A stretch of DNA of 64,000 nt from Acholeplasma hippikon (lineage in GTDB: Bacteria; Bacillota_I; Bacilli_A; Acholeplasmatales; Acholeplasmataceae), in the NCBI RefSeq assembly GCF_900660755.1, contig NZ_LR215050.1:868001-932000 (forward strand). Reading direction: 5' to 3'. Shown here piece by piece: positions 1-64,000 of the stretch (position 1 is the stretch's first letter; every line of letters begins with the position of its first letter). Made by a program: the position numbers and the translations under genes. The notes below the pieces were generated by a model that was not told the origin of the DNA, made no database searches, and saw nothing but the letters and a program-made list of their open reading frames with translations.

Positions 1-360
1 AATAATGTCTACTGGTGTAGATGGTTTAATACATAAACCTGCTTTTTTGCCTAAATATTTGATACGTTTAATACTTTCTGCGTATCTATTACTTTCAGCA
101 TGCACAGTAATAAATTCAGTTGTCTTAAAGTTTACTTTATCAATCCATAATAATGGGTAGTCTACCATTAAATGAATATCCAGTAAAACATCTGTAACCT
201 CACTGATTTGACCAGCAATTGCAGGTCCAAAAGAGATATTAGGTACAAAATGTCCATCCATGATATCAACATGGATATAATCTGATCCCTTTTCTACTGA
301 TTTTATTTCTTGTGCTAAATTTGTAAAATTAGCTGTTAAGATTGATGGTGCAACTTTCAT
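1..360 (-). CDS. rpe: Ribulose-phosphate 3-epimerase, N-terminal part (runs off the window)
   Basis: The enzyme interconverts ribulose-5-phosphate and xylulose-5-phosphate in the pentose phosphate pathway, in the cytoplasm. The 120 residues present start MKVAPSILTANF and contain the family signatures HVDIMDGHFVPNISFGP (metal-binding His and Asp) and LDIHLMV. A later FITVHAES stretch belongs to the same TIM barrel. The start at 360 has a plausible Shine-Dalgarno (AAAATTTTGGAGGC) just upstream. The gene begins 15 bases after rsgA and is last in a rlmN-rsgA-rpe run, like the Bacillus rlmN...rsgA-rpe order. The C-terminal half lies outside the window, so completeness cannot be judged. Confidence 0.93.
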   Translation of the reverse strand, partial: MKVAPSILTANFTNLAQEIKSVEKGSDYIHVDIMDGHFVPNISFGPAIAGQISEVTDVLLDIHLMVDYPLLWIDKVNFKTTEFITVHAESNRYAESIKRIKYLGKKAGLCIKPSTPVDII

Positions 361-375
361 CTTTTGCCTCCAAAA

Positions 376-1329
376 TTAATATTTTTCTTTTCTTGTTTTT
401 AACTCCTCTACGAAGCTTAAATAACTGTCGTAGCGAGATTTTAAAATTATATTTTCTTTAACTAATCGTTTGACTTCACAATTTGGTTCGCTTAAATGTA
501 AACATTTAGAGCCAAATTTGCATTCATGTTCTACTTCTTTAAAATCTAAGAAGTAATCTTTAAGTAATGTATAATCATGAAACTCAAATTCAATCTTACT
601 GAATCCTGGCGTATCGGCAATATATCCTCCACCAAATTCATAAATTTCTGAGTGTCTCGTTGTATGTTTACCTCTACCTAAAGCATCTGAAATTTCTTGT
701 GTTTTTAATCCTAAATGAGGAAGCAAAGCATTCATTAATGTACTTTTCCCAACACCCGTTTGACCGGCTAATACAGTGATTTTATCTTTAAAAATCGTCT
801 GTAAGACATCAAAGCCAATGCGTTGTTTACTATTTACATAATAGATATCGAAGTACTTTTCATAATGTTTTAGATTCTCTTTTAGTTTCATTAATTCTGA
901 TTCTTCAATTAAATCAATTTTGGATACAACTAAAACAGGTCTTAAATCGTGATGTGCTAGGATAACTAAAAATTTATCTAATAAATTAAAACTAAATTCC
1001 GGTCTGATTGATGAGAAGACTAATAAAACTTGGTCTACATTCGCAACATCTGGACGGATAAGTTCATTTTTTCTTTCTAAAACATCAGTGATCATATATT
1101 GATCTGATGTAAATTCATAATGAACAATATCGCCAACCTTAGGACTTAAGACAATGTCTTTAACGTCTTTTTTTGTTTTTTTAGTTAAATTTTTGTTAAA
1201 ACTAGAGTCTTTTTCTACCCTAATTTTTCTAAATTTACCTTTGGCGTAACCTTCATATGTCCTATTTGTATCTAAGTCTTTAAACGTGTAAAGACCACCA
1301 ATTAATTTTGTAATTAAAGCTTTTCCCAA
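376..1329 (-). CDS. rsgA: Ribosome small-subunit-dependent GTPase A
   Basis: RsgA is a circularly permuted GTPase that checks late maturation of the 30S subunit. About 317 residues are seen: an N-terminal OB-like part, the permuted GTPase with G4-like SKIDL (about residue 136), the P-loop GQTGVGKST (about 190), the G3-like DTPGFS (about 240), and a C-terminal zinc knuckle with CKFGSKCLH followed by Cys. Length is normal (around 300). The start codon is TTG at 1329 with GGAG seven bases upstream; no ATG is better placed. It lies 10 bases behind rlmN and 15 before rpe, so the three are probably one transcript. Confidence 0.95.
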   Translation of the reverse strand: MGKALITKLIGGLYTFKDLDTNRTYEGYAKGKFRKIRVEKDSSFNKNLTKKTKKDVKDIVLSPKVGDIVHYEFTSDQYMITDVLERKNELIRPDVANVDQVLLVFSSIRPEFSFNLLDKFLVILAHHDLRPVLVVSKIDLIEESELMKLKENLKHYEKYFDIYYVNSKQRIGFDVLQTIFKDKITVLAGQTGVGKSTLMNALLPHLGLKTQEISDALGRGKHTTRHSEIYEFGGGYIADTPGFSKIEFEFHDYTLLKDYFLDFKEVEHECKFGSKCLHLSEPNCEVKRLVKENIILKSRYDSYLSFVEELKTRKEKY

Positions 1330-1339
1330 GAAAAATCTC

Positions 1340-2356
1340 CTATAAGTTTTGACTTCTTAATTGACCACAAGCCGCATTAATATCATGACCTTGTTCACGA
1401 CGTAATGTTGCAGTGATTCTATTATCTTTTAATATTTGATAGAACTTTTCTCTTCTTTCAAGTGAAGAACGTTCGTATGGTGCTTCTTTAACCTTGTTAT
1501 AAGGGATTAAGTTCACATAAACATTCATACCCTTTAATAACTTAGCTAATTCCTTAGCAGTTTCTTCACTATCATTTAACTCTTGAATCATAATGTATTC
1601 AATCGTTACACGGCGATTAGTCACATTGATATAGTACTTAATTGCTTCCATCACTTGTTCAATATTAAAACGTTCATTAATCTTCATTAATTTAGAACGA
1701 ATTTCATTGTTTGGTGCATGTAATGAAATTGCTAAGTTCACTTGCATACCTAAATGTGCAAATTCTTTAATTTTAGGAACTAAACCAGATGTTGAAACTG
1801 TAATATGTCTAGCGCCAATCGCTAATCCTTTAGGATGGTTAACAATTTGTAAGAACTTCACCAAGTTCTTATAGTTATCAAACGGTTCACCAATACCCAT
1901 CACAACGATTGATGAGATTCTTACACCTGAGTCTTTTTCTGTTTTAATAATTTGGGCAACAATTTCACCCGCTGATAAGTCTCTATGTTTCTTTAAGATA
2001 CCAGATGCACAGAAAGAACATCCAATGTTACATCCTACTTGTGTTGTTACACAGGCAGACATACCATAGTTATGTTTCATTAAAACTGTTTCAATTAAAT
2101 TTGCATCATGTAAATCGTATAAAAACTTGATTGTACCGTCAGCAGACACGTTTTTAATAACTAATTCCATTGAATTGAACTTAAAGTTTTCACTTAAAAG
2201 TTTCACTAAATCTTCTGGAACGTTATTCATTTCTTCAAAGCTATCAATTTTCTGACGATAAACCCATCCCCAAATTTGATCAGCTCTGTATTTTGGATAA
2301 CCATTTTCTACGAGGAATTCTTCTAGGTCCTCGTAAGTTAAATCATAAATTAACAT
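1340..2356 (-). CDS. rlmN: 23S rRNA (adenine2503-C2)-methyltransferase, dual-specificity RlmN
   Basis: This radical-SAM methylase modifies A2503 of 23S rRNA and, in some bacteria, A37 of tRNA. The radical SAM motif C-x3-C-x2-C is visible as CNIGCSFCASG. The GEPFDN stretch, the IGARHITVSTSG region and the C-terminal catalytic Cys in DINAACGQLR are also present. The frame opens at an ATG at 2374, but the -10 box at 2380-2385 would start RNA almost on that codon. The second ATG at 2356 has AAGG upstream and gives MLIYDLTYEDLEE, which fits the family N-terminus, so 2356 is preferred (338 residues). It is first in rlmN-rsgA-rpe. Confidence 0.93.
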   Translation of the reverse strand: MLIYDLTYEDLEEFLVENGYPKYRADQIWGWVYRQKIDSFEEMNNVPEDLVKLLSENFKFNSMELVIKNVSADGTIKFLYDLHDANLIETVLMKHNYGMSACVTTQVGCNIGCSFCASGILKKHRDLSAGEIVAQIIKTEKDSGVRISSIVVMGIGEPFDNYKNLVKFLQIVNHPKGLAIGARHITVSTSGLVPKIKEFAHLGMQVNLAISLHAPNNEIRSKLMKINERFNIEQVMEAIKYYINVTNRRVTIEYIMIQELNDSEETAKELAKLLKGMNVYVNLIPYNKVKEAPYERSSLERREKFYQILKDNRITATLRREQGHDINAACGQLRSQNL

Positions 2357-2379
2357 AATATCACTTACCTTCATTTCTC

Positions 2380-2408
2380 ATTATACTTTAAATCTTAAGA
2401 TTTACCAA
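2380..2408 (-). promoter_or_regulatory. Promoter of rlmN-rsgA-rpe
   Basis: On the minus strand TTGGTA (2403-2408) is followed after 17 bases by a perfect TATAAT (2380-2385). The -35 box lies next to the pheT terminator hairpin, so this is a compact intergenic junction. The predicted RNA start is at about 2373, which is why the downstream ATG at 2356 is favoured for rlmN. Confidence 0.7.
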
Positions 2409-2430
2409 AAGAAAAGAGCGTAATGCTCTT
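2404..2430 (-). terminator. Intrinsic terminator after pheST
   Basis: On the minus strand, seven bases after the pheT stop, AAGAGC-attac-GCTCTT forms a 6-bp stem (2414-2430) followed by TTCTTTTGG. The stem is modest, but its position right behind the two-gene operon and before the rlmN promoter supports it. Confidence 0.7.
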
Positions 2431-2436
2431 ATTCTC

Positions 2437-4788
2437 TTAGTCTCTTACTACTGCTTTGAATGTAAAGCCTAATCTATTCTTAATAGATTTCATTGCTTTT
2501 TCTACGTCTTCTTTTTCAAGTGTCTTTTCTTTGTTGTTGAAAGTAATAGAAACAGCTAAAGATTGGAAACCTGCTTCAACCTTATCGCCTTGATAAACGT
2601 CAAATAACTCAATCTTTGTGATTAATTTTCTTGCTGTTTGATAGATTAACGCTAATACGTCACTAATCGCATGTTCTTTAGAAATGATGAATGATAAGTC
2701 TCTTGTAATTGATGGGAACTTAGAAATAGATTCAAACACAACCGGTTGGTAAGTTTTATCTAAAATAGATAAGTCTAATTCTAAAACAAAAATATCTTTA
2801 ACATCATTTTTTTGTTCATATGTTGGATGTAATTTACCAATATAACCAACAGCTTGATTTCCTACATAGATTTCGCCTTGAATACCAGGATGTAAAGCAT
2901 TGATGTCACTAGTTTTTTTCACATCAAACTTAAATCCTAAGTTATTTCCGATTAAATCTAATAAACCTTTTAATACATAGTAGTTAGCTACTAAATCATT
3001 ATTTAAATACGTTGAATCAACTAATTTACCATCTAATGCGATTGCTAAGTGTTCATATTCAACACCTTTAGCAAACACTTTACCAATTTCAAAGAATGAT
3101 ACATCATTCATTTGACGTGCATGATGATAACTAATATTTCTTACTAAGCCAGGAATTAGTGATTGACGTAAAACTACACGATCTTCACTCATTGGCATTA
3201 ATAATTCAACTTTGTCACCAATTGATTTGAATTCATCTAATTCATCTCTATCAACTAATGAATAATTGATTGCTTCATGTAAACCATTATGCGCAAGTAA
3301 ATGTCTTAGTTTTCTAACCATTTTTTGTTTATAAGTTAAACCACCTAAATTAGCTAAACTTAAGCGTTGGTTAATAATATTGTCATATCCGTAAATACGC
3401 GCTAATTCTTCAACTAAGTCTGCCTCAATTAAAATATCTTTACGATATTCTGGCGCTTTGAATGCTAATTTTGAACCATCTTTGACTTCATAGTTTAAAC
3501 GTTTAAAGTATTCAATGACCTCAGATTTAGATAGTGCTAAACCTAACTTTTTATTTAATGTTTCAACTGATGTTTCAATAAATGGATTTAATGGTTTTAA
3601 GTGTTCAACACTTGAAATGCCTTCATAAACTTTCGCATCTGCTAATTCAACCAGTAAATCGATTGCTGCTTCCATACCAATTCTTACGCGGTCTTGTTCA
3701 ATACCACGCTCAAATCTTAATGAACTATCTGATTTTAAGCCTAAACGTTTAGATGTTTTTTGAATACGTTTTGGATCAAATAATGCAGCTTCTAAAATCA
3801 TCTTAGTTGTGTTTTCATCAATAACTGTATTTTCTAACCCCATTACACCAGCTACTGCGATTGCTTCTTTACCGTTTGTAATCACAACATCTTCAGATGT
3901 TAATGTTCTTTCGATTTCATCTAACGTAATAACTTTTTCACCATCTTTAGCATTTCTTACAACAATTTCTTTTGCGTTCACTTTGCTGTAGTCAAATGCA
4001 TGTAGTGGTGTACCATAAGTAATTAAAATGTAGTTTGTAATATCCACAACGTTATTGATTGGACGAATGTCACTCTCAATTAACGCATTTTTTAACCACC
4101 ATGGTGAATCTTTTACTGTAACTTCTAAAACTGCAGCATCATATTTATATGCGCCATCTGTTTCAATTGCTACTTTAATATCATTTTTTTGATTAATTGT
4201 TGTGTATTTAGGTTTTGGAATAGTTACTTTTTTATTTGTTAATGAAGCTAAATCATAAGCAAATCCTAAGTGACTCAATAAGTCTCCACGGTTAGTTGTC
4301 ATTCCTAAAACAAGTTTGTTACCTTCTAAGCCTAATACTTCTAAAGCGTTAGTTCCTGGTTTGATTTCATAATCAAAGTGATAAATACCTTTCGCAAATT
4401 TTTCAGGAATGTATTTATCATCAAATCCTAATTCATGTAATGAACAAATCATACCGTTTGATTCAACGCCACGCACAGTTGCTTTTTTAATTTCAAAGTT
4501 GCCTGGTAAAACCGCACCAGTTAACGCAACAATCACATATTGACCCGCTGCAACATTAGCTGCTCCACAAACGATTTGTAAAACTTCAGTTCCAACATCT
4601 ACAGTTGTAATATGTAAATGGTCTGAGTTTGGGTGATCGATGCATGTTAAAACATGTCCAATCACTAAGTTATTTGTTGAATTTACTTTACCAAATTCAT
4701 CAACTTCAATAATTTGTTTATTTGTAATTTCATCTAAGTTTGAAGGTACTTCGATAAATTTCTTTAAAATACTGTCTAAAATATTCAT
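2437..4788 (-). CDS. pheT: Phenylalanine--tRNA ligase beta subunit
   Basis: Beta subunit of the alpha2-beta2 enzyme that charges tRNA-Phe. The 783 residues show the full bacterial layout: N-terminal tRNA-binding OB domain (VIGHVLTCIDHPNSDHLHI, about residues 40-150), the B3/B4 editing region, the B5 domain, a catalytic-like core (SLRFERGIEQDR), and the C-terminal anticodon-binding FDX-ACB domain beginning near FESISKFPSITRDLSF. Length is normal (around 800). It starts two bases behind the pheS stop, so the subunits are translationally coupled under the T-box leader at 5820-6020. Confidence 0.97.
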   Translation of the reverse strand: MNILDSILKKFIEVPSNLDEITNKQIIEVDEFGKVNSTNNLVIGHVLTCIDHPNSDHLHITTVDVGTEVLQIVCGAANVAAGQYVIVALTGAVLPGNFEIKKATVRGVESNGMICSLHELGFDDKYIPEKFAKGIYHFDYEIKPGTNALEVLGLEGNKLVLGMTTNRGDLLSHLGFAYDLASLTNKKVTIPKPKYTTINQKNDIKVAIETDGAYKYDAAVLEVTVKDSPWWLKNALIESDIRPINNVVDITNYILITYGTPLHAFDYSKVNAKEIVVRNAKDGEKVITLDEIERTLTSEDVVITNGKEAIAVAGVMGLENTVIDENTTKMILEAALFDPKRIQKTSKRLGLKSDSSLRFERGIEQDRVRIGMEAAIDLLVELADAKVYEGISSVEHLKPLNPFIETSVETLNKKLGLALSKSEVIEYFKRLNYEVKDGSKLAFKAPEYRKDILIEADLVEELARIYGYDNIINQRLSLANLGGLTYKQKMVRKLRHLLAHNGLHEAINYSLVDRDELDEFKSIGDKVELLMPMSEDRVVLRQSLIPGLVRNISYHHARQMNDVSFFEIGKVFAKGVEYEHLAIALDGKLVDSTYLNNDLVANYYVLKGLLDLIGNNLGFKFDVKKTSDINALHPGIQGEIYVGNQAVGYIGKLHPTYEQKNDVKDIFVLELDLSILDKTYQPVVFESISKFPSITRDLSFIISKEHAISDVLALIYQTARKLITKIELFDVYQGDKVEAGFQSLAVSITFNNKEKTLEKEDVEKAMKSIKNRLGFTFKAVVRD

Positions 4789-4790
4789 GC

Positions 4791-5804
4791 TTATTCTCCC
4801 TTGAATTGACTTAAGAATCTTAGGTCATTTGTATAGAAGTTTCTAATATCATCAATATTGTACTTAAGCATTGCAATACGCTCAACACCAATACCAAAGG
4901 CAAATCCTGATACTTCTTTTGCATCATATCCACCCATTCTTAATACTTCTGGATGAACCATACCAGCACCTAAAACTTCAATCCAACGTTTTGAACCATC
5001 TTTTTTAGTAAACATAACATCGACTTCAACTGATGGTTCAGTAAATGGGAAGTATGAAGGACGTAATCTAATTTCACGGTCTGGTCCAAATAAATGGCGA
5101 GCCATTTGTAATAATGTTTCTTTTAGATGAGCAAAGTTAATATCTTTACCAATAACTAAACCTTCACATTGCATAAATTGATGTGAGTGTGTTGCATCAT
5201 CTGGGTCACGACGATAAGTCTTACCTGGAGAAATGATTGCGATTGGTTTTCCTTCACTCTTTAACATATAACGTGCTTGAACAGGTGATGTATGAGTACG
5301 CATTAATTCAGTTTCTGTAATGTAGAAAGAATCATGCATTTCGCGTGCAGGATGCCCTACACCTAAGTTCATCATTTCAAAGTTATAAAGATCTTGTTCT
5401 AATTCTGGACCTTCAGCCACATTGAATCCTTGTCCAATGAAATAATCTTCTAAGTCTTCAACAATTAAAGATAATGGATGAAGTGTTCCAGTTTTAAATT
5501 CATATCCTGGTGCAGATACATCGATAGATTCTTTACTTAATTGAAGTTCTAATTCTTTCTTTAATAATTCATTCTTTTCAGTTTGGATTAAACTTTCCAT
5601 TTCAACTTTAGCATCATTAATCCATTTACCAAATGAAGGCTTTTCATCAGCTGGTAAAGTTTTAATCAAAGGCATTAATTGTGTAAGTTTTCCACTTTTA
5701 CCTAAAAATTCAACTCTTAATTGTTCAAGTAATTCTAAAGTTAAATTACCTTCTTGAATTTTAGCTTTTAATTCACTAACAATTAACTCTATTTTTTCTT
5801 TCAT
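4791..5804 (-). CDS. pheS: Phenylalanine--tRNA ligase alpha subunit
   Basis: Catalytic alpha subunit of phenylalanyl-tRNA synthetase, 337 residues. An N-terminal coiled-coil tRNA-binding arm (1-90) precedes the class II core. Motif 2 ([15 protein letters not shown]) and motif 3 ([13 protein letters not shown]) are clear, as is the Phe-pocket region [12 protein letters not shown]. The start is an ATG with GGAGAG upstream, placed after the T-box terminator. It is co-transcribed with pheT. Confidence 0.97.
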
Positions 5805-5819
5805 ATTTTTCTCTCCTAT

Positions 5820-6020
5820 CCGTAAAAAAAGTCCCTAGAGTATTCTCACTCTAAGGACGAATTTAATATCCGCGGTACCACCTTAGTTCCATAACAAAAG
5901 TTATGACACTTTAACATCTTTTAACGTAGATGAAACGGGAAAGTTTTTAATTTTCCACTCCATGGTCGAATTCAAAAGTCAATTTCATCAGTGGCTTTCA
6001 CCATTTCCACTTATCGCTAT
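5820..6020 (-). promoter_or_regulatory. T-box riboswitch leader controlling pheST
   Basis: The conserved T-box sequence AAGGTGGTACCGCGG lies at 5870-5884 on the minus strand, directly ahead of an intrinsic terminator (5824-5858). T-box leaders bind uncharged tRNA through a specifier codon and the NCCA end, which opens the antiterminator. A TTC (Phe) triplet at 5968-5970 in a GAATTCGA context is a plausible specifier, but I cannot fold Stem I with certainty. The leader is short compared with Bacillus examples. The upstream limit is approximate. Confidence 0.9.
5824..5858 (-). terminator. T-box-controlled terminator ahead of pheS
   Basis: On the minus strand an 11-bp stem (5848-5858 with 5831-5841, one mismatch/wobble) with a 6-base loop is followed by seven T's. 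It follows the T-box motif, so it is the regulated terminator of the riboswitch. Confidence 0.9.
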
Positions 6021-6071
6021 AATGTTTTAAACTTTTTACTACTACCATATCATCGATTTATTTATATTTTA

Positions 6072-6797
6072 CTACTTTCTATCGTTCATCACAACAATAA
6101 GTAATCTTAATAAATTAATATAGATCCAAATTAATGTGATCATGATACCCATTGAAGCTAACCATTCTTCATTCTTACCTAAACCCATTTCAACAACAGA
6201 TTCAGCACGATCGAAGTCTGTGATTAACATAAATCCACCAAACACGATTAATCCTAAATAAATTGCGATTAACAATGATGTATTTGCATAGAATGCATTC
6301 GCAAATGCTGGGTTAATTAATGATGTGATTGATAATAATAGTGAACCAACTACGATTGAAATTAAACCACCTAACACAAATTTCTTTAAGAAACTTGATG
6401 CTCTAAGTAAACCAGTACTATAAAGTGTAAACATCACTAAGAATACTGATAATGTACCAACAATGGCAATTAATCCAATACCTGGAAATGCAAGTTCTAA
6501 GATATGCGTTAAAATACCATAAATTAAACCTTCACCAACTGAATAAATAATTGCCGCTGGAGCTGCAAATCTTCTGCTTATAATTGCAATAAATGATGCA
6601 ACAAACGTTAGTATTGAAACTGGAATTAATATGCCCACTAAAATATCAGCTGGAATATAAATTGATAGAAAACCAGATAAAAGTGCTAAACCAATTAATA
6701 GTGCTGTTTTTGTCACAACGCCAGTTCTTGATTGCGCTCCTGTATAAACTGAATTTTCTCTTTCTAATCTTTCAAAAATAGGATTTGTACTTCTCAT
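6072..6797 (-). CDS. Bax inhibitor-1/YccA family membrane protein
   Basis: The 241 residues form about seven hydrophobic segments with short loops, beginning around residue 28 and ending with the last helix before VVMNDRK. The spacing, and the segment GGFMLITDFDRAESVVEMGL with acidic residues between the late helices, match the BI-1 (TMBIM) family. Some bacterial members act as pH-sensitive calcium leak channels; the substrate here is not known. A strong Shine-Dalgarno (AGAAGGGGG) precedes the ATG, and TATAAT lies about 40 bases upstream, so it has its own promoter and is separate from polC. Confidence 0.85.
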   Translation of the reverse strand: MRSTNPIFERLERENSVYTGAQSRTGVVTKTALLIGLALLSGFLSIYIPADILVGILIPVSILTFVASFIAIISRRFAAPAAIIYSVGEGLIYGILTHILELAFPGIGLIAIVGTLSVFLVMFTLYSTGLLRASSFLKKFVLGGLISIVVGSLLLSITSLINPAFANAFYANTSLLIAIYLGLIVFGGFMLITDFDRAESVVEMGLGKNEEWLASMGIMITLIWIYINLLRLLIVVMNDRK

Positions 6798-6895
6798 TAG
6801 AGATACCCCCTTCTAGATGTTTATTCATTTTCATTATACTATGTATAAAAAACATTTCATATTTCGGTCTTCATTTATGGGTAAAATGCGTTTTT

Positions 6896-9800
6896 TTAAT
6901 ATAATTCAGCGAATAAACCGGAGCTAATTTCACCATTTGATTCTTTAAGATTTCCTAATGCGTTAATTTGTTCTAGTTTTTCAAATACTGTTTTATTAAT
7001 TTTTGTTCGTTTTTGAACATCTTCTTTTGATGTAAACGCTTTGTTATTTCTAGCCTCTACAATACCATATGCAACTTGTTCACCAAGGCCATCAATACTT
7101 ACAAATGGTAAACGTAGGCCATCTTTCTCCATTTTGAATTCTGTTGCTTCAGATTTTTCAATATCAACTGGTAAGAACTTAAATCCACGTTTAGTCATTT
7201 CATAGGCAACAAATAATGTGACGATTAATTCTTCTTCTTTACTCTTTAAATCTTGTGAATTAAGCAGTGTATTTAATTTATTTCTAATTGCGTTGAATCC
7301 TGCTGCCATCGTATCATGATCAAATTGTACAGCACGTTTTGAGAAGAAACCACTATAGAATAAAAGCGGCTTATAAACTTTAAACCATGCAATACGCATC
7401 GCCATAATAACATAGGCAGTGGCGTGTGCTTTAGGGAACATGTACTTAATTTGAGATGCACTCCAAATATACCATTCAGGGATATTATTTGATCTCATTT
7501 CAGCTTCATACTCTGCCCATTTAGCTTTATTTGAAGATGGCTTTCCTTTTCTTACGAACTCCATAATTTCAAAAGCTTTAAATGGATTTAATCCACGGTC
7601 TGATAATTCCACCATGATATCATCACGACAACCAATGACATCATCAAATGAAATCTTTCCATATTGTGTTTTACCTAAAACTAAATCTTGTGAGTTTTTT
7701 AACCATACGTCTGTACCATGTGATAGACCTGAAATCTTCACTAATCCGGCAAACGTATCCGGTTTTGTATCTATTAACATCTGACGTGTAAATGGCGTAC
7801 CAAACTCAGGGATTGCATAACTTGCAACTTCACCATATAACTCATCATTTTTAAACCCAAGTATATCTGTACCTTGGAATAATTTATAAACATTTGGATC
7901 ATCTACTGGAATATCTTGAGCTCTTGTAAACTCAAACTCATCCGGATGTTGATTAACATAATCCATTAAGAACTTAATCATTGTTGGGTCATCATGACCA
8001 AGAATATCAAGTTTTAATAAATTTTCCTCAAATGAGTGATAATCAAAGTGTGTTGTTTTCCAAGTCGATGTTGTATCATCTGCTGGATATTGTACTGGTG
8101 TTACATCATAAATACTCTTATGTTTAGGAACAACAACGATTCCACCAGGGTGTTGACCTGTTGAACGCTTAACTCCTTCTATACCGCTTGCAAGTTTTGT
8201 AATATATGCACTTCTTGCATTTGCAACGCGATCTTCCAAGTATCCTTTTACATAACCAAAGGCATTCTTTTCTGCTACTGTTTGAATTGTTCCTGCTCTA
8301 AATGAGAAGTCTTCTCCAATTAATTCTCTCACATAAGCATGCGCTTTAGCTTGATAGTCTCCTGAGAAGTTTAAGTCAATATCAGGAACTTTATCACCAT
8401 CAAAACCTAGGAAGGTTTCAAATGGAATATCATGTCCATCTTTCTTAAGTGGCGCACCACAAACTGGACAAACTTTATTTGGTAAGTCATAACCTGACTT
8501 CACGTGTTTTAATGCTTCAATATATTCGGCATGTTCTGGATTAACCCCTGCTTCATATATTTCTTCATCTGTCATCTTAAAGATTGAGAAATCTCCATTT
8601 GGACAACGATAATGTGGTCTTAAAGGATTTACTTCTGTAATTTCCATTAAGGTTGCAATAAATGATGAACCTACTGATCCACGCGAACCTACTAAATATC
8701 CATCGTCTAATGATTTTTTCACTAACAAATGTGAAATAAAATAAATTGGAGCAAATTGGTTATCAATAATACTCTTTAATTCTTTTTCCATTCGTGAACT
8801 AACTACTGGATGAAGTTCTTTACCATAAAGTTCATGGGCTTTTTGATAAACCATTTCTTTTAAGCGTTCAGCAATTGATGGAACACCTAAAATATCTTTA
8901 AATGCATCGTCTGTAATTGAGTAAAGTTCTTTAGGGAATGCTTGAACTTTCTCAATTTGATCAGCAAGTTTTCTTGTATTAGTAACTACAATATCATAGG
9001 CTGTCACTGGGTCTAAGAATCCAAATGCACTAACCATTTCATCAGTTGTTAATAGGTGTTGATCTGGAGATTCTTCATATTGTGATAATGGATGCATGCC
9101 ACCACCAACTGATTTGGTGTGAATATAAATTTCACGGTAGCGTTTATCTTCAGGATTTAAGTAGTGTGCATTTGAAGTAGCAATCACTAATTTATCCATT
9201 TCTTTACATGTATCTACAATCTTTTTAATAACTGCTTGAATAACTTCTTTACTGTTTGTGCCAATCCCTTTTTCTAAATGCTTATATGCTTTAGGTGGGT
9301 GCACTGCAATAAAGTCATAATAACTAATTGCTTTTCTTAACTCATCTTCATTTTTATTTAATGCTGCTTCAAAAACTTCACCAAAGTCAGAGCCACTTCC
9401 AATTAAAACCCCATCCTTTAATTCATTTACTACTGACTTTAATAATCTTGGTCCGCCATCAAAGTGAGTTGTTAATGCATCTGACACAATCTTAAATAAG
9501 TTTTTATACCCGGCCTGATTTTGAGCAAGTAAGATTGCGTAACTTGGAATTGGATGACGCCATGCTTCTTCAGGTTTGATACTTGCAATAATTTCAAAGT
9601 AAGTTGTGATTTCATCTTTGTAGAAATTTTGTAGCATTTGAATAAACACTTCTGCAGTTGCATAAGCATCAGAAATCGCTCTATGGTGCGCATCTAAGTT
9701 CACTTTGAAGAACTTAGTCATTGCTTTTAAGTTAAAACGTTTTAAATCTGTAATATTTCCGGAATCTGTTTTATAGAACCTAGCGTGGTTTGTCTCTTTA

Positions 9801-11407
9801 TTTTTCGAATTATAGAAATATCTTAATAGATTTAAGGTATCAATAATTGGGAATTTCTCATGGTTAATACCTAAATCTTTGGCTTTTTCAAAAATAAATC
9901 CTGTATCAAATGATGCATTATGGGCAACTAATACAGAGCCTTTGATAAACTCAAAAAACTTTGGTAAGACAGTTTCAATCTTTTCTTTTCCCTCTAACAT
10001 TGCAGGGGTAATATTTGTTAAGTTAATTGTTAATTCACTTAACTCCATTTCAGGGTCAATTAAATATTCAAACTTATCACCAATCATACCATTAGTAATT
10101 TTATAACCAGCAATTTCAATAATTTTATCTCTTGTAGCTGATAAGCCTGTTGTTTCAATATCGAATACAACATAAGTGGCTTCTTTTAAATTAAAGTCGT
10201 AATCATAATCGTAAGCAACTTTAAAATCATTATCATCTACGAATTCTAATTCAACTCCGTATATAGGTTTAATATTTTTACCTTTAACTGCTTTTGCTAA
10301 ATCTGGATATGCATATAAACCATTACGATCGGTAATAGCAAATGCTTCATGTCCCCATTTTTCTAAAGTCGCAACATAATCTTGAATAGATGTTACTGCA
10401 TCCATTGGCGATGCTTTGGTGTGAATATGGAATTCAACACGCTTTTCTTTCGCTTTATCTATTCTTTCTTTTTTCTCAGGACGTTCTATTTGATAGAATG
10501 CTCTAGCCATAATAACAACTTCTTTTTGGAAGGTATCATATTGGGCTTCACCCGATACTTGAATAATGTCACCAACTTTAATTGATTTAACTAACTCAAT
10601 ATCTTTTGGTTGCTTAACAAATCGTTTAATCGTGATTGCATCATTATCATCAAAAATTGATATTGTTGCAAGATTTGTTGTTTTAAATTCTTTATATTCA
10701 ATTTTGAAGACTTCACCTTCAATTAAGAAGTTAGCATCTCCTTTTTCGTTCTTATACTTATCAAGTTCATACTGTGAAATTGGAATGTTTTTAATTTCAA
10801 CCGCTTCAGGTGAACTCTTGTGGGTAAACGTTGTTTTCTTATCTAAAATAATGGTATCAGCTGGTTTTGCCATTTTCTCCATATTTTCAATAGTTTCTTC
10901 AATATTTCTTTGAACGATTTCTTCAATTGAAGGTAGTTTTTCATTAATCTTAAATTCAAAATCTACTTTGAAACCATGTTTTAAGAAAAACTCTTTTAAT
11001 TTAGGGAAATACTTTTTAAAACTTATGCTATCTTTTTCAGCGTTTAGCATATATTTATTTTCCATAAATTCAATGCTATAGTTCTTAAAGATTTGTAGTG
11101 GTTGGAATGCTTCGCCTGCTCTATGAACAATCATTTCATAGTAACCTTGATAAACATCTTTTAAGTTATAATTCGTAAATCTAATTTTATAATCAATAGA
11201 TTCAACTAAGTTAGGCTTAGCAAAAAAAGTTTGAAGTTGATTAATAAACAAACTCATTTGTGGAGCTGTCATAATATCTTCAAACGTAACATCAAATGTT
11301 AGGCTTCTTTTGCTTAAACTAACAACTACTTCATTTAGTTTTGCTGTTGAAAGCGGATAGGTATTCAGTTGTGCTTGGTTTAAAAAAACCTCAAATTTGT
11401 TTGACAT
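6896..11407 (-). CDS. polC: DNA polymerase III alpha subunit, PolC type
   Basis: Main replicative polymerase of low-GC Gram-positives, 1503 residues (Bacillus PolC is about 1440). In order: N-terminal domain, OB domain, PHP domain (EFHIHTKASPMD, about 328) interrupted by a DEDD 3'-5' exonuclease (FDIETTGL; AHNASFDTGF; HRAISDAYAT), and the PHP remainder. A zinc motif follows, with Cys pairs at RCPNGDF and CPVCGAP. The catalytic palm contains PDIDLNFSGDYQ, and the fingers and C-terminal helices complete the protein. It follows the DUF1189 gene by three bases and probably shares its transcript. No convincing terminator hairpin follows. Confidence 0.97.
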   Translation of the reverse strand: MSNKFEVFLNQAQLNTYPLSTAKLNEVVVSLSKRSLTFDVTFEDIMTAPQMSLFINQLQTFFAKPNLVESIDYKIRFTNYNLKDVYQGYYEMIVHRAGEAFQPLQIFKNYSIEFMENKYMLNAEKDSISFKKYFPKLKEFFLKHGFKVDFEFKINEKLPSIEEIVQRNIEETIENMEKMAKPADTIILDKKTTFTHKSSPEAVEIKNIPISQYELDKYKNEKGDANFLIEGEVFKIEYKEFKTTNLATISIFDDNDAITIKRFVKQPKDIELVKSIKVGDIIQVSGEAQYDTFQKEVVIMARAFYQIERPEKKERIDKAKEKRVEFHIHTKASPMDAVTSIQDYVATLEKWGHEAFAITDRNGLYAYPDLAKAVKGKNIKPIYGVELEFVDDNDFKVAYDYDYDFNLKEATYVVFDIETTGLSATRDKIIEIAGYKITNGMIGDKFEYLIDPEMELSELTINLTNITPAMLEGKEKIETVLPKFFEFIKGSVLVAHNASFDTGFIFEKAKDLGINHEKFPIIDTLNLLRYFYNSKNKETNHARFYKTDSGNITDLKRFNLKAMTKFFKVNLDAHHRAISDAYATAEVFIQMLQNFYKDEITTYFEIIASIKPEEAWRHPIPSYAILLAQNQAGYKNLFKIVSDALTTHFDGGPRLLKSVVNELKDGVLIGSGSDFGEVFEAALNKNEDELRKAISYYDFIAVHPPKAYKHLEKGIGTNSKEVIQAVIKKIVDTCKEMDKLVIATSNAHYLNPEDKRYREIYIHTKSVGGGMHPLSQYEESPDQHLLTTDEMVSAFGFLDPVTAYDIVVTNTRKLADQIEKVQAFPKELYSITDDAFKDILGVPSIAERLKEMVYQKAHELYGKELHPVVSSRMEKELKSIIDNQFAPIYFISHLLVKKSLDDGYLVGSRGSVGSSFIATLMEITEVNPLRPHYRCPNGDFSIFKMTDEEIYEAGVNPEHAEYIEALKHVKSGYDLPNKVCPVCGAPLKKDGHDIPFETFLGFDGDKVPDIDLNFSGDYQAKAHAYVRELIGEDFSFRAGTIQTVAEKNAFGYVKGYLEDRVANARSAYITKLASGIEGVKRSTGQHPGGIVVVPKHKSIYDVTPVQYPADDTTSTWKTTHFDYHSFEENLLKLDILGHDDPTMIKFLMDYVNQHPDEFEFTRAQDIPVDDPNVYKLFQGTDILGFKNDELYGEVASYAIPEFGTPFTRQMLIDTKPDTFAGLVKISGLSHGTDVWLKNSQDLVLGKTQYGKISFDDVIGCRDDIMVELSDRGLNPFKAFEIMEFVRKGKPSSNKAKWAEYEAEMRSNNIPEWYIWSASQIKYMFPKAHATAYVIMAMRIAWFKVYKPLLFYSGFFSKRAVQFDHDTMAAGFNAIRNKLNTLLNSQDLKSKEEELIVTLFVAYEMTKRGFKFLPVDIEKSEATEFKMEKDGLRLPFVSIDGLGEQVAYGIVEARNNKAFTSKEDVQKRTKINKTVFEKLEQINALGNLKESNGEISSGLFAELY

Positions 11408-11410
11408 AAT

Positions 11411-12172
11411 CTACCTCATGATGATTGTTGAAAAGGCTCTTCTAATATATGCAACCAGTGCAATCATTCCAATAAATACTAAGATTTCTAAATTGAAAAG
11501 ATTTGCAAACAAGACAAAGACTGCATAAATTGTTGCGCAATAGACAGATATTTTAAATTTAACTTTGAATGGAAATCTTAATGGTCCAAAGTAAGCAGCA
11601 ATCGCAACCATAACTAATAGATCAAATAATGTTGAAATTAATGCAAATACTAAATAGATTATTTTGACTGGAATATTATTATCAATCACCATTTTATTTA
11701 ATGCATTGCTTAATTTTTGTCTATTGGTTATTGAATAGTCATTAAAGTCAAAGTTATTTAACCCTAATTCCTCGTAACTCTTAAAGGCAATCTGAAAACC
11801 TAATGTTTTTAACTCAATTCCCGTTTCTTTAAATTTTAAAGTAACCATGCTTTGATAAAGTGTTTCACCTTGATAAAAATCAACATCGTAAAAACCAATA
11901 ACTAATTGTTTTGAATCTTTTAAATTCACATCATAAACTAATTTTCCATCAATTACTTTTGAATCTGAAACAAAATAAGTTCGATAGTTTTCTTCAATCG
12001 TATTCAATTCACCAGTGCTTAAACCACTGTAAGTTGATTCAATGGCGATAAGTGGTAAAAACAAGATGGCAGCCAATAAAAAAAAGTAACTCCATGTTTT
12101 ACCCCATGAATCTGCTAAGTATAATCCTAGTTCTCTAGGTTTTAGTAATCCTCTTTTAAATTTTTGATACAT
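11411..12172 (-). CDS. DUF1189 family membrane protein
   Basis: A 253-residue protein with a cytoplasmic N-terminus (MYQKFKRGLLKPRELGLY), a membrane helix at about 27-46, a long extracytoplasmic part, and three or more helices at the C-terminus. The N-terminal pattern and topology resemble DUF1189 (MalA-like) proteins of Firmicutes, whose biochemical role is not established. The ATG has GAGGAAG upstream and an extended -10 promoter at 12196-12204. It sits immediately before polC, but nothing in it suggests a replication role. Confidence 0.6.
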   Translation of the reverse strand: MYQKFKRGLLKPRELGLYLADSWGKTWSYFFLLAAILFLPLIAIESTYSGLSTGELNTIEENYRTYFVSDSKVIDGKLVYDVNLKDSKQLVIGFYDVDFYQGETLYQSMVTLKFKETGIELKTLGFQIAFKSYEELGLNNFDFNDYSITNRQKLSNALNKMVIDNNIPVKIIYLVFALISTLFDLLVMVAIAAYFGPLRFPFKVKFKISVYCATIYAVFVLFANLFNLEILVFIGMIALVAYIRRAFSTIIMR

Positions 12173-12195
12173 AAATTACACTTCCTCGTATGGTT

Positions 12196-12204
12196 ATTAT
12201 AACA
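12196..12204 (-). promoter_or_regulatory. Extended -10 promoter for DUF1189-polC
   Basis: The minus strand reads TGTTATAAT, an extended -10 element (TGn before a perfect TATAAT). No good -35 box is visible 17 bases upstream. It lies 24 bases before the start codon. Confidence 0.55.
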
Positions 12205-12252
12205 TTTTAACTTGTGAATCGTAAGCCTAATTGCCAATTATAAATATATTTT

Positions 12253-12272
12253 ATAATGTTTGAAAACATTAT
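12253..12272. repeat. Perfect inverted repeat, possible operator
   Basis: ATAATGTTT (12253-12261) and its exact reverse complement AAACATTAT (12264-12272) are separated by GA. There is no T-tract directly after it on either strand, so it looks more like a protein-binding palindrome than a terminator. It lies about 50 bases upstream of the DUF1189 promoter and 190 upstream of the ytqA promoter. The function is unknown. Confidence 0.5.
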
Positions 12273-12461
12273 GTTTTTCCATCAATTTCTTTAGATTACA
12301 TTATATATTATTTTACTTATGCTAATGAAATATTCATTTCATTATATATTTATAAGTTTTTACATATTTTAAAGCCTTTTTATCCAAAAATATACGAAAT
12401 ATCTATTAAAATATGCATATAGATTGATATAAAATTAGAAAACGAAATATTTAGTAATCTA

Positions 12462-12470
12462 TGGTAAAAT
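12462..12470 (+). promoter_or_regulatory. Extended -10 promoter for ytqA-mnmM
   Basis: TGGTAAAAT fits a TGn plus -10 element, 17 bases before the start codon; GGTG just before the ATG could serve as ribosome binding site. No strong -35 is seen. Confidence 0.45.
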
Positions 12471-12486
12471 ATTACGTGGTGAAAAT

Positions 12487-13431
12487 ATGGACTTAATTAC
12501 AGCTGAAAAACATTATAATACATTAAATAATTACTATCGAAAAAAATATAATAAGAAAGTTTTTAAAATTGCGTTAAATGCAGGTTTTACTTGCCCAAAC
12601 ATTGATGGAACGGTTGCATCTGGTGGATGTACTTTTTGTTCTTGGATGGGTTCAGGGGATTTTGCAGGAGATAAACACGACCCTTTAAAAGTTCAATTTG
12701 AAAAAATTAAGGAAGTTATGCACCATAAATGGAGCGATGGCGCTTATATTGCTTATTTCCAAGCTAATACCAACACACATGCTCCACTACCAAAATTAAA
12801 AGAAATTTACGAAGAGGCCATTAATTTAGATCCAAATATCGTATTAGTATCGATAGCGACACGTCCCGATAGTTTACCTCAAGATGTTGTGGATTATTTA
12901 GGTGAACTTAACACAAGAAAACCAATTCAAGTTGAATTAGGTTTACAAACTATACATCAATCAACATCTGATTTGATTAACCGCGCACACGACTTACCAA
13001 CATTCGATGATGCTGTACGTCGTTTAAGAGAGAAAAATATTGATGTTGTTGTACATATTATTAATGGTTTACCAACTGAAACTAAAGAAATGATGATTGA
13101 AACAGTGAAACATATCAATACTTTAGACGTTCAAGGTATTAAAATTCACATGCTTCATTTAATGGAAAAAACAAAAATAGGTTATGAATACTTAAAGAAT
13201 CCATGGCATCTATTAACATTAGATGAATATGTTGATATTACTGTTAATCAATTAAGATGGTTAAGAAAAGATATTATTGTTCACAGAGTCACAGGTGATG
13301 CACCTGAAGAAATGTTAATTGCTCCAACATGGACTAAAAAGAAATTTGTGGTTTCTAATGAAATCGATAAGTTAATGAGAACGCTAAATGCTTATCAAGG
13401 AGATTTCTATGAAAAGGAAAACAGTAACTGA
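12487..13431 (+). CDS. ytqA: TIGR01212-type radical SAM protein (YtqA)
   Basis: A 314-residue radical SAM enzyme. The N-terminal cluster-binding motif is CPNIDGTVASGGCTFC, with the long gap after the first Cys that marks this family. Further motifs include YFQANTNTHAPL and VELGLQT. The substrate is not established; relatives are annotated as of unknown function, and the partnership with mnmM hints at tRNA modification (inference). Its 3' end overlaps the start of mnmM by 23 bases, the same gene pair as Bacillus ytqA-ytqB. Confidence 0.9.
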   Translation: MDLITAEKHYNTLNNYYRKKYNKKVFKIALNAGFTCPNIDGTVASGGCTFCSWMGSGDFAGDKHDPLKVQFEKIKEVMHHKWSDGAYIAYFQANTNTHAPLPKLKEIYEEAINLDPNIVLVSIATRPDSLPQDVVDYLGELNTRKPIQVELGLQTIHQSTSDLINRAHDLPTFDDAVRRLREKNIDVVVHIINGLPTETKEMMIETVKHINTLDVQGIKIHMLHLMEKTKIGYEYLKNPWHLLTLDEYVDITVNQLRWLRKDIIVHRVTGDAPEEMLIAPTWTKKKFVVSNEIDKLMRTLNAYQGDFYEKENSN

Positions 13432-13939
13432 TTTAGCACATAATCTATTATTATCTAATATAAATAAAGAATCAGTCATTGTTGATGCTACTGCTGGCAA
13501 TGGACATGACACATTATTTTTGGCTCAACACGTCAAACATGTACATGCTTTTGATATTCAACTTCAAGCAATCAACAATTCAAAAGAATTAACTAAAGAT
13601 TATTCGAATATTACATTCCATCATACTTCTTTTGAAAACATCACAAAAATTACACCTTATTATGATGGTGTCATCTTCAACCTAGGTTATTTACCTGGCA
13701 GTGATAAACAGATTAAAACAAATTATCATACAACCATTCAAACATTAGATAAATTGCATGAAAAGAAAATGGGATTTATCGAAATTGTTGCTTATCCTGG
13801 TCATATTGAAGGTTTTATTGAAAGTGTTGCAATCCAAAGTTGGTTAGATAAAAATAAAATTAAATACCGTGTGATCAAGTTACCATTTGATACAAAAAAT
13901 GAACCACCGTTCATCTTTTACTGGAATTATAAAGACTGA
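13409..13939 (+). CDS. mnmM: tRNA mnm5s2U-type methyltransferase MnmM (YtqB)
   Basis: A Rossmann-fold SAM methyltransferase of 176 residues. YtqB of Bacillus was shown to be MnmM, which adds the methyl group in mnm5s2U34 synthesis. Motif I is VDATAGNGHDTLFL, followed by AFDIQ and the family's NLGYLPGSDK segment. The frame is open upstream, but the ATG at 13409 has AAGGAG eight bases before it and gives MKRKTVTDLAHNLL, the expected N-terminus. It overlaps ytqA and ends at a strong terminator. Confidence 0.9.
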   Translation: MKRKTVTDLAHNLLLSNINKESVIVDATAGNGHDTLFLAQHVKHVHAFDIQLQAINNSKELTKDYSNITFHHTSFENITKITPYYDGVIFNLGYLPGSDKQIKTNYHTTIQTLDKLHEKKMGFIEIVAYPGHIEGFIESVAIQSWLDKNKIKYRVIKLPFDTKNEPPFIFYWNYKD

Positions 13940-13962
13940 AAAGAAAATTTTTCAGTTTTTTT
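13935..13962 (+). terminator. Intrinsic terminator after ytqA-mnmM
   Basis: ACTGAAAA (13935-13942) pairs with TTTTCAGT (13949-13956) and is followed by a run of T's. The stem overlaps the mnmM stop codon. Confidence 0.85.
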
Positions 13963-13973
13963 ATGCATTAGTA

Positions 13974-14002
13974 TTGTGTATTACACAGTACCATGATATA
14001 TT
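13974..14002 (+). promoter_or_regulatory. Promoter of padR-HAAS operon
   Basis: TTGTGT (13974-13979), a 17-base spacer and TATATT (13997-14002). The -35 box is embedded in the first operator copy and the predicted start site lies in the second. Confidence 0.75.
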
Positions 14003-14023
14003 AGTAGTGTGCAATACACAGTA
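13975..14023 (+). promoter_or_regulatory. Twin operator copies flanking the padR promoter
   Basis: Two near-identical 16-base copies, TGTGTATTACACAGTA (13975-13990) and TGTGCAATACACAGTA (14008-14023), each contain an imperfect TGTG...CACA palindrome. Centre spacing is 33 bases, about three helical turns. Placement over -35 and +1 strongly suggests repression by the PadR protein encoded next (inference). Confidence 0.75.
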
Positions 14024-14040
14024 GTTAGGAGATTAAGTTT

Positions 14041-14361
14041 ATGAATACACAATTTAAAAAAGGTGTTATTGAACTTTGTATTCTAAAAGTTGTCAGCCGA
14101 AAAGATATGTATGGATTTGAAATCATTGATCAATTATCAGACTTACTTGATGTCAATGAAAATACAATCTATCCAATTTTGCGAAGATTAACCGAACAAG
14201 AATTATTTTCAATATACACAAAAGAAACATCACTTGGAGCACCAAGAAAATACTACACACTCACAAAAAAAGGAAAAGAAACATTAGATGAATATTTAAA
14301 TGAGTGGGAAGGATTCATCGAAAATGTTATGAAAATATTAAAGGAGAAAGAAAATGAGTAA
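14041..14361 (+). CDS. PadR family transcriptional regulator
   Basis: A 106-residue winged-helix repressor. The N-terminal part (KGVIELCILKVVSRKDMYGFEIIDQL) and the wing region (LTEQELFSIYTKETSLGAPRKYYTLTKKGKETL) are typical of the PadR/PF03551 family. The C-terminus is short, as in subfamily 2. AGGAG lies ten bases ahead of the ATG. The twin operators around its promoter suggest autoregulation. The next gene overlaps by eight bases; PadR plus HAAS/DUF1700 membrane protein is a recurrent Firmicute pair. Confidence 0.93.
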   Translation: MNTQFKKGVIELCILKVVSRKDMYGFEIIDQLSDLLDVNENTIYPILRRLTEQELFSIYTKETSLGAPRKYYTLTKKGKETLDEYLNEWEGFIENVMKILKEKENE

Positions 14362-15298
14362 ATTAGTTTATATTAATTCAATTAAACAATATTTTAAAGA
14401 AAAAAATGTAATTACCAAACAAATTAATTCAATTATTAGTGATTATGAATTACTTTATGATGAAGCATTAGAAAGTGGATACAGTCATGATGAAATCATA
14501 AAGAAATTAGGAACACCTGAAAGTATCTATCGCTCGCTGCTTGCAGACTTAACACACGAAGAAAATCCTAGAGACAAATTCGTTGCACTTTCTCCATTTA
14601 TATCCGTAATCATCTTCTTTGTGTTAGGATTTGGCTTTAGTTTATGGCATCCAGGTTGGTTAGTCTTCTTATCTGTTCCATTGTCAGCTATATTATTAAG
14701 TCGAGATAAAGAAAAATACTATGTATCTTCTATATTCTTCACAATTATTGCTTACTTTATTATCAGTTATATTTATCCTGCTTTTTATGCATACGGTACA
14801 GTTATTTTCGTTATTCCAGCATCCTTATTACTGATTAGTGATGATAAGAGCTGGAAGAGTTTCTCAACAGTTGGTGTCTTATTCTTATGTGCGCTAGCAC
14901 ACCAATTATATGGTCACTTAACAGGAAATTGGGATTATACTTGGTTAATTTATGCAGTTGTTATTATCTATGCAATTATTGTAGGGAAAATCAAATTTGG
15001 TTTTGAAAAAAATAAGAATGATATTTTCATGGGTGTATTCACGCTAGTTTTAATTACAGGATACCTGCTGTTTAGTTTACTAGTAGATGGCGTTTGGGGT
15101 TGGTCATGGCTAGTTTTATTGCTTATCCCTGTTGTTGCCATTTATAGAAGTGAAAAATTCAAACATCCTGTGGCTTACATGCCATTTATCTCTCTTTGGA
15201 TTTTCTTTGGTTTAGGTTTTGGGTTTGGATTATGGCAAATATCATGGATTGTTTTCTTATTAATTCCAATGGTTGCTATTCTTACAGAGAAAAAATAA
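14354..15298 (+). CDS. HAAS/DUF1700-domain multi-pass membrane protein
   Basis: A 314-residue protein. Residues 1-70 form the helical HAAS-type domain (ISDYELLYDEALESGYSHDEIIKKLGTPESI). The remainder is about eight hydrophobic helices separated by short charged loops. A GFGFxLWxxxWLVFL-like motif occurs near residue 95 and again near 295, so the membrane part probably arose by duplication. HAAS domains typically accompany PadR regulators and are thought to signal at the membrane; the actual role is unknown. Translationally coupled to padR and ends at a bidirectional terminator. Confidence 0.75.
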   Translation: MSKLVYINSIKQYFKEKNVITKQINSIISDYELLYDEALESGYSHDEIIKKLGTPESIYRSLLADLTHEENPRDKFVALSPFISVIIFFVLGFGFSLWHPGWLVFLSVPLSAILLSRDKEKYYVSSIFFTIIAYFIISYIYPAFYAYGTVIFVIPASLLLISDDKSWKSFSTVGVLFLCALAHQLYGHLTGNWDYTWLIYAVVIIYAIIVGKIKFGFEKNKNDIFMGVFTLVLITGYLLFSLLVDGVWGWSWLVLLLIPVVAIYRSEKFKHPVAYMPFISLWIFFGLGFGFGLWQISWIVFLLIPMVAILTEKK

Positions 15299-15313
15299 AT
15301 ACCCTAATTAAAA

Positions 15314-15347
15314 AACCAGAACTTTAATAGTTCTGGTTGTTTTTTTT
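15314..15347. terminator. Bidirectional terminator between the HAAS gene and adhE
   Basis: A 10-bp perfect stem (AACCAGAACT at 15314-15323 with 15329-15338) and 5-base loop. Eight T's follow on the plus strand, and a T-run follows on the minus strand, so it can end both convergent transcripts. Confidence 0.9.
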
Positions 15348-17928
15348 AGAATTTTCCGTAATATGCATTTTCTAAGATTTGCTTCATATCTTCTACCATT
15401 GGTAGACGAGGGTTTGCTGTTGAGCATTGATCTTCATATGCAGCATAAGCTAATTTTTCTGAATTTACTAAGAAATCTGCTTCATCAGTATTTTGCGCTT
15501 TAAAGCTCATATCAATACCTAATGAAATAGCTAAATCGTAACAAGCCTTTGCAAACATTTCAACACCTTCTTCAACTGTCTTTGGATTTAATCCAATTGC
15601 GCGTGCTAGTTCACAGTATTTTTCATCAGCTTGATAGAACTTATATTTTGGCCAAGTTGAAAGTTTAGCTGGTTTTGTTCCATTATATCTAATTACGTGT
15701 GGTAATAAAATCGCATTAATTCTGCCATGTGGAATGTGATAACGTCCGCCCACTTTATGTGCCATAGAATGCGAAATACCCAAGAAGGCATTACCAAATG
15801 CCATACCTGCCATGGTTGATGCATTATGCATCTTTTCTCTAGCTTCAAAATCATTTCCATTATCATATGCGCGTTTTAAATATTTAAATACCATCTTTAC
15901 AGTTTGAACTGCTAATGCATCAGTATAATCATTTGCTAAAATTGATACATAACTTTCAACAGCATGTGTTAAGACATCCATACCAGTATCTGCAGTTACT
16001 TTTTTTGGTTGTGTGAGTGTTAATGCTGGGTCAACAATCGCAACTGTTGGTGTTAATGAATAATCCGCTAAAGGATATTTTTTATGATTTTTTGTATCAG
16101 TAATTACTGCAAAAGGTGTCACTTCACTACCTGTTCCTGAAGTTGTTGGAATACACACTAATTTACTCTTCTTACCTAATTCAGGATATCTAAATGCTCG
16201 TTTTCTAATATCCATGAATTTTTGTTTAAGGTCATTAAAGTCTACTTCTGGATGTTCATAGAATAACCACATTGCCTTGGCTGCATCCATTGGTGACCCT
16301 CCACCAATCGCAATAATCGTATCTGGTTCAAATGAGCGCATGAGTTCATAACCTTTCATGACAGTATCAATTGATGGATCTGGTTCTACATCACAGAATA
16401 GTTGAACAGACACATGATTTCTTCTTAAATTTAATTGATCGGTTACTTTTTTAACATAACCTAAATCAACCATCATTCGGTCAGTGACAATGATTGCCTT
16501 AGATACATCATGCATTTGACGAAGATATTCAATTGCGTCCTTTTCAAAATAAATTTTAGACGGAATCTTAAACCATTGCATATTATTCTTTCTTTCTCCA
16601 ATACGTTTTATATTAAGTAAGTGAATTGCACTTACGTTATCTGAAACTGCGTTTCCTCCGTATGAGCCACAACCTAAGGTAAGGGATGGAATAAATCTAT
16701 TATAGACATTACCAATCCCTCCAAAGGTTGCAGGGGAGTTAAGAATGATGCGAATAGCCTTCATTTTTAAACCAAAGCGCTTCGCTATGTCATCGTTATA
16801 TGTATGGATCGCTGCTGAATGTCCAAGTCCATTATGTTCTACCATTTGACTTGATAGATTAATTCCTTCCACATCATCTTTAGCTTTTAAAAAGGCTAAC
16901 ACTGGTGAAAGTTTTTCTCTTGTTAATGGTTCTTTACCACCAACTTCTTTACATTCAACCGCTAAAATATTTGTTTCTTCTGGAACGTCAAATCCCGCTT
17001 GTTTAGCAATGAAAGATGCTTTTTTACCAACAATTGAAGGATTAAGTTTCACACCATCAGGGAATAATAAATTCTCTAATTTTTTCTTTTCTTCTTTATT
17101 TACAAAATAGACATGAAGTTTTTTAAATTCATTTTTAACTTCTTCATAGATAACTTCATCAACAATAACTGCTTGTTCAGAAGCACATACCATACCATTA
17201 TCAAATGCTTTTGACATGACAATGTCATTTACGGCTTGTTTAATATTTGCTGTTTTTTCAATATATGCTGGCACATTACCCGCACCAACACCTAATGCTG
17301 GTTTACCACATGAATAAGCGGCTTTCACCATAGCATTACCACCGGTTGCAAGAATCGTTGCAACATCAGCATGATTCATAAGTAAACTTGTGTTTTCCAT
17401 GCTTGGTGTTTCAATCCAAGAGATACAATGTTCAGGTGCTCCAGCTAAGATTGCTGCATCTCTTACGATACGCGCAGCCTCAGCACTACATTTTTGTGCA
17501 CTTGGATGGAACGCAAAGATAATTGGATTTCTTGTCTTTAAGGCAATCAATGACTTAAAGATAACTGTTGATGTTGGATTTGTTACAGGAGTAATTGCGC
17601 ATATAACCCCTACAGGATCAGCAATCTCAGTAATACCTGTGACCTTATCTTCATTGATAACCCCAACAGTTTTTAAGTGTCTCATATGATTAATGACATA
17701 CTCTACTGCAAATAGGTTTTTAGTTGCCTTATCTTCAAATACACCACGATTGGTTTCTTCAACTGCCAATTTAGCAAGTAAACCATGTGCATCGATTGCT
17801 GCAACTGAAACCTTTGCTACAATTCTATCAACATCCTCTTGCGTTAACTTATCATATTTTTCTAACGCTTGTTTGGCATGCATGACTAAAAAATCTACCT
17901 CGTTAGAGATAACTTGTTTATTTTCCAT
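15346..17928 (-). CDS. adhE: Bifunctional acetaldehyde-CoA/alcohol dehydrogenase
   Basis: AdhE turns acetyl-CoA into ethanol in two NADH-consuming steps, regenerating NAD during fermentation. The 860 residues comprise an N-terminal aldehyde dehydrogenase domain (1-440; catalytic Cys in DNGMVCASEQ) and a C-terminal iron-dependent alcohol dehydrogenase (from about 450; NAD site GGGSPMDAAKAMW; metal-binding His in GISHSMAHKVGGRYHIPHG). Length is normal (around 870), and the enzyme normally forms spirosomes. AAGGAG precedes the ATG. It appears monocistronic. No clear Rex operator is visible upstream. Confidence 0.97.
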   Translation of the reverse strand: MENKQVISNEVDFLVMHAKQALEKYDKLTQEDVDRIVAKVSVAAIDAHGLLAKLAVEETNRGVFEDKATKNLFAVEYVINHMRHLKTVGVINEDKVTGITEIADPVGVICAITPVTNPTSTVIFKSLIALKTRNPIIFAFHPSAQKCSAEAARIVRDAAILAGAPEHCISWIETPSMENTSLLMNHADVATILATGGNAMVKAAYSCGKPALGVGAGNVPAYIEKTANIKQAVNDIVMSKAFDNGMVCASEQAVIVDEVIYEEVKNEFKKLHVYFVNKEEKKKLENLLFPDGVKLNPSIVGKKASFIAKQAGFDVPEETNILAVECKEVGGKEPLTREKLSPVLAFLKAKDDVEGINLSSQMVEHNGLGHSAAIHTYNDDIAKRFGLKMKAIRIILNSPATFGGIGNVYNRFIPSLTLGCGSYGGNAVSDNVSAIHLLNIKRIGERKNNMQWFKIPSKIYFEKDAIEYLRQMHDVSKAIIVTDRMMVDLGYVKKVTDQLNLRRNHVSVQLFCDVEPDPSIDTVMKGYELMRSFEPDTIIAIGGGSPMDAAKAMWLFYEHPEVDFNDLKQKFMDIRKRAFRYPELGKKSKLVCIPTTSGTGSEVTPFAVITDTKNHKKYPLADYSLTPTVAIVDPALTLTQPKKVTADTGMDVLTHAVESYVSILANDYTDALAVQTVKMVFKYLKRAYDNGNDFEAREKMHNASTMAGMAFGNAFLGISHSMAHKVGGRYHIPHGRINAILLPHVIRYNGTKPAKLSTWPKYKFYQADEKYCELARAIGLNPKTVEEGVEMFAKACYDLAISLGIDMSFKAQNTDEADFLVNSEKLAYAAYEDQCSTANPRLPMVEDMKQILENAYYGKF

Positions 17929-18030
17929 AAAAATCTCCTTATTAAGTTTTCGTATCGGTTTTGTACCCTTAGTATAATAAATTCATTTTAAAAAGAAAAG
18001 TAAAGTTATAATGAATACGTTTTCACCATT

Positions 18031-18065
18031 TTTAAAAGAAAAAAGCGTCATTTTTAGACGCTTTT
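18031..18065 (-). terminator. Intrinsic terminator after leuS
   Basis: AAAAGCGTC (18041-18049) pairs with GACGCTTTT (18057-18065). On the minus strand the stem starts at the leuS stop and continues into TTTTCTTTT. Confidence 0.85.
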
Positions 18066-18068
18066 TTA

Positions 18069-20480
18069 TTATTTTACGACGATATTAACAATCTTATTAG
18101 GGATAACAATTACTTTAGCAATTTGGAATCCTTCAGTATGTTTAATTACATTCTCGTGAGATAATGCGATTTCTTTAACCTCTGCTTCAGGTAAATCACG
18201 TTTAATTTGAATTCTTGCTCTTAGTTTTCCATTTACTTGAACAACTAATTCAACTTCAGTTTCTATTAAGAACTTTTCATCATATTTAGGCCATTCAGAA
18301 TAAACTAATTCTTCATGACTATTTAAGATAGTTTGGTTTAATTCTTCTGTAACGTGAGGGGCAATTGGATTTAATAACTTTAATAAACCTCTTGCTTGTT
18401 CTTTACCAATCTTTTGAACTTTATAAACTTCATTTACAAAGATCATCATTTGAGAAATTGCAGTATTAAATGCTAATTTTTCATAATCATCAGTAACTTT
18501 TTTTACTGTTTGATGGTAAATAACTTCTAATTCTTTTACGTTTTCGTTCATTACTTCAAAGTCAAACATTCTCCATACACGGTCTAAGAATCGTTTAGCA
18601 CCATCTAAACCTTCATTTGACCAAGGTTTTTCAGCTTCAATTGGTCCCATAAACATTTCATAAACACGTAATGCATCCGCACCATGTGATAAGAAGATAT
18701 CATCAGGAGAAACTGTATTACCTTTTGACTTACTCATCTTAGAATGGTCAGAACCTAAGATCATACCTTGGTTTACTAACTTCATGAATGGTTCTTTACA
18801 TGAAACCAGACCTAAATCATAGAATACTTTATGCCAGAATCTTGAATATAGTAAGTGACCAACAGCATGTTCTGTTCCACCTACATATAAATCAACTGGT
18901 AAGAATAAATCTAAGACTTCTTTAGCTTCTTTTGAATCAAATGGTAAGTAACCTAAATGATTCTTTAATAAGTAACCAATATAATACCAGCTTGAACCAG
19001 CTAGTTGTGGCATTGTATTTGTATCACGTTTATATTCCTTACCATCAATTGTTAAGTATAACCATTCTGTTGCGTGAGCAAGTGGAGATTCACCTGTTCC
19101 AGAAGGTTTAAATACTTCAAGATATGGTAATGTTAACGGTAATTCATCATCTGGTACTAATCTAATATTGCCATCTTTATCATATAAAACTGGGAATGGT
19201 TCACCCCAATATCTTTGACGTGAGAATACCCAATCTCTTAATTTATATGTATGGTGTGCATACCCAATTTTTCTATTTTCTAAGTATTCAATCATCTTTG
19301 CTTTAGCTTCTTCATTGTTTAAGCCATCTAAGATGCCTGAATTATGGTGGATTCCATCGCCTTCATAAGCGCCTTCTGTACCACCTTTGATTACTTCAAT
19401 AATTTCTAGTCCATATTTCATAGCGAACTCATAATCACGTTCATCATGTGCAGGAACCGCCATAACAGCACCTGTACCATATTGAGGTAATACATAATCG
19501 CCAATCCAAATTGGAACTAATTTGTTAGTGATTGGATGTTTAGCAAATGCACCAGTGAATACACCAGTTTTAACTTTATCACTAATTCTATCTAAATCTG
19601 ATTTTGCTTTGGTTTTTTGAATATATGATTTAACTTCTTCTAATTCATCTTCAGTTGTAATTTCTAATACTAATGGATGTTCTGGTGAAAGCACACAATA
19701 TGTAACACCATATAATGTATCAGGTCTTGTTGTGAACACTGTGAATTTACGATCTGAATTGGCAAGTTCAAAATCAATCATCGCACCTGATGATTTACCA
19801 ATCCAGTTTCTTTGCATTTCTTTCAGATTTTCTGGCCATTCAACTAAGTCTAAGTCATTTAATAATCTATCAGCATATTCAGTAATTCTTAACACCCATT
19901 GTCTCATTGGTTTTTTAACAACTGGGAAATGTCCGCGTTCAGAAACCATTTGACCATTAACGATTTCAATTTCATCGTTCGCAAGTACTGTTCCTAAACC
20001 TTCACACCAGTTAACTTCAACATCTTTTAAAACTGCTAAACCTCTTTCGTATAGCTTTTTAAAGATCCATTGTGTCCAACGGTAATATTCTGGGTCAGCA
20101 GTTGCTAGTTCTCTATCCCAGTCAACGCTCTTACCCATTTCAATAATTTGACGTTTAAAGTTTTTAATATTTTGATAAGTAAATGTTTTAGGGTCTTTTC
20201 CAGTAGCTAAAGCATATTGTTCTGCAGGTAAACCAAACGCATCCCATCCCATAGGTGATAAGACGTTGTATCCTTGCATTCTCTTATAACGAGCCACGAT
20301 ATCTGTAGCTGTATAACCTTCAACGTGTCCCACGTGTAATCCAGCAGCTGATGGATATGGGAACATGTCTAAGACATAATATTTTGGATGGAACTTATCT
20401 GTTCTTGTCTTGAACATTTTTGTATCCAACCAGTGTTTTTGCCATTTCTTTTCAATTGACTGATAATCATAATAAATCAT
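18069..20480 (-). CDS. leuS: Leucine--tRNA ligase
   Basis: Class I synthetase charging tRNA-Leu, 803 residues from the chosen start. Motifs: [20 protein letters not shown] (HIGH-type), the CP1 editing domain with TTRPDTLYG and the [10 protein letters not shown] region, the KMSKS loop in [11 protein letters not shown], and a C-terminal domain ending near [12 protein letters not shown]. The frame is open 20 codons further upstream, but the ATG at 20480 has AAAGAGGG ahead of it, and the first ATG would overlap the promoter. Unlike pheST it has no T-box motif in its short leader. Confidence 0.97.
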
Positions 20481-20507
20481 ATAAGTAAACCCTCTTTCAA
20501 TGTATCT

Positions 20508-20536
20508 ATTATAAATAATATTTAATATTATTTCAA
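20508..20536 (-). promoter_or_regulatory. Promoter of leuS
   Basis: The minus strand reads TTGAAA (20531-20536), 17 bases, then TATAAT (20508-20513): one mismatch from consensus. The predicted 5' leader is only about 20 bases, too short for a T-box. Confidence 0.85.
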
Positions 20537-20540
20537 TCAT

Positions 20541-20566
20541 AAAAAAAATCTCCCATAAAGGAAGAT
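20541..20566 (-). terminator. Intrinsic terminator after acpP
   Basis: On the minus strand ATCTTCC (20560-20566) pairs with GGGAGAT (20548-20554, one G-U) around a 5-base loop, followed by eight T's. Confidence 0.75.
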
Positions 20567-20581
20567 AATTTTTTTGTAGTG

Positions 20582-20812
20582 TTATTTATTATTTTCTAAA
20601 TATGCTACTAAATCATTCACAGTTTTAATGCTTTGTAAAACTTCATCTGAAATTTGAACATTGAACTCATCTTCAACTTTCATGATTAATTCCACGGCAT
20701 CGATTGAATCAGCGCCTAAATCTTCAACTAATCTCGCATTTGGTGAAATTTTTGATTCGTCCACTGATAATTCATCAATAATTAGTTGTTTGATTTTATC
20801 GTATACTGCCAT
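20582..20812 (-). CDS. acpP: Acyl carrier protein
   Basis: A 76-residue acidic carrier of acyl intermediates in fatty-acid synthesis. The phosphopantetheine attachment serine is in [20 protein letters not shown] (DSxDxVE form). Four helices are as expected and the length is standard. It is a single gene with its own extended -10 promoter (20851-20859) and GGAGG just ahead of the ATG. It is not next to plsX or fab genes here. Confidence 0.96.
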
Positions 20813-20850
20813 TAGAAATCCTCCTATGTTTTAGCACTTTCGTATTTTTC

Positions 20851-20859
20851 ATTATATCA
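20851..20859 (-). promoter_or_regulatory. Extended -10 promoter of acpP
   Basis: The minus strand reads TGATATAAT, i.e. TGn plus a perfect TATAAT, 39 bases ahead of the start codon. No good -35 box is seen. Confidence 0.6.
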
Positions 20860-20888
20860 TAAATCTTCAATTGGTCTATAAAAAACAT

Positions 20889-21869
20889 TTAGACAAGCAT
20901 TAATACTTTTAAAATATAAATTACAACAAACATTGTTATGGATGATGCAATTGTAGTCCACACAATTAATTGTGCTGCTAATTTACTATTACCATTCATA
21001 CTATCAGCCATTGGTGCTGTTGCGACAGCTAAGCTTGGTAACATGACAACAACTAACGCTGGAAAGTGGTTCTCATTAAATCCTAACACATCCTTTAATC
21101 CAATTGCAATTCCAAAAATAATTGCTGGAACAATGACTGTACGAATTAAAACACCTGCAATAATTTCTTTTTTTAGTTCTTTAAATGAACTAAATGTAAA
21201 AGATGCTCCTAATGCAATTAAAGCAACCGGGCTTGATACTTTGGCAACTTCTTTAACTGCAATAAATACTGGACTTAAATTTTCACTTAACCAATGATAC
21301 CCAACAATCGCTCTTAACCCTAATGCTCCAAAACCACATAATACACCCACGATAATTGGATTGGTAATAATACTAATTAATAATTTACCAATTTTAATTT
21401 TACCAGCAGATTTATTATAAATTTGGAAAGCAATTACACCTAACATATTGAATGTTGCAATACTTATCCCAACCATTGCTGCCACATTTGTTTGTGCTGC
21501 TATACTAATTCCCATCACCGCAACAACTTGTAAACCCATCGTAGATGTGTTTGTTCTAAAGAAATTTTGTAGCATAACGCTCTTATTTCGATCACTTGTT
21601 TTAAAATATCTATTAAATAAAATACCTAAAAAAAAGAGCACCAAGATACTCACAACTGAAAAAATAATTAAATTTGTGTCAACAACTAGTTTTTCAATAT
21701 TATATATATTATAGAAAACTAATACCGGAATTGAAACAATAAATGTAAACTTGTTTAATCCCTTAGTGACCGCTTCATCAAACAATCTTAAAACCTTAAG
21801 CATATATCCTAATGCAATCAATATCATCATTGGTAAGATTGCATCCATCGTGTATAAAAATTCTTGCAT
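20889..21869 (-). CDS. AEC (auxin efflux carrier) family transporter
   Basis: A 326-residue integral membrane protein with about ten hydrophobic helices in two halves (helices near 10-30, 40-60, 65-85, 115-135, then 175-320). The family pattern includes GYMLKVLRLFDEAVTKGLNKFTFIVSIPVLVFYNI at the N-terminus and SPVALIALGASF in the second half. AEC permeases of low-GC bacteria carry malate or other organic acids; the substrate here cannot be read from the sequence. It is divergent from the lactonase gene, 80 bases apart. Confidence 0.85.
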   Translation of the reverse strand: MQEFLYTMDAILPMMILIALGYMLKVLRLFDEAVTKGLNKFTFIVSIPVLVFYNIYNIEKLVVDTNLIIFSVVSILVLFFLGILFNRYFKTSDRNKSVMLQNFFRTNTSTMGLQVVAVMGISIAAQTNVAAMVGISIATFNMLGVIAFQIYNKSAGKIKIGKLLISIITNPIIVGVLCGFGALGLRAIVGYHWLSENLSPVFIAVKEVAKVSSPVALIALGASFTFSSFKELKKEIIAGVLIRTVIVPAIIFGIAIGLKDVLGFNENHFPALVVVMLPSLAVATAPMADSMNGNSKLAAQLIVWTTIASSITMFVVIYILKVLMLV

Positions 21870-21917
21870 AATATCACCTGTTTTGAAAAATCACAATCTA
21901 GATTATAGCACACTTCA

Positions 21918-21926
21918 TGTTATAAT
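21918..21926 (+). promoter_or_regulatory. Extended -10 promoter of the lactonase gene
   Basis: TGTTATAAT, i.e. TGn plus perfect TATAAT, 23 bases upstream of the ATG. The ribosome binding site GAGGT lies between them. Confidence 0.6.
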
Positions 21927-21949
21927 AGTAAAGAAAGTTGAGGTAACTT

Positions 21950-22873
21950 ATGAAATTTCTTGTTGGAACTTATACAAAAGATAAATCGGAAGGTATTTAC
22001 TTAGTTGATGAAGAAAAAGTAAGTCTATATAATCGTTTATTTAACCCTACCTATTTTACTGTCCAAGAAGGACATTTATTTACACTTGCTAGAGGTGGAA
22101 TTGAAATCTATCAAAATAATATGTTAGTTTATGAAGATCATACAGAGGCTCATTCACCTTGTCACATCTTCTATGACTCAACAATTGGTATGATTTTTAC
22201 AGCTAACTATCATGTTGGTCAAATGTCTACTTATAAATTTGATGGTACACAAACGAAAAAAATTCAAACCATCATTTATCCACTAGGTTCACATACACAC
22301 CAAACTGTATATGATGCTAAATCAAGAACATTATTTGTTGTAGACTTAGGTTTAGATACAATTTTCACTTATGAAATTGATGAAAAATTCAAATTAGTGC
22401 CTAAGAAAGAGTTAACACTAACTAAAGGTGTTCGCCCTAGACATTTAGTTGTAGCTGAATCAGGATTTGTGTATTGTTTAACTGAATATTCTCATGAAAT
22501 TTTTGTTTATAATGAAAAATTAGAATTTGTTAAAAAATATGCAACATTAGATAAGAACTTCCCAGGAATTTCGGGTGCTGCGATTAGACTAACATCTGAT
22601 CAAAAACATTTATATGTATCAAACCGTGGATATGATTCTATTACTCACTTCTTAGTTAAAGAAGATGGGACACTTAAACAACAAAGAGTTTACAATACTC
22701 AAGGAAAACATCCAAGAGACTTTAATTTATCATTAGATGAAACTCAATTAGTGGTTGGTAATATGCATTCAAATAATGTAGCAATCTTTAATAGAAATCC
22801 TCAAACTGGAGAATTAAAGTTTGTTAAAACATTACCAGTTCCAGAACCAAGTTGTATTTTATTCGTCGTATAA
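21950..22873 (+). CDS. Lactonase family beta-propeller protein (6-phosphogluconolactonase-like)
   Basis: A 307-residue seven-bladed beta-propeller protein of the PF10282 lactonase family (E. coli Pgl/YbhE type). Typical segments include FLVGTYTKDKSEGIYL, the histidine-rich HSPCHIF and GSHTHQTVYD, GVRPRHLVV and VSNRGYDSITHF. If active it would hydrolyse 6-phosphogluconolactone in the oxidative pentose phosphate pathway; other family members act on different lactones, so the substrate is inferred. It is flanked by its own promoter and a terminator. Confidence 0.83.
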   Translation: MKFLVGTYTKDKSEGIYLVDEEKVSLYNRLFNPTYFTVQEGHLFTLARGGIEIYQNNMLVYEDHTEAHSPCHIFYDSTIGMIFTANYHVGQMSTYKFDGTQTKKIQTIIYPLGSHTHQTVYDAKSRTLFVVDLGLDTIFTYEIDEKFKLVPKKELTLTKGVRPRHLVVAESGFVYCLTEYSHEIFVYNEKLEFVKKYATLDKNFPGISGAAIRLTSDQKHLYVSNRGYDSITHFLVKEDGTLKQQRVYNTQGKHPRDFNLSLDETQLVVGNMHSNNVAIFNRNPQTGELKFVKTLPVPEPSCILFVV

Positions 22874-22875
22874 TC

Positions 22876-22901
22876 AAAAAGCACCCAAAGGTGCTTTTTT
22901 T
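22876..22901. terminator. Bidirectional terminator between lactonase and phosphorylase genes
   Basis: AAAAAGCACC (22876-22885) pairs with GGTGCTTTTT (22890-22899) around CAAA, with T-runs on both strands. Confidence 0.9.
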
Positions 22902-23658
22902 ATAGTTTGGATGCAATTAGTTTCGCTACTAAGAAATATGGTAAGCGTGAAAGTGTTTGATGGTCCCCTAATACACGTCGATCCCAACCATCTACTTTTA
23001 ATTCATCTGCTCCATAAATAAATGGATAAAAATTAAGTTTTCTATATTGTGCAAAAGCTTCTACAGCAGCAACTTCCATTTCTACTGCAATACAACCTTG
23101 ACTGATTCTTTCTTCATAAATAGCTTTAGTCTCTCTAAAAATAGCATCAGTTGTCCAAGTATAACCAGTTACAAAATCAATATTTGTATCTTTTAATATT
23201 TGTTCGATTTTCTGATAATTTCTTATATCAATAAAGTCACTTGCTGGAACATAGTGATAACTTGTTCCTTCATCTCGATACGCTTTTGAAGGAACAATAA
23301 TTTTACCTACAGTTAGTTCTTTTTTTAATACGCCACATGTTCCGTATAAAATAATATTTTCAATATCAAACGCATAAACGATTTCTTCTAAATTTCCAAC
23401 AGCAATCGGTGCACCAATTTGAGATATATAAAATAACGTGTTAGGGTCATCTAATAACTTATAAACTGGATATCTCCCACGAGCAGATCCAAATGCATAA
23501 TCACAAAATGGTTCAATTAGTTTTTCTTCAATAAGCCTTTCTAAAACTTTCGCTTGGAAGGTAATTATTAAATTCTTAAATTTATATGGTGTTTTTTCAA
23601 ATAAATACTCAACCTTTAATATCTCTTCAGAATCCCTATAAGTATTTTCTATTGCCAT
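22900..23658 (-). CDS. Nucleoside phosphorylase family protein
   Basis: A 252-residue protein of the PNP/UDP phosphorylase superfamily, which split nucleosides with phosphate to base and ribose-1-phosphate. Seen: the IGAPIAVGNLEEI segment in place of the usual G-x-G phosphate loop, IILYGTCGVL, and the substrate-binding stretch IAVEMEVAAVEAFAQ (VEME motif). Residues near KVDGWDRRVLGDH are a less usual C-terminal part. The exact substrate (purine or uridine) is not decided by these motifs. Not adjacent to other salvage genes. Confidence 0.8.
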   Translation of the reverse strand: MAIENTYRDSEEILKVEYLFEKTPYKFKNLIITFQAKVLERLIEEKLIEPFCDYAFGSARGRYPVYKLLDDPNTLFYISQIGAPIAVGNLEEIVYAFDIENIILYGTCGVLKKELTVGKIIVPSKAYRDEGTSYHYVPASDFIDIRNYQKIEQILKDTNIDFVTGYTWTTDAIFRETKAIYEERISQGCIAVEMEVAAVEAFAQYRKLNFYPFIYGADELKVDGWDRRVLGDHQTLSRLPYFLVAKLIASKL

Positions 23659-23713
23659 CTTATAATTCTCTCTTTCATCATAAAAATATTATACCGTTTT
23701 TTATGATTATAAA

Positions 23714-23741
23714 TAAAAAAACCTCTCAATAGAGAGGTTTT
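23714..23741 (-). terminator. Intrinsic terminator after the aminopeptidase gene
   Basis: AAAACCTCTC (23718-23727) pairs with GAGAGGTTTT (23732-23741) around AATA; a T-rich run follows on the minus strand. Confidence 0.88.
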
Positions 23742-23748
23742 ATGTTTA

Positions 23749-24984
23749 TTAGATAACGAAGTTTCCGTTTTCAAATACTAAGACTTCAGTACCATCATGT
23801 TTAGTACCAACAATCTTCATATCTGCTGAACCAAACATAAAGTCAACGTGGTTAAGTGAGTTATTATAACCCTTCTTTTCTAACTCTTTGATTGGTGTTT
23901 GATTACCATTTTTAATGTTCATTGGATAAGCTCTACCTAATGCCATATGACATGAAGCATTTTCATCATATAAAGTATTTAAGAATAAGATATCCATATT
24001 TGAGATTGGTGAGTTATGAGAAATTAATGCAATTTCTCCAATGTATTTAGAATTTTCATCTAATTCTAAGATACTTCTTAATGCATCTTTATCAACTAAA
24101 GCATCATAGTTAACTACTTTACCATCTTTAAATTCTAACCAGAACTTATCAATGATTCTGCCTTGGTTATTTAGTGGTTTAGTTGCCACTACTTTACCTT
24201 GAGTACCAAATTTATATGGCATTGTGAATGATTCTTCTGTTGGAATATTTGGGTTGAAGACAACACCATTACCTGCAGTTTCAGAACCACCAGCCCAAAT
24301 ATGGTCTTCAATTAATTCAACAATTAAATCAGTTCCTAATGAATTTGTGAAGTGTAATGATTTAAAGTTTGCAGCATTTAATTTTTGATTATTTGTATGT
24401 AAGTATTCGTTATGTTTTACCCAATTTTCAACTGGATCAGTAGTTTCATCAACTCTAACCGCCTTGAAGATTGCATCCCATAATTTTTCAACTGCTTCTT
24501 GAGTTTCTACACCTGGGAATAGTTTAGTAGCCCATGTTGGATTACTTGCAGCAACGATTGTCCATTGTGACTTATTGCCCATTGTATGTTCTCTGAAGAA
24601 TTGAATTGGTTTCATTGTAGCCATTTGAACTTCTTGCATCTTCTTAGAATCTACACCAGCCATCGCGTTTGGCACTGGTGATACGATTGAGATGAATGCT
24701 GCATTATTGTCTACAAAATATTTATATTGATCAATCGAGTGTTGAGGCATTTCTTTTAACGCTTCTACATCTGCATAATCATAAGAAAACTTTGAAATTC
24801 TTTCATCTGACCAAATAATATGAACCTTTTTTGCTCCAGCAATATAAGCTTGTTTAGCTACTTCTCTTGTTAATTCAACTGCTTCAGTTGTTGTTCTTAA
24901 AACAACGTGTTGACCTTTTTGTACATTCGCGCCAGTTCTAACAGCTAAACGTGCGTACTTTTCTAATAATAATTGATTTGGCAT
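23749..24984 (-). CDS. M29 family aminopeptidase (AmpS/PepS-like)
   Basis: A 411-residue cytoplasmic metallo-aminopeptidase of the thermophilic aminopeptidase T family, releasing N-terminal amino acids from peptides. Family features: LEKYARLAVRTGANVQKGQHVVL at the N-terminus and the metal-site region IGEIALISHNSPIS...HMALGRAYP...NHVDFMFGSADMKIVG at the C-terminus. Length is normal (about 410). It follows dnaE by three bases and could share its transcript. A terminator follows. Confidence 0.93.
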   Translation of the reverse strand: MPNQLLLEKYARLAVRTGANVQKGQHVVLRTTTEAVELTREVAKQAYIAGAKKVHIIWSDERISKFSYDYADVEALKEMPQHSIDQYKYFVDNNAAFISIVSPVPNAMAGVDSKKMQEVQMATMKPIQFFREHTMGNKSQWTIVAASNPTWATKLFPGVETQEAVEKLWDAIFKAVRVDETTDPVENWVKHNEYLHTNNQKLNAANFKSLHFTNSLGTDLIVELIEDHIWAGGSETAGNGVVFNPNIPTEESFTMPYKFGTQGKVVATKPLNNQGRIIDKFWLEFKDGKVVNYDALVDKDALRSILELDENSKYIGEIALISHNSPISNMDILFLNTLYDENASCHMALGRAYPMNIKNGNQTPIKELEKKGYNNSLNHVDFMFGSADMKIVGTKHDGTEVLVFENGNFVI

Positions 24985-24987
24985 TTT

Positions 24988-27927
24988 CTACACCTTAACT
25001 TTCTCTATTTTATTAACTATATATCCTTTTTCAGAAGATGAAGCATAAACTAATAAATACTTCTCATCCAACAGTTTTACATAGTCATTATATTCTTTTG
25101 GGAATATTGTAGCACTTATTTCTTCTTTTCCGCAATCAAAATCGACAAAACACATGTTCGCATTCTGTTTTGTCTTAATAGTTTTTACTTTTAAGACTTT
25201 TCCAATGAATTTAACTTGATTCTTAGTAAAATCCGGGTTTTCTAAACCATATTTTTCTGTGAGTGTTTTAAAAGTTAAATCCATCACATAATATAGATTA
25301 AATCCAATTGCTTCTTTTTCATGTGCTTTTAAGATTTCAAAATCTAATTCAGAAAATTCTTTTTCTTTATAATCATCTAAGAAGTTTTCAAATCCTGTTT
25401 GATTAAGATTGGTTGATGCTAACATGGTTGCATGCGTTAATCCAAATGAATCTAGTGCACCAGCATGAATAAGTGAAATTAAATTCTTCTCATTTAAGAT
25501 TCCCTTCATTCTTACTTTAAACTCATTGTAATCTTTAAATGGACCTTTTGCTCTTTCTTCTAAGATCTTTTCAACGGTATTAACACCCAGACCCTTAATT
25601 AATAATAGGGGGGAAAGAATACTATACTTTGTTTTAATAAATTTATCGGTACTATAACGAATATCAGGTTTTAAAACATCATATTTTTTACTTCTAACTT
25701 CTTTAACGTAGTTTTCTACCAACTCAGTGTTTGATGTGACACTGCTTAAGAGAACAGACATAAATGTTTGGAAGTAGTGTGTTTTTAAATATGCCATTTG
25801 ATATGCTAAAAGGGCATAAGCTACTGAGTGACTTCTATTAAAACCATAATCAGCAAAGCGTTCAATATAATCATAAATCTTTAACGCTACCTTTTCGTCT
25901 CTTCCGTTTTCAATTGCTTTTTTAACAAAATTAGATTTTTCTTTTTCTAGAATCTCTTTATCTTTTTTAGCAATTCCACGACGTAGCAAATCAGCTTGGC
26001 TTAATGAGTATCCTGCAAACATTTGAGCAATTTTCATGATTTGTTCTTGATATACGATAATACCAAACGTTGGTTTTAAAACCTCATCAATTGATGGGTC
26101 AACTAACTCAAACCCACCACCGTGGCGACTTTTAATGTATGAATCAATAAAATCCATTGGACCCGGTCTAAATAATGCGAGTAAAGCAACGATATCTTCA
26201 AAGGTTTCCGGTTTTAATTTTCTAATGACATTTTTCATGCCATAGCTTTCTAGTTGAAAAATACCTGTTGTTTCTACATTCTTTAAAGTTTCAAAGGTTT
26301 TTTTATCATCAAGCGGAATATCCGATAATTTTGTATCTATCTTTTCTAGTTTATAAATTTCATCAATAATTGCTAAGTTTCTCAAGCCTAAGAAATCAAT
26401 CTTTAAAAAACCTAATGATTCTAAATCACTTGCTTCTAGTTGTGATTGAAGCATGTCATGAGGCCCTTTTTGTAGCGGAACAAAATCATCTAAATTTTCT
26501 TTAGATAAAATAATACCTGCTGCATGGGTTCCTGTTTGACGTGGGAGTCCTTCTAATGTTTTTGCCACGCTAATTAATTCAATTGCTTCATAATCCGTTT
26601 CATCAAGTTTATTTTTTTGCATCGCATTGATAATTGCGGTTGTTCTTGAATTATCTAATTTTAAGATTCTTGCAATATCTCTAATTGAAGACTTTTCAGC
26701 AAATGTGGTGAATGTTGAAATTGTAACAACATGTTTTTCACCATATTTGTTTTTAACATAATCAATCACTAAATCACGTTTGTTATCTGGAAAGTCTAAA
26801 TCGATATCAGGCATTGTTCTTCTATCAATATTTAAAAATCTTTCAAATAATAAATCATATTGAATAGGATCAACTTCTGTGATTCCTAAACAATATGCAA
26901 CTAAACTTCCGGCTGCACTACCACGTCCGGGACCAACTAAGATATCGTTTGTTTTGGCAAACTTAACAAAATCATAAACAATTAAGAAGTAATCATTATA
27001 ACCCATTTGATCAATCACGTTTAACTCATGAACTAATCTATCTTGGTATACTTTTTCATTTTTATGTTCAATTTTTTCTAAGCGCTTCTTCAAACCTAAT
27101 TTTGCTAATGCTTCTAGGTAAGATTTTGCATCAACATTATCTTTTGTTGGATATTTTGGTAATTCAAATTTATTATTTAAATAAGTATATTTTGTATTTT
27201 TAAAGACTTCATATTGAAAGTCAAAAATTCCATGTTCTTTTTTATATTCTTTTATTAAGTCTTGTTTAGTAATTAAACTTAAATCTTCATATGATTCTTC
27301 ATATAAATTATTTTCAATTTTCCTTAAGACATGATATGTTTTTTGATCTTCTTTATTTGCATAACTTATTTTTCTTGTAGGTAGTAAACCAATTTCTAAT
27401 TCTCTAGCAATTTCTTTTAAATACGTTGTTACATTTGTTAAAAGTTCGCTTTGATTTGAAACGCCAATATAGAATGATTTTATTCTTTCTTTTAAATATT
27501 TAAAAATTTCAGTTAAAAGTTCTTTATTCGCATAGTTATTTAATATATAGCTTTGGAAACTTGGTATAACTACAACCAACTCTTTTAAATCACTAATCAC
27601 ATCAGCAAAGTTTAACTCATCACTTACTTCTTTTTTTGTTGCAAGTTTAGTTAAAATTTTTAACTCTTTATCATTTCTTGCATAAACTAAGAAATTTAAA
27701 TTCATTTCTCTAAAATTAAGTTTAATATCTAACCCAATAATTGACTTTATTTGATACTTTTCACTTAACTTCAAAAATTTATATAAAGCATGTAGATTAT
27801 CATCTACCAATGAAATGAAGTCATATCCACGTTCTTTATGCAATGAAAAAAGCGCTTCTAATTGAAGTGTACTATTCAGCATGCTATATTCAGTTTTTGT
27901 ATATAACGTTCCGATCACTTTTTTCAC
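24988..27927 (-). CDS. dnaE: DNA polymerase III alpha subunit, DnaE type
   Basis: The second replicative polymerase of low-GC bacteria, which extends primers before handing over to PolC. The frame gives 979 residues, shorter than the roughly 1100 of Bacillus. PHP domain 1-210 (degenerate metal residues), palm with GPGRGSAAGSLVAYCLGI and the catalytic PDIDLDFPD, fingers with RPGPMDFIDSY, a helix-hairpin-helix region, and a C-terminal OB domain. The start is GTG at 27927, or the GTG nine bases later (27918), which has GGGTG upstream. A TATAAT lies only nine bases before the first GTG. Confidence 0.95.
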   Translation of the reverse strand: MKKVIGTLYTKTEYSMLNSTLQLEALFSLHKERGYDFISLVDDNLHALYKFLKLSEKYQIKSIIGLDIKLNFREMNLNFLVYARNDKELKILTKLATKKEVSDELNFADVISDLKELVVVIPSFQSYILNNYANKELLTEIFKYLKERIKSFYIGVSNQSELLTNVTTYLKEIARELEIGLLPTRKISYANKEDQKTYHVLRKIENNLYEESYEDLSLITKQDLIKEYKKEHGIFDFQYEVFKNTKYTYLNNKFELPKYPTKDNVDAKSYLEALAKLGLKKRLEKIEHKNEKVYQDRLVHELNVIDQMGYNDYFLIVYDFVKFAKTNDILVGPGRGSAAGSLVAYCLGITEVDPIQYDLLFERFLNIDRRTMPDIDLDFPDNKRDLVIDYVKNKYGEKHVVTISTFTTFAEKSSIRDIARILKLDNSRTTAIINAMQKNKLDETDYEAIELISVAKTLEGLPRQTGTHAAGIILSKENLDDFVPLQKGPHDMLQSQLEASDLESLGFLKIDFLGLRNLAIIDEIYKLEKIDTKLSDIPLDDKKTFETLKNVETTGIFQLESYGMKNVIRKLKPETFEDIVALLALFRPGPMDFIDSYIKSRHGGGFELVDPSIDEVLKPTFGIIVYQEQIMKIAQMFAGYSLSQADLLRRGIAKKDKEILEKEKSNFVKKAIENGRDEKVALKIYDYIERFADYGFNRSHSVAYALLAYQMAYLKTHYFQTFMSVLLSSVTSNTELVENYVKEVRSKKYDVLKPDIRYSTDKFIKTKYSILSPLLLIKGLGVNTVEKILEERAKGPFKDYNEFKVRMKGILNEKNLISLIHAGALDSFGLTHATMLASTNLNQTGFENFLDDYKEKEFSELDFEILKAHEKEAIGFNLYYVMDLTFKTLTEKYGLENPDFTKNQVKFIGKVLKVKTIKTKQNANMCFVDFDCGKEEISATIFPKEYNDYVKLLDEKYLLVYASSSEKGYIVNKIEKVKV

Positions 27928-27935
27928 CCACTTCT

Positions 27936-27964
27936 ATTATACCTAATAAAAAAGGAATTATTAA
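27936..27964 (-). promoter_or_regulatory. Promoter of dnaE, extremely close to the start codon
   Basis: The minus strand reads TTAATA (27959-27964), 17 bases, TATAAT (27936-27941). Predicted RNA start at about 27929, giving a leader of 2 to 11 bases depending on which GTG is used. It overlaps the flavodoxin terminator. Confidence 0.5.
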
Positions 27965-27974
27965 AAATTCCTTT
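27948..27974 (-). terminator. Intrinsic terminator after the flavodoxin gene
   Basis: AAAGGAATT (27951-27959) pairs with AATTCCTTT (27966-27974). The stem includes the flavodoxin stop, and the following minus-strand T's (TTTTTTATTA overall) complete it. Confidence 0.8.
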
Positions 27975-28401
27975 ATTCTGCTTTGGCGAATCTTTCACCA
28001 AATTCAACGATTGCTTGTTGTTCTTTTGTAGACGGTGTTGAATTGATTCGAATACCTTCTTCAAATAGATTTAGGCCTAAACCTCTTACTCTATCATGCC
28101 AGTAATCCATCCATTCACCTTCACCCCAACCGTATGAACCAAATAACGCAATTAACTTATTGCCTAATTGAGGTTCAACTTCTTCATACCAAGGTAAAAA
28201 TTCTTCTGGTTCTAATTCTTCAATTCCCATTGAAGGACAGCCAAATGCGATCTTATCGTATTGAAGTGCCTCGTCAGGTAAAATATCTGAAATTTGTTTT
28301 AAGTCTGCTTCATATCCTGCTTTTTTAATACCTTCAGCTATTTTTTCTGCCATAATTTCGGTATTACCTGTACCGGTCCAATAAACTACAAGAATTGCCA
28401 T
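27973..28401 (-). CDS. Flavodoxin, short-chain
   Basis: A 142-residue FMN electron carrier. The phosphate-binding loop is VVYWTGTGNTEIMAEKI at the N-terminus. FGCPSMGIEELEPEEFLPW and FGSYGWGEGEWMDYW are the two isoalloxazine-flanking loops, with Trp and Tyr at expected places. The open frame begins six codons earlier, but the ATG at 28401 (MAILVVYW) is the natural start, with AAAGG upstream. The redox partner is not evident nearby. Confidence 0.95.
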   Translation of the reverse strand: MAILVVYWTGTGNTEIMAEKIAEGIKKAGYEADLKQISDILPDEALQYDKIAFGCPSMGIEELEPEEFLPWYEEVEPQLGNKLIALFGSYGWGEGEWMDYWHDRVRGLGLNLFEEGIRINSTPSTKEQQAIVEFGERFAKAE

Positions 28402-28448
28402 ATCATCAAATCCTTTCAATATACATGAAACATTATACTAAATTTAGA

Positions 28449-30497
28449 TTAAAATTTCACTTTTCTTTTATTAAAAAGATAGTATATTGCAAAAATCGTT
28501 AACCCTGCACCTCCAGCAATGAAATAAATAACATAATTTGACTTTGTTTGATTATCAATTACATTGATTAAAATACGTTGTTCAGCATAGTTACCACTAG
28601 AATCATGAACATAATATAATCCTTCATAGGTTCCAACCGTATTCGTTGGAATATAATTTGGACTAAATGATAATTCATTAGTTAAATCGCCATCATAATT
28701 ATCGGTTGCTCTTGCATATTTTTTATAATCAAAAACTTCATTTTTCTTAACTTCAATATAACTAATTTCAATATTTGGACTAATCGTATCACCAATGGTA
28801 AGGTATAATCTTTCTTTTGATTGATTACCTGCAGTATCTTTTGCTGTGTAGTCCACATAATATCTACCTAATTTATTTTCTTTTATATTTGTTTCAATTG
28901 TCACATGGTATTTATTTAATTCAAAATCATAATTATCAGTTACAGATTCAATATAATCATAAAGGTCAAAATCTTCATCATAAGAAACAAAGACTTCTGT
29001 ATTCATTAAGACTAATTCCGGTGCAATGATATCTTTTACTTTAAGTATGGTTTCATATACTTGTTCGTTTTGACTTTGATCTGTTGCTTTAACAATGAGT
29101 GGATAACTTCCAACAGTTTCATAATCAATATATGACTCATCAAATTCAAAATCTAAATCTTTGTCATAGTTATCTGTAATTTTAAAGAAACTTTGTAAAT
29201 CAGGTCTTATAAAATCTGTCACAACGATTTCTTTTATTTGTAAAATTTTTGGTTTTGTTAAATCTTTGACTGAAAATACTAAAGGATACGTTACTTCATT
29301 TTTAGAAGTATCCTTTAATGTGACCATGATGCGATAATCTCCGACTTTTGAAGTGTCAACCTTTCCTTGTGTTGTAACCATTATATCCAAAGAATTATCA
29401 TAGTTATCTGTCACATATATATAATCTAAAATATATGGTTCTAGTTTATTTAATTCAATTTGTAACGGTCTTATAATTTCTAAGGTTGGTTTTTTAATAT
29501 CTTTTACATGAACCTTTAAAATTTCAGTTGTCACACTACGTTTTTTATTTGTTATTTCATAATAAACTTCATATGTACCTAATGTAGTTGAATCCACATA
29601 GGAAGTAATTTTAATATCATTTGTGTTTAAAGCTGATGCATTCTGAACATAACTCAATAGTTCTTTTTCATTTAATTCAGTTTGATAATTTATTGTTATT
29701 TCCTTATATTTTAGTTTTATTTCAAGTTTTGTATTATCAACGACTGTTACTTTTGATTGACGTTTAGAACTGTTATGAGATTGGTCAGTTGCAGTAATTG
29801 TAATTGGATAAACACCTTCAAAACTATAATCCACTAAACTATCATCATAAACTACATCAACCATTTGGTCATAGTTATCTGTGATTGTATAGTACTTTGA
29901 AAAATCTATAGATTCATCTATATTAACTTCTATGGTTTTATTTTCTTTAATTGTGGGGGCAATATTATCCACAACGATGACATTTTTTGTAATTGTTGTT
30001 TCATTATAAGACTCATCTGTTGCTTTATAAATAACTGGATAAGAGCCAATTTGATTCATATTCACTCTGGAGCTATCAATTGTTAATGCAACTTTTGATT
30101 GTGGACTATAGTTATCATAGTATGTTACATAACTTTTTAAATCTGGTAGTTTTGATCCAACTGGTAATTCAACATCATCCACCTCAATCATAGGTGGTTC
30201 ATTTTCCACTACTCTAAAAATAATTTCTTGATCACTTGTAAAATGATATGTTGGAAAATGTGCTCGATAAACCACACGGTAATCACCAACAATATTTGTA
30301 CGAATCACTCTAAATGTAGAATATTCTACCTCGTATTCCATATAAAAATCTGGGTCTTCAACAAATTGTTCACCCATTTGTAGTTTAGCTTCTGGAATAT
30401 ACTTAAAATCTTCGATTGGTTCATTCATTGGAACAACCACAACTGTGTTCAACCAAAGCACTGCTACATTCACTGTTTGTAATAAAAAAGACAGCAT
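28449..30497 (-). CDS. Membrane-anchored surface protein with tandem Ig-like repeats
   Basis: A 682-residue protein of unknown role. It has a hydrophobic N-terminal segment (MLSFLLQTVNVAVLWLNTVVVV), about seven beta-rich repeats of 75-90 residues, and a C-terminal membrane helix with a basic tail (YVIYFIAGGAGLTIFAIYYL then NKRKVKF). Each repeat carries a T-D-N-Y-D type motif (for example ITDNYD, VTDNYD, ATDNYDGD) and a G-x-Y-x-V segment, as in DUF5011/HYR-like bacterial Ig domains. It is presumably displayed outside the cell. The frame extends upstream into the ABC gene, but the ATG at 30497 has a strong GAGGTGATT ribosome site. That site is enclosed by a hairpin. Confidence 0.75.
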   Translation of the reverse strand: MLSFLLQTVNVAVLWLNTVVVVPMNEPIEDFKYIPEAKLQMGEQFVEDPDFYMEYEVEYSTFRVIRTNIVGDYRVVYRAHFPTYHFTSDQEIIFRVVENEPPMIEVDDVELPVGSKLPDLKSYVTYYDNYSPQSKVALTIDSSRVNMNQIGSYPVIYKATDESYNETTITKNVIVVDNIAPTIKENKTIEVNIDESIDFSKYYTITDNYDQMVDVVYDDSLVDYSFEGVYPITITATDQSHNSSKRQSKVTVVDNTKLEIKLKYKEITINYQTELNEKELLSYVQNASALNTNDIKITSYVDSTTLGTYEVYYEITNKKRSVTTEILKVHVKDIKKPTLEIIRPLQIELNKLEPYILDYIYVTDNYDNSLDIMVTTQGKVDTSKVGDYRIMVTLKDTSKNEVTYPLVFSVKDLTKPKILQIKEIVVTDFIRPDLQSFFKITDNYDKDLDFEFDESYIDYETVGSYPLIVKATDQSQNEQVYETILKVKDIIAPELVLMNTEVFVSYDEDFDLYDYIESVTDNYDFELNKYHVTIETNIKENKLGRYYVDYTAKDTAGNQSKERLYLTIGDTISPNIEISYIEVKKNEVFDYKKYARATDNYDGDLTNELSFSPNYIPTNTVGTYEGLYYVHDSSGNYAEQRILINVIDNQTKSNYVIYFIAGGAGLTIFAIYYLFNKRKVKF

Positions 30498-30538
30498 TTC
30501 AATCACCTCATATAATAGTAGTTGATTTGCTGTCTTTT
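30480..30538 (-). promoter_or_regulatory. Hairpin enclosing the ribosome site and start of the Ig-repeat gene
   Basis: Exact 11-base complementary arms (30528-30538 and 30486-30496) flank a 31-base loop holding the GAGGTG ribosome site. The T and G of the start codon fall in the 3' arm. The 3' arm runs into CTTTTTTATT, so the same structure could also end exporter transcripts. Whether it acts as terminator or translational gate cannot be decided from sequence. Confidence 0.6.
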
Positions 30539-30552
30539 GACTTTTTTTATTT

Positions 30553-32391
30553 TTATAATTTTTGCATTTCTTGAACGTATAAATTATCTTTTTCTGCCAA
30601 GAATTGATTTTTATATAGTTCAAAGTATGCACCGCGTTTTTCTAATAACTCATGGTGGGTTCCTTGTTCAAGAATCTTACCACCATCTAGTAAGACAATA
30701 AGGTCTGAATCAACAATAGTTGATAAACGGTGTGCAACAATTAATGATGTACGATTTTTTAATAGTGATTTAGTTGCTTGTTGAATTAAGTATTCTGCTT
30801 CACTGTCAATTGATGAAGTTGCTTCATCAAGAATTAAAATGCTCGGATTTGCCAAAATTGCTCTAGCAAATGAGATTAATTGTTTTTGACCAAGTGATAA
30901 TAAGTTACCACCTTCACCAACGTGTGTATCATATCCTTTATCTAATTTTTCAATAAAGGTATGTAATCCGATTGCTTTAGATGCAGCAATAACTTCTTCA
31001 TCTGTCGCATCTAAACGTCCATAACGAATATTTTCCATCACAGTTGTTGAGAAAAGTTGAGGAGATTGTAAGACATATCCTAAGCGTTCGTGTAACCATG
31101 AAATGCTTCGTTCCTTATAATCTCTTCCATCAATTAAGATTTGACCTTTTTTAGGTTCATAGAATCTAGAAGTTAAGTTAACAATTGTTGTCTTACCAGA
31201 TCCTGTATGGCCAACCAAGGCAACGCTCATACCGCGTTTAATCTTAAGGTTGAAGTTATCTAAAATAATTTCATTTTCATTATAGTAGAATGTTACATCT
31301 TTAAATTCAATATCACCATGAAGTGGTTCCCAGTTTTCTTTTTTCTTATTAAACCAGTCACCATATTTTTCTACTACTTCAGGTGAGTCAATGATTTCAG
31401 ACTCTGTTTCAATTAATTCAATAATTCTTTCAGCTGATGCTTGAGCAACTTGTAGTGATGAAATGAAACTTGTTAATACAGTCATTGGATCAAAGAATGA
31501 AATTGTTGAACGAATAAATAGATATAATGTACCAACAACAATCATTTGTTCTCTAACAAAGAATGTACCTGTAATCATAACAACCGATACAATCAAATAA
31601 CATGCCATTAATAAACATGAAGAATAGATTGATGAGATTGAAGTTGCTTTAATACTTGTACGCATCATCTTTTCTGCAGTTGCATCAAATTCCATTAAGT
31701 TTGATTGTTCGATACCTAATGTTTTAGATGTTCTAGCGCCATGGAAACTTTCATTATACTTAGCAGTTAATTCTGAGTTGAAGTGTCTTGCTTCTCTTTG
31801 TTTAATTAAAACTTTCTTTCTAAAGTAAGTTGTAATCATAAACATAAATGGTAACCCGATACTTACAACAATTGCTAAACGCCAGTTATACACATAAAGA
31901 ATAATTAGGGTAATAATCATTAAGAGAATTGACCATACAAAGTCAATAATCCCCCATGAAATGACTTGACTAAGACGTCTTGCATCACTTGTCATACGTG
32001 CCATGATCCAACCTTGCGGGGTTTTATCATAGTATGAAAACGGTAGACGTTGCAATGTCTTAAATGCTTGTTTACGTAAATCATAACTTACATTTGCTTC
32101 AATAATTCCACCTTGATAAATAAAACCATATACACATAATCCAAAGATTAATGCATAAAGAATATTAATAATTATAAAAGGTGTGAAATATTCAAAATTA
32201 TTATTCCCTACAAATTCATCTAAAACATATTTATTTAAAATTAAGTTAACTGAATCTAAAACTGCAAGTGAAACCGCAAAAGCTGTCATAATAATTAAAT
32301 TCTTTTTACTCTTGAAAATTACTTTAATTAATTTTCCCCAAACTGGAAGAGATATTTTCTTTAGCTTGATGTCTTCTTCATTATGCTGCAT
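30553..32391 (-). CDS. ABC exporter half-transporter, BmrD/YheH-like
   Basis: A 612-residue half-transporter: six membrane helices (about 30-320), then an ATPase with Walker A GHTGSGKTT, Walker B ILILDEATSSID and H-loop IVAHRLST. The signature is LSLGQ instead of LSGGQ. With the preceding gene it would form a heterodimer in which one ATP site is degenerate, as known for BmrCD-type multidrug exporters. GGAGG lies ahead of the ATG, and the gene overlaps its partner by 11 bases. The true substrate is unknown. Naming as BmrD is by arrangement and motifs. Confidence 0.88.
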   Translation of the reverse strand: MQHNEEDIKLKKISLPVWGKLIKVIFKSKKNLIIMTAFAVSLAVLDSVNLILNKYVLDEFVGNNNFEYFTPFIIINILYALIFGLCVYGFIYQGGIIEANVSYDLRKQAFKTLQRLPFSYYDKTPQGWIMARMTSDARRLSQVISWGIIDFVWSILLMIITLIILYVYNWRLAIVVSIGLPFMFMITTYFRKKVLIKQREARHFNSELTAKYNESFHGARTSKTLGIEQSNLMEFDATAEKMMRTSIKATSISSIYSSCLLMACYLIVSVVMITGTFFVREQMIVVGTLYLFIRSTISFFDPMTVLTSFISSLQVAQASAERIIELIETESEIIDSPEVVEKYGDWFNKKKENWEPLHGDIEFKDVTFYYNENEIILDNFNLKIKRGMSVALVGHTGSGKTTIVNLTSRFYEPKKGQILIDGRDYKERSISWLHERLGYVLQSPQLFSTTVMENIRYGRLDATDEEVIAASKAIGLHTFIEKLDKGYDTHVGEGGNLLSLGQKQLISFARAILANPSILILDEATSSIDSEAEYLIQQATKSLLKNRTSLIVAHRLSTIVDSDLIVLLDGGKILEQGTHHELLEKRGAYFELYKNQFLAEKDNLYVQEMQKL

Positions 32392-34213
32392 GAGAAATAT
32401 CCTCCTTCATAAGTTCTTTAAACTCATTTTCTAACTTACCTTGAATACCCCAGAGTGATTTATATAAACCATCTTGGTTAGCTAATTCGTCATGTTTACC
32501 AATTGCTTCAACTGTTTGGTTGTTTAACACAATGATTTTATCTGCTTCTTTAGCTGTTGTAATTCTATGCGTAATAATAATATTTGTTGATTTGTATTCT
32601 TTTTGCGCTAAAGCTCTTCTAATTAAGAGGTCAGTTTTATTATCAACAGCTGATAGCGCATCATCAAAGATTAAGATTGGTTTATTTGAAACTAACACAC
32701 GAGCAATCGCAACTCTTTGTTTTTGACCCCCAGATAATGTTGTTCCTTTTTCTCCAACTTTTGTTTCATAACCTTGTTGGAATGTATGAATATCTTTTGC
32801 TAAAGATGCAATCTCTGCTGCTTCTTTAACATCTTCTAATGTTGCATTTTTATTGGTAATTGCAATATTTTCAAATACTGTTTTTGAATATAAGAACGGA
32901 TCTTGTAGAACTGCCCCGATACTTGTTCTGATGTGCTTCTTTTTAATATCTCTTAATTCCACACCATCAATCGTGATAGATCCTTCATAATCATACATTC
33001 TTAACAGTAAGTTGATAATTGTTGATTTTCCTGAACCTGTTTTACCAATGAAGGCAACAGTTTCGCCTTTTTTAATATCAAATGATACATCTTTTAATAA
33101 ATAGTTAGTGTCATCTTCAAACTTAAAGCTCACATTTCTAAATGAAACATTACCTTCAATTAATGGCTCTAATACGCCATCATTTACATATTCAGTTGGT
33201 TGAGTCATAATATCTTGAATTCTACCAATAGCAACAAATGCTTTTGTGAATTCATTTATCATTCTACCTAACCCACGAATTGGCCAAATCAATATTCCAA
33301 GTAACATAAATGCTGCTGAAACTTTTGCTGCATCCATAATACCATTTCTAGCATAAATGATACATAGAATGGTTACTGCTGCAACTTGTGAAACGGTAAT
33401 AAAATCCATTAATCCCCAATAAATTGCAACAATCTTATTTGCCTTTATATTCATGTCTCTATATTGAGCATTTTTTGCTTCCATTTTTTCAATTTCAAAT
33501 GATTCATTTGCAAATGCTTTAACAACTTTTGTGCCTGATACATTTTCTTGAATAACTGTCATCATAGATGATTCATCTTTTTCTACTTTATCAAAAATCT
33601 TTTCGATCTTTAAGAAGTAAATTAGTGAACTAATTGCATAAACTGGTAACATTGCAATACAAATCCACATGATTGTTGTATTAATAAAGTACATTTGGAA
33701 TGCACCAGATATTAAACTTGCTGCTAATCCAATTAATTGCATCAGTTGTAAAACAACAAATCCTGTAGTTGTTTCAACGTCAGATGTTACACGTTGGATT
33801 AAATCCCCAGTGTCTACATTGTTATGATATTTATAATTTAAATTTTGAATATGTTCATATAAATCGACTCTTAATTTTTTAGAAATCTTCTCTTGAATCG
33901 CACCTTTCATGTAACTTTCCACATACATCAGTGCATATCTAATGAATTGATATATCACTAAAGCTAATCCAATATAAATTGCTACCTGTAAAATTCCATT
34001 TGCTGATTCAAAGAAATCAATTAAGAATTTAGGGAAGTTAACATCACTGATTACTTCACTATTATTAAGGTACTTATTTAAAGCCCCTACTAGGTACTGC
34101 GTAAATAATGGAATGTAAGAATATGAAAAACGATGGAAGATAACCAAAACAATCAATACTATATATTCAATTAGATGTCCTTTTGCTAATCTAAGTAATG
34201 CTTTTAACTTCAT
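32381..34213 (-). CDS. ABC exporter half-transporter, BmrC/YheI-like
   Basis: A 610-residue half-transporter with N-terminal membrane domain and C-terminal ATPase: Walker A GKTGSGKST, canonical signature LSGGQKQRVA, Walker B ILIFDDALSAVD. The catalytic Glu is replaced by Asp, so this Walker B site and the partner's LSLGQ signature together make the degenerate site of the heterodimer. The frame opens 18 codons earlier, but the ATG at 34213 with GGAGGAG upstream gives MKLKALLRLAKGH and lies after the attenuator terminator. Expression appears controlled by the leader at 34241-34392. Confidence 0.9.
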   Translation of the reverse strand: MKLKALLRLAKGHLIEYIVLIVLVIFHRFSYSYIPLFTQYLVGALNKYLNNSEVISDVNFPKFLIDFFESANGILQVAIYIGLALVIYQFIRYALMYVESYMKGAIQEKISKKLRVDLYEHIQNLNYKYHNNVDTGDLIQRVTSDVETTTGFVVLQLMQLIGLAASLISGAFQMYFINTTIMWICIAMLPVYAISSLIYFLKIEKIFDKVEKDESSMMTVIQENVSGTKVVKAFANESFEIEKMEAKNAQYRDMNIKANKIVAIYWGLMDFITVSQVAAVTILCIIYARNGIMDAAKVSAAFMLLGILIWPIRGLGRMINEFTKAFVAIGRIQDIMTQPTEYVNDGVLEPLIEGNVSFRNVSFKFEDDTNYLLKDVSFDIKKGETVAFIGKTGSGKSTIINLLLRMYDYEGSITIDGVELRDIKKKHIRTSIGAVLQDPFLYSKTVFENIAITNKNATLEDVKEAAEIASLAKDIHTFQQGYETKVGEKGTTLSGGQKQRVAIARVLVSNKPILIFDDALSAVDNKTDLLIRRALAQKEYKSTNIIITHRITTAKEADKIIVLNNQTVEAIGKHDELANQDGLYKSLWGIQGKLENEFKELMKEDISHAA

Positions 34214-34240
34214 ATATAATCTCCTCCAATAATCCCTCAA

Positions 34241-34265
34241 ACAAAAAGAGGGGTGATTACCCCTC
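34241..34265 (-). terminator. Attenuator terminator ahead of the ABC exporter genes
   Basis: On the minus strand GAGGGGT (34259-34265) and ACCCCTC (34248-34254) form a 7-bp GC-rich stem with four-base loop, followed by TTTTTGTTT. It lies between the leader peptide gene and the exporter start, so transcription must read through it for expression. Confidence 0.85.
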
Positions 34266-34297
34266 ACAAAATAAAAACGCCATAAAAACGTGTATAA

Positions 34298-34370
34298 AAT
34301 GAAAGAAGTAATTCTAAAAAATACTTTCTTTCATTAATGGAACTTTGTTAGTAATTTCCACCAATGAAAG
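34298..34370 (-). promoter_or_regulatory. Alternative hairpins of the exporter attenuator
   Basis: Segment 1 (34356-34370, inside the leader peptide gene) pairs with segment 2 (34328-34342) over 15 bp with two G-U pairs. Segment 2 (34322-34335) can instead pair with segment 3 (34298-34311) over 13 bp with one bulge. The two hairpins share bases and cannot coexist. A ribosome held on the last leader codons would cover segment 1 and favour 2:3. How 2:3 acts on the terminator at 34241 is not clear from pairing alone. Confidence 0.65.
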
Positions 34371-34392
34371 GTTTAACTCTGATAATTAACAT
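34348..34392 (-). CDS. 14-residue leader peptide of the ABC exporter operon
   Basis: ATG at 34392 with a strong GGGAGG ribosome site nine bases upstream encodes MLIIRVKPFIGGNY and a TAA stop. The last seven codons lie inside the first arm of a strong hairpin. In Bacillus subtilis the bmrCD exporter genes are controlled by translation of the upstream bmrB peptide gene; the layout here (promoter, peptide, hairpins, terminator, exporter pair) is the same, although the peptide is shorter. No codon is over-represented, so induction by ribosome-targeting drugs rather than an amino acid is likely (inference). Confidence 0.75.
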   Translation of the reverse strand: MLIIRVKPFIGGNY

Positions 34393-34453
34393 AAGTTTTT
34401 ACCTCCCATTCATAAATTTTTTGTATTATCAAATATTTAGTTCTACCTAAATA

Positions 34454-34481
34454 ATTTTATCATACTAAAATATATAGTCAA
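34454..34481 (-). promoter_or_regulatory. Promoter of the ABC exporter leader
   Basis: The minus strand reads TTGACT (34476-34481), 16 bases, TAAAAT (34454-34459). The -35 box overlaps the stop codon of the regulator gene upstream. The predicted leader RNA is about 230 bases. Confidence 0.65.
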
Positions 34482-35689
34482 TCAATATATATTCTTAAAT
34501 TCTTATATTTCTTAAAAATCAAATCACTTAAAGAAGATGCTTCCTTATAGTAATTATTTTTTCTTAAATTTTCCATTCCCTCTTCATACCAAAAATTTAA
34601 TAAATCTTGTGTATCAGGAAAATCATTTTGTTTTAATATTTGTTCTCTAATAAAACTTAATTGCTCTTCTTTTTGGTTAAGAAATTTATATTTTAAATAT
34701 TTGATTGCTAATTCTTCATTCTTATTTAATTTCTCATATGGATGATTAATTAACTCAAAGATATTTTCTTTATATTTAAGCTTATTCATTATTTGAAGTG
34801 ATAATAAATAAAAAGCTTGATTCAATCTTTCTTTACCAATTATTAATTTATAACTGTCTTCATAACGTTGATTTAAGTAATTAATTTTTGCTTTTAAATA
34901 AGTTTTTTCATAATGTTTTAAGTAACTAGCTTCTGCTAACTCTTCTAAAAATTCATCAAGCCTCATAAATTGCATCAAATAGTTTAAATGTAAAAATTTC
35001 ATCTCATTAACATCTTCATATAAACCTAAATTAACCAAGCGATTAATCACAACATCATAATGTAAAAGAATATAACCATGATCATTTGTAAAAAAACTTA
35101 ATATTAGCTTTTCCTTATCAATTAATAAATTTAACTCTTTATGACTTACTTTTTCATTCATTAAAGTTAAAACATTGAAGGCATCCTTTAATCGACCTTC
35201 TTCCTTTAATAGAATAGATGTTCCATATAAATAAAGAGCTAATTCATCTTGGTCATAATTTTTAATATAGTGTGTTACTTCTTCAAATAATTGATTTGCT
35301 TCAGATAACTGATTTAAAAGGATATATCCTAAATAATTATTGAGAATTGATTGATAGTCTAGATGATTATTAAATTCGAAAAACTTCACTTTATCTTTTT
35401 CTAAGAATAAATGAATGACTTCATTAAAGTTAATATTATTTTTTTGACTTGAAAAATCAATTTTATATTTTTCTTTAAATAAATCTAAATATCTACTATT
35501 CGGTATAATCATATTATTTTCCACTTTTGATAAATAACTTACACTACAAATCCCTTCAGCACCCTCTTCTAAGGTCAAATGATGTTGTTTTCTTAAGTTT
35601 TTTAATATAGAACCTATTTCATTTCTATATAATGGTTCATGTTTTCTCATATTGATTTGATGTTTGATGCTTTTTAAATAAATATACAT
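34478..35689 (-). CDS. XRE-family regulator with helical, TPR-like C-terminal domain
   Basis: A 403-residue protein. A helix-turn-helix of the XRE type spans about residues 23-75 (IGSILKNLRKQHHLTLEEGAEGICSVSYLSKVENN). The remaining 330 residues are all-helical with many Leu/Tyr/Asn and look like degenerate TPR repeats, the layout of Rgg/PlcR-type (RRNPP) regulators that bind short peptides. The ATG at 35689 has AAGGAG seven bases upstream, and TATAAT lies at 35714-35719. It is upstream of the exporter genes, but control of them is not shown. The ligand is unknown. Confidence 0.75.
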   Translation of the reverse strand: MYIYLKSIKHQINMRKHEPLYRNEIGSILKNLRKQHHLTLEEGAEGICSVSYLSKVENNMIIPNSRYLDLFKEKYKIDFSSQKNNINFNEVIHLFLEKDKVKFFEFNNHLDYQSILNNYLGYILLNQLSEANQLFEEVTHYIKNYDQDELALYLYGTSILLKEEGRLKDAFNVLTLMNEKVSHKELNLLIDKEKLILSFFTNDHGYILLHYDVVINRLVNLGLYEDVNEMKFLHLNYLMQFMRLDEFLEELAEASYLKHYEKTYLKAKINYLNQRYEDSYKLIIGKERLNQAFYLLSLQIMNKLKYKENIFELINHPYEKLNKNEELAIKYLKYKFLNQKEEQLSFIREQILKQNDFPDTQDLLNFWYEEGMENLRKNNYYKEASSLSDLIFKKYKNLRIYID

Positions 35690-35795
35690 AAGATATCTCC
35701 TTTTTACACATTTATTATACGAATGTTGTAGGTTTCAAATCTTTAATTTTTTACTTAAAAATATGGTTATAAAAATAAAAAATGTAGAATTTCTC

Positions 35796-36443
35796 CTACA
35801 TTTTTCCTAATATGTCGTTTTGATAGAAAGGACACATGTCTTTCATCTTACATTCACTACAATTTGGTTTTTGTGCCTTACAATGATATCTTCCAAAAAA
35901 GATAAGTTGATGATGAAGTTTCAACCATCGCTCTCTTGGAAAAATCTCATTTAATTTCATTTCAACTTGATAGACATCATCAGTTGGTAATGCTAGTCCT
36001 AAACGTTTAGAAATACGATTAATATGTGTATCAACAGCTAAAGCCGGGATATTAAAGGCGTTTGATAAAACCACATTAGTCGTTTTTCTACCAACACCAG
36101 GTAAAGCTTCCAATGCTTCACGATTATTTGGTACGATTCCTTGATGCTTAGTGACTAAAATTTTAGATAATTCAATAATATTTTTCGCTTTATTTTTATA
36201 TAAACCAATTGTTTTAATCAAGTTTTCAACATCTGTTACTTCAGCTTTCGCTAAATCAAACGGTGTTGGATAGTTTTTAAATAAAGCTGGTGTCACTTTA
36301 TTAACTGCAATATCTGTTGTTTGTGCTGATAAGACAACTGCAATTAATAGTTCAAAGTGATTCGTAAAATCTAATTCAGCTTTTGCATCAGGAAATAATT
36401 CCTCTAAATAATCTTGAAAAAAATTTATATCCATTGGAATCAT
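35796..36443 (-). CDS. nth: Endonuclease III
   Basis: DNA glycosylase/AP lyase removing oxidised pyrimidines, 215 residues. The helix-hairpin-helix LPGVGRKTTNVVLSNAF contains the catalytic Lys, and AVDTHINRIS the catalytic Asp. The C-terminal 4Fe-4S motif is C-x6-C-x2-C-x5-C (CKAQKPNCSECKMKDMC). Its start overlaps the dnaD stop by four bases (ATGA), and dnaD-nth is a conserved Firmicute pair. Last gene of the plsX-rnc-dnaD-nth run. Confidence 0.96.
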   Translation of the reverse strand: MIPMDINFFQDYLEELFPDAKAELDFTNHFELLIAVVLSAQTTDIAVNKVTPALFKNYPTPFDLAKAEVTDVENLIKTIGLYKNKAKNIIELSKILVTKHQGIVPNNREALEALPGVGRKTTNVVLSNAFNIPALAVDTHINRISKRLGLALPTDDVYQVEMKLNEIFPRERWLKLHHQLIFFGRYHCKAQKPNCSECKMKDMCPFYQNDILGKM

Positions 36444-37063
36444 TTGATTGCCTTAAAGATTCTATCAATAGCTTCCTCAGTCTTTTCATCTGATGGTGCT
36501 AATTGTAATTTTGTTTGATTTAAAATGCGATCTAAGAATTTAACAGAGAAACGACCTGATGTTTGGTGTTCTTCAATTTTTGAAATAATCAATTCATGTG
36601 TATGCGTGTTTTCTTCATACCACGACTTAACAATTTCTAATTCTGCTCCAGATAATACTCTACCTAAAGCATTTTCTATCATTTCAATCGCCATTGAAAT
36701 CTTAGATTCATGTTTTTGTATTTCGATTTGTCTTAAATCTTCTTCATATAATTTAGAAATTAAATCAAATGTTCCACTTAAATCAAAGACTTCAACTTGT
36801 TTTTCATTTCTTGTTTCTAAGGCAAATGTAACAAAACCTTTATTTGTTAGCTTATCTACTGCTTTTTCAATATCTGTGATTGGAAGTTCAATCTTCTTTT
36901 CGATTTGTTTAATTGAAAAAACTCTTTTCTTAAGCATTTGAAATAGTGTTTTTAAAACGACTAATTCATTTGGTGAGAGTTTCAATCTTTTAGATTCTTT
37001 AGTGAGAAGGGGCTCTATTTCTAAAAAATGATCCTCATATAATTTACGTATTAAGTTAGACAT
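36440..37063 (-). CDS. dnaD: DnaD-like replication initiation protein
   Basis: A 207-residue protein with an N-terminal winged-helix part (about 20-95) and a C-terminal DnaD/DnaB2 domain with the typical end (ALGRVLSGAELEIVKSWYEENTHTHELIISKIEEH and KFLDRILNQ). DnaD helps to load the helicase at origins and restart sites. The open frame begins with a TTG at 37072, but the ATG at 37063 (MSNLIRKL) has GAAGG upstream and is preferred. It overlaps rnc by eight bases and nth by four. Confidence 0.88.
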   Translation of the reverse strand: MSNLIRKLYEDHFLEIEPLLTKESKRLKLSPNELVVLKTLFQMLKKRVFSIKQIEKKIELPITDIEKAVDKLTNKGFVTFALETRNEKQVEVFDLSGTFDLISKLYEEDLRQIEIQKHESKISMAIEMIENALGRVLSGAELEIVKSWYEENTHTHELIISKIEEHQTSGRFSVKFLDRILNQTKLQLAPSDEKTEEAIDRIFKAIK

Positions 37064-37709
37064 CTTTAACAACCTTCATTAGTGCTTCTTTCGCAGCTTT
37101 TTGCTCGGCATCTTTTGTAGATGACCCAATACCTGACCCTAAAATAATATCCCCTTCAAGTAAAACATCCGATTTAAAGATAGGACGGTGTGATGGACCT
37201 CCTGTACGAACGGTACGGTAGGTTAAACTCTTTCTTTCTAGTTGGATAAACTCTTGTAATTGCGTTTTATAATCCTTCAATGTTTCAACCAGTGTTAAAT
37301 AAGGTAACATCACTCGCTCAAACACTAAAAATGCAGTTTCAATTCCAAGATCTAGATAAATTGCTGCAAATAAAGCTTCAAAAGCATCTGCAATCATACT
37401 TTGTTTAGCTTCTTGTTCACCATTTCCAAGCTTCATATATTTTGCTAAATCTATTTTTTCAGCAAATAAAAATAACGCTTCTTCTCGTACACTTTGCGCG
37501 CGACGTTTAGTTAAATAACCTTGGTCGCGAGGGTCATGTTTATACAGATAATCGCTAATGATTATCTGTATAACTGCATCCCCTAAAAATTCTAACCTTT
37601 CATAATGATCGGTTTTATTTTCGTGTGCATAAGAAGTATGAGTTAATGCTTGAATGTATAAATCTATATTTTTAGGCGTAATACCTAATTTTTCGAATAA
37701 TTCATTCAT
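37056..37709 (-). CDS. rnc: Ribonuclease III
   Basis: Double-strand-specific RNase processing rRNA precursors, 217 residues. The catalytic signature is HYERLEFLGDAVIQ, with the second acidic cluster at SMIADAFEALFAAIYLD. A double-stranded RNA binding domain follows from about residue 150 (LQEFIQLERKSLTYRTV ... DAEQKAAKEAL). Length is normal. It overlaps plsX by four bases, so translation is coupled. Confidence 0.96.
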   Translation of the reverse strand: MNELFEKLGITPKNIDLYIQALTHTSYAHENKTDHYERLEFLGDAVIQIIISDYLYKHDPRDQGYLTKRRAQSVREEALFLFAEKIDLAKYMKLGNGEQEAKQSMIADAFEALFAAIYLDLGIETAFLVFERVMLPYLTLVETLKDYKTQLQEFIQLERKSLTYRTVRTGGPSHRPIFKSDVLLEGDIILGSGIGSSTKDAEQKAAKEALMKVVKDV

Positions 37710-38707
37710 CTTTTTTCTCCTAATACCTTCTTAACCTTTCCAATTACATCTTTTTCAACCATTGTCTTTGCTTGGCGAATCGCATTAACATATGCATACG
37801 CATTTGAGGAACCGTGTGCTTTTACAACAACTTTTTCTAACCCTGCAATTAATGCACCACCAACTTCATCAGGTGATAATGATTTCTTATAATTTTTTAA
37901 TGCTTTTCCTAAGAATACTTTAGCAATTATAGCTGAGAATTTAGAACGCATGATTTCTCGTTTTAAAATCTTACCTGTTGATTTAGCAGCACCTTCAACG
38001 GTTTTCATGACAATATTTGCAGTGAAACCATCTGATAATAGAATGTTCGCTTCACTTTCTAACAATTCTTTTGGCTCTAAGTTACCAAAAAAATGAATAT
38101 TAGGGTGTTGTTCTAAAAGTTCATAAGTTTCAACTTCTAAATCTCTACCTTTTCCTTTTTCAGTACCAATATTAATTAAACCCACCTTAGGTTCTTTTAA
38201 TCCATAAACTTCTTCTAATGTGACGGTAGCAAAGACTGCAAAGTCTACAAGTTGTTCTGGTTTCGCATCAATATTTCCACCAGCATCAAGTAACATTGTT
38301 GGTTTTCCGCTTAAGTGTGGAATCATTGGAGCAATGGCAACTCTACTCATTTCTTTCATTGGTCTAACCAAAAAGTATGATGAGAAGATTAATGCTTGTG
38401 TTGGACCAGCTGAAACGACTGCATCAGCATGACCATCTTTAACATATTGAAGCGCCATCAACATTGATGTATCTTTATCATTTCTTAATGTATCACGGCC
38501 AATATCTTTAACTCCCATGTCAAAAGCTTTTGGTGTGTGGATAACTTTTAATCTTGGATGTTCCTTTAAGAAAGGTTTCATCTTTGATTCATCACCAAAA
38601 ATTGTAATTTCAATATCATTAAATTTATTAAGAGCATCCATTGTTCCTAAGCAAATTTGCTCCGGTGCATGATCTCCACCCATGCCATCAATTGCAATTC
38701 GAATCAT
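37706..38707 (-). CDS. plsX: Phosphate acyltransferase PlsX
   Basis: Makes acyl-phosphate from acyl-ACP, the first step of phospholipid synthesis in PlsX/PlsY/PlsC bacteria. The 333 residues begin IRIAIDGMGGDHAPEQI and include AVVSAGPTQAL, LLDAGGNIDAKPEQL and NILLSDGFTANIVMKTVEG, all typical. It lies 33 bases downstream of recG and begins the overlapping plsX-rnc-dnaD-nth series. The FapR gene found here in Bacillus is missing from the cluster. Confidence 0.96.
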   Translation of the reverse strand: MIRIAIDGMGGDHAPEQICLGTMDALNKFNDIEITIFGDESKMKPFLKEHPRLKVIHTPKAFDMGVKDIGRDTLRNDKDTSMLMALQYVKDGHADAVVSAGPTQALIFSSYFLVRPMKEMSRVAIAPMIPHLSGKPTMLLDAGGNIDAKPEQLVDFAVFATVTLEEVYGLKEPKVGLINIGTEKGKGRDLEVETYELLEQHPNIHFFGNLEPKELLESEANILLSDGFTANIVMKTVEGAAKSTGKILKREIMRSKFSAIIAKVFLGKALKNYKKSLSPDEVGGALIAGLEKVVVKAHGSSNAYAYVNAIRQAKTMVEKDVIGKVKKVLGEKR

Positions 38708-38740
38708 AAAAATACCTCATCTTTCAATAAATAGATTATA

Positions 38741-40684
38741 TCACTTAATATTTAAAATTCTCTTTTTTAAATACTGATATTTTTCAATATTTTCTGCGAA
38801 ATATTTCGCATCATTTTTCATTTCAGTTAAAAGTTTTAAATCCGTGGATAAATCAATATATTTAAAATTTAATTGACCTGACTGTAAAACTCCTGAGAAT
38901 TGGCCTGGCCCTCTTAATTTTAAGTCATATTCAGCAAGTAAGAATCCATCGTTTGTTTCAGTTAACATTTGAAGTCTTTCTTTATCTAAGTTTGCACTTG
39001 CTAAATAACAATTACCGCTTTTACTACCTCTACCAATTCGACCTCTTAACTGGTGCAGGCTAGATAAACCAAAGTTTTCCGCCCCCATAATAATCATTGT
39101 TGTTGCATTCTTTACATCAATGCCCACTTCGATGATTGAGGTAGATAATAAAATACCTCTTGGATTATTGATAAAGCGATTCATGATATCTTCAATTTCT
39201 TGTGGTTTTAATTTGCCATGAATTACATAAAGATTTTCATCATTAAATAAAATTTCTAATCTTGCATACACACTATGAATGGTGTGCTTCTTATTATTTT
39301 CTAAAATAGCTGGAACAACAATAAAACTTTGTTCATCACGTTTTTGTGTTTCTCTTAAAATGCTTGCAATTGCTTCAAAATCATCATCACTAATTAAATG
39401 TGTTTTGACTGGCGCTTTAATAACGGGTTTCATGCGAATGATACTCGTTTCTAAGTCACCAAATGCAGTTAATGTTAATGATCTTGGAATTGGCGTTGCG
39501 GTTAAATAAATTGTATCTTTATATACTGCTTTTCCAATAAGTTCGTCTCTTACTTCAACTCCAAATTTATGTTGTTCATCAATTATTACTAACCCTAGAT
39601 TTTTAAAAATTGATTGATTACTTGCAAGTATATGTGTGCCAAAAACAATTTTTGTTTTACCGTTTTCCAAATTAATTAAAACTTCTTTTTTATTTTGAAT
39701 AGTTGATGTTAATAACTCTGCACTAATATCACTGAAATACGCTTTAAAGTTTTCAAAATGTTGTCGAGCAAGAATTTCTGTTGGTGCCATAAATGCGACC
39801 TGATAACCTGCTGAAATCATGCCTATTGCTGCTAAAAATCCAACAAATGTTTTGCCACTACCTACATCACCTTGGATCAATCGATATAATGATTCATTTT
39901 TCTTATAATCTCTAAATATATCATTAACTGCTTCTTGTTGGTCTAAAGTTAATTGATACGGTAATTGTTTAATATATGATTTAACCACATTAATATCATA
40001 TAAAATAGGCTCTCTTTTTGTTTTTGGAGCCAACTGATAAATATATGATAATAAATGTAAAAATGCCTCTTCACGTTTTAATCGTTCAATTGCTTTATCT
40101 AAATCTTCTTTACTTGTTGGAAAATGAAGAAGTTCTAATGCACGTTTTCTTGGAATAACGTGATATTTATGAATAATCTCTTTAGGTAAAGTTTCATAGA
40201 TATCAACTAAATCTTTATCAAAAATTTCTTTAATCAGTTTTCTAACTGTTAAATCACTTACATTTTCAATTCCATAAATCGGTTTAATTTCTGGTGTGTT
40301 GTGATTAAACATAATGTCACTTACATTAATTTCTCTAGTAAATAAATTAAATTTACCACGAACAATTACTTTGGTTCCTATATTTAATTTATTTTCTAAG
40401 TAACTTCTTCCAAAAATTAATAATTTAATTGAGTGATTATCTACATTTAAAAAAGTTGATAAAAAATGAACTTTTTTCTTAATAATTTGCAGCTGTGTTT
40501 CAATATAACCAGATACTGTGACAACCTCATTATGTTTTAATTCATCAAAATGTACTTGTGCAAAATTTTCATACTTTTTTGGTAAATAAGAAACAAGGTC
40601 ATATGTATTCCATATGCCTTTGTCTTTAAAGTATCGATAAAGTTTTTCTCCTACTCCATTTAGGTTAATTAACTCTACATTCAT
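38741..40684 (-). CDS. recG: ATP-dependent DNA helicase RecG
   Basis: Branch-migrating helicase that remodels stalled forks and Holliday junctions, 647 residues. N-terminal wedge/OB domain (about 50-130), helicase core with Walker A QGDVGSGKTFV, the DEQH box IIDEQHKFGVEVRDEL, TATPIPRSL, and the C-terminal HQLRGRIGRGSKSG motif VI. Slightly shorter than usual (about 680). An extended -10 TGTTATAAT sits only six bases before the ATG, so the mRNA may be leaderless or carry just an AAGG beside the ATG. Confidence 0.96.
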   Translation of the reverse strand: MNVELINLNGVGEKLYRYFKDKGIWNTYDLVSYLPKKYENFAQVHFDELKHNEVVTVSGYIETQLQIIKKKVHFLSTFLNVDNHSIKLLIFGRSYLENKLNIGTKVIVRGKFNLFTREINVSDIMFNHNTPEIKPIYGIENVSDLTVRKLIKEIFDKDLVDIYETLPKEIIHKYHVIPRKRALELLHFPTSKEDLDKAIERLKREEAFLHLLSYIYQLAPKTKREPILYDINVVKSYIKQLPYQLTLDQQEAVNDIFRDYKKNESLYRLIQGDVGSGKTFVGFLAAIGMISAGYQVAFMAPTEILARQHFENFKAYFSDISAELLTSTIQNKKEVLINLENGKTKIVFGTHILASNQSIFKNLGLVIIDEQHKFGVEVRDELIGKAVYKDTIYLTATPIPRSLTLTAFGDLETSIIRMKPVIKAPVKTHLISDDDFEAIASILRETQKRDEQSFIVVPAILENNKKHTIHSVYARLEILFNDENLYVIHGKLKPQEIEDIMNRFINNPRGILLSTSIIEVGIDVKNATTMIIMGAENFGLSSLHQLRGRIGRGSKSGNCYLASANLDKERLQMLTETNDGFLLAEYDLKLRGPGQFSGVLQSGQLNFKYIDLSTDLKLLTEMKNDAKYFAENIEKYQYLKKRILNIK

Positions 40685-40690
40685 ACCTTG

Positions 40691-40699
40691 ATTATAACA
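40691..40699 (-). promoter_or_regulatory. Extended -10 promoter of recG, directly at the start codon
   Basis: The minus strand reads TGTTATAAT, ending six bases before the recG ATG. The predicted RNA start coincides with the start codon. Confidence 0.55.
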
Positions 40700-40738
40700 T
40701 ATGGTATCTTTTATTTCTTACATATTCTTTTCTAAAAG

Positions 40739-40768
40739 AAAAGCCTTAATTTTTCAATCAAGGCTTTT
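40739..40768 (-). terminator. Intrinsic terminator of the glucan operon
   Basis: AAAAGCCTT (40739-40747) pairs with AAGGCTTTT (40760-40768) around a 12-base loop. It follows the remnant gene and precedes the recG promoter. Confidence 0.8.
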
Positions 40769-40774
40769 TTAAAA

Positions 40775-41191
40775 TTATGATCCTAATTCAGTGTATTTTA
40801 CATTTAAATTTCTAAAATAAAGTGTAGTTAACACATCATATTCAGCATCAAATTTTACACCATTTCTATCTGTTGTAAGTGAACCTAAGAAGAAATCTAA
40901 GGCTTTATTCATTTGATCAGTGTTAAATGTGTAAGTTAATTTAATAGTTTTCCATTCAGTTGTTGCATCGATATACTTGAATGCTTCATCTCCAGAAAGA
41001 CCAGCACCTTCTAAGGCTACTCTAATCTTTCTAGCGTCATCTGCTTTAAGATCAAATTCAATTTCATAAGTTCCCGCAAAGAACATAAAGTACAAGAAAA
41101 TGGTATCAACTCAGAAATTTGGACTCAGCATAATCAGTTGGCCAAGTTTTTCTTCCAAGGTTAAACTATCTATGAGTTTTTTTAAATTCAT
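40775..41191 (-). pseudogene. Remnant of a GH3 glycosidase fused to a carbohydrate-binding fragment
   Basis: One reading frame is interrupted by a single TGA (41111-41113). The first 26 codons start at an ATG (41191) overlapping the lacI stop and read MNLKKLIDSLTLEEKLGQLI, the characteristic N-terminus of GH3 beta-glucosidases/hexosaminidases. After the TGA, about 110 residues resemble the end of a CBM4/9-like jelly-roll (GTYEIEFDLKADDARKIRVALE, then WKTIKLTYTF). The bulk of a GH3 enzyme (hundreds of residues) is absent. It looks like a large internal deletion leaving both ends. The downstream part has no ribosome site of its own. It is last in the lacI operon. Confidence 0.65.
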
Positions 41192-42144
41192 ATGGTTTGT
41201 CTCATCAATATGCTTGCATCTGGGTTCTTAAGTGGGTAAGCATTTTGATTACTTAAAATTCTTGTAATAAATCCTGCGATTTGTCTTCCCCACTCAAAGT
41301 GATTAATGGCAATTGTTGTAAGTTTTGGTGTAATAAAATCCGTTAGTTGAATGCCATCAAATCCAGCAAGTGCACATTGTTCCGGAATCTTTATTCCTTT
41401 TTCATTAAACGCTTTGATAACCCCTACTGCTAATTCATCATTCGCACAATAGATAAACTCAGGTATTTCATTTTTTTCAATTAGTTGAAGTGCAGTATTA
41501 TATCCCGCCTCTATTGTGAAATCACCTTGTAGGTATACATGATTATTAATATTTAATTCACTTAGTGCTTGTTTGAAACCTTCGTATCTTTCAATGTTAT
41601 TAAATGAATCTTCAGGACCCGAAAGATATGCTATCTTTTTATATTTTTTCTCCATTAAGACTTTTTTCATGAAATCATAGACTAATTCTTTATTTTGAAT
41701 CATCGAGTGATAAATATTCTTACCATCTAAATATCTATCTAATACGACAATCGGATGATTTTCTGAAAAGTTTTTAATTTCTTGGTCTTTTAAATTCGAG
41801 TCAAAAATAATTGCTGCATCAACACTTCTTTGTCTCAAAAGAACGCTTGAGGTTGTTCCAGAGGAAACGATGATATTGTATCCATGTTTTTGAAGTTGCA
41901 TATTAATCCCTTCAAGTAAATCTGAGAAGATTGGTCCTGCAAATCCATAAATGAAGACTCCAATGTTATTACTTCTTCTTGATTTTAAGTTCTTAGCATG
42001 AGCGTTTGGATAATAATTTAAACTCTCTGCAATTTGTAAAATTCTATCTCTCGTTTTTGGGTGTACATTTGGTTTCCCGTTTAATGCATAAGAAGCAGTT
42101 GAGATAGATACGCCTGCTTTTTTTGCCACATCCTTAATTGTCAT
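41188..42144 (-). CDS. LacI family transcriptional regulator
   Basis: A 318-residue repressor. The helix-turn-helix is at 1-22 (MTIKDVAKKAGVSISTASYA) with the hinge NAHAKNLKSRRSNNIGVF. The periplasmic-binding-protein-like sugar domain follows (DAAIIFDSN, PEFIYCANDELAVGVIKAF, CALAGFDG). It overlaps the GH13 gene by four bases at its start and a GH3 remnant at its end. It probably binds the GAAACGTTTC palindrome at 44994-45003 in front of its own operon (inference from family operators). The effector sugar is unknown. Confidence 0.93.
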   Translation of the reverse strand: MTIKDVAKKAGVSISTASYALNGKPNVHPKTRDRILQIAESLNYYPNAHAKNLKSRRSNNIGVFIYGFAGPIFSDLLEGINMQLQKHGYNIIVSSGTTSSVLLRQRSVDAAIIFDSNLKDQEIKNFSENHPIVVLDRYLDGKNIYHSMIQNKELVYDFMKKVLMEKKYKKIAYLSGPEDSFNNIERYEGFKQALSELNINNHVYLQGDFTIEAGYNTALQLIEKNEIPEFIYCANDELAVGVIKAFNEKGIKIPEQCALAGFDGIQLTDFITPKLTTIAINHFEWGRQIAGFITRILSNQNAYPLKNPDASILMRQTI

Positions 42145-43754
42145 ATTTCCTCCATAAATATTGCTGCCTGATAAGGCTTAATCATTGTTTGTTTACTTAA
42201 TTCTATTGCATCATTTGAAAGCATGAGTTTATATTTACTAAATGCTTCTAAATCTAATGTTACTTGTTTATCACTTAGATTACTGATAATTAAAAAGTTT
42301 TCCTTTTCATTTGATCTTTTATAAATAAATGTATCTTTTTCTTCTGGGTAAATCGCTTCAAAGTCTCCATCAATAAGTGCTCGATGCGTTTTTCTGAGTT
42401 TCAACATTTGTTTTAAATAGTTATACACACTATCAAAATTATTCATTTCATCTAATACATTGACTTCTACATAATTTGGATTCACCTGTAACCATGGTTC
42501 ATATTGGCTAAACCCTGCATAAATTTCTTTATTCCATTGCATAGGTGTTCTTGAATTATCTCTACCCTTACTGTAAATAGTAGCCATAATTTTTTCATGT
42601 GACCATCCTTGCACAGTAGCTTCTTTATACCAATTTATGGTTTCAATATCTTTGTAGTCTGTAATATTTATAAAACGAATGCCAGTCATTCCTATTTCTT
42701 CACCTTGATAAATAAATGGTGTTCCACGTTGTAAGAGGGACATGGTAAATAATGCTTGGGCAGATTTGGTTCTCATCTTTTCACTTCCAAATCTTGAAAC
42801 TTGTCTTACTTGATCATGATTAGATAGGAAAAGTGCATTCCAACCACCTTTTTTAAATATTTCATTATTCTTAATTAAAATGTTCTTCATCTCAAACATG
42901 TCAGGTTTTTTTATATGCCATTTTCCTTTCCCTTTCTCTTCATCAACTGATAGATGAGAGAAATTAAAAGTCATGCTTAAGCCCATGTTTTCTCTTGATG
43001 TTAATTCTTCTGCTCTTTCGAGCGATAAACCATTCATTTCACCAACAGTCATGATATCTCTACCTTTAAAACAGTTCTCATACATTTCATTTAAATAAGT
43101 TTCCATGTAAGGTCCGTCACCAAGTCTTATCGTATCAATATCTTTACCAATTAATTCAATGACATCCATTCTGAATCCATCAATTCCTTTATTTAACCAA
43201 GTATTTATGATATGATAAATTTCTTTTCTTAATTCTGGATTTTGCCAGTTTAAATCAGGCTGTTTTTTTGAAAATAAATGGAAATAATAATCATTTGTTT
43301 GTTCGTTATATTCCCATGCTGAACCAGAAAATATTGAATGAATTTCGGGAGTTGGTTCATCTTTCCATATATAGTAATTTCGATATTTACTTTTTCTATC
43401 TTTCCTAGCTTCTATAAACCATGGATACTCATCAGAAGTATGATTCACAACTAGATCCATAATGATTCTCATTCCCCTTTGATGAACTTCATAAATAAGT
43501 TCATCAACATCTTCCATCGTTCCAAACATCCGATTGATTGCTAAATAGTTAGAAATATCATAACCATTATCATCCATTGGAGATTCATAGATTGGACTTA
43601 ACCAAATAATATCAACACCTAAATCTTTTAAATAGTTTAGTTCACTAATAATACCTTTAATATCACCAATACCATCATTATTTGTATCTTTAAAAGATAA
43701 AGGATAAATTTGATAAACTACACCTTTTTTCCACCAAGTTAAATTTTTTTCCAT
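42141..43754 (-). CDS. GH13 alpha-glucosidase/oligo-1,6-glucosidase
   Basis: A 537-residue TIM-barrel enzyme of the alpha-amylase family. The four conserved regions are DLVVNHTSDEYPW, GFRMDVIELIG (nucleophile Asp), TVGEMNGLS (acid Glu) and FLSNHDQVRQ. The start YQIYPLSFKDTNNDGIGDIKGI is typical of the GH13 oligo-1,6-glucosidase/trehalose-6-phosphate hydrolase group. There is no signal peptide, so it acts on imported sugars. It overlaps the GH144-like gene by 16 bases and lacI by four. Exact linkage preference is uncertain. Confidence 0.92.
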   Translation of the reverse strand: MEKNLTWWKKGVVYQIYPLSFKDTNNDGIGDIKGIISELNYLKDLGVDIIWLSPIYESPMDDNGYDISNYLAINRMFGTMEDVDELIYEVHQRGMRIIMDLVVNHTSDEYPWFIEARKDRKSKYRNYYIWKDEPTPEIHSIFSGSAWEYNEQTNDYYFHLFSKKQPDLNWQNPELRKEIYHIINTWLNKGIDGFRMDVIELIGKDIDTIRLGDGPYMETYLNEMYENCFKGRDIMTVGEMNGLSLERAEELTSRENMGLSMTFNFSHLSVDEEKGKGKWHIKKPDMFEMKNILIKNNEIFKKGGWNALFLSNHDQVRQVSRFGSEKMRTKSAQALFTMSLLQRGTPFIYQGEEIGMTGIRFINITDYKDIETINWYKEATVQGWSHEKIMATIYSKGRDNSRTPMQWNKEIYAGFSQYEPWLQVNPNYVEVNVLDEMNNFDSVYNYLKQMLKLRKTHRALIDGDFEAIYPEEKDTFIYKRSNEKENFLIISNLSDKQVTLDLEAFSKYKLMLSNDAIELSKQTMIKPYQAAIFMEEI

Positions 43755-44914
43755 TGAAGCACCTCTAATCCTCTCTTTATAATTTCATGATTCATAAATG
43801 AGGCAACAACTTCACCTGATAAATAAGCGTTCGCCATTAACATTTCTAAACCATTATCAATTGTAATAAATTGTTTGGATATCCATTTTCTATCTTCAAA
43901 GTTATATGCGTCAACAAAGCCATATTTGGTCCAAACCTTAGGAATATCTTTCATATAGAATAAAGCCTTTAAAACTTCTTTAGGATTTGTAATCAATGAT
44001 CCAATCATTGCGTTTGGCTGAATAGTACCATCCGTTAAATAGCTGTTGCTAATTGAAGGTACACAATGGAATACACTATAACCATTTGGTGATGAACTTG
44101 CCGTTAATCCAAAAGTTTCACGGCTAAATGTTTTAAACCTTTTATAATTTCTTAGATTCCAAGCACGATGACCTAATGTTGCATTTTTTAAGTTTTGATA
44201 CCAACTAAAGCCATCTTTATTAATCCAATTTTTACCATCTAACCAGCAAAGTGGGTATTGGTATACAAACAATGTATTTCCTGGAGAATAGTAATATTTA
44301 TGTCCTTGATAACTACCTAAGTTTCTTTCAAATCCTTCGTATAATTCAAGGGCAGTTTCATTACTTAGTCTTTTTGACCCTGCTGCAATAATATACATAA
44401 CAATTTGTTCTGCTAGCATATGCCAATAATAAATAAAGCCTGCTTCTCCATTTGCATAATCTCCATCTTTATCGGGATTGTATGCCGTGTAAAATCTTTT
44501 TTTATCGGAACGATGATCAATAAAGAAATCCCATTCAATTCGATTTAATATCTTGTCTGCTAAATGCTTTATTTCTAAATCATCAAAGTAAGAGGATACT
44601 GCAATTACGCCTTTGATACATAGCAGTGTATCCACTGTGCTATATTCAGATTTTTTATATCTTGATGCTGTATGAATATCAACAAAATGAACAAAAAATC
44701 CTTTAAAATGAGGAACATTATACCATAAAGTTTCTAGTGTTTTTTTGACTCTTTTTACTATTTCTTTTCTTGGTAGATACCCATAAGTGTCGGCAATAAT
44801 GTAGCTTGATAAGACAAAACCGGTAGAGGCAATACTTGCAACATCCGGTTTTAAATTGTGATCAAGCGTTAAGCCATATCCTTTTTCATTTTCTCTATCA
44901 TTTGTTAACTTCAT
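43739..44914 (-). CDS. GH144/glycoamylase-like (PF10091) glucanase, 5' end broken or frameshifted
   Basis: 391 residues from the first in-frame ATG. YSTVDTLLCIKGVIAVSSYF, ANGEAGFIYYWHMLAEQI, ETFGLTASSSPNGYSVF and DGTIQPNAMIGSLITNP match the alpha/alpha-barrel 'glycoamylase' family that includes GH144 beta-1,2-glucanases. The frame continues 14 codons upstream of the ATG as LLIEEVQHRAFRLL, which fits the family's first helix, but has no start codon. Well-placed ATGs (44979, six bases after AGGGG; 44972) are in other frames and meet this frame only at an A7 tract (44957-44963). It is therefore a frameshifted gene, or one using ribosomal or transcriptional slippage. No signal peptide. Confidence 0.7.
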   Translation of the reverse strand: MKLTNDRENEKGYGLTLDHNLKPDVASIASTGFVLSSYIIADTYGYLPRKEIVKRVKKTLETLWYNVPHFKGFFVHFVDIHTASRYKKSEYSTVDTLLCIKGVIAVSSYFDDLEIKHLADKILNRIEWDFFIDHRSDKKRFYTAYNPDKDGDYANGEAGFIYYWHMLAEQIVMYIIAAGSKRLSNETALELYEGFERNLGSYQGHKYYYSPGNTLFVYQYPLCWLDGKNWINKDGFSWYQNLKNATLGHRAWNLRNYKRFKTFSRETFGLTASSSPNGYSVFHCVPSISNSYLTDGTIQPNAMIGSLITNPKEVLKALFYMKDIPKVWTKYGFVDAYNFEDRKWISKQFITIDNGLEMLMANAYLSGEVVASFMNHEIIKRGLEVLQWKKI

Positions 44915-44993
44915 GAGTAGTCTAAAAGCTCGATGTTGTACCTCTTCTATTAATAATTTTTTTCTTTTTCATATCTCATACATTACCCCTACT

Positions 44994-45003
44994 GAAACGT
45001 TTC
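44994..45003. promoter_or_regulatory. LacI-type operator of the glucan operon
   Basis: GAAACGTTTC is a perfect 10-bp palindrome of the LacI/CcpA operator type. It lies 5-15 bases after the predicted RNA start of the operon whose third gene is a LacI regulator. Confidence 0.7.
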
Positions 45004-45014
45004 GACACACCGTT

Positions 45015-45042
45015 ATTTTACCCTATTTTTTAAATTTTTCAG
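45015..45042 (-). promoter_or_regulatory. Promoter of the GH144-GH13-lacI operon
   Basis: The minus strand reads CTGAAA (45037-45042), 16 bases, TAAAAT (45015-45020). The operator palindrome follows directly downstream. Confidence 0.55.
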
Positions 45043-45060
45043 CCGTTTTCACAATAATAT

Positions 45061-45085
45061 AAAAAAAGAACACTTTCACGTATTC
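45061..45085 (-). terminator. Intrinsic terminator at the end of mvaS
   Basis: On the minus strand GAATAC (45080-45085) pairs with GTGTTC (45068-45073, one G-U), enclosing the TGA stop, then seven T's. The stem is short. Confidence 0.6.
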
Positions 45086-46224
45086 TTCTTTTCATAGTAT
45101 CTTTTATAATTTTTAATTTGTTTTAAAATAATTTCTTCGTGTGGTTCATCATCAAAGATGAAGTCATTTTTAATAATAGAATTAAATATATTTTCATATT
45201 CATCAATTGACAAATTCACTCTGTCATTAAGCATTTTTTCGTGATGTACTTTATTTAGATGATGCTTATATCCTTCTACTGTTGTCATAGAGAAGAATTC
45301 TCCAATGGCTCCAGAACCATAAGAGTACAATCCAATCTGTTCATTATCCTTCAAGTTTCCTTGTTCCAATAATGAAATAAGTGATAAATATAGGCTACCT
45401 GTATAGATATTACCAATTTGTTTATTATAAATTGTGGCATCTTTAAAGTTTTCAAAAAGATCTAATCTTTCATCAGGGTTTGTTAGAAAACTTAATGTTT
45501 TTAATCCAATCTTAACATATGGTATATGGAAGGTAACTGCCTTTAAATCATCTAATGTTTGATTAGATTTATTTAAAAAATCATTGTAGGATTCATTGAA
45601 GAACTTTTTATACATTTCATTTGAATAATGTCCTTCCACTAATGCATAGTCCATATGACTCGGTCTAAAGAAGTCATATAGATCATCACTATAGAACCCT
45701 GCATGTTGGTTAATCACTGTAATTTTAGGATCCTTTGAAACAATCATCGCAACACTACCAGCACCTTGGGTTGCTTCTCCATCTGTCTTTAAGCCATATC
45801 TAGCAATATCAGAGGCAACGACTAACACTTTTGAGTCCGGATTTTGTAAGATGTGTCCTTTGGCAAAGTTTAAAGCTGCTGTTGCTGCATAACAAGCTTG
45901 TTTCAATTCAATCACTCTGGTTTGATTTTTTAACCCTAAAATGCTAATTAAATTGGTTGCTGCTGCTTTTGAATGATCAACTGAAGTCTCAGTAGCAAAC
46001 ATCACTAAATCTATTTTTTCGATATCTTCATTTGTTAAAATATTTAAAGCCGCATTTGCTGCCATGGAAATCGTATCTTGATTTAATGGAGTAATTGCCA
46101 TCTTTTCTTGCATAAGTCCTCTCGTGTATTTCATTGGGTCAATTTGACGAGCAACTGCAAGATCTTCTAAAGTTAAATAATACTTAGGGACAAAGAATGA
46201 TATTTTGTCTATTCCAATTTTCAA
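45076..46224 (-). CDS. mvaS: Hydroxymethylglutaryl-CoA synthase
   Basis: Condenses acetyl-CoA and acetoacetyl-CoA to HMG-CoA, the entry to the mevalonate pathway for isoprenoids. The 382 residues have the active-site Cys in ELKQACYAATAALNFA, the acidic residue in the LVMFATETSVDHSKA region, and GEATQGAGSVAMIV. Start is a TTG at 46224 with GGAG nine bases upstream (protein MKIGIDKISFFVPKYYL). Length is normal. It is divergent from mvaA, which encodes the next enzyme. Confidence 0.96.
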   Translation of the reverse strand: MKIGIDKISFFVPKYYLTLEDLAVARQIDPMKYTRGLMQEKMAITPLNQDTISMAANAALNILTNEDIEKIDLVMFATETSVDHSKAAATNLISILGLKNQTRVIELKQACYAATAALNFAKGHILQNPDSKVLVVASDIARYGLKTDGEATQGAGSVAMIVSKDPKITVINQHAGFYSDDLYDFFRPSHMDYALVEGHYSNEMYKKFFNESYNDFLNKSNQTLDDLKAVTFHIPYVKIGLKTLSFLTNPDERLDLFENFKDATIYNKQIGNIYTGSLYLSLISLLEQGNLKDNEQIGLYSYGSGAIGEFFSMTTVEGYKHHLNKVHHEKMLNDRVNLSIDEYENIFNSIIKNDFIFDDEPHEEIILKQIKNYKRYYEKKNT

Positions 46225-46295
46225 TTTATAATCTCCATTCTTTATTTATTGCATGAAAATTATACCATACCGAAGGTAAATTGGATATAATATCA

Positions 46296-46304
46296 TGCTA
46301 TAAT
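46296..46304 (+). promoter_or_regulatory. Extended -10 promoter of mvaA
   Basis: TGCTATAAT, i.e. TGn plus perfect TATAAT, 20 bases ahead of the ATG; GAGGTG is the ribosome site. Confidence 0.6.
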
Positions 46305-46324
46305 ACTTCTACCGAGGTGAAAGT

Positions 46325-47560
46325 ATGAGTAATCCATTCACGCAATTTTATAAAAAGAACGTAAATGAAAGAAAAGATGTATTAAAGTCTCTTACATTAT
46401 TTGATGAAGCATTAGATATCCATGCGGGAGACCATACATTTAATCACATTATAGAAAATTATATTACAACTTATGAAGTTCCACTAGGCATTGCCCCAGA
46501 TTTTTTAATTGAAGGCCAAAAATACCATATTCCAATGGCTACAGAGGAACCATCTGTTATCGCTGGTGCCGCACATGCTGCTAAAATCATTGAACGTAAC
46601 GGTGGATTTAAAATTGAATCTATAAGCCGTGAAATGATTGGCCAAATTATTTTTAAGAATATTAAAGACCAGGAAACATTTAAAAATACATTATTAGGTA
46701 TTGAAACAAAAATTTTTGAACTCGCTAAAATAGCTCACCCTCAAATCCATGAATTAGGTGGTGGGTTAAGAAGTTATCGTGTTGAAATTAAGGAACATAA
46801 TTTTGTAACACTATATGCGACGATTGATACATTAGATGCAATGGGCGCAAATACAATTAATACAATTTTAGAACGTATTGCTAAATATGTTGAATCAACT
46901 TACCAAGTTGAAACATTAATGAGTATTTTATCCAACCTAGCTGTATCTTCAGTCGTAAAGGCATCCGTTTTATTAGATCCTAAAACCTTGAAGTTCAGTG
47001 ATAAAATTGCTGAATCAATCCATCAAGCTTATTTATATGCTTCAATTGACCCATACCGTGCAGCAACTCATAATAAAGGTATTATGAATGGTATTACTGC
47101 ATTAATGCTAGCAACCGGTAATGATACACGTGCAATTGAATCTGGTGCACATGCATACGCATCTATTACTGGTAAATACTTACCACTCACTAAGTGGGAA
47201 GTTATTGATGGTATGATCAAAGGTACGATTGAAATCCCGCTAGCGCTTGGCACCGTGGGTGGTTCAATGGGGGTTTTACCTAAAGCGAAACTTGCAAGAA
47301 AAATTTTAAATGTTTCATCCGCAAAAGAATTAATGAAAGTAGCTGCATGTTTAGGTTTAGCTCAAAACTTCGCTGCTATTTATGCCCTTACAACTGACGG
47401 AATCAATAAAGGTCATATGAGACTTCATGCGAGAAATATTGCAATTTCTGCAGGGGCGAAAGATGATCAAATTGAAGCAGTTATTCAATATATGATTGAT
47501 CGAAACACTATTACTCTTGATACAGCTAAAGCTTATTTAACAAAAAATCCTTCGTTATGA
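46325..47560 (+). CDS. mvaA: Hydroxymethylglutaryl-CoA reductase, class II
   Basis: Reduces HMG-CoA to mevalonate. The 411 residues match the bacterial class II enzyme: ATEEPSVIAGAAHAA (substrate Glu), TIDTLDAMGANTINTILE (dinucleotide region), THNKGIMNGI (catalytic Lys), and a C-terminal flap with the catalytic His region GHMRLHARNIA. Mevalonate genes are expected in Acholeplasma, which makes carotenoid-type terpenoids. The terminator stem overlaps the stop codon. Confidence 0.96.
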   Translation: MSNPFTQFYKKNVNERKDVLKSLTLFDEALDIHAGDHTFNHIIENYITTYEVPLGIAPDFLIEGQKYHIPMATEEPSVIAGAAHAAKIIERNGGFKIESISREMIGQIIFKNIKDQETFKNTLLGIETKIFELAKIAHPQIHELGGGLRSYRVEIKEHNFVTLYATIDTLDAMGANTINTILERIAKYVESTYQVETLMSILSNLAVSSVVKASVLLDPKTLKFSDKIAESIHQAYLYASIDPYRAATHNKGIMNGITALMLATGNDTRAIESGAHAYASITGKYLPLTKWEVIDGMIKGTIEIPLALGTVGGSMGVLPKAKLARKILNVSSAKELMKVAACLGLAQNFAAIYALTTDGINKGHMRLHARNIAISAGAKDDQIEAVIQYMIDRNTITLDTAKAYLTKNPSL

Positions 47561-47575
47561 AGGATTTTATTTTTT
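47544..47575 (+). terminator. Intrinsic terminator after mvaA
   Basis: AAAATCCTTC (47544-47553) pairs with GAAGGATTTT (47559-47568) around a 5-base loop, followed by ATTTTTT. With an A-run on its left it may also stop minus-strand transcripts of the aromatic operon. Confidence 0.85.
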
Positions 47576-48548
47576 ATATTTCAAAATCAGGATATCTTTC
47601 ATGAAATAACTTCTTTGCATTTAACATACTGTCTAAGTCTTCAATAATATGAAATAGCATCGCACGAGTTTCAAATTCAGTTCTTGTCTTAGGTAATTCT
47701 TCTTTACTAAATTTATCTCTTAGATTTTTTAGTTTTTCTAGTTGATAATTTGCTTTATTTTCATCACCGATATCTTGAATAAGTTCTTCAATATATTTAG
47801 CAATGATTTTTTGATATTCGTGGTAGAACTTAATCTTGGCTGCACTCTTATACATATTATTGATATAATTCACTTGATTACGTCTCATATATAAGTATGC
47901 TAAATATCTGTGATCATTTTGGAAAATGATATTTTTATCTACAATTTCAGCATCATTAATTTTCTTAGTAATCTCTTGGTTTAATAAAATGTGATGTTCA
48001 AAGAAAACTTCTTTTCCTTCTTTTTGATTTAAAAGAATACTCAACATAAATAAATAATCTTTAATTTTTTGATCAACATCTAAAATTTGTTCTTTAATTT
48101 TCTTATTCCAATCTTGTGGATATAACATACTAACTAAAAGGGCAACACCTGTACCAATTGTAATAATTAATACTTCATCAATAAAGAATGGCCAATCAAA
48201 ACCTTGATAAGCATATACATGATTTGCTAAAACGATACTTGGTACTAAACCAACATCAATTTTAGTAGCATAAGAACCAAAAACGAATAAGGCAATAAAT
48301 AAAACTAGAATGTGTAACTCAAAACCGAATAATAAATATAGTATAGTTGATAAAGTTAATGCAAATAAAACATCAATATATCGTTTTAATCCATTAACAA
48401 GTGAGTCTTTCTTCGTAATTGATACGGAAAGAATACCGATTACTCCTACTAGAATAAAATTTTCGATGCCTAAAAGATATGCGATTAAACCGGAAATGAC
48501 CCCGACGATAACTAATTTTATTGTTGTATGAATAACTGGTTTTATCAT
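47574..48548 (-). CDS. Aromatic acid exporter (ArAE) family membrane protein
   Basis: A 324-residue protein: about five to six membrane helices in residues 10-145 (TTIKLVIVGVISGLIAYLLG, FILVGVIGILSVSIT, ALTLSTILYLLFGFEL), then a long helical cytoplasmic domain. This is the ArAE_1/ArAE_1_C layout of Bacillus YgaE-like proteins. Its start shares one base with the aroC stop, so it belongs to the aro operon. The position suggests export of shikimate-pathway or aromatic acids (inference). Confidence 0.8.
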   Translation of the reverse strand: MIKPVIHTTIKLVIVGVISGLIAYLLGIENFILVGVIGILSVSITKKDSLVNGLKRYIDVLFALTLSTILYLLFGFELHILVLFIALFVFGSYATKIDVGLVPSIVLANHVYAYQGFDWPFFIDEVLIITIGTGVALLVSMLYPQDWNKKIKEQILDVDQKIKDYLFMLSILLNQKEGKEVFFEHHILLNQEITKKINDAEIVDKNIIFQNDHRYLAYLYMRRNQVNYINNMYKSAAKIKFYHEYQKIIAKYIEELIQDIGDENKANYQLEKLKNLRDKFSKEELPKTRTEFETRAMLFHIIEDLDSMLNAKKLFHERYPDFEI

Positions 48549-49531
48549 TAGTATATTTTACTCCATAAGTATAAATCAGCTAAAACAATAGCAAGTGCAT
48601 TTTCTAAGACAATACCTGCGCGTCGAACAATTGCGGTATCATGTCTTCCACCAACCTCAAATGTTTCTTTTTTATTTGTTTCAAAGTTAAATGATTCTTG
48701 TTTTTTACCAATACTTGATGTTGGCTTCACAAAGACTTTTACAACTAAGTTGTTCCCATTTGAAATGCCACCTGAAACACCACCAGAATGGTTTGTCAAT
48801 GTTTTACCTGTTTCGTCTTCATAAACATCATTAAACTCTGATCCATACATTTCAACACCATCAAAACCAGTGCCGATTTCGACACCTTTTACTGCTGGTA
48901 TTGTAAATAACATTTGACCAATTTTACTTTCTAATTTTTCAAACATTGGTTCACCAATGCCGATTGTCATGTTTTTAACTGTTAATTCAATTATACCACC
49001 AACAGATTCACCTTTTTCATGAATTTCTCTTAAATATTCATCTAGTTTAGACATATCTTTTAGGTTACCCACTTGAACTAACTTGTGACTAAATTCAAAA
49101 GGTAACATTTGTTTGGCGATTGCTCCAGCTACAACAAGTGGTGTTGTTAAACGTCCCGAGAATCTACCACCACCACGATAATCATGGTATCCTCTATATT
49201 TAATTGATGCTACAAAATCCGCATGCCCTGGTCTTGGCTGTTTAACCAAATGACTATAATCTTTAGAAATTACATTCTCATTTTTAATCATGACATGAAT
49301 TGGAGACCCTGTTGCGTATCCGTTAAAGATACCGGATGTAACAATTAACTCATCTTTTTCAACACGCGGCGTTGTTCCAACAGCACCAGGACGACGTAAC
49401 TTTAAATCATTGTTTACTAAATCCCAGTTGATCTTTAATCCGGGCATTACCCCATCAATGACAACACCAATTGCATCTTGATGTGATTCACCATAGAGCG
49501 TTACTTTAAAAAGTGTTCCGTATGTATTCAT
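48548..49531 (-). CDS. aroC: Chorismate synthase
   Basis: Converts EPSP to chorismate with reduced FMN. The 327 residues begin MNTYGTLFKVTLYGESHQDAIGVVIDG and include RPGHADFVASIKY, GGGRFSGRLTTPLVVAGAIA and the later HSGGVSGGISNGN. The protein is shorter than the usual 350-390, mostly through a compact middle and end. It overlaps aroE by 26 bases. Confidence 0.96.
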   Translation of the reverse strand: MNTYGTLFKVTLYGESHQDAIGVVIDGVMPGLKINWDLVNNDLKLRRPGAVGTTPRVEKDELIVTSGIFNGYATGSPIHVMIKNENVISKDYSHLVKQPRPGHADFVASIKYRGYHDYRGGGRFSGRLTTPLVVAGAIAKQMLPFEFSHKLVQVGNLKDMSKLDEYLREIHEKGESVGGIIELTVKNMTIGIGEPMFEKLESKIGQMLFTIPAVKGVEIGTGFDGVEMYGSEFNDVYEDETGKTLTNHSGGVSGGISNGNNLVVKVFVKPTSSIGKKQESFNFETNKKETFEVGGRHDTAIVRRAGIVLENALAIVLADLYLWSKIY

Positions 49532-50306
49532 TACATAGACTCCTTAACTCACTAATGATTTCATCAGTAATTTCTAATTTTTTCTTAAACCATAATGATT
49601 CCGATTGAATTGCTTGAATAATTAACATATCCATGCCACCGATTGCAATCTTAGCTTCTTTCATCATTTTTGTTTCAACAGGATTATAGATTAAATCAAT
49701 GACAATTTTATCTTTAACAAATTCGCTTTTTAATGGTGAGGCATCAACATTTGGAAACATGCCAATTGGGGTTGCGTTAATCACAACATCATATATTAAC
49801 GGATCTAATTCATTATAAGTAATAATCTTATCATGCATTGTCTTATTTTGTTTATCGCGCGTAACTATTGTTACATTCGCACCTAAATCTTTACATACTT
49901 TAAGTGCAGCTTTGCTTGCACCACCCGTACCTAAGATGATTACATTTTTATCTTTTATATGAATTTTACTATGGCGTATTAAACCAATTAAACCATTATA
50001 ATCAGTGTTTGCTCCAACAGCTATCTTGTTATCCAAAAAGATTGTATTAATGGCACCAATTTGCTTTGCTTCATATGTAATATCATCTAAATAAATTAAG
50101 ATATCTTCTTTATATGGAATCGTTACATTTGCCCCATGTAATTCTTTCTTCTTTAGTTTTTGAATAACTTCTTCTAACTGACCACCTGTTTGCAAATCTA
50201 ATATCTGATAAGTTAACTTAAGATTGTAGATTCTAGCAATTTCTTGATGTAAAAAAGGTGAAATTGAATGCCCAATGTTTTTACCAATTAAAGCGAAATT
50301 TTTCAT
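49506..50306 (-). CDS. aroE: Shikimate dehydrogenase
   Basis: Reduces 3-dehydroshikimate with NADPH. 266 residues: the substrate motif GKNIGHSISPFLHQ, GANVTIPYKEDI with the catalytic Lys, and TDYNGLIGLI; the Rossmann loop ILGTGGASKAALKV and NATPIGMFPN follow. Overlaps the chorismate mutase gene by four bases and aroC by 26. Confidence 0.96.
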   Translation of the reverse strand: MKNFALIGKNIGHSISPFLHQEIARIYNLKLTYQILDLQTGGQLEEVIQKLKKKELHGANVTIPYKEDILIYLDDITYEAKQIGAINTIFLDNKIAVGANTDYNGLIGLIRHSKIHIKDKNVIILGTGGASKAALKVCKDLGANVTIVTRDKQNKTMHDKIITYNELDPLIYDVVINATPIGMFPNVDASPLKSEFVKDKIVIDLIYNPVETKMMKEAKIAIGGMDMLIIQAIQSESLWFKKKLEITDEIISELRSLCNEYIRNTF

Positions 50307-50560
50307 TTTTCCATCTCCTTGGAAATATCCATAATCAACTGAAAAATGCGTTTGTAATATTCAAAGTCTTCCTCTTTGGTAAGAAGTTCTTTTTTTGACT
50401 CTAAAACGAATTTTTCTCTTTCTTTATCAAAGATTGGAAGATGGTTGATTTTCTTATATTCTCCAATTGCTTTGACAACTTTAAATCTTTTTTCTAGTAT
50501 TTCTACTAACCTTTTGTCTAGTAAATCAATTTCCTTACGTAATTCAGTTATATCTTTCAT
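50303..50560 (-). CDS. Chorismate mutase, AroQ type
   Basis: An 85-residue all-helical AroQ domain converting chorismate to prephenate. Motif: ITELRKEIDLLDKRLVEILEKRFKVVKAIGEYKK, with the first active-site Arg and Lys, and a C-terminal IFQLIMDISKEM helix. It is a free-standing enzyme, unlike the Bacillus AroA fusion. Four-base overlaps with both neighbours show translational coupling. Confidence 0.92.
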   Translation of the reverse strand: MKDITELRKEIDLLDKRLVEILEKRFKVVKAIGEYKKINHLPIFDKEREKFVLESKKELLTKEEDFEYYKRIFQLIMDISKEMEK

Positions 50561-51798
50561 TTGGTTATGCCGCCTAATCTTACAAATTCCTCAAAGAAGG
50601 TTGGATAACTCTTTGATACAACTTTCTCATCATCTAATGTGATTGGTGAATCACATCTTAATGCTGCTACTGCCATACTCATTGCGATTCTATGGTCTCC
50701 AAAGGTTTCAACCGTTACACCGCCTTTAAGTTCTTTTTGTCCATAGATTTTTGCAGTATCACCATCTACTTCTATCTTAACACCTAACTTCGTTAAATTT
50801 TTTACCATCGCATCTAAACGATCAGATTCTTTAATTCTTAAACGAGATGCGTTTGTAATTGTTGTAACACCTTCTGATAAACTACCTAGAACCATTAAAA
50901 TTGGCCCTAAATCTGGTGTTTGACCGATATCAATTGTTATACCCTTTGTATCAGATTTTTCAACAACTAATTTTCCATCAACAAAATTAAGTTTACCACC
51001 CATTTGTTTTGCAAAATTAATAATTTCTTTATCTCCTTGAAGACTCTCTTCTCTTAATCCATTTAAGATTAAACCATTAGAAATTAAACCAGCTACAATA
51101 AAGAATGCTGCTCCAGAGTAATCTCCTTCAACAGAAGTTTTTAAAGGAAGATATTTTTGATTACCTTTGATATAAAAAACATTTTGTTTATATTCAATTT
51201 CAATACCAAATTGTTTTAAAACATCTAAAGTTAAATCAACATATCCTTTTGACTCTAATTCAGTTGTCACAATGATTTTACTATCTCCATTAACAAGTGG
51301 TAGTGCATATAATAATCCTGTGATAAACTGTGAACTAATATTTCCATGTAACATATAAACTCCACTTTGAAGTGGTCCTTTAACTTCTAAAGGTAATTCA
51401 TTTTTTGTTCTTTGTACAAAGTAATATTTATGATGGAACATGTCTTTATATACATTTAAAGGACGTGTTGGAAGTTTTCCTTTTCCTTTAAATTCAATCA
51501 CTTCATCTTGAAGCATCGCAATAGGAATTAAGAATCTTAGTGTAGATCCTGATTCATTTGCATCTATTACTTTATTAATTCTCTTTATCTTAGTTCCTAT
51601 TATTTTTTCCCCGTCAATTGTTGCCCCTAATCCAATAAGTGCTTCTTTGGTTGCGACTAAATCATCTGAGTCTAGAATATTTGAAATAATGGATTCCCCT
51701 TCTGCTAATGCAGCTGCAATCACATAACGATGTGATAATGATTTAGATGAAACAATACTTATTTTCCCATTTAGTTTACTTGGTATAATTTCAAGCAT
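50557..51798 (-). CDS. aroA: 3-phosphoshikimate 1-carboxyvinyltransferase (EPSP synthase)
   Basis: Joins phosphoenolpyruvate to shikimate-3-phosphate. The 413 residues include SLSHRYVIAAALAEGES, ESGSTLRFLIPIA, GKLPTRPLN and LRIKESDRLDAMVKNL. The frame opens with a TTG one codon earlier, but the ATG at 51798 with AAAGGAG upstream is chosen. In the conserved glyphosate-contact region the sequence is NANESGSTLRF; I do not infer sensitivity. Overlaps aroB. Confidence 0.96.
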   Translation of the reverse strand: MLEIIPSKLNGKISIVSSKSLSHRYVIAAALAEGESIISNILDSDDLVATKEALIGLGATIDGEKIIGTKIKRINKVIDANESGSTLRFLIPIAMLQDEVIEFKGKGKLPTRPLNVYKDMFHHKYYFVQRTKNELPLEVKGPLQSGVYMLHGNISSQFITGLLYALPLVNGDSKIIVTTELESKGYVDLTLDVLKQFGIEIEYKQNVFYIKGNQKYLPLKTSVEGDYSGAAFFIVAGLISNGLILNGLREESLQGDKEIINFAKQMGGKLNFVDGKLVVEKSDTKGITIDIGQTPDLGPILMVLGSLSEGVTTITNASRLRIKESDRLDAMVKNLTKLGVKIEVDGDTAKIYGQKELKGGVTVETFGDHRIAMSMAVAALRCDSPITLDDEKVVSKSYPTFFEEFVRLGGITK

Positions 51799-52795
51799 CA
51801 AAAATCACTCCTTTATGTATTTCTGGCTTTTCATAATCACTCATGAAAACAAATCTTAATCCATCGCTTAACTGTTTCTTATCACTTGCAATGTATGACA
51901 CAAAATCTTTCATTACAAGAAGGGGTTCTTTCACTAACTTTAATCTTAATAACAGAGCTTTAATTTCCTCATATAATTCTTTTTTTGTAATACCTCGTTT
52001 AACGCCTTCATCAAGCGCTATTAACATTCCATAGGCTACTGCAATTCCATGTTTAATTGCATAATCAAAATGACGTTCAATTGCATGACCAAATGTATGC
52101 CCAAAGTTTAAGTACATTCTTTCATTTTTTTCAAAAGGATCTTTTAAAACAATTTTTCTTTTGACTTCTATTGATTTAATAATCTCATTTATTGTTAATT
52201 TGTCATGTTTCTTTAAGTATTCTAGAATTGAATAATCCCCAATGATTCCAGCTTTTATGACTTCGGCTAATCCGTTTCTATATTCATCAACCGGTAGCGT
52301 TTGAAGTAAATTTGGATCAATTAAAACAACTTTAGGATTATTAAATAAACCTACTAAGTTTTTACCTTCTGGTAAATCAATACCTACTTTTCCTCCAATT
52401 GATGAATCTACCATTGCAAGTAAACTAGTAGGGATTTGGATGAAAGGTACGCCCCTTAAAACTGTACCTGCAACAAATCCTGCTAAATCACCAACAACAC
52501 CACCACCAAAAGCAACAATCATCTGATTTCTTCTAATATGTTTTCTAATCAATTCACTGACAACTTTTTCATATATCTTCATTGATTTAGAATTTTCACC
52601 ACTTGGAATAACAACAAATTCTAACTTAAAACTATGTAATGCATTTTTTAATTTTTCTTCATATACTTTAAAAAGATTATCATCAGTCACAATAAATAAT
52701 TTATCGCCTGTATATACTTTTTTAATTTGATTATCAAAATCAAAAAATAAGTTTTCTTTTATTATAATTTCATAATTATCTACTTTTAGATTCAT
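51791..52795 (-). CDS. aroB: 3-dehydroquinate synthase
   Basis: Cyclises DAHP to 3-dehydroquinate with catalytic NAD and a divalent metal. The 334 residues carry AFGGGVVGDLAGFVAGTVLRG (NAD site), PTSLLAMVDSSIGGKVGID and the metal-binding NFGHTFGHAIE. The ATG at 52795 follows AGAGG; a TTG one codon earlier is possible. Overlaps tyrA and aroA. Confidence 0.96.
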   Translation of the reverse strand: MNLKVDNYEIIIKENLFFDFDNQIKKVYTGDKLFIVTDDNLFKVYEEKLKNALHSFKLEFVVIPSGENSKSMKIYEKVVSELIRKHIRRNQMIVAFGGGVVGDLAGFVAGTVLRGVPFIQIPTSLLAMVDSSIGGKVGIDLPEGKNLVGLFNNPKVVLIDPNLLQTLPVDEYRNGLAEVIKAGIIGDYSILEYLKKHDKLTINEIIKSIEVKRKIVLKDPFEKNERMYLNFGHTFGHAIERHFDYAIKHGIAVAYGMLIALDEGVKRGITKKELYEEIKALLLRLKLVKEPLLVMKDFVSYIASDKKQLSDGLRFVFMSDYEKPEIHKGVIFDA

Positions 52796-53606
52796 CAAAA
52801 CTGATCCTCTTTTCTTTAGATTTTCTCAAGTTTGATTTTAACTGACTATAATCTTCATGTTTAATCATATTTTTTAAATTTTCTAATACACTAATAAAAC
52901 GATTTGTTTCTTCGATTAACGCTTCTTTATTGTCCATAAATAATTCAGACCACATTTCTTCATTTATCTTAGCAATTCTAGTTAAATCTCTAAATGAATC
53001 TCCAGTTGCATCTTTTGTATGCACTGAATCATCAGATAACATTAAACTAACTGCCAGTAAATGTGTTAATTGTGAAGTATGTGCAATTAATTGATCGTGT
53101 TCTCTAGGATCTAAAGTAGTTATTCTACCAAATGCTAATTCTTTGGCAAGACCTTCAATTAATTTAATATCTTTCATTGTTGAGTTTTCATTCTTAACAA
53201 TTAAGAAGTTTGCATCTTTAAACATTGTTAAATCTCTATTATCATATCCGTTTTTTTCACGACCCGCCATTGGGTGAGTTGAAACATAACGTATATGAGG
53301 TAAGATTGATAAAATCTCGTTAATCATGTGCACCTTTGTTCCAGATATATCTGTTATTAATTGCTTATTAAAGCGATTTTTATGTGTTCTAACAAACTCT
53401 ATATTTTGTTTTGGGTATAAGCATAACATGATTAAATCAGCTTCATCGATTAAATCTAAATTGCTATCATAAATAACTTGGTCTTTGATTGCCTTTTCAA
53501 TAACTTTTTGATCTTTATCAAAACCAAAAACCTGGTGACCTTTGCGCATTAGACTTTCTGCAAAAGTACTTCCCATTAAACCTAATCCAACAACAAATAT
53601 TTTCAT
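52776..53606 (-). CDS. tyrA: Prephenate dehydrogenase
   Basis: Oxidatively decarboxylates prephenate to 4-hydroxyphenylpyruvate, the last committed step to tyrosine. 276 residues: Rossmann loop VGLGLMGSTFAESLMRKG, the catalytic His region STHPMAGREKNGYDNRDL and LIAHTSQLTHLLAVSLM. No ACT domain is visible at the C-terminus, so feedback inhibition may rest on DAHP synthase or on the Tyr attenuator. Position as second gene fits tyrosine control. Confidence 0.93.
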   Translation of the reverse strand: MKIFVVGLGLMGSTFAESLMRKGHQVFGFDKDQKVIEKAIKDQVIYDSNLDLIDEADLIMLCLYPKQNIEFVRTHKNRFNKQLITDISGTKVHMINEILSILPHIRYVSTHPMAGREKNGYDNRDLTMFKDANFLIVKNENSTMKDIKLIEGLAKELAFGRITTLDPREHDQLIAHTSQLTHLLAVSLMLSDDSVHTKDATGDSFRDLTRIAKINEEMWSELFMDNKEALIEETNRFISVLENLKNMIKHEDYSQLKSNLRKSKEKRISFDESKSR

Positions 53607-54625
53607 CGTTTTACTTTTTTATCTAACACAGTAGATAATTTTTCCAGTTTAGCCATCATTTCATCAAACTTTTTTGGTTTTAAACTTTGTGCGCCATCAC
53701 TCAATGCTTTCTCTGGTTCATGATGAACTTCAACGATTAAACCATCTGCTCCAACAGCCATTGATGCAAGGGATAATTGTTCAATCATTTCCCATTTTCC
53801 TGCGGCATGACTAGGGTCTATAATAACTGGTAGATGAGATAGTTCTCTAACGGCTAAGACAGCAGAAATATCTAATGTATTTCTTGTATATTTTTCAAAT
53901 GTTCTGATGCCACGTTCACAAAGGATTACATTTTCATTACCACTAGCAAGGATATATTCAGCACTCATTAACCATTCTTCAATTGTGTTTGATAATCCAC
54001 GTTTTAATAAAACTGGTGTGTTTGTTCTACCAACAGCCTTTAATAAATCAAAGTTTTGCATGTTACGTGCACCAATTTGGATAATGTCAACATATTTTAC
54101 AAACTCGTCTAAATGTTCTGTACCCATTAATTCTGTAACAATTGCCATTCCTAGTTCATCGGCAACTTTTCTCATTAATTTTAATCCCTCAATACCTAAT
54201 CCTTGGAATGCATAAGGACTTGTACGTGGTTTGAAAACGCCTCCTCTTAAAATTCTAGATCCACTATCATATACTGCTTTAGCAATTATGCGTAGTTGTT
54301 CTTCAGATTCTACAGAACATGGACCAGCCATTACGACAAATTCATCTCCACCAATTTGAACACCATTTTTTAATGTGACAATTGTTGGTTCTTTCTTGAA
54401 GTGTTTACTTGCAAGTTTAAATGGGCTAGAAATTCTAGTTACATTTTCAACTCCTGCAAATACTTTAATTTGATCAATATCTAAAGATTTAACGTCTCCT
54501 AAGATACCAAATAAAACAACATCATCACTTGATGCGTCCTTAATACCAAATCCTTTTTCTTTTAGGTAGTTTTGAAGATTTGATACCTCTTTTTCTGTTA
54601 CATCCTTTTTCATTTGTACAATCAT
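53603..54625 (-). CDS. aroF: 3-deoxy-7-phosphoheptulonate synthase, type I-beta
   Basis: First enzyme of the shikimate pathway (phosphoenolpyruvate + erythrose-4-phosphate to DAHP). The 340 residues have an N-terminal ferredoxin-like regulatory domain (1-70) and a TIM barrel with AGPCSVESEEQL, LRGGVFKPRTSPYAFQG, QIGARNMQNF, LLKRGLSNTIEEWL, and a metal site in DPSHAAGK. The regulatory domain is the type found in Thermotoga, inhibited by Tyr and Phe. AAAGGAG precedes the ATG. First gene of the operon, behind a Tyr-rich leader attenuator. Confidence 0.96.
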   Translation of the reverse strand: MIVQMKKDVTEKEVSNLQNYLKEKGFGIKDASSDDVVLFGILGDVKSLDIDQIKVFAGVENVTRISSPFKLASKHFKKEPTIVTLKNGVQIGGDEFVVMAGPCSVESEEQLRIIAKAVYDSGSRILRGGVFKPRTSPYAFQGLGIEGLKLMRKVADELGMAIVTELMGTEHLDEFVKYVDIIQIGARNMQNFDLLKAVGRTNTPVLLKRGLSNTIEEWLMSAEYILASGNENVILCERGIRTFEKYTRNTLDISAVLAVRELSHLPVIIDPSHAAGKWEMIEQLSLASMAVGADGLIVEVHHEPEKALSDGAQSLKPKKFDEMMAKLEKLSTVLDKKVKR

Positions 54626-54642
54626 TTTACTGTTCTCCTTTG

Positions 54643-54683
54643 TAAAAAATAAAACTCCTTAAGGTAATGTGCCCTTAAGGAGT
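54643..54683 (-). terminator. Attenuator terminator ahead of aroF
   Basis: ACTCCTTAAGG (54654-54664) and CCTTAAGGAGT (54673-54683) form an 11-bp perfect stem with an 8-base loop. On the minus strand TTTTATTTTTT follows, then the aroF ribosome site. It must be read through for aro expression. Confidence 0.92.
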
Positions 54684-54711
54684 CTAGTAATAATTGACTA
54701 TGTATGGGTGA

Positions 54712-54763
54712 CATTCCTTATTTAACTACTACAAAAAGGAATGCATTTTCTGCAAATCCTTTT
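54712..54763 (-). promoter_or_regulatory. Alternative hairpins of the aro attenuator
   Basis: Right after the leader-peptide codons, 54751-54763 pairs with 54733-54745 (stems AAAAGG/CCTTTT and TGCA/TGCA). The second arm can instead pair through CATTCCTT (54736-54743) with AAGGAATG (54712-54719). In addition the TAAGGA at 54715-54720 is complementary to TCCTTA in the terminator's upstream arm. These are the exclusive pairings expected of a leader-peptide attenuator; which is the true antiterminator is not certain. Confidence 0.7.
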
Positions 54764-54806
54764 ACTGTCTATAATAGTAATAATAAGAGAATGTTAATTT
54801 AATCAT
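54762..54806 (-). CDS. Tyrosine-rich leader peptide of the aro operon
   Basis: ATG at 54806 encodes MIKLTFSYYYYYRQ and stops at TAA (54762-54764). Five Tyr codons in a row (TAT TAT TAC TAT TAT), preceded by Phe-Ser, are far beyond chance in a 14-codon peptide. The operon it precedes makes chorismate and, through TyrA, tyrosine. As in trp/phe/his leaders of other bacteria, ribosomes short of Tyr-tRNA would stall on the Tyr run and alter folding of the RNA that follows. The ribosome site is weak (AAAGTTGGG). Absent from normal gene calling because of its length. Confidence 0.8.
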   Translation of the reverse strand: MIKLTFSYYYYYRQ

Positions 54807-54887
54807 TGAAATACCCAACTTTCTTATGATTATAAATATCCTAACATAAGATTTTTTAAAAGACAACTAATATATTTAAAACTTCAA

Positions 54888-55454
54888 TTATTTATTTTCT
54901 TTTTTTAGTAAATCTCTAATTTCAGTTAATAATTGAATATCAACTGGAATTTCAGGAACAATTGGTTCATCTTGCGCTTGAGCTTCTGCGGCTGCTTGTT
55001 CTGCCTCAGTCTTTTCAGCTTCCATTTTCGCTAATTCTTGTGCAACTAATTGTTCTTGAAGTTGTTTTCTTCTAATTAAGAAGAATAGTGCAAAATAAAT
55101 TGCGAACGCAATAATTAAAAATTCTAAAATAATTTGAATAAAGTTTCCATATTGAATATATACTTTATCAAATTGTGCAACACCATCAACAATAATTTGA
55201 TTACCTGCATCATCTAATAGTGGTGTTTGGTGAATTAATGCTTTAAGATCTTTAAAATCTACTCCACCTAATAATACCCCTATTGGAGGCATGATAATAT
55301 CATTAACTAACGATGTAATGATTTTACCAAATGCACCACCAATGATAACCCCAATAGCCATATCGACTACATTACCTTTAGTAATAAAATCTTTGAATCC
55401 ATGCATGAAGCCCTTTACTTTTGCGCGAACTTTTACTTTTACTTTATCGTCCAT
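54888..55454 (-). CDS. mscL: Large-conductance mechanosensitive channel
   Basis: Emergency valve opening under membrane tension. The 188 residues start with a basic segment (MDDKVKVKVRAKVKGFMHG). TM1 follows (NVVDMAIGVIIGGAFGKIITSLVNDIIMPPIG, the conserved pore helix), then a periplasmic loop, TM2 (FIQIILEFLIIAFAIYFALFFLI), and a long C-terminal helix rich in Glu, Ala and Gln. The usual length is 130-150; the extra is an acidic tail ending LLTEIRDLLKKENK, a common bundle end. GGAG precedes the ATG. Overlaps the HAD gene by 11 bases. Confidence 0.95.
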   Translation of the reverse strand: MDDKVKVKVRAKVKGFMHGFKDFITKGNVVDMAIGVIIGGAFGKIITSLVNDIIMPPIGVLLGGVDFKDLKALIHQTPLLDDAGNQIIVDGVAQFDKVYIQYGNFIQIILEFLIIAFAIYFALFFLIRRKQLQEQLVAQELAKMEAEKTEAEQAAAEAQAQDEPIVPEIPVDIQLLTEIRDLLKKENK

Positions 55455-56079
55455 TTTTATATATCTCCTTTTTTAGTTCTTTAAAATGGTCAATGATAAT
55501 ACCGTCTTTGAAACGGTGGCGAGCTTGATGCCCTTTACTATAGTATATCATTTTTCCGTTTAAGGCTGTAGCAACTTCATTATCATGAAGTGTATCACCA
55601 ACAACAAATATTTCATCGCTAACTAATTTATTTTCTTCCACATATTTTTTTGCTAATTCAACCTTTGAATTTGCATAAATATCATTAATGCCTAAAATAT
55701 CATCAAATAGTGTATCAATTTGATAATGTTTCATTTGTTCTAATAGATTATTATATTTTGACGCTGATAGGACAACAACACGATGTCCTTCCTTCTTCAA
55801 ATCTAACACCGTTTGTATAAGACCTTCGTGTAGTTTCAAATGCATACTTTGAGGTTGATATCTATTGATAAATCTAACCGCTAATTCTTCAAAACTTGAT
55901 TTTTTAAAATCAAATCCCGCTTTAATATAATAATCTTTGATTGGGAAATCAAAAATATCTAAATATCGTTCAAGTGTAACTGTTTGATGTCCTTCTTCTA
56001 CTAACATTTGATTTAAAAGATTGAATGTTAGTTCTAAATCATCAATAATTGTTCCATTAAAATCAAAAAATATTGTCAT
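55444..56079 (-). CDS. HAD family hydrolase (phosphatase-like)
   Basis: A 211-residue HAD-superfamily protein. Motif I is FFDFNGTIIDD: the nucleophile Asp is present, but the usual second Asp (DxDGT) is Asn. Motif II is VVLSAS, the Lys is near KVELAKKYV, and motif III is VVGDTLHDNEVA. The cap is helical (C1). The DFNGT variant occurs in some family members, so activity is not excluded. The substrate is unknown. It is co-directional with mscL and rlmH. Confidence 0.82.
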   Translation of the reverse strand: MTIFFDFNGTIIDDLELTFNLLNQMLVEEGHQTVTLERYLDIFDFPIKDYYIKAGFDFKKSSFEELAVRFINRYQPQSMHLKLHEGLIQTVLDLKKEGHRVVVLSASKYNNLLEQMKHYQIDTLFDDILGINDIYANSKVELAKKYVEENKLVSDEIFVVGDTLHDNEVATALNGKMIYYSKGHQARHRFKDGIIIDHFKELKKEIYKNGR

Positions 56080-56089
56080 GTCTAAATCC

Positions 56090-56533
56090 TTATTTGTGAT
56101 ATGGGTGATTTTTCAGTATTGCAAGTGCTCTATATATTTGTTCAACAAGCATTAAACGCATCAGTTGATGTGGAAAAGTCATTTTTGAAAAACTTAATAG
56201 AAAGTTAGCTCTTTGTTTGACTTGGTCTGATAATCCATAAGAGCCACCTATAATAAAAGCAATTGATGATGAATGAAAGGTTTGAACTTTATCTAATAGT
56301 TCAGAAAAACCAACACTGTCTAATTGTTTACCTTCGATTGCAAGTGCAATCACGTAATCTTCATTATCTAGTTTAGAAAGAATTTGTTTACCTTCTTTCT
56401 CCATACCATTACTATCTTTTTCATCAGGGATTTCAATAATTGAAATATCTTTAATTTGCTTTGTGTAATCATCAATTAAACTCAATAGCTCTTTTTGTTT
56501 AATTTTTCCTACTCCAATAACTTTAATTTTCAT
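56090..56533 (-). CDS. rlmH: 23S rRNA pseudouridine1915-N3 methyltransferase
   Basis: SPOUT methyltransferase acting on the assembled 70S ribosome, helix 69. The 147 residues show the C-terminal SAM knot: FIIGGSYGLSDQVKQRANFLLSFSKMTFPHQLMRLMLVEQIYRA, ending HPYHK as the family does (YHK/YHH end). It overlaps walJ by four bases; walJ-rlmH proximity recalls the Bacillus yycJ...yydA region. Confidence 0.96.
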   Translation of the reverse strand: MKIKVIGVGKIKQKELLSLIDDYTKQIKDISIIEIPDEKDSNGMEKEGKQILSKLDNEDYVIALAIEGKQLDSVGFSELLDKVQTFHSSSIAFIIGGSYGLSDQVKQRANFLLSFSKMTFPHQLMRLMLVEQIYRALAILKNHPYHK

Positions 56534-57303
56534 ATTTTTATACCTGCTAATGATTCTTGTGAAGCATATAAAACCTCAATTTTTAATGGATCATCAATGT
56601 GTTCAACAATTGCCTTTTCAATATCAAAAATATCGTTGCAATCATCTGAAATATGAGCCACTATCCAGACGGCTTTTTTGGATTTCACAGCTTTGTTAAT
56701 TATACTTGCTGCATCATCATTTGAAAGGTGTCCGGTTACGCCTAAAATTCGTTGTTTTAGAGAAAAAGGTCGTGATGAATTTAAGAGTTTTTTAGGGTCA
56801 TGATTGGACTCCAAAATATAAAGGTCTGCATCACTGATTGGTTCAATATAACTTTGATCAACATATCCTGTATCAGTTAATAAAACAACCTTCTTTTGCT
56901 CTTTATTAATAAATATAAACCCTACTGGTTCAAACGCATCATGAGATAACATAATTGGTGTGACCTTCATATCTTTAACAAAAAAATCCTCATCTGCCTT
57001 AATTATATATATTTGAGGAAGTAGTTCTTTAATCTCATTTGAAAGCGCTTGATACGTTCCTTTTGTTAAAAATACCTCTTTAATTTGACCTTGTTTAAGT
57101 AACGTTTTTAATCCTGCTATATGGTCCTGATGCTCATGAGTTAAAAATAAAGTATGAACATTTTGCTCATCTTCTCCATAAGCTTTCATTTTAGCAACCA
57201 TCTTACTGTAAGTTATGCCTGCATCTATAAAAAAAGTGAAGTTATTTTCTTTCACATATGTCATGTTTCCTTTAGACCCAGATGCTAATACAAATATTTC
57301 CAT
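56530..57303 (-). CDS. walJ: MBL-fold metallohydrolase WalJ/YycJ
   Basis: A 257-residue metallo-beta-lactamase-fold protein, likely a nuclease-type hydrolase. Metal motif FLTHEHQDHIAGL (HxHxDH) with further His in LSHDAFEPVGF, the Asp in LLTDTGYVD, and HISDDCND near the end. In Bacillus yycJ lies in the walRK operon; no WalRK genes are present here. The physiological substrate is uncertain. First gene of the walJ-rlmH-HAD-mscL group. Confidence 0.88.
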   Translation of the reverse strand: MEIFVLASGSKGNMTYVKENNFTFFIDAGITYSKMVAKMKAYGEDEQNVHTLFLTHEHQDHIAGLKTLLKQGQIKEVFLTKGTYQALSNEIKELLPQIYIIKADEDFFVKDMKVTPIMLSHDAFEPVGFIFINKEQKKVVLLTDTGYVDQSYIEPISDADLYILESNHDPKKLLNSSRPFSLKQRILGVTGHLSNDDAASIINKAVKSKKAVWIVAHISDDCNDIFDIEKAIVEHIDDPLKIEVLYASQESLAGIKI

Positions 57304-57394
57304 TTAATCACCTACATTTATTGTATCACAGTTAAGTGGACTAAGATATGTAGGAAAACAAGATGATATAAATATCATGAAAAGCAAAAAACGG

Positions 57395-57423
57395 TTGCAA
57401 TAATATGTAAAAAATGCTATATT
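57395..57423 (+). promoter_or_regulatory. Promoter of the PrsA-like lipoprotein gene
   Basis: TTGCAA (57395-57400), 17 bases, TATATT (57418-57423). AAGGAG lies at 57451-57456, before the ATG. Confidence 0.8.
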
Positions 57424-57468
57424 ATATTTGCTGTATTTTTTAATCACATTTAAGGAGTGAAAGCATAC

Positions 57469-60400
57469 ATGAAAATATTAAAAACGTTATTCTCAGCTAA
57501 AAAGATTGCATTATTACTTTTAGTAGCAGCTTTTTCGCTAACGCTTGTCGCATGTAAGGGTCAATCAGGTACACCTTATGGGTCAATTAGTGACAACGCA
57601 TATTTAACAACAAATGGATACACAGTTACTGAAAAAGAACTTTACGATCAATTACGAGTTTCATCTGTTAGTAGATTAGTTACTTACATTGACGAATTAG
57701 TCTTCGAAGACGTTACTATTAACGCTTCAAATTTATCCGATTTTGAGGTTTCAGCATTTGAACAGGAAATCAATACAGCACTTTTCTCATCTGCAACCAT
57801 CACTGCAAAACAAATTAGCTCATACAGCGATAGAATGATTTCTCAAGCTATCTTGTCATTTGCTGATTCATTTGCTATCTCAAATCCTGGAATTAATAAA
57901 GTTGGACTTATTAACTTCCTAGATACAGTTATTGAAAGTGTAATCACAAGAGCGAACGCTGCTGATTTCGACGAAACAGCTGATTTCGTATTCGGATATG
58001 TTGATAAGACTGCAAATTCAACATTTGATGCTGTCATCGATTCCTTAATTAAACAATACACTCTAGCTGTTAAGAAAAAAGTTTACGCAAAACAAGTTCT
58101 AGGGGATTTTGAAAACGGGGAATTAACAGGTGAATTAGCAGACGAAGATTCATCAGTATACATTTCAGAAGCAAACATCGTTACAGAGTACAGAAACTCA
58201 ATCGCTGGTAAATACAACGTTTCAGCAGTAATCATTTCATTTGATTCAGTTGCTGAAGGTGAATTAGCTCGTTATAAATTTGCTATCAAATCAAACGCTC
58301 GTGGAGAATGGTTCAGAATTCCAAATATTGCTGACCAAGCTATCATCGATCAAATCAAATCTAATACAGATACAACTGGAAGCACACCAATTGCTAAAGC
58401 TAAAGATGTATTAGCAAACAAATTAGGATTAGATATTGCAACATTAACTCCAATCGCTTATGATTCAGCTGATTTTGCAACTTACTATTCTAACTACTCT
58501 ATCAATGGCATAGATGTTGCTTTAGACGATTCTAAAGATAACAACGAAGTATTATCAGTATTCTTAGAAATCTATGACTACTTAAACGGTACTAACTACA
58601 ACCCAGCTAACATCTCTGATTTAGCTACAGGTACTGCTTTTAGAACTGACTTAGAAAAAGATTTCACTAAGAAATTCACTGATATAGTATTATCATCAAA
58701 CACAGCTTTAAGATCATACGTATATGGTTTAGATAAAGAATCAATGTACTATGAAACTATTAGTGGTCCAAATGCTGATGGTAAAACTTACGGACGTCCT
58801 TACTCACGTCAAGTTCAAACTTACAACAACAACCAATATTTAGTTTATTTATTAAATGATGAACGCGAATCAGATAAAGATGTATTAGACGAAACTGATT
58901 CATTAGATATCAAATTCCAAGACAATGATAATGCTCAATCTCAAAGAACTAAAGCATTAGAAAAATTAGTTAAAGCTAGATTAACTTCATCATATGTAAC
59001 TACTAAAGTTAATGAAAAATATGAAGATATTAAGATTAACATCTATGATCCAATCTTAAGAGAATTCTATGCTAACACTAAAGAATACAATGGTTCTAAA
59101 GGTTTCTTAAATAATGAAGTCTTAGCTAAAGTTGGAGATAAAGAAATTAAAGTTGATGACTACTTCGCAGAAGTTACTAAGACTTTAGGATTATCAACTG
59201 CTTTAGATAACATCTTAATGAAGAAATTACGTAAAGACTACGGTGCTCAAATCACTGATAAAGAAATGAAGTCTTACAGAGAAAACTTAGAATCAATTCT
59301 TAAATCATTCCAATCAGGCGGATTCGCTTCAAACGGATTCCCAGCTTCAATCGGAGTTGACAAATTCTTATTATTAGCAGTTGGTGCTTATGCTCACGAT
59401 GGTAAGAGCGTAACTGAAGATGCTATCGATAAGATGTATGTTCAATCTAAATTACGTGAATTATTTGAAGAAGATTTAACAGCTCATTATGGAGATGAAA
59501 CAGTAGCAAATAATATCTATGCTAAATTCGCTGAATTAGCTAAGAAACAACGCGATAACCAAATCGAAATTACTGCTGATCACTTATTAGTGTATGTTGA
59601 CTTCAACCAAGATGGTACTCCAGATAAACCAACTGATGAGTTAATCGCTCAACAAAACTTTGATGGAATCACTACATTAGCTGAGTTTGAAGAAGTTGTT
59701 GCAGAGTTAATCTCAATCTTATCTTCACGTGCTAAACAAAGTGCAAACTTAAAGACTGGTTTACAAACTGTAGCTACTGCTTACAATAACTCAACTAGAT
59801 TCTCTAAATTCCAAACTGAACAAGAATACTTAGACTTCATCGCTGGTGCTACACCACAAGAAATCTATGACTTCATCAAACACGCTAAAGACTCAGATGT
59901 GTTCGGTGTATTCAAACGTTTAGGATTAAAAGTTAAACAAGAATCATTAGGTACAATTTCAAATGCTACAAACTTCCCTGGTCAACAATCAAGTTTAGAT
60001 GTAGACTTCTTCGATTATGCTATGGCTTTAGGTCAACATATCAAGACTGAAATCATCGAAAATGAAATTGATAAACCAGCTGAATTATTACCATTATTTG
60101 CACCAGATTTAACTGCTTCTGATACTCAAGTTGCTGATGCTGCTTATTCAGTTGAAAGAACTCGTTCTTCATTCGGATGGCACATGATCCTTGTTACAGG
60201 ATACACAACAGAATTATCAGCTAAAGTTGAAGTTGCATCAGGAAATGAATCAACTTACGATTCAACAATCGCTAATCCATTCGTTTCAGGTAAGAAATTA
60301 TCAGCATTAAATGATACTGATGACTTAACTTGGGAACAAATCTTAATCTTCATCGAAGAATCTAAAGAATTCGAAGGAGACGTAATCACATTACCTACTT

Positions 60401-60705
60401 CAGTTCAATCAGCTTATAACAAGTACTTCGCTGCAGTTAAGTCTCAATATGATTCATCATATTCACAATTAGAAATTGCATTCAACTACTTATTCGGTAA
60501 TTCAATTGGAACAGGAAATGCTTCATTAGATGCTCAATTAACAGCATTACGTCAAGCTAACTACAACCAATTCTTCAACTACTCATTCTTCTCAGATTCA
60601 GTATTAGAAGATGCCGCTAACGCATCAATCAAACATGTTTATGAAGCAGCTATCAATGAAGAGTATGCTAACGTATACGGTTCATGGTTTGATGTATTAA
60701 AATAA
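57469..60705 (+). CDS. Very large PrsA/SurA-like lipoprotein with parvulin-type segment
   Basis: A 1078-residue lipoprotein. A signal peptide (LLLLVAAFSLTLVAC) ends at a lipobox Cys near residue 29. Two segments look like foldase N-terminal regions: TTNGYTVTEKELYDQLRVSS near 45, and EVLAKVGDKEIKVDDYFAEVTKTL near 560. A C-terminal part has parvulin-like ends (ITADHLLVYVDFNQDGTPD ... FGWHMILVTGY) with a long insertion between. PrsA proteins are about 300 residues, so this is an expanded form. From about 58150 onwards codons end strongly in C (AAC, TTC, ATC, TAC), unlike neighbours, suggesting very high expression. The ATG at 57469 is chosen over an in-frame GTG at 57457. Confidence 0.65.
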   Translation: MKILKTLFSAKKIALLLLVAAFSLTLVACKGQSGTPYGSISDNAYLTTNGYTVTEKELYDQLRVSSVSRLVTYIDELVFEDVTINASNLSDFEVSAFEQEINTALFSSATITAKQISSYSDRMISQAILSFADSFAISNPGINKVGLINFLDTVIESVITRANAADFDETADFVFGYVDKTANSTFDAVIDSLIKQYTLAVKKKVYAKQVLGDFENGELTGELADEDSSVYISEANIVTEYRNSIAGKYNVSAVIISFDSVAEGELARYKFAIKSNARGEWFRIPNIADQAIIDQIKSNTDTTGSTPIAKAKDVLANKLGLDIATLTPIAYDSADFATYYSNYSINGIDVALDDSKDNNEVLSVFLEIYDYLNGTNYNPANISDLATGTAFRTDLEKDFTKKFTDIVLSSNTALRSYVYGLDKESMYYETISGPNADGKTYGRPYSRQVQTYNNNQYLVYLLNDERESDKDVLDETDSLDIKFQDNDNAQSQRTKALEKLVKARLTSSYVTTKVNEKYEDIKINIYDPILREFYANTKEYNGSKGFLNNEVLAKVGDKEIKVDDYFAEVTKTLGLSTALDNILMKKLRKDYGAQITDKEMKSYRENLESILKSFQSGGFASNGFPASIGVDKFLLLAVGAYAHDGKSVTEDAIDKMYVQSKLRELFEEDLTAHYGDETVANNIYAKFAELAKKQRDNQIEITADHLLVYVDFNQDGTPDKPTDELIAQQNFDGITTLAEFEEVVAELISILSSRAKQSANLKTGLQTVATAYNNSTRFSKFQTEQEYLDFIAGATPQEIYDFIKHAKDSDVFGVFKRLGLKVKQESLGTISNATNFPGQQSSLDVDFFDYAMALGQHIKTEIIENEIDKPAELLPLFAPDLTASDTQVADAAYSVERTRSSFGWHMILVTGYTTELSAKVEVASGNESTYDSTIANPFVSGKKLSALNDTDDLTWEQILIFIEESKEFEGDVITLPTSVQSAYNKYFAAVKSQYDSSYSQLEIAFNYLFGNSIGTGNASLDAQLTALRQANYNQFFNYSFFSDSVLEDAANASIKHVYEAAINEEYANVYGSWFDVLK

Positions 60706-60730
60706 TTTATCTAAATTAATCAATAAACAA

Positions 60731-60761
60731 AAAAGAGTTACTTACACAGTAACTCTTTTTT
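60731..60761 (+). terminator. Intrinsic terminator after the lipoprotein gene
   Basis: AAAAGAGTTACT (60731-60742) pairs with AGTAACTCTTTT (60748-60759) around TACAC, ending in a T-run. Confidence 0.92.
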
Positions 60762-60794
60762 ATTGCTTTATTTTAAAAAGATAGATTAGTATAA

Positions 60795-61858
60795 CAAGTG
60801 CAACACTGTATAAAATAAAAAAGGTTCATAGAATCTCTTATAATGTAAGTGACCAAACAAACAAAATAAGGAGAAACTATGAACTATCATCATCTTACCA
60901 TAGAAGAGCGAGCATGTATATTTCAATTTAAGCAAATGGGAATGAAAATTCGTGAAATAGCAAGAGCATTAAAAAGAAATCCATCAACGATTTCAAGAGA
61001 ACTCAAAAGAAACAGTTATCAAAACAGTAGTAAATATCAACCAACTAGTGCACAAAACAAATATAAATTTAGACGCAAAAAAAGTCACAGACCTAAAATG
61101 ATTACTAAAGAAATTAAAACATATATAGAAATAAAGTTAAGAGAAAGATGGTCACCAGAACAAATAGCAAAAAGAGAAAAAGATAGGGTCAAAGGATGTC
61201 CTTCATTTTCTACAATATACCGATGGATTCATGAATCTATAATCATTGATGGAGATATGAGTAAACTTAGAAGAAAAGGTAAATTTAAACGTCCTCAAGA
61301 GACTAGAGGCAGATTTAATATTGGAAAAACCATAAAAAAAACCTAAAGAAGTCCATAAACGAAATATAATAGGTCATTGGGAAGCTGACACTGTAGAGTC
61401 TGGAAGATTTGGTCATACAAGGAAGAGTAGGTTCTGTTTCGTAACATTACTTGAAAGAAAATCTCGTATTTATATAGCGAAACTGGTTCCTGATCATACG
61501 CATGAAAATGTTAGCAGTGCAATTATTGAAATGTTATCTGAGTATCCTGAAGATTACGTTAAAACTATAACCTGTGATCGAGGTAAAGAATTTTCTGGTT
61601 ATAAAGAAATTGAAGAAAAATTGAATTGTGACGTATACTTCGCTGACCCATACTGTGCGTGGCAAAAAGGAAGTAATGAAAATACAAATGGATTATTAAG
61701 AGAGTTTTATCCAAAAGGTATGGATTTATCTTTAACAAATAATAATGAATTAAGCAGTATATTAAACCTTATGAATAATAGACCACGAAAATGTTTAGGA
61801 TATAAAACACCATTAGAAGTGATGTATGAATTTTAAATAGTATAAAGTGTCGCACTTG
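60795..61858 (+). mobile_element. IS30-family insertion sequence, transposase frameshifted
   Basis: About 1064 bases bounded by imperfect 22-bp inverted repeats: 60795-60816 (starting CAAGTGCAACACT) and 61837-61858 (reverse complement starting CAAGTGCGACACT), 18 of 22 matching. A possible 2-base target duplication AA lies outside each end, in line with IS30 elements. The element sits in the gap between the lipoprotein terminator and the yhaM terminator, so no gene is broken. Its transposase is split at an A8 tract. Confidence 0.88.
60879..61836 (+). pseudogene. IS30-family transposase, interrupted by a frameshift at an A8 tract
   Basis: The first part (60879-61346, 155 residues) has the N-terminal helix-turn-helix YHHLTIEERACIFQFKQMGMK and ALKRNPSTISRELKRN, then stops after KTIKKT. 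In the +1 frame the protein continues at once (PKEVHKRNIIGHWEADTVES) through the DDE core: first Asp in HWEADTV, second in ITCDRGKEF, Glu in GSNENTNGLLREF, ending ...KTPLEVMYEF at 61836. Removing one A from the A8 tract (61324-61331) restores a single frame of about 318 residues, the normal IS30 size. Either inactive or expressed by slippage. Confidence 0.88.
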
Positions 61859-61873
61859 AATTGACAATTCATC

Positions 61874-61903
61874 AAAAAATAAAAAGCAGATTTTCATCTG
61901 CTT
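61874..61903 (-). terminator. Intrinsic terminator after yhaM
   Basis: AAGCAGAT (61884-61891) pairs with ATCTGCTT (61896-61903) around TTTC, followed on the minus strand by TTTATTTTTT. Confidence 0.85.
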
Positions 61904-61916
61904 ATCATCTTTAATC

Positions 61917-62822
61917 TTATATTTTTGGTTTGTAGAAACGCATTTTATCTAACACGCCAATTGCTTGTGTAAATTCACCTGGTTTAACTTTATCTAGTTC
62001 ATTACCTAATTCTGTAAACTTAGAATCCATTGTATCAATAAACCATAATAATAATGCTTCACCAGTTTGAGGTTTCTTAGGTGATCCGAATGTTAATTGT
62101 CCATGATGAGCAATCATTAAGTGCTTTAATAACATCACTTCTTCAGTATCTTGATAACCAAGTACTAAAGCTGCTTTCTCAATTTCAATTGACCCCATCA
62201 CTAAATGACCTAATAATAAACCTTCAGTTGTATATTCACCATCTACACCAGTCATTTCATTGATTTTTGAAATATCATGTAAAAGTGTTGCCGCATAAAG
62301 TAAATCTTTATTTAAATATGAATAGATATTTACCAGAGGCTCAATCATCTTTAGCATGGTTAACGTATGATATGCTAATCCTCCAACATATGCATGATGG
62401 AATTTAGTTGCTGCTGGATGTGTATAGAATACATTTTGATATTTTCTATAAATATTATTGGTTACTTCAAATAAAACTTTATTTTCAATTTTATTTAAGA
62501 ACACTTCAATTTCTTTCTTCATTACTGATAATGGTAATGGAGCGAAATCATAAAAATTTGATTGAATATTATTAAACGTGTCACTATCTAGCCCTAAGTC
62601 TTCAATTGGGCGGATAGCTAATGCGCGATAATTTGTAACTTCTTCTCTTAAATAAGTTTCTAGTTCAAATTCATAAATTTTACCAACTTGTAGGATTGAA
62701 TCATCTACTTGATCCAATTTAACATTTAATCTAGACTTGTCTTCTAAGATAAGTGAAGTATTGGCATAATTGGCACCTTTATTAATAGAGTCAACTTTTC
62801 CTAAAACTTTATTTTGTTGCAT
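61917..62822 (-). CDS. yhaM: 3'-5' exoribonuclease YhaM
   Basis: A 301-residue protein with an N-terminal OB-fold (1-85) and an HD phosphohydrolase domain. HD metal residues are in HHAYVGGLAYHTLTML, LLHDISKINE and the LMIAHHGQLTFGSP end of the domain. This is the YhaM layout; in Bacillus and Streptococcus it trims 3' ends of RNA. It starts two bases behind the cca stop, so the two RNA-end enzymes are probably co-transcribed. Confidence 0.93.
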   Translation of the reverse strand: MQQNKVLGKVDSINKGANYANTSLILEDKSRLNVKLDQVDDSILQVGKIYEFELETYLREEVTNYRALAIRPIEDLGLDSDTFNNIQSNFYDFAPLPLSVMKKEIEVFLNKIENKVLFEVTNNIYRKYQNVFYTHPAATKFHHAYVGGLAYHTLTMLKMIEPLVNIYSYLNKDLLYAATLLHDISKINEMTGVDGEYTTEGLLLGHLVMGSIEIEKAALVLGYQDTEEVMLLKHLMIAHHGQLTFGSPKKPQTGEALLLWFIDTMDSKFTELGNELDKVKPGEFTQAIGVLDKMRFYKPKI

Positions 62823-62824
62823 CT

Positions 62825-63979
62825 TTAATTCACCTTCTTATCTTGAAGATATTTATATAAATCTTCTTTTGTGTTGTTAACATTCTTTAATAAAACATCT
62901 TCAATCATTTGTTTTCTTAAGTTACCTAACCAAACACCTTGTTTCTTATTTAAAAACTTCATAATTTCATGACTTGTTAAAGCTAAATCTAATTCGCTCT
63001 TAACAGGTAAATTATCATATACTTCTTGAATTTTCTTTTCTAAATGTTTAGATCTACCTAAGAAGAAGTTTGCTTTATTTGCTAATAATGAAATTTCTAA
63101 TCCATATGTATATAGTGTTTTATCATCTGGCATACCATGAACTTTATTAGCTAATTCACTTGCTTTTTGATATTTATTTCTATGTACATTTGAGAATGTC
63201 CACTTAGATGGGACAACACCATTGTTTAATGCGAATGATAATGTAAAGAATGTATCAACAAATGGCATTTTATCAAGCGTAGCAACGTATTGAATGCCTT
63301 TTTCTAATCCTGGTAATACTTTATCTAATCCTAACTCAACCATTGAATTTAATGCTTTAATTGCGTATTCACCCTTAAGAATCTTTATTAATTCTTGATG
63401 AACTCTTTCCATAGCTAATTCAGTAATTGAATGCGTATTATTTTTAATTGCCTCTTTTGTTTGTTCTTCAATTTCAAATCCTAATTTTGATTGGAAATAA
63501 ATTGCTCTTAACATTCTTAATGCATCTTCATTAAAACGTGTAGTTGGATCACCAATTGCACGAATTAATTTGGCTTCGATGTCTTTTTGTCCATCAACAT
63601 AATCATAAATATTTTGGAACTCATCCATTAAAATACCATTGATTGTAAAGTCTCTTCTTAATACATCGTCTTTAACATCTTCAGAATAGATTACTGAATC
63701 TGGATGTCTAAAGTCCGAAGTAGGTCCATCTAATCTATAAGTTGTAACTTCAAATTTTTCATTGTCATATAAAACAGTTACACTTCCATATTTTAATCCA
63801 GTTGGAGCTGTTTTATAAAGTTTCATCACTTCAAAAGGTTTTGCTTTTGTTGTAATGTCAATGTCATTAAATTTTGATTTCATTAAGAAGTCTCTAACAA
63901 CACCGCCAACCAAGAACGCTTCATGTCCGTTTCTTTTTAAATCTTTGATTAACTTCTTTGCTGTAAATAGACTACTCAT
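62825..63979 (-). CDS. cca: CCA tRNA nucleotidyltransferase
   Basis: Adds or repairs the CCA end of tRNAs. The 384 residues follow the class II order: nucleotidyltransferase core with FLVGGVVRDFLMKSKFNDIDITTKA (catalytic DxD), the region GLKYGSVTVLYDNEKFEVTTYR, DDVLRRDFTINGI, the nucleotide-recognising EDALRMLRAIYF, then the helical neck and body. No HD domain is present. Start ATG at 63979 with GAGGA upstream. The promoter lies outside the window. Confidence 0.95.
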   Translation of the reverse strand: MSSLFTAKKLIKDLKRNGHEAFLVGGVVRDFLMKSKFNDIDITTKAKPFEVMKLYKTAPTGLKYGSVTVLYDNEKFEVTTYRLDGPTSDFRHPDSVIYSEDVKDDVLRRDFTINGILMDEFQNIYDYVDGQKDIEAKLIRAIGDPTTRFNEDALRMLRAIYFQSKLGFEIEEQTKEAIKNNTHSITELAMERVHQELIKILKGEYAIKALNSMVELGLDKVLPGLEKGIQYVATLDKMPFVDTFFTLSFALNNGVVPSKWTFSNVHRNKYQKASELANKVHGMPDDKTLYTYGLEISLLANKANFFLGRSKHLEKKIQEVYDNLPVKSELDLALTSHEIMKFLNKKQGVWLGNLRKQMIEDVLLKNVNNTKEDLYKYLQDKKVN

Positions 63980-64000
63980 TTTTAATTCCTCTAATTCTTT

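Follow-up and report, generated by a model that had tools for sequence, protein, structure and literature searches.

A conserved leader-ORF transcription attenuator predicted upstream of a heterodimeric ABC exporter operon in Acholeplasma

A 14-codon open reading frame (ORF), two hairpins and an intrinsic terminator precede a pair of ABC exporter genes in the 64,000-nt stretch of DNA analysed here (the window), which comes from an Acholeplasma genome of 1.47 Mb. Do these elements make up a switch, and if so, what would it read? The original prediction saw a bmrB-like leader-peptide attenuator, possibly sensing drugs through ribosome stalling. We favor a different reading, to which we assign a probability of about 0.6: an Acholeplasma-specific, ribosome-controlled transcription attenuator that would gate the exporter operon through four helices competing in the manner proposed below. 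That the leader is a conserved attenuator is very probable.

The cassette and the exporter operon

The whole cassette lies on the minus strand, and every element named in the original prediction was found in its place (Table 1): the promoter, the ribosome site and ORF, the 15-bp hairpin starting inside the ORF, and the terminator followed by the exporter pair. The promoter is predicted to be of the sigma-70 type by consensus match only; its -35 box shares bases with the stop codon of the gene before it, and relatives carry promoter-like sequence at the same place. The second hairpin does compete for the 3' arm of the first, as had been proposed, but it has 10 contiguous base pairs (34335-34326 with 34307-34298), and the 13 bp originally described require a bulge. 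The leader has a folding z-score of -3.8 against chance, and two terminator-like sites were observed where 0.2 were expected. Rfam covariance models at gathering score matched no known riboswitch or T-box in the leader; the sole Rfam match in the window is a T-box at 5850-6062 on the minus strand (112.5 bits).

Table 1. Features of the leader cassette, the exporter operon and its neighbors (window positions)
Feature	Position	Strand	Remarks
Upstream gene	34478-35689	-	403 aa, N-terminal HTH_3
Promoter, predicted sigma-70 type	34454-34481	-	TTGACT-16-TAAAAT
Leader Shine-Dalgarno	34402-34407	-	GGGAGG
Leader ORF	34348-34392	-	MLIIRVKPFIGGNY; 14 codons; stop codon 34350-34348
Segment A	34356-34370	-	CTTTCATTGGTGGAA; within the ORF
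Segment B	34328-34342	-	TTCCATTAATGAAAG; 15 bp with A; 34335-34326 pairs with C
Segment C	34298-34312	-	34307-34298 pairs with B; 34312-34303 pairs with T1 and terminator loop (antiterminator)
U tract	34284-34288	-	TTTTT; C-T1 spacer
Terminator T1:T2	34248-34265	-	GAGGGGTAATCACCCCTC-TTTTTG (GAGGGGT-AATC-ACCCCTC); T-rich tail 34247-34238
Exporter subunit 1	32381-34213	-	610 aa; Walker B ILIFDD
Exporter subunit 2	30553-32391	-	612 aa; Walker B ILILDE; overlaps subunit 1
Downstream gene	28449-30632	-	727 aa, Ig-like repeats

Both exporter subunits combine an ABC membrane domain with an ABC ATPase domain. Subunit 1 has Asp at the position of the catalytic Glu, which makes it the non-catalytic, BmrC/YheI-like half, and subunit 2, with its canonical Walker B motif, is the BmrD/YheH-like half. 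A degenerate first subunit joined to a canonical second one is the pattern of heterodimeric exporters, and the solved chains of BmrC/BmrD (YheI/YheH) and of TM_0288 are among the relatives of the two half-transporters.

The flanking genes deserve a comment. The HTH protein is encoded directly upstream of the cassette, and in many other genera relatives of its C-terminal part are found upstream of the exporter, which makes the pairing of regulator and exporter an old one. Directly downstream, a GTG-started ORF that overlaps the 3' end of the exporter genes encodes a protein in which bacterial Ig-like domains (PF16403) recur and a transmembrane stretch lies at the C terminus.

Four competing helices in seven Acholeplasma genomes

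An orthologue of subunit 1 occurs in 8/8 Acholeplasma genomes, with 67-70% protein identity. Seven of these genomes, that of the window included, carry the leader (E 1e-9 to 1e-11), each as a single copy and always before this exporter, and the whole layout is kept in the six other species. In one metagenome-assembled genome (L005; G007, UBA4853), the leader is intact and subunit 1 contains one in-frame TAA, which is either a pseudogene or an assembly error.

Four helices can be drawn in each of the seven leaders: A:B, with A in the ORF, then B:C, C:T1 and T1:T2. The C:T1 helix was absent from the original description. In the window it has 10 bp, between 34312-34303 (ATTACTTCTT) and 34265-34256 (GAGGGGTAAT), the latter comprising the 5' arm and the loop of the terminator. 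By this second pairing, C joins the hairpins to the terminator, so that the leader becomes a four-helix cascade. C:T1 measures 9 bp in A. oculi (GTTACCCTT:GAGGGTAAC) and in another species, L009 (TATGCCCTT:GAGGGCATA), and 6-7 bp in the remaining leaders; in 7/7, this antiterminator and the terminator T1:T2 are mutually exclusive.

Paired segments change together between species. In three of them C:T1 extends into the terminator loop with differing but matching bases, the 5' flank of C and the loop reading ATTAC/GTAAT in the window, GTTACCC/GGGTAAC in A. oculi and TATGCCC/GGGCATA in L009. The total pairing observed for this extension was reached at P 0.0003-0.005 when flank and/or loop were shuffled with the C core and the terminator stem fixed. 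B and C likewise co-vary, as GAAAGAA/TTCTTTC in two species and GAAGG/CCTTC in the others. Because MAFFT alignments of the whole leader (A3, A4 and A6) place the terminator or C wrongly, helices were drawn species by species, and cognate was compared with non-cognate pairing by swapping partners. Cognate pairing was the stronger for A:B, B:C and C:T1, with 6/720, 16/720 and 39/720 permutations as good, respectively, although seven leaders from one genus, six of them distinct enough to count, do not make such tests free of relatedness. A direct A:T1 pairing visible in the window served as the control; it is not conserved (515/720) and was discarded.

These pairings suggest a switch in which the four helices would compete in the order of their synthesis. 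With segment A free, A:B would form and C would stay single-stranded; C would then pair with the 5' arm and loop of the terminator, which would come too late to keep RNA polymerase from entering the exporter genes. A ribosome covering A, either elongating past about codon 5 or standing at the stop codon, would release B. B:C would then form, T1 would be left free, T1:T2 would fold and transcription would end. Because A starts 24-27 nt past the AUG, ON would result from a ribosome at the start codon or on the first three codons or so, and equally from no ribosome at all. The leader ORF would have to be translated, and the natural signal would be inhibited initiation or early elongation, for instance by antibiotics that stall ribosomes at the start codon. 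Drug sensing by the leader is in this sense plausible.

In folding calculations that leave A free, A:B is the dominant helix, and C:T1 reaches a probability of 0.88-0.98 in 7/7 leaders as soon as T1 has been made; if A is masked, B:C already prevails by the time T1 appears. The ribosome was modelled as a mask reaching 15-16 nt ahead of the P-site codon, a choice compared with the toeprint at +16 in the vmlR study (PMC9226507). In six of the seven leaders, A:B is dominant with the P site at codons 1-3, codon 5 gives a mixed outcome, and B:C prevails at codon 7 or the stop. The exception is A. oculi, where B:C is favored at equilibrium even with A free; there, A:B would form first during transcription.

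Timing would be decisive. Once T1 is exposed, C:T1 beats B:C at equilibrium in 5/7 leaders, so the OFF state depends on kinetics, and since the full-length RNA always prefers the terminator, the switch would be a kinetic one. In a toy kinetic model that took its energies from the sequence and was run with 12 arbitrary sets of rates, masking A increased termination in 72/72 species-parameter combinations, a result that speaks for consistency rather than proof because the helix exclusivities are built into the model. We regard it as moderately probable that a translated leader turns the exporter OFF and an untranslated one turns it ON. The U tract between C and T1 is present in 7/7 leaders and is a possible RNA polymerase pause site. 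The Shine-Dalgarno sequence of the exporter itself is predicted to be paired in most readthrough leaders (L003, L004, L005, L009 and the window, at 34247-34214). Its partners differ from species to species and we therefore do not claim sequestration; a translational layer as in SL-4 of vmlR is possible on these predicted structures.

What the leader ORF would read

Signals for translation are strictly kept. In 7/7 leaders the Shine-Dalgarno core GGAGGT is invariant and the start and stop codons are retained; the ORFs have 14-18 codons in the relatives, and the stop codon always falls in the A-B loop, before B. The peptide behaves differently. The original prediction proposed looking for conservation of RVKPFIGGNY, and none was found beyond Phe-Ile, whose codons TTC ATT form the core of A and stand at codons 9-10 in six leaders and 10-11 in one. 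The residues between the start and Phe-Ile vary (LIIRVKP, QLIKGRKL, LKNTLIL, LTIKRKL, VIKKCTL, KSTKNHH), and the distance from AUG to TTC ATT is 24 nt in six leaders and 27 nt, still in frame, in one. A lack of synonymous variation in TTC ATT is expected if RNA pairing, not the peptide, is selected, and the predicted A:B pairing accounts for it. Given its in-frame spacing and variable residues, the most natural reading of the ORF is that of a fixed-length track for the ribosome. A sensing peptide deduced from peptide conservation was accordingly rejected, its sole shared element being accounted for by pairing.

A drug-specific leader peptide of the erm/RLR kind, at whose nascent-peptide motif a macrolide or similar drug would arrest the ribosome and turn the exporter ON, nevertheless has points in its favor. 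The +X+ sequence is a known class of macrolide arrest motif, and such motifs stand at codons 5-7 in three of the six distinct peptides (RVK in the window, KGR and KRK; window, L003 and L005); moreover, the bmrB and hflXr leaders act through drug stalling. By our own estimate, however, +X+ arises frequently by chance in short lysine-rich peptides, and its occurrences here may be of that kind. It is absent in three species, no conserved RLR/erm-type arrest motif was found across the leader peptides, and the only codons that they share are required for RNA pairing. Arrest at codon 6 would put the ribosome over A and, by the pairing logic, give OFF. We therefore consider such a peptide unlikely. 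A starvation attenuator of the trp/his type, sensing Phe or Ile codons, would make sense of the invariant Phe-Ile pair, and a Phe-type attenuator, uORFC-13-1, has been reported in Acholeplasma, where a computational prediction places a promoter, ribosome-binding site, upstream ORF (uORF) and terminator before aroF (PMC8632094). Unlike the exporter leader, uORFC-13-1 occurs upstream of aroF only, with phenylalanine as the proposed signal (PMC8632094). The exporter leader has no run of one amino acid, its Phe-Ile codons are explained by A:B pairing, and it precedes genes for a drug-type exporter and not for biosynthesis; a ribosome paused for lack of Phe would cover A and promote termination. 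We give starvation sensing hardly any credence.

Two further explanations dispense with the ribosome as the signal reader. The attenuator could be genuine and yet respond to a protein, a small molecule or a tRNA, with the ORF setting basal translation only; many kinds of transcription attenuator exist, and the trigger proposed here is putative. Against this stand the lack of any Rfam family match and, outside the paired segments, of a specifier loop or a conserved pocket for a ligand, while the strict Shine-Dalgarno sequence, in-frame spacing and stop position point to the ribosome. This alternative thus seems quite improbable to us. Alternatively, the terminator could be constitutive and merely set a basal level, with incidental hairpins, as long T/A-rich leaders fold readily. 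The conserved, mutually exclusive helices with their co-changes, the folding z-score and the absence of the leader from all other genera sharing the exporter make this very improbable. Control by the ribosome is the simplest explanation of a conserved leader-ORF transcription attenuator on this operon, and we consider it likely.

Relation to known attenuators and origin

Attenuators of the trp type have four ordered, competing segments and read out the position of the ribosome on a leader ORF, and absence of translation favors termination. The exporter leader has one helix more, and absence of translation is predicted to favor readthrough.

The layout resembles that of the bmrB leader of B. 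subtilis bmrCD, in which a short ORF and an intrinsic terminator precede a heterodimeric ABC exporter with the degenerate subunit first, and terminator, antiterminator and anti-antiterminator helices are likewise predicted (PMC4191407). The stronger claim of the original prediction, that the leader is bmrB-like with its terminator in the same position, could not be upheld. In bmrB the terminator is located within the ORF, which encodes 53 aa; ON requires a ribosome stalled on that ORF, and blocked translation results in low, non-inducible expression (PMC4191407), whereas the terminator of the window begins 82 nt past the stop codon of a much shorter ORF and an extra helix inverts the predicted logic. 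Induction by 50S inhibitors is a further trait of the bmrB type. No sequence or structural homology to the bmrB leader was found, and no relative of the leader appeared outside Acholeplasma in the covariance search described below.

A uORF within the 5' helix, mutually exclusive helices and an intrinsic terminator are shared with vmlR and with rli80-hflXr of Listeria (PMC9226507, PMC6310831). The Listeria lmo0919 leader, grouped with these two, shows the same likenesses, with a ribosome that switches it ON (PMC6310831). The vmlR uORF(MIN) attenuator responds to drugs that stop initiating ribosomes and has pause elements between its segments (PMC9226507). Both vmlR and rli80-hflXr need a stalled uORF ribosome for ON, and blocked uORF translation leaves their expression low and non-inducible (PMC9226507, PMC6310831). 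In these systems the ribosome opens the anti-antiterminator; in Acholeplasma, by contrast, the model demands that A:B stay closed for ON. The uORF lies here in A:B, which frees C for the antiterminator, and the anti-antiterminator is B:C, unlike the vmlR/hflXr type. For tlrB (yxjB), direct blockage of the terminator by the stalled ribosome is described (PMC6851288). The patAB genes of S. pneumoniae, also encoding a heterodimeric multidrug ABC exporter, are preceded by terminator, antiterminator and anti-antiterminator and induced by fluoroquinolones or DNA damage; the passages located in that study, unlike what we see in Acholeplasma, describe no leader ORF, and the terminator is close to the gene (PMC4319486). 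Taken together, the leader probably acts as ribosome-mediated attenuators do, here on a BmrCD-type exporter; it is neither a relative of bmrB nor an evident peptide sensor, and its sign is probably the opposite one.

A covariance model (R1) built on the A-B-C region of the seven leaders scores 67-78 bits in them, once per genome at the exporter gene, values that show uniqueness and not independent discovery since R1 was made from the same seven. In two genomes the leader stretch also yields a weak hit on the opposite strand, an echo of the first. Searching 88 family genomes (80 of them from other genera) and a class sample of 395 with R1 returned nothing convincing outside Acholeplasma. The weak matches inspected (L083, L084, L088, L096 and L097) lay within genes or lacked the cassette and were rejected. 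A direct DNA search with the leader across the family yielded two partial matches at the exporter, the remainder being low-complexity chance hits. In other genera the exporter promoter lies about 30 nt from the start codon with no leader. The attenuator thus looks, from these genomes, like a gain within Acholeplasma.

The one Acholeplasma genome in which the common leader is missing is that of A. equifetale (L007 / L053). About 175 nt upstream of its exporter, near the likely 5' end, there is a mini-ORF (ATGTGGGAGATGACTCCGAAATAA or internal ATGACTCCGAAATAA) with the potential to base-pair to the apical portion of ACATGCAAGGAAGTCATTCTTTGCATGT-TTTTTT, a strong terminator. The arrangement may represent a second mini-attenuator, an independent one, for this gene.

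In the open-access literature, we found no report of this leader, and our search revealed no leader-ORF attenuator of an exporter reported for Mollicutes, a group with few transcription regulators. The odds appear even to us that the leader is a translation-stress or antibiotic alarm with inverted logic: a five-segment leader, ON by default when untranslated, acquired a single time within Acholeplasma by a pre-existing, constitutive exporter operon. The 24-nt gap between AUG and A would act as a ruler, distinguishing ribosomes that stop while initiating or within the first codons (ON) from ribosomes that go on elongating (OFF), whatever the peptide. If true, this would constitute a peptide-independent way of sensing stalled initiation, in which loss of uORF translation would turn the operon ON, the reverse of what occurs in vmlR, hflXr and bmrB.
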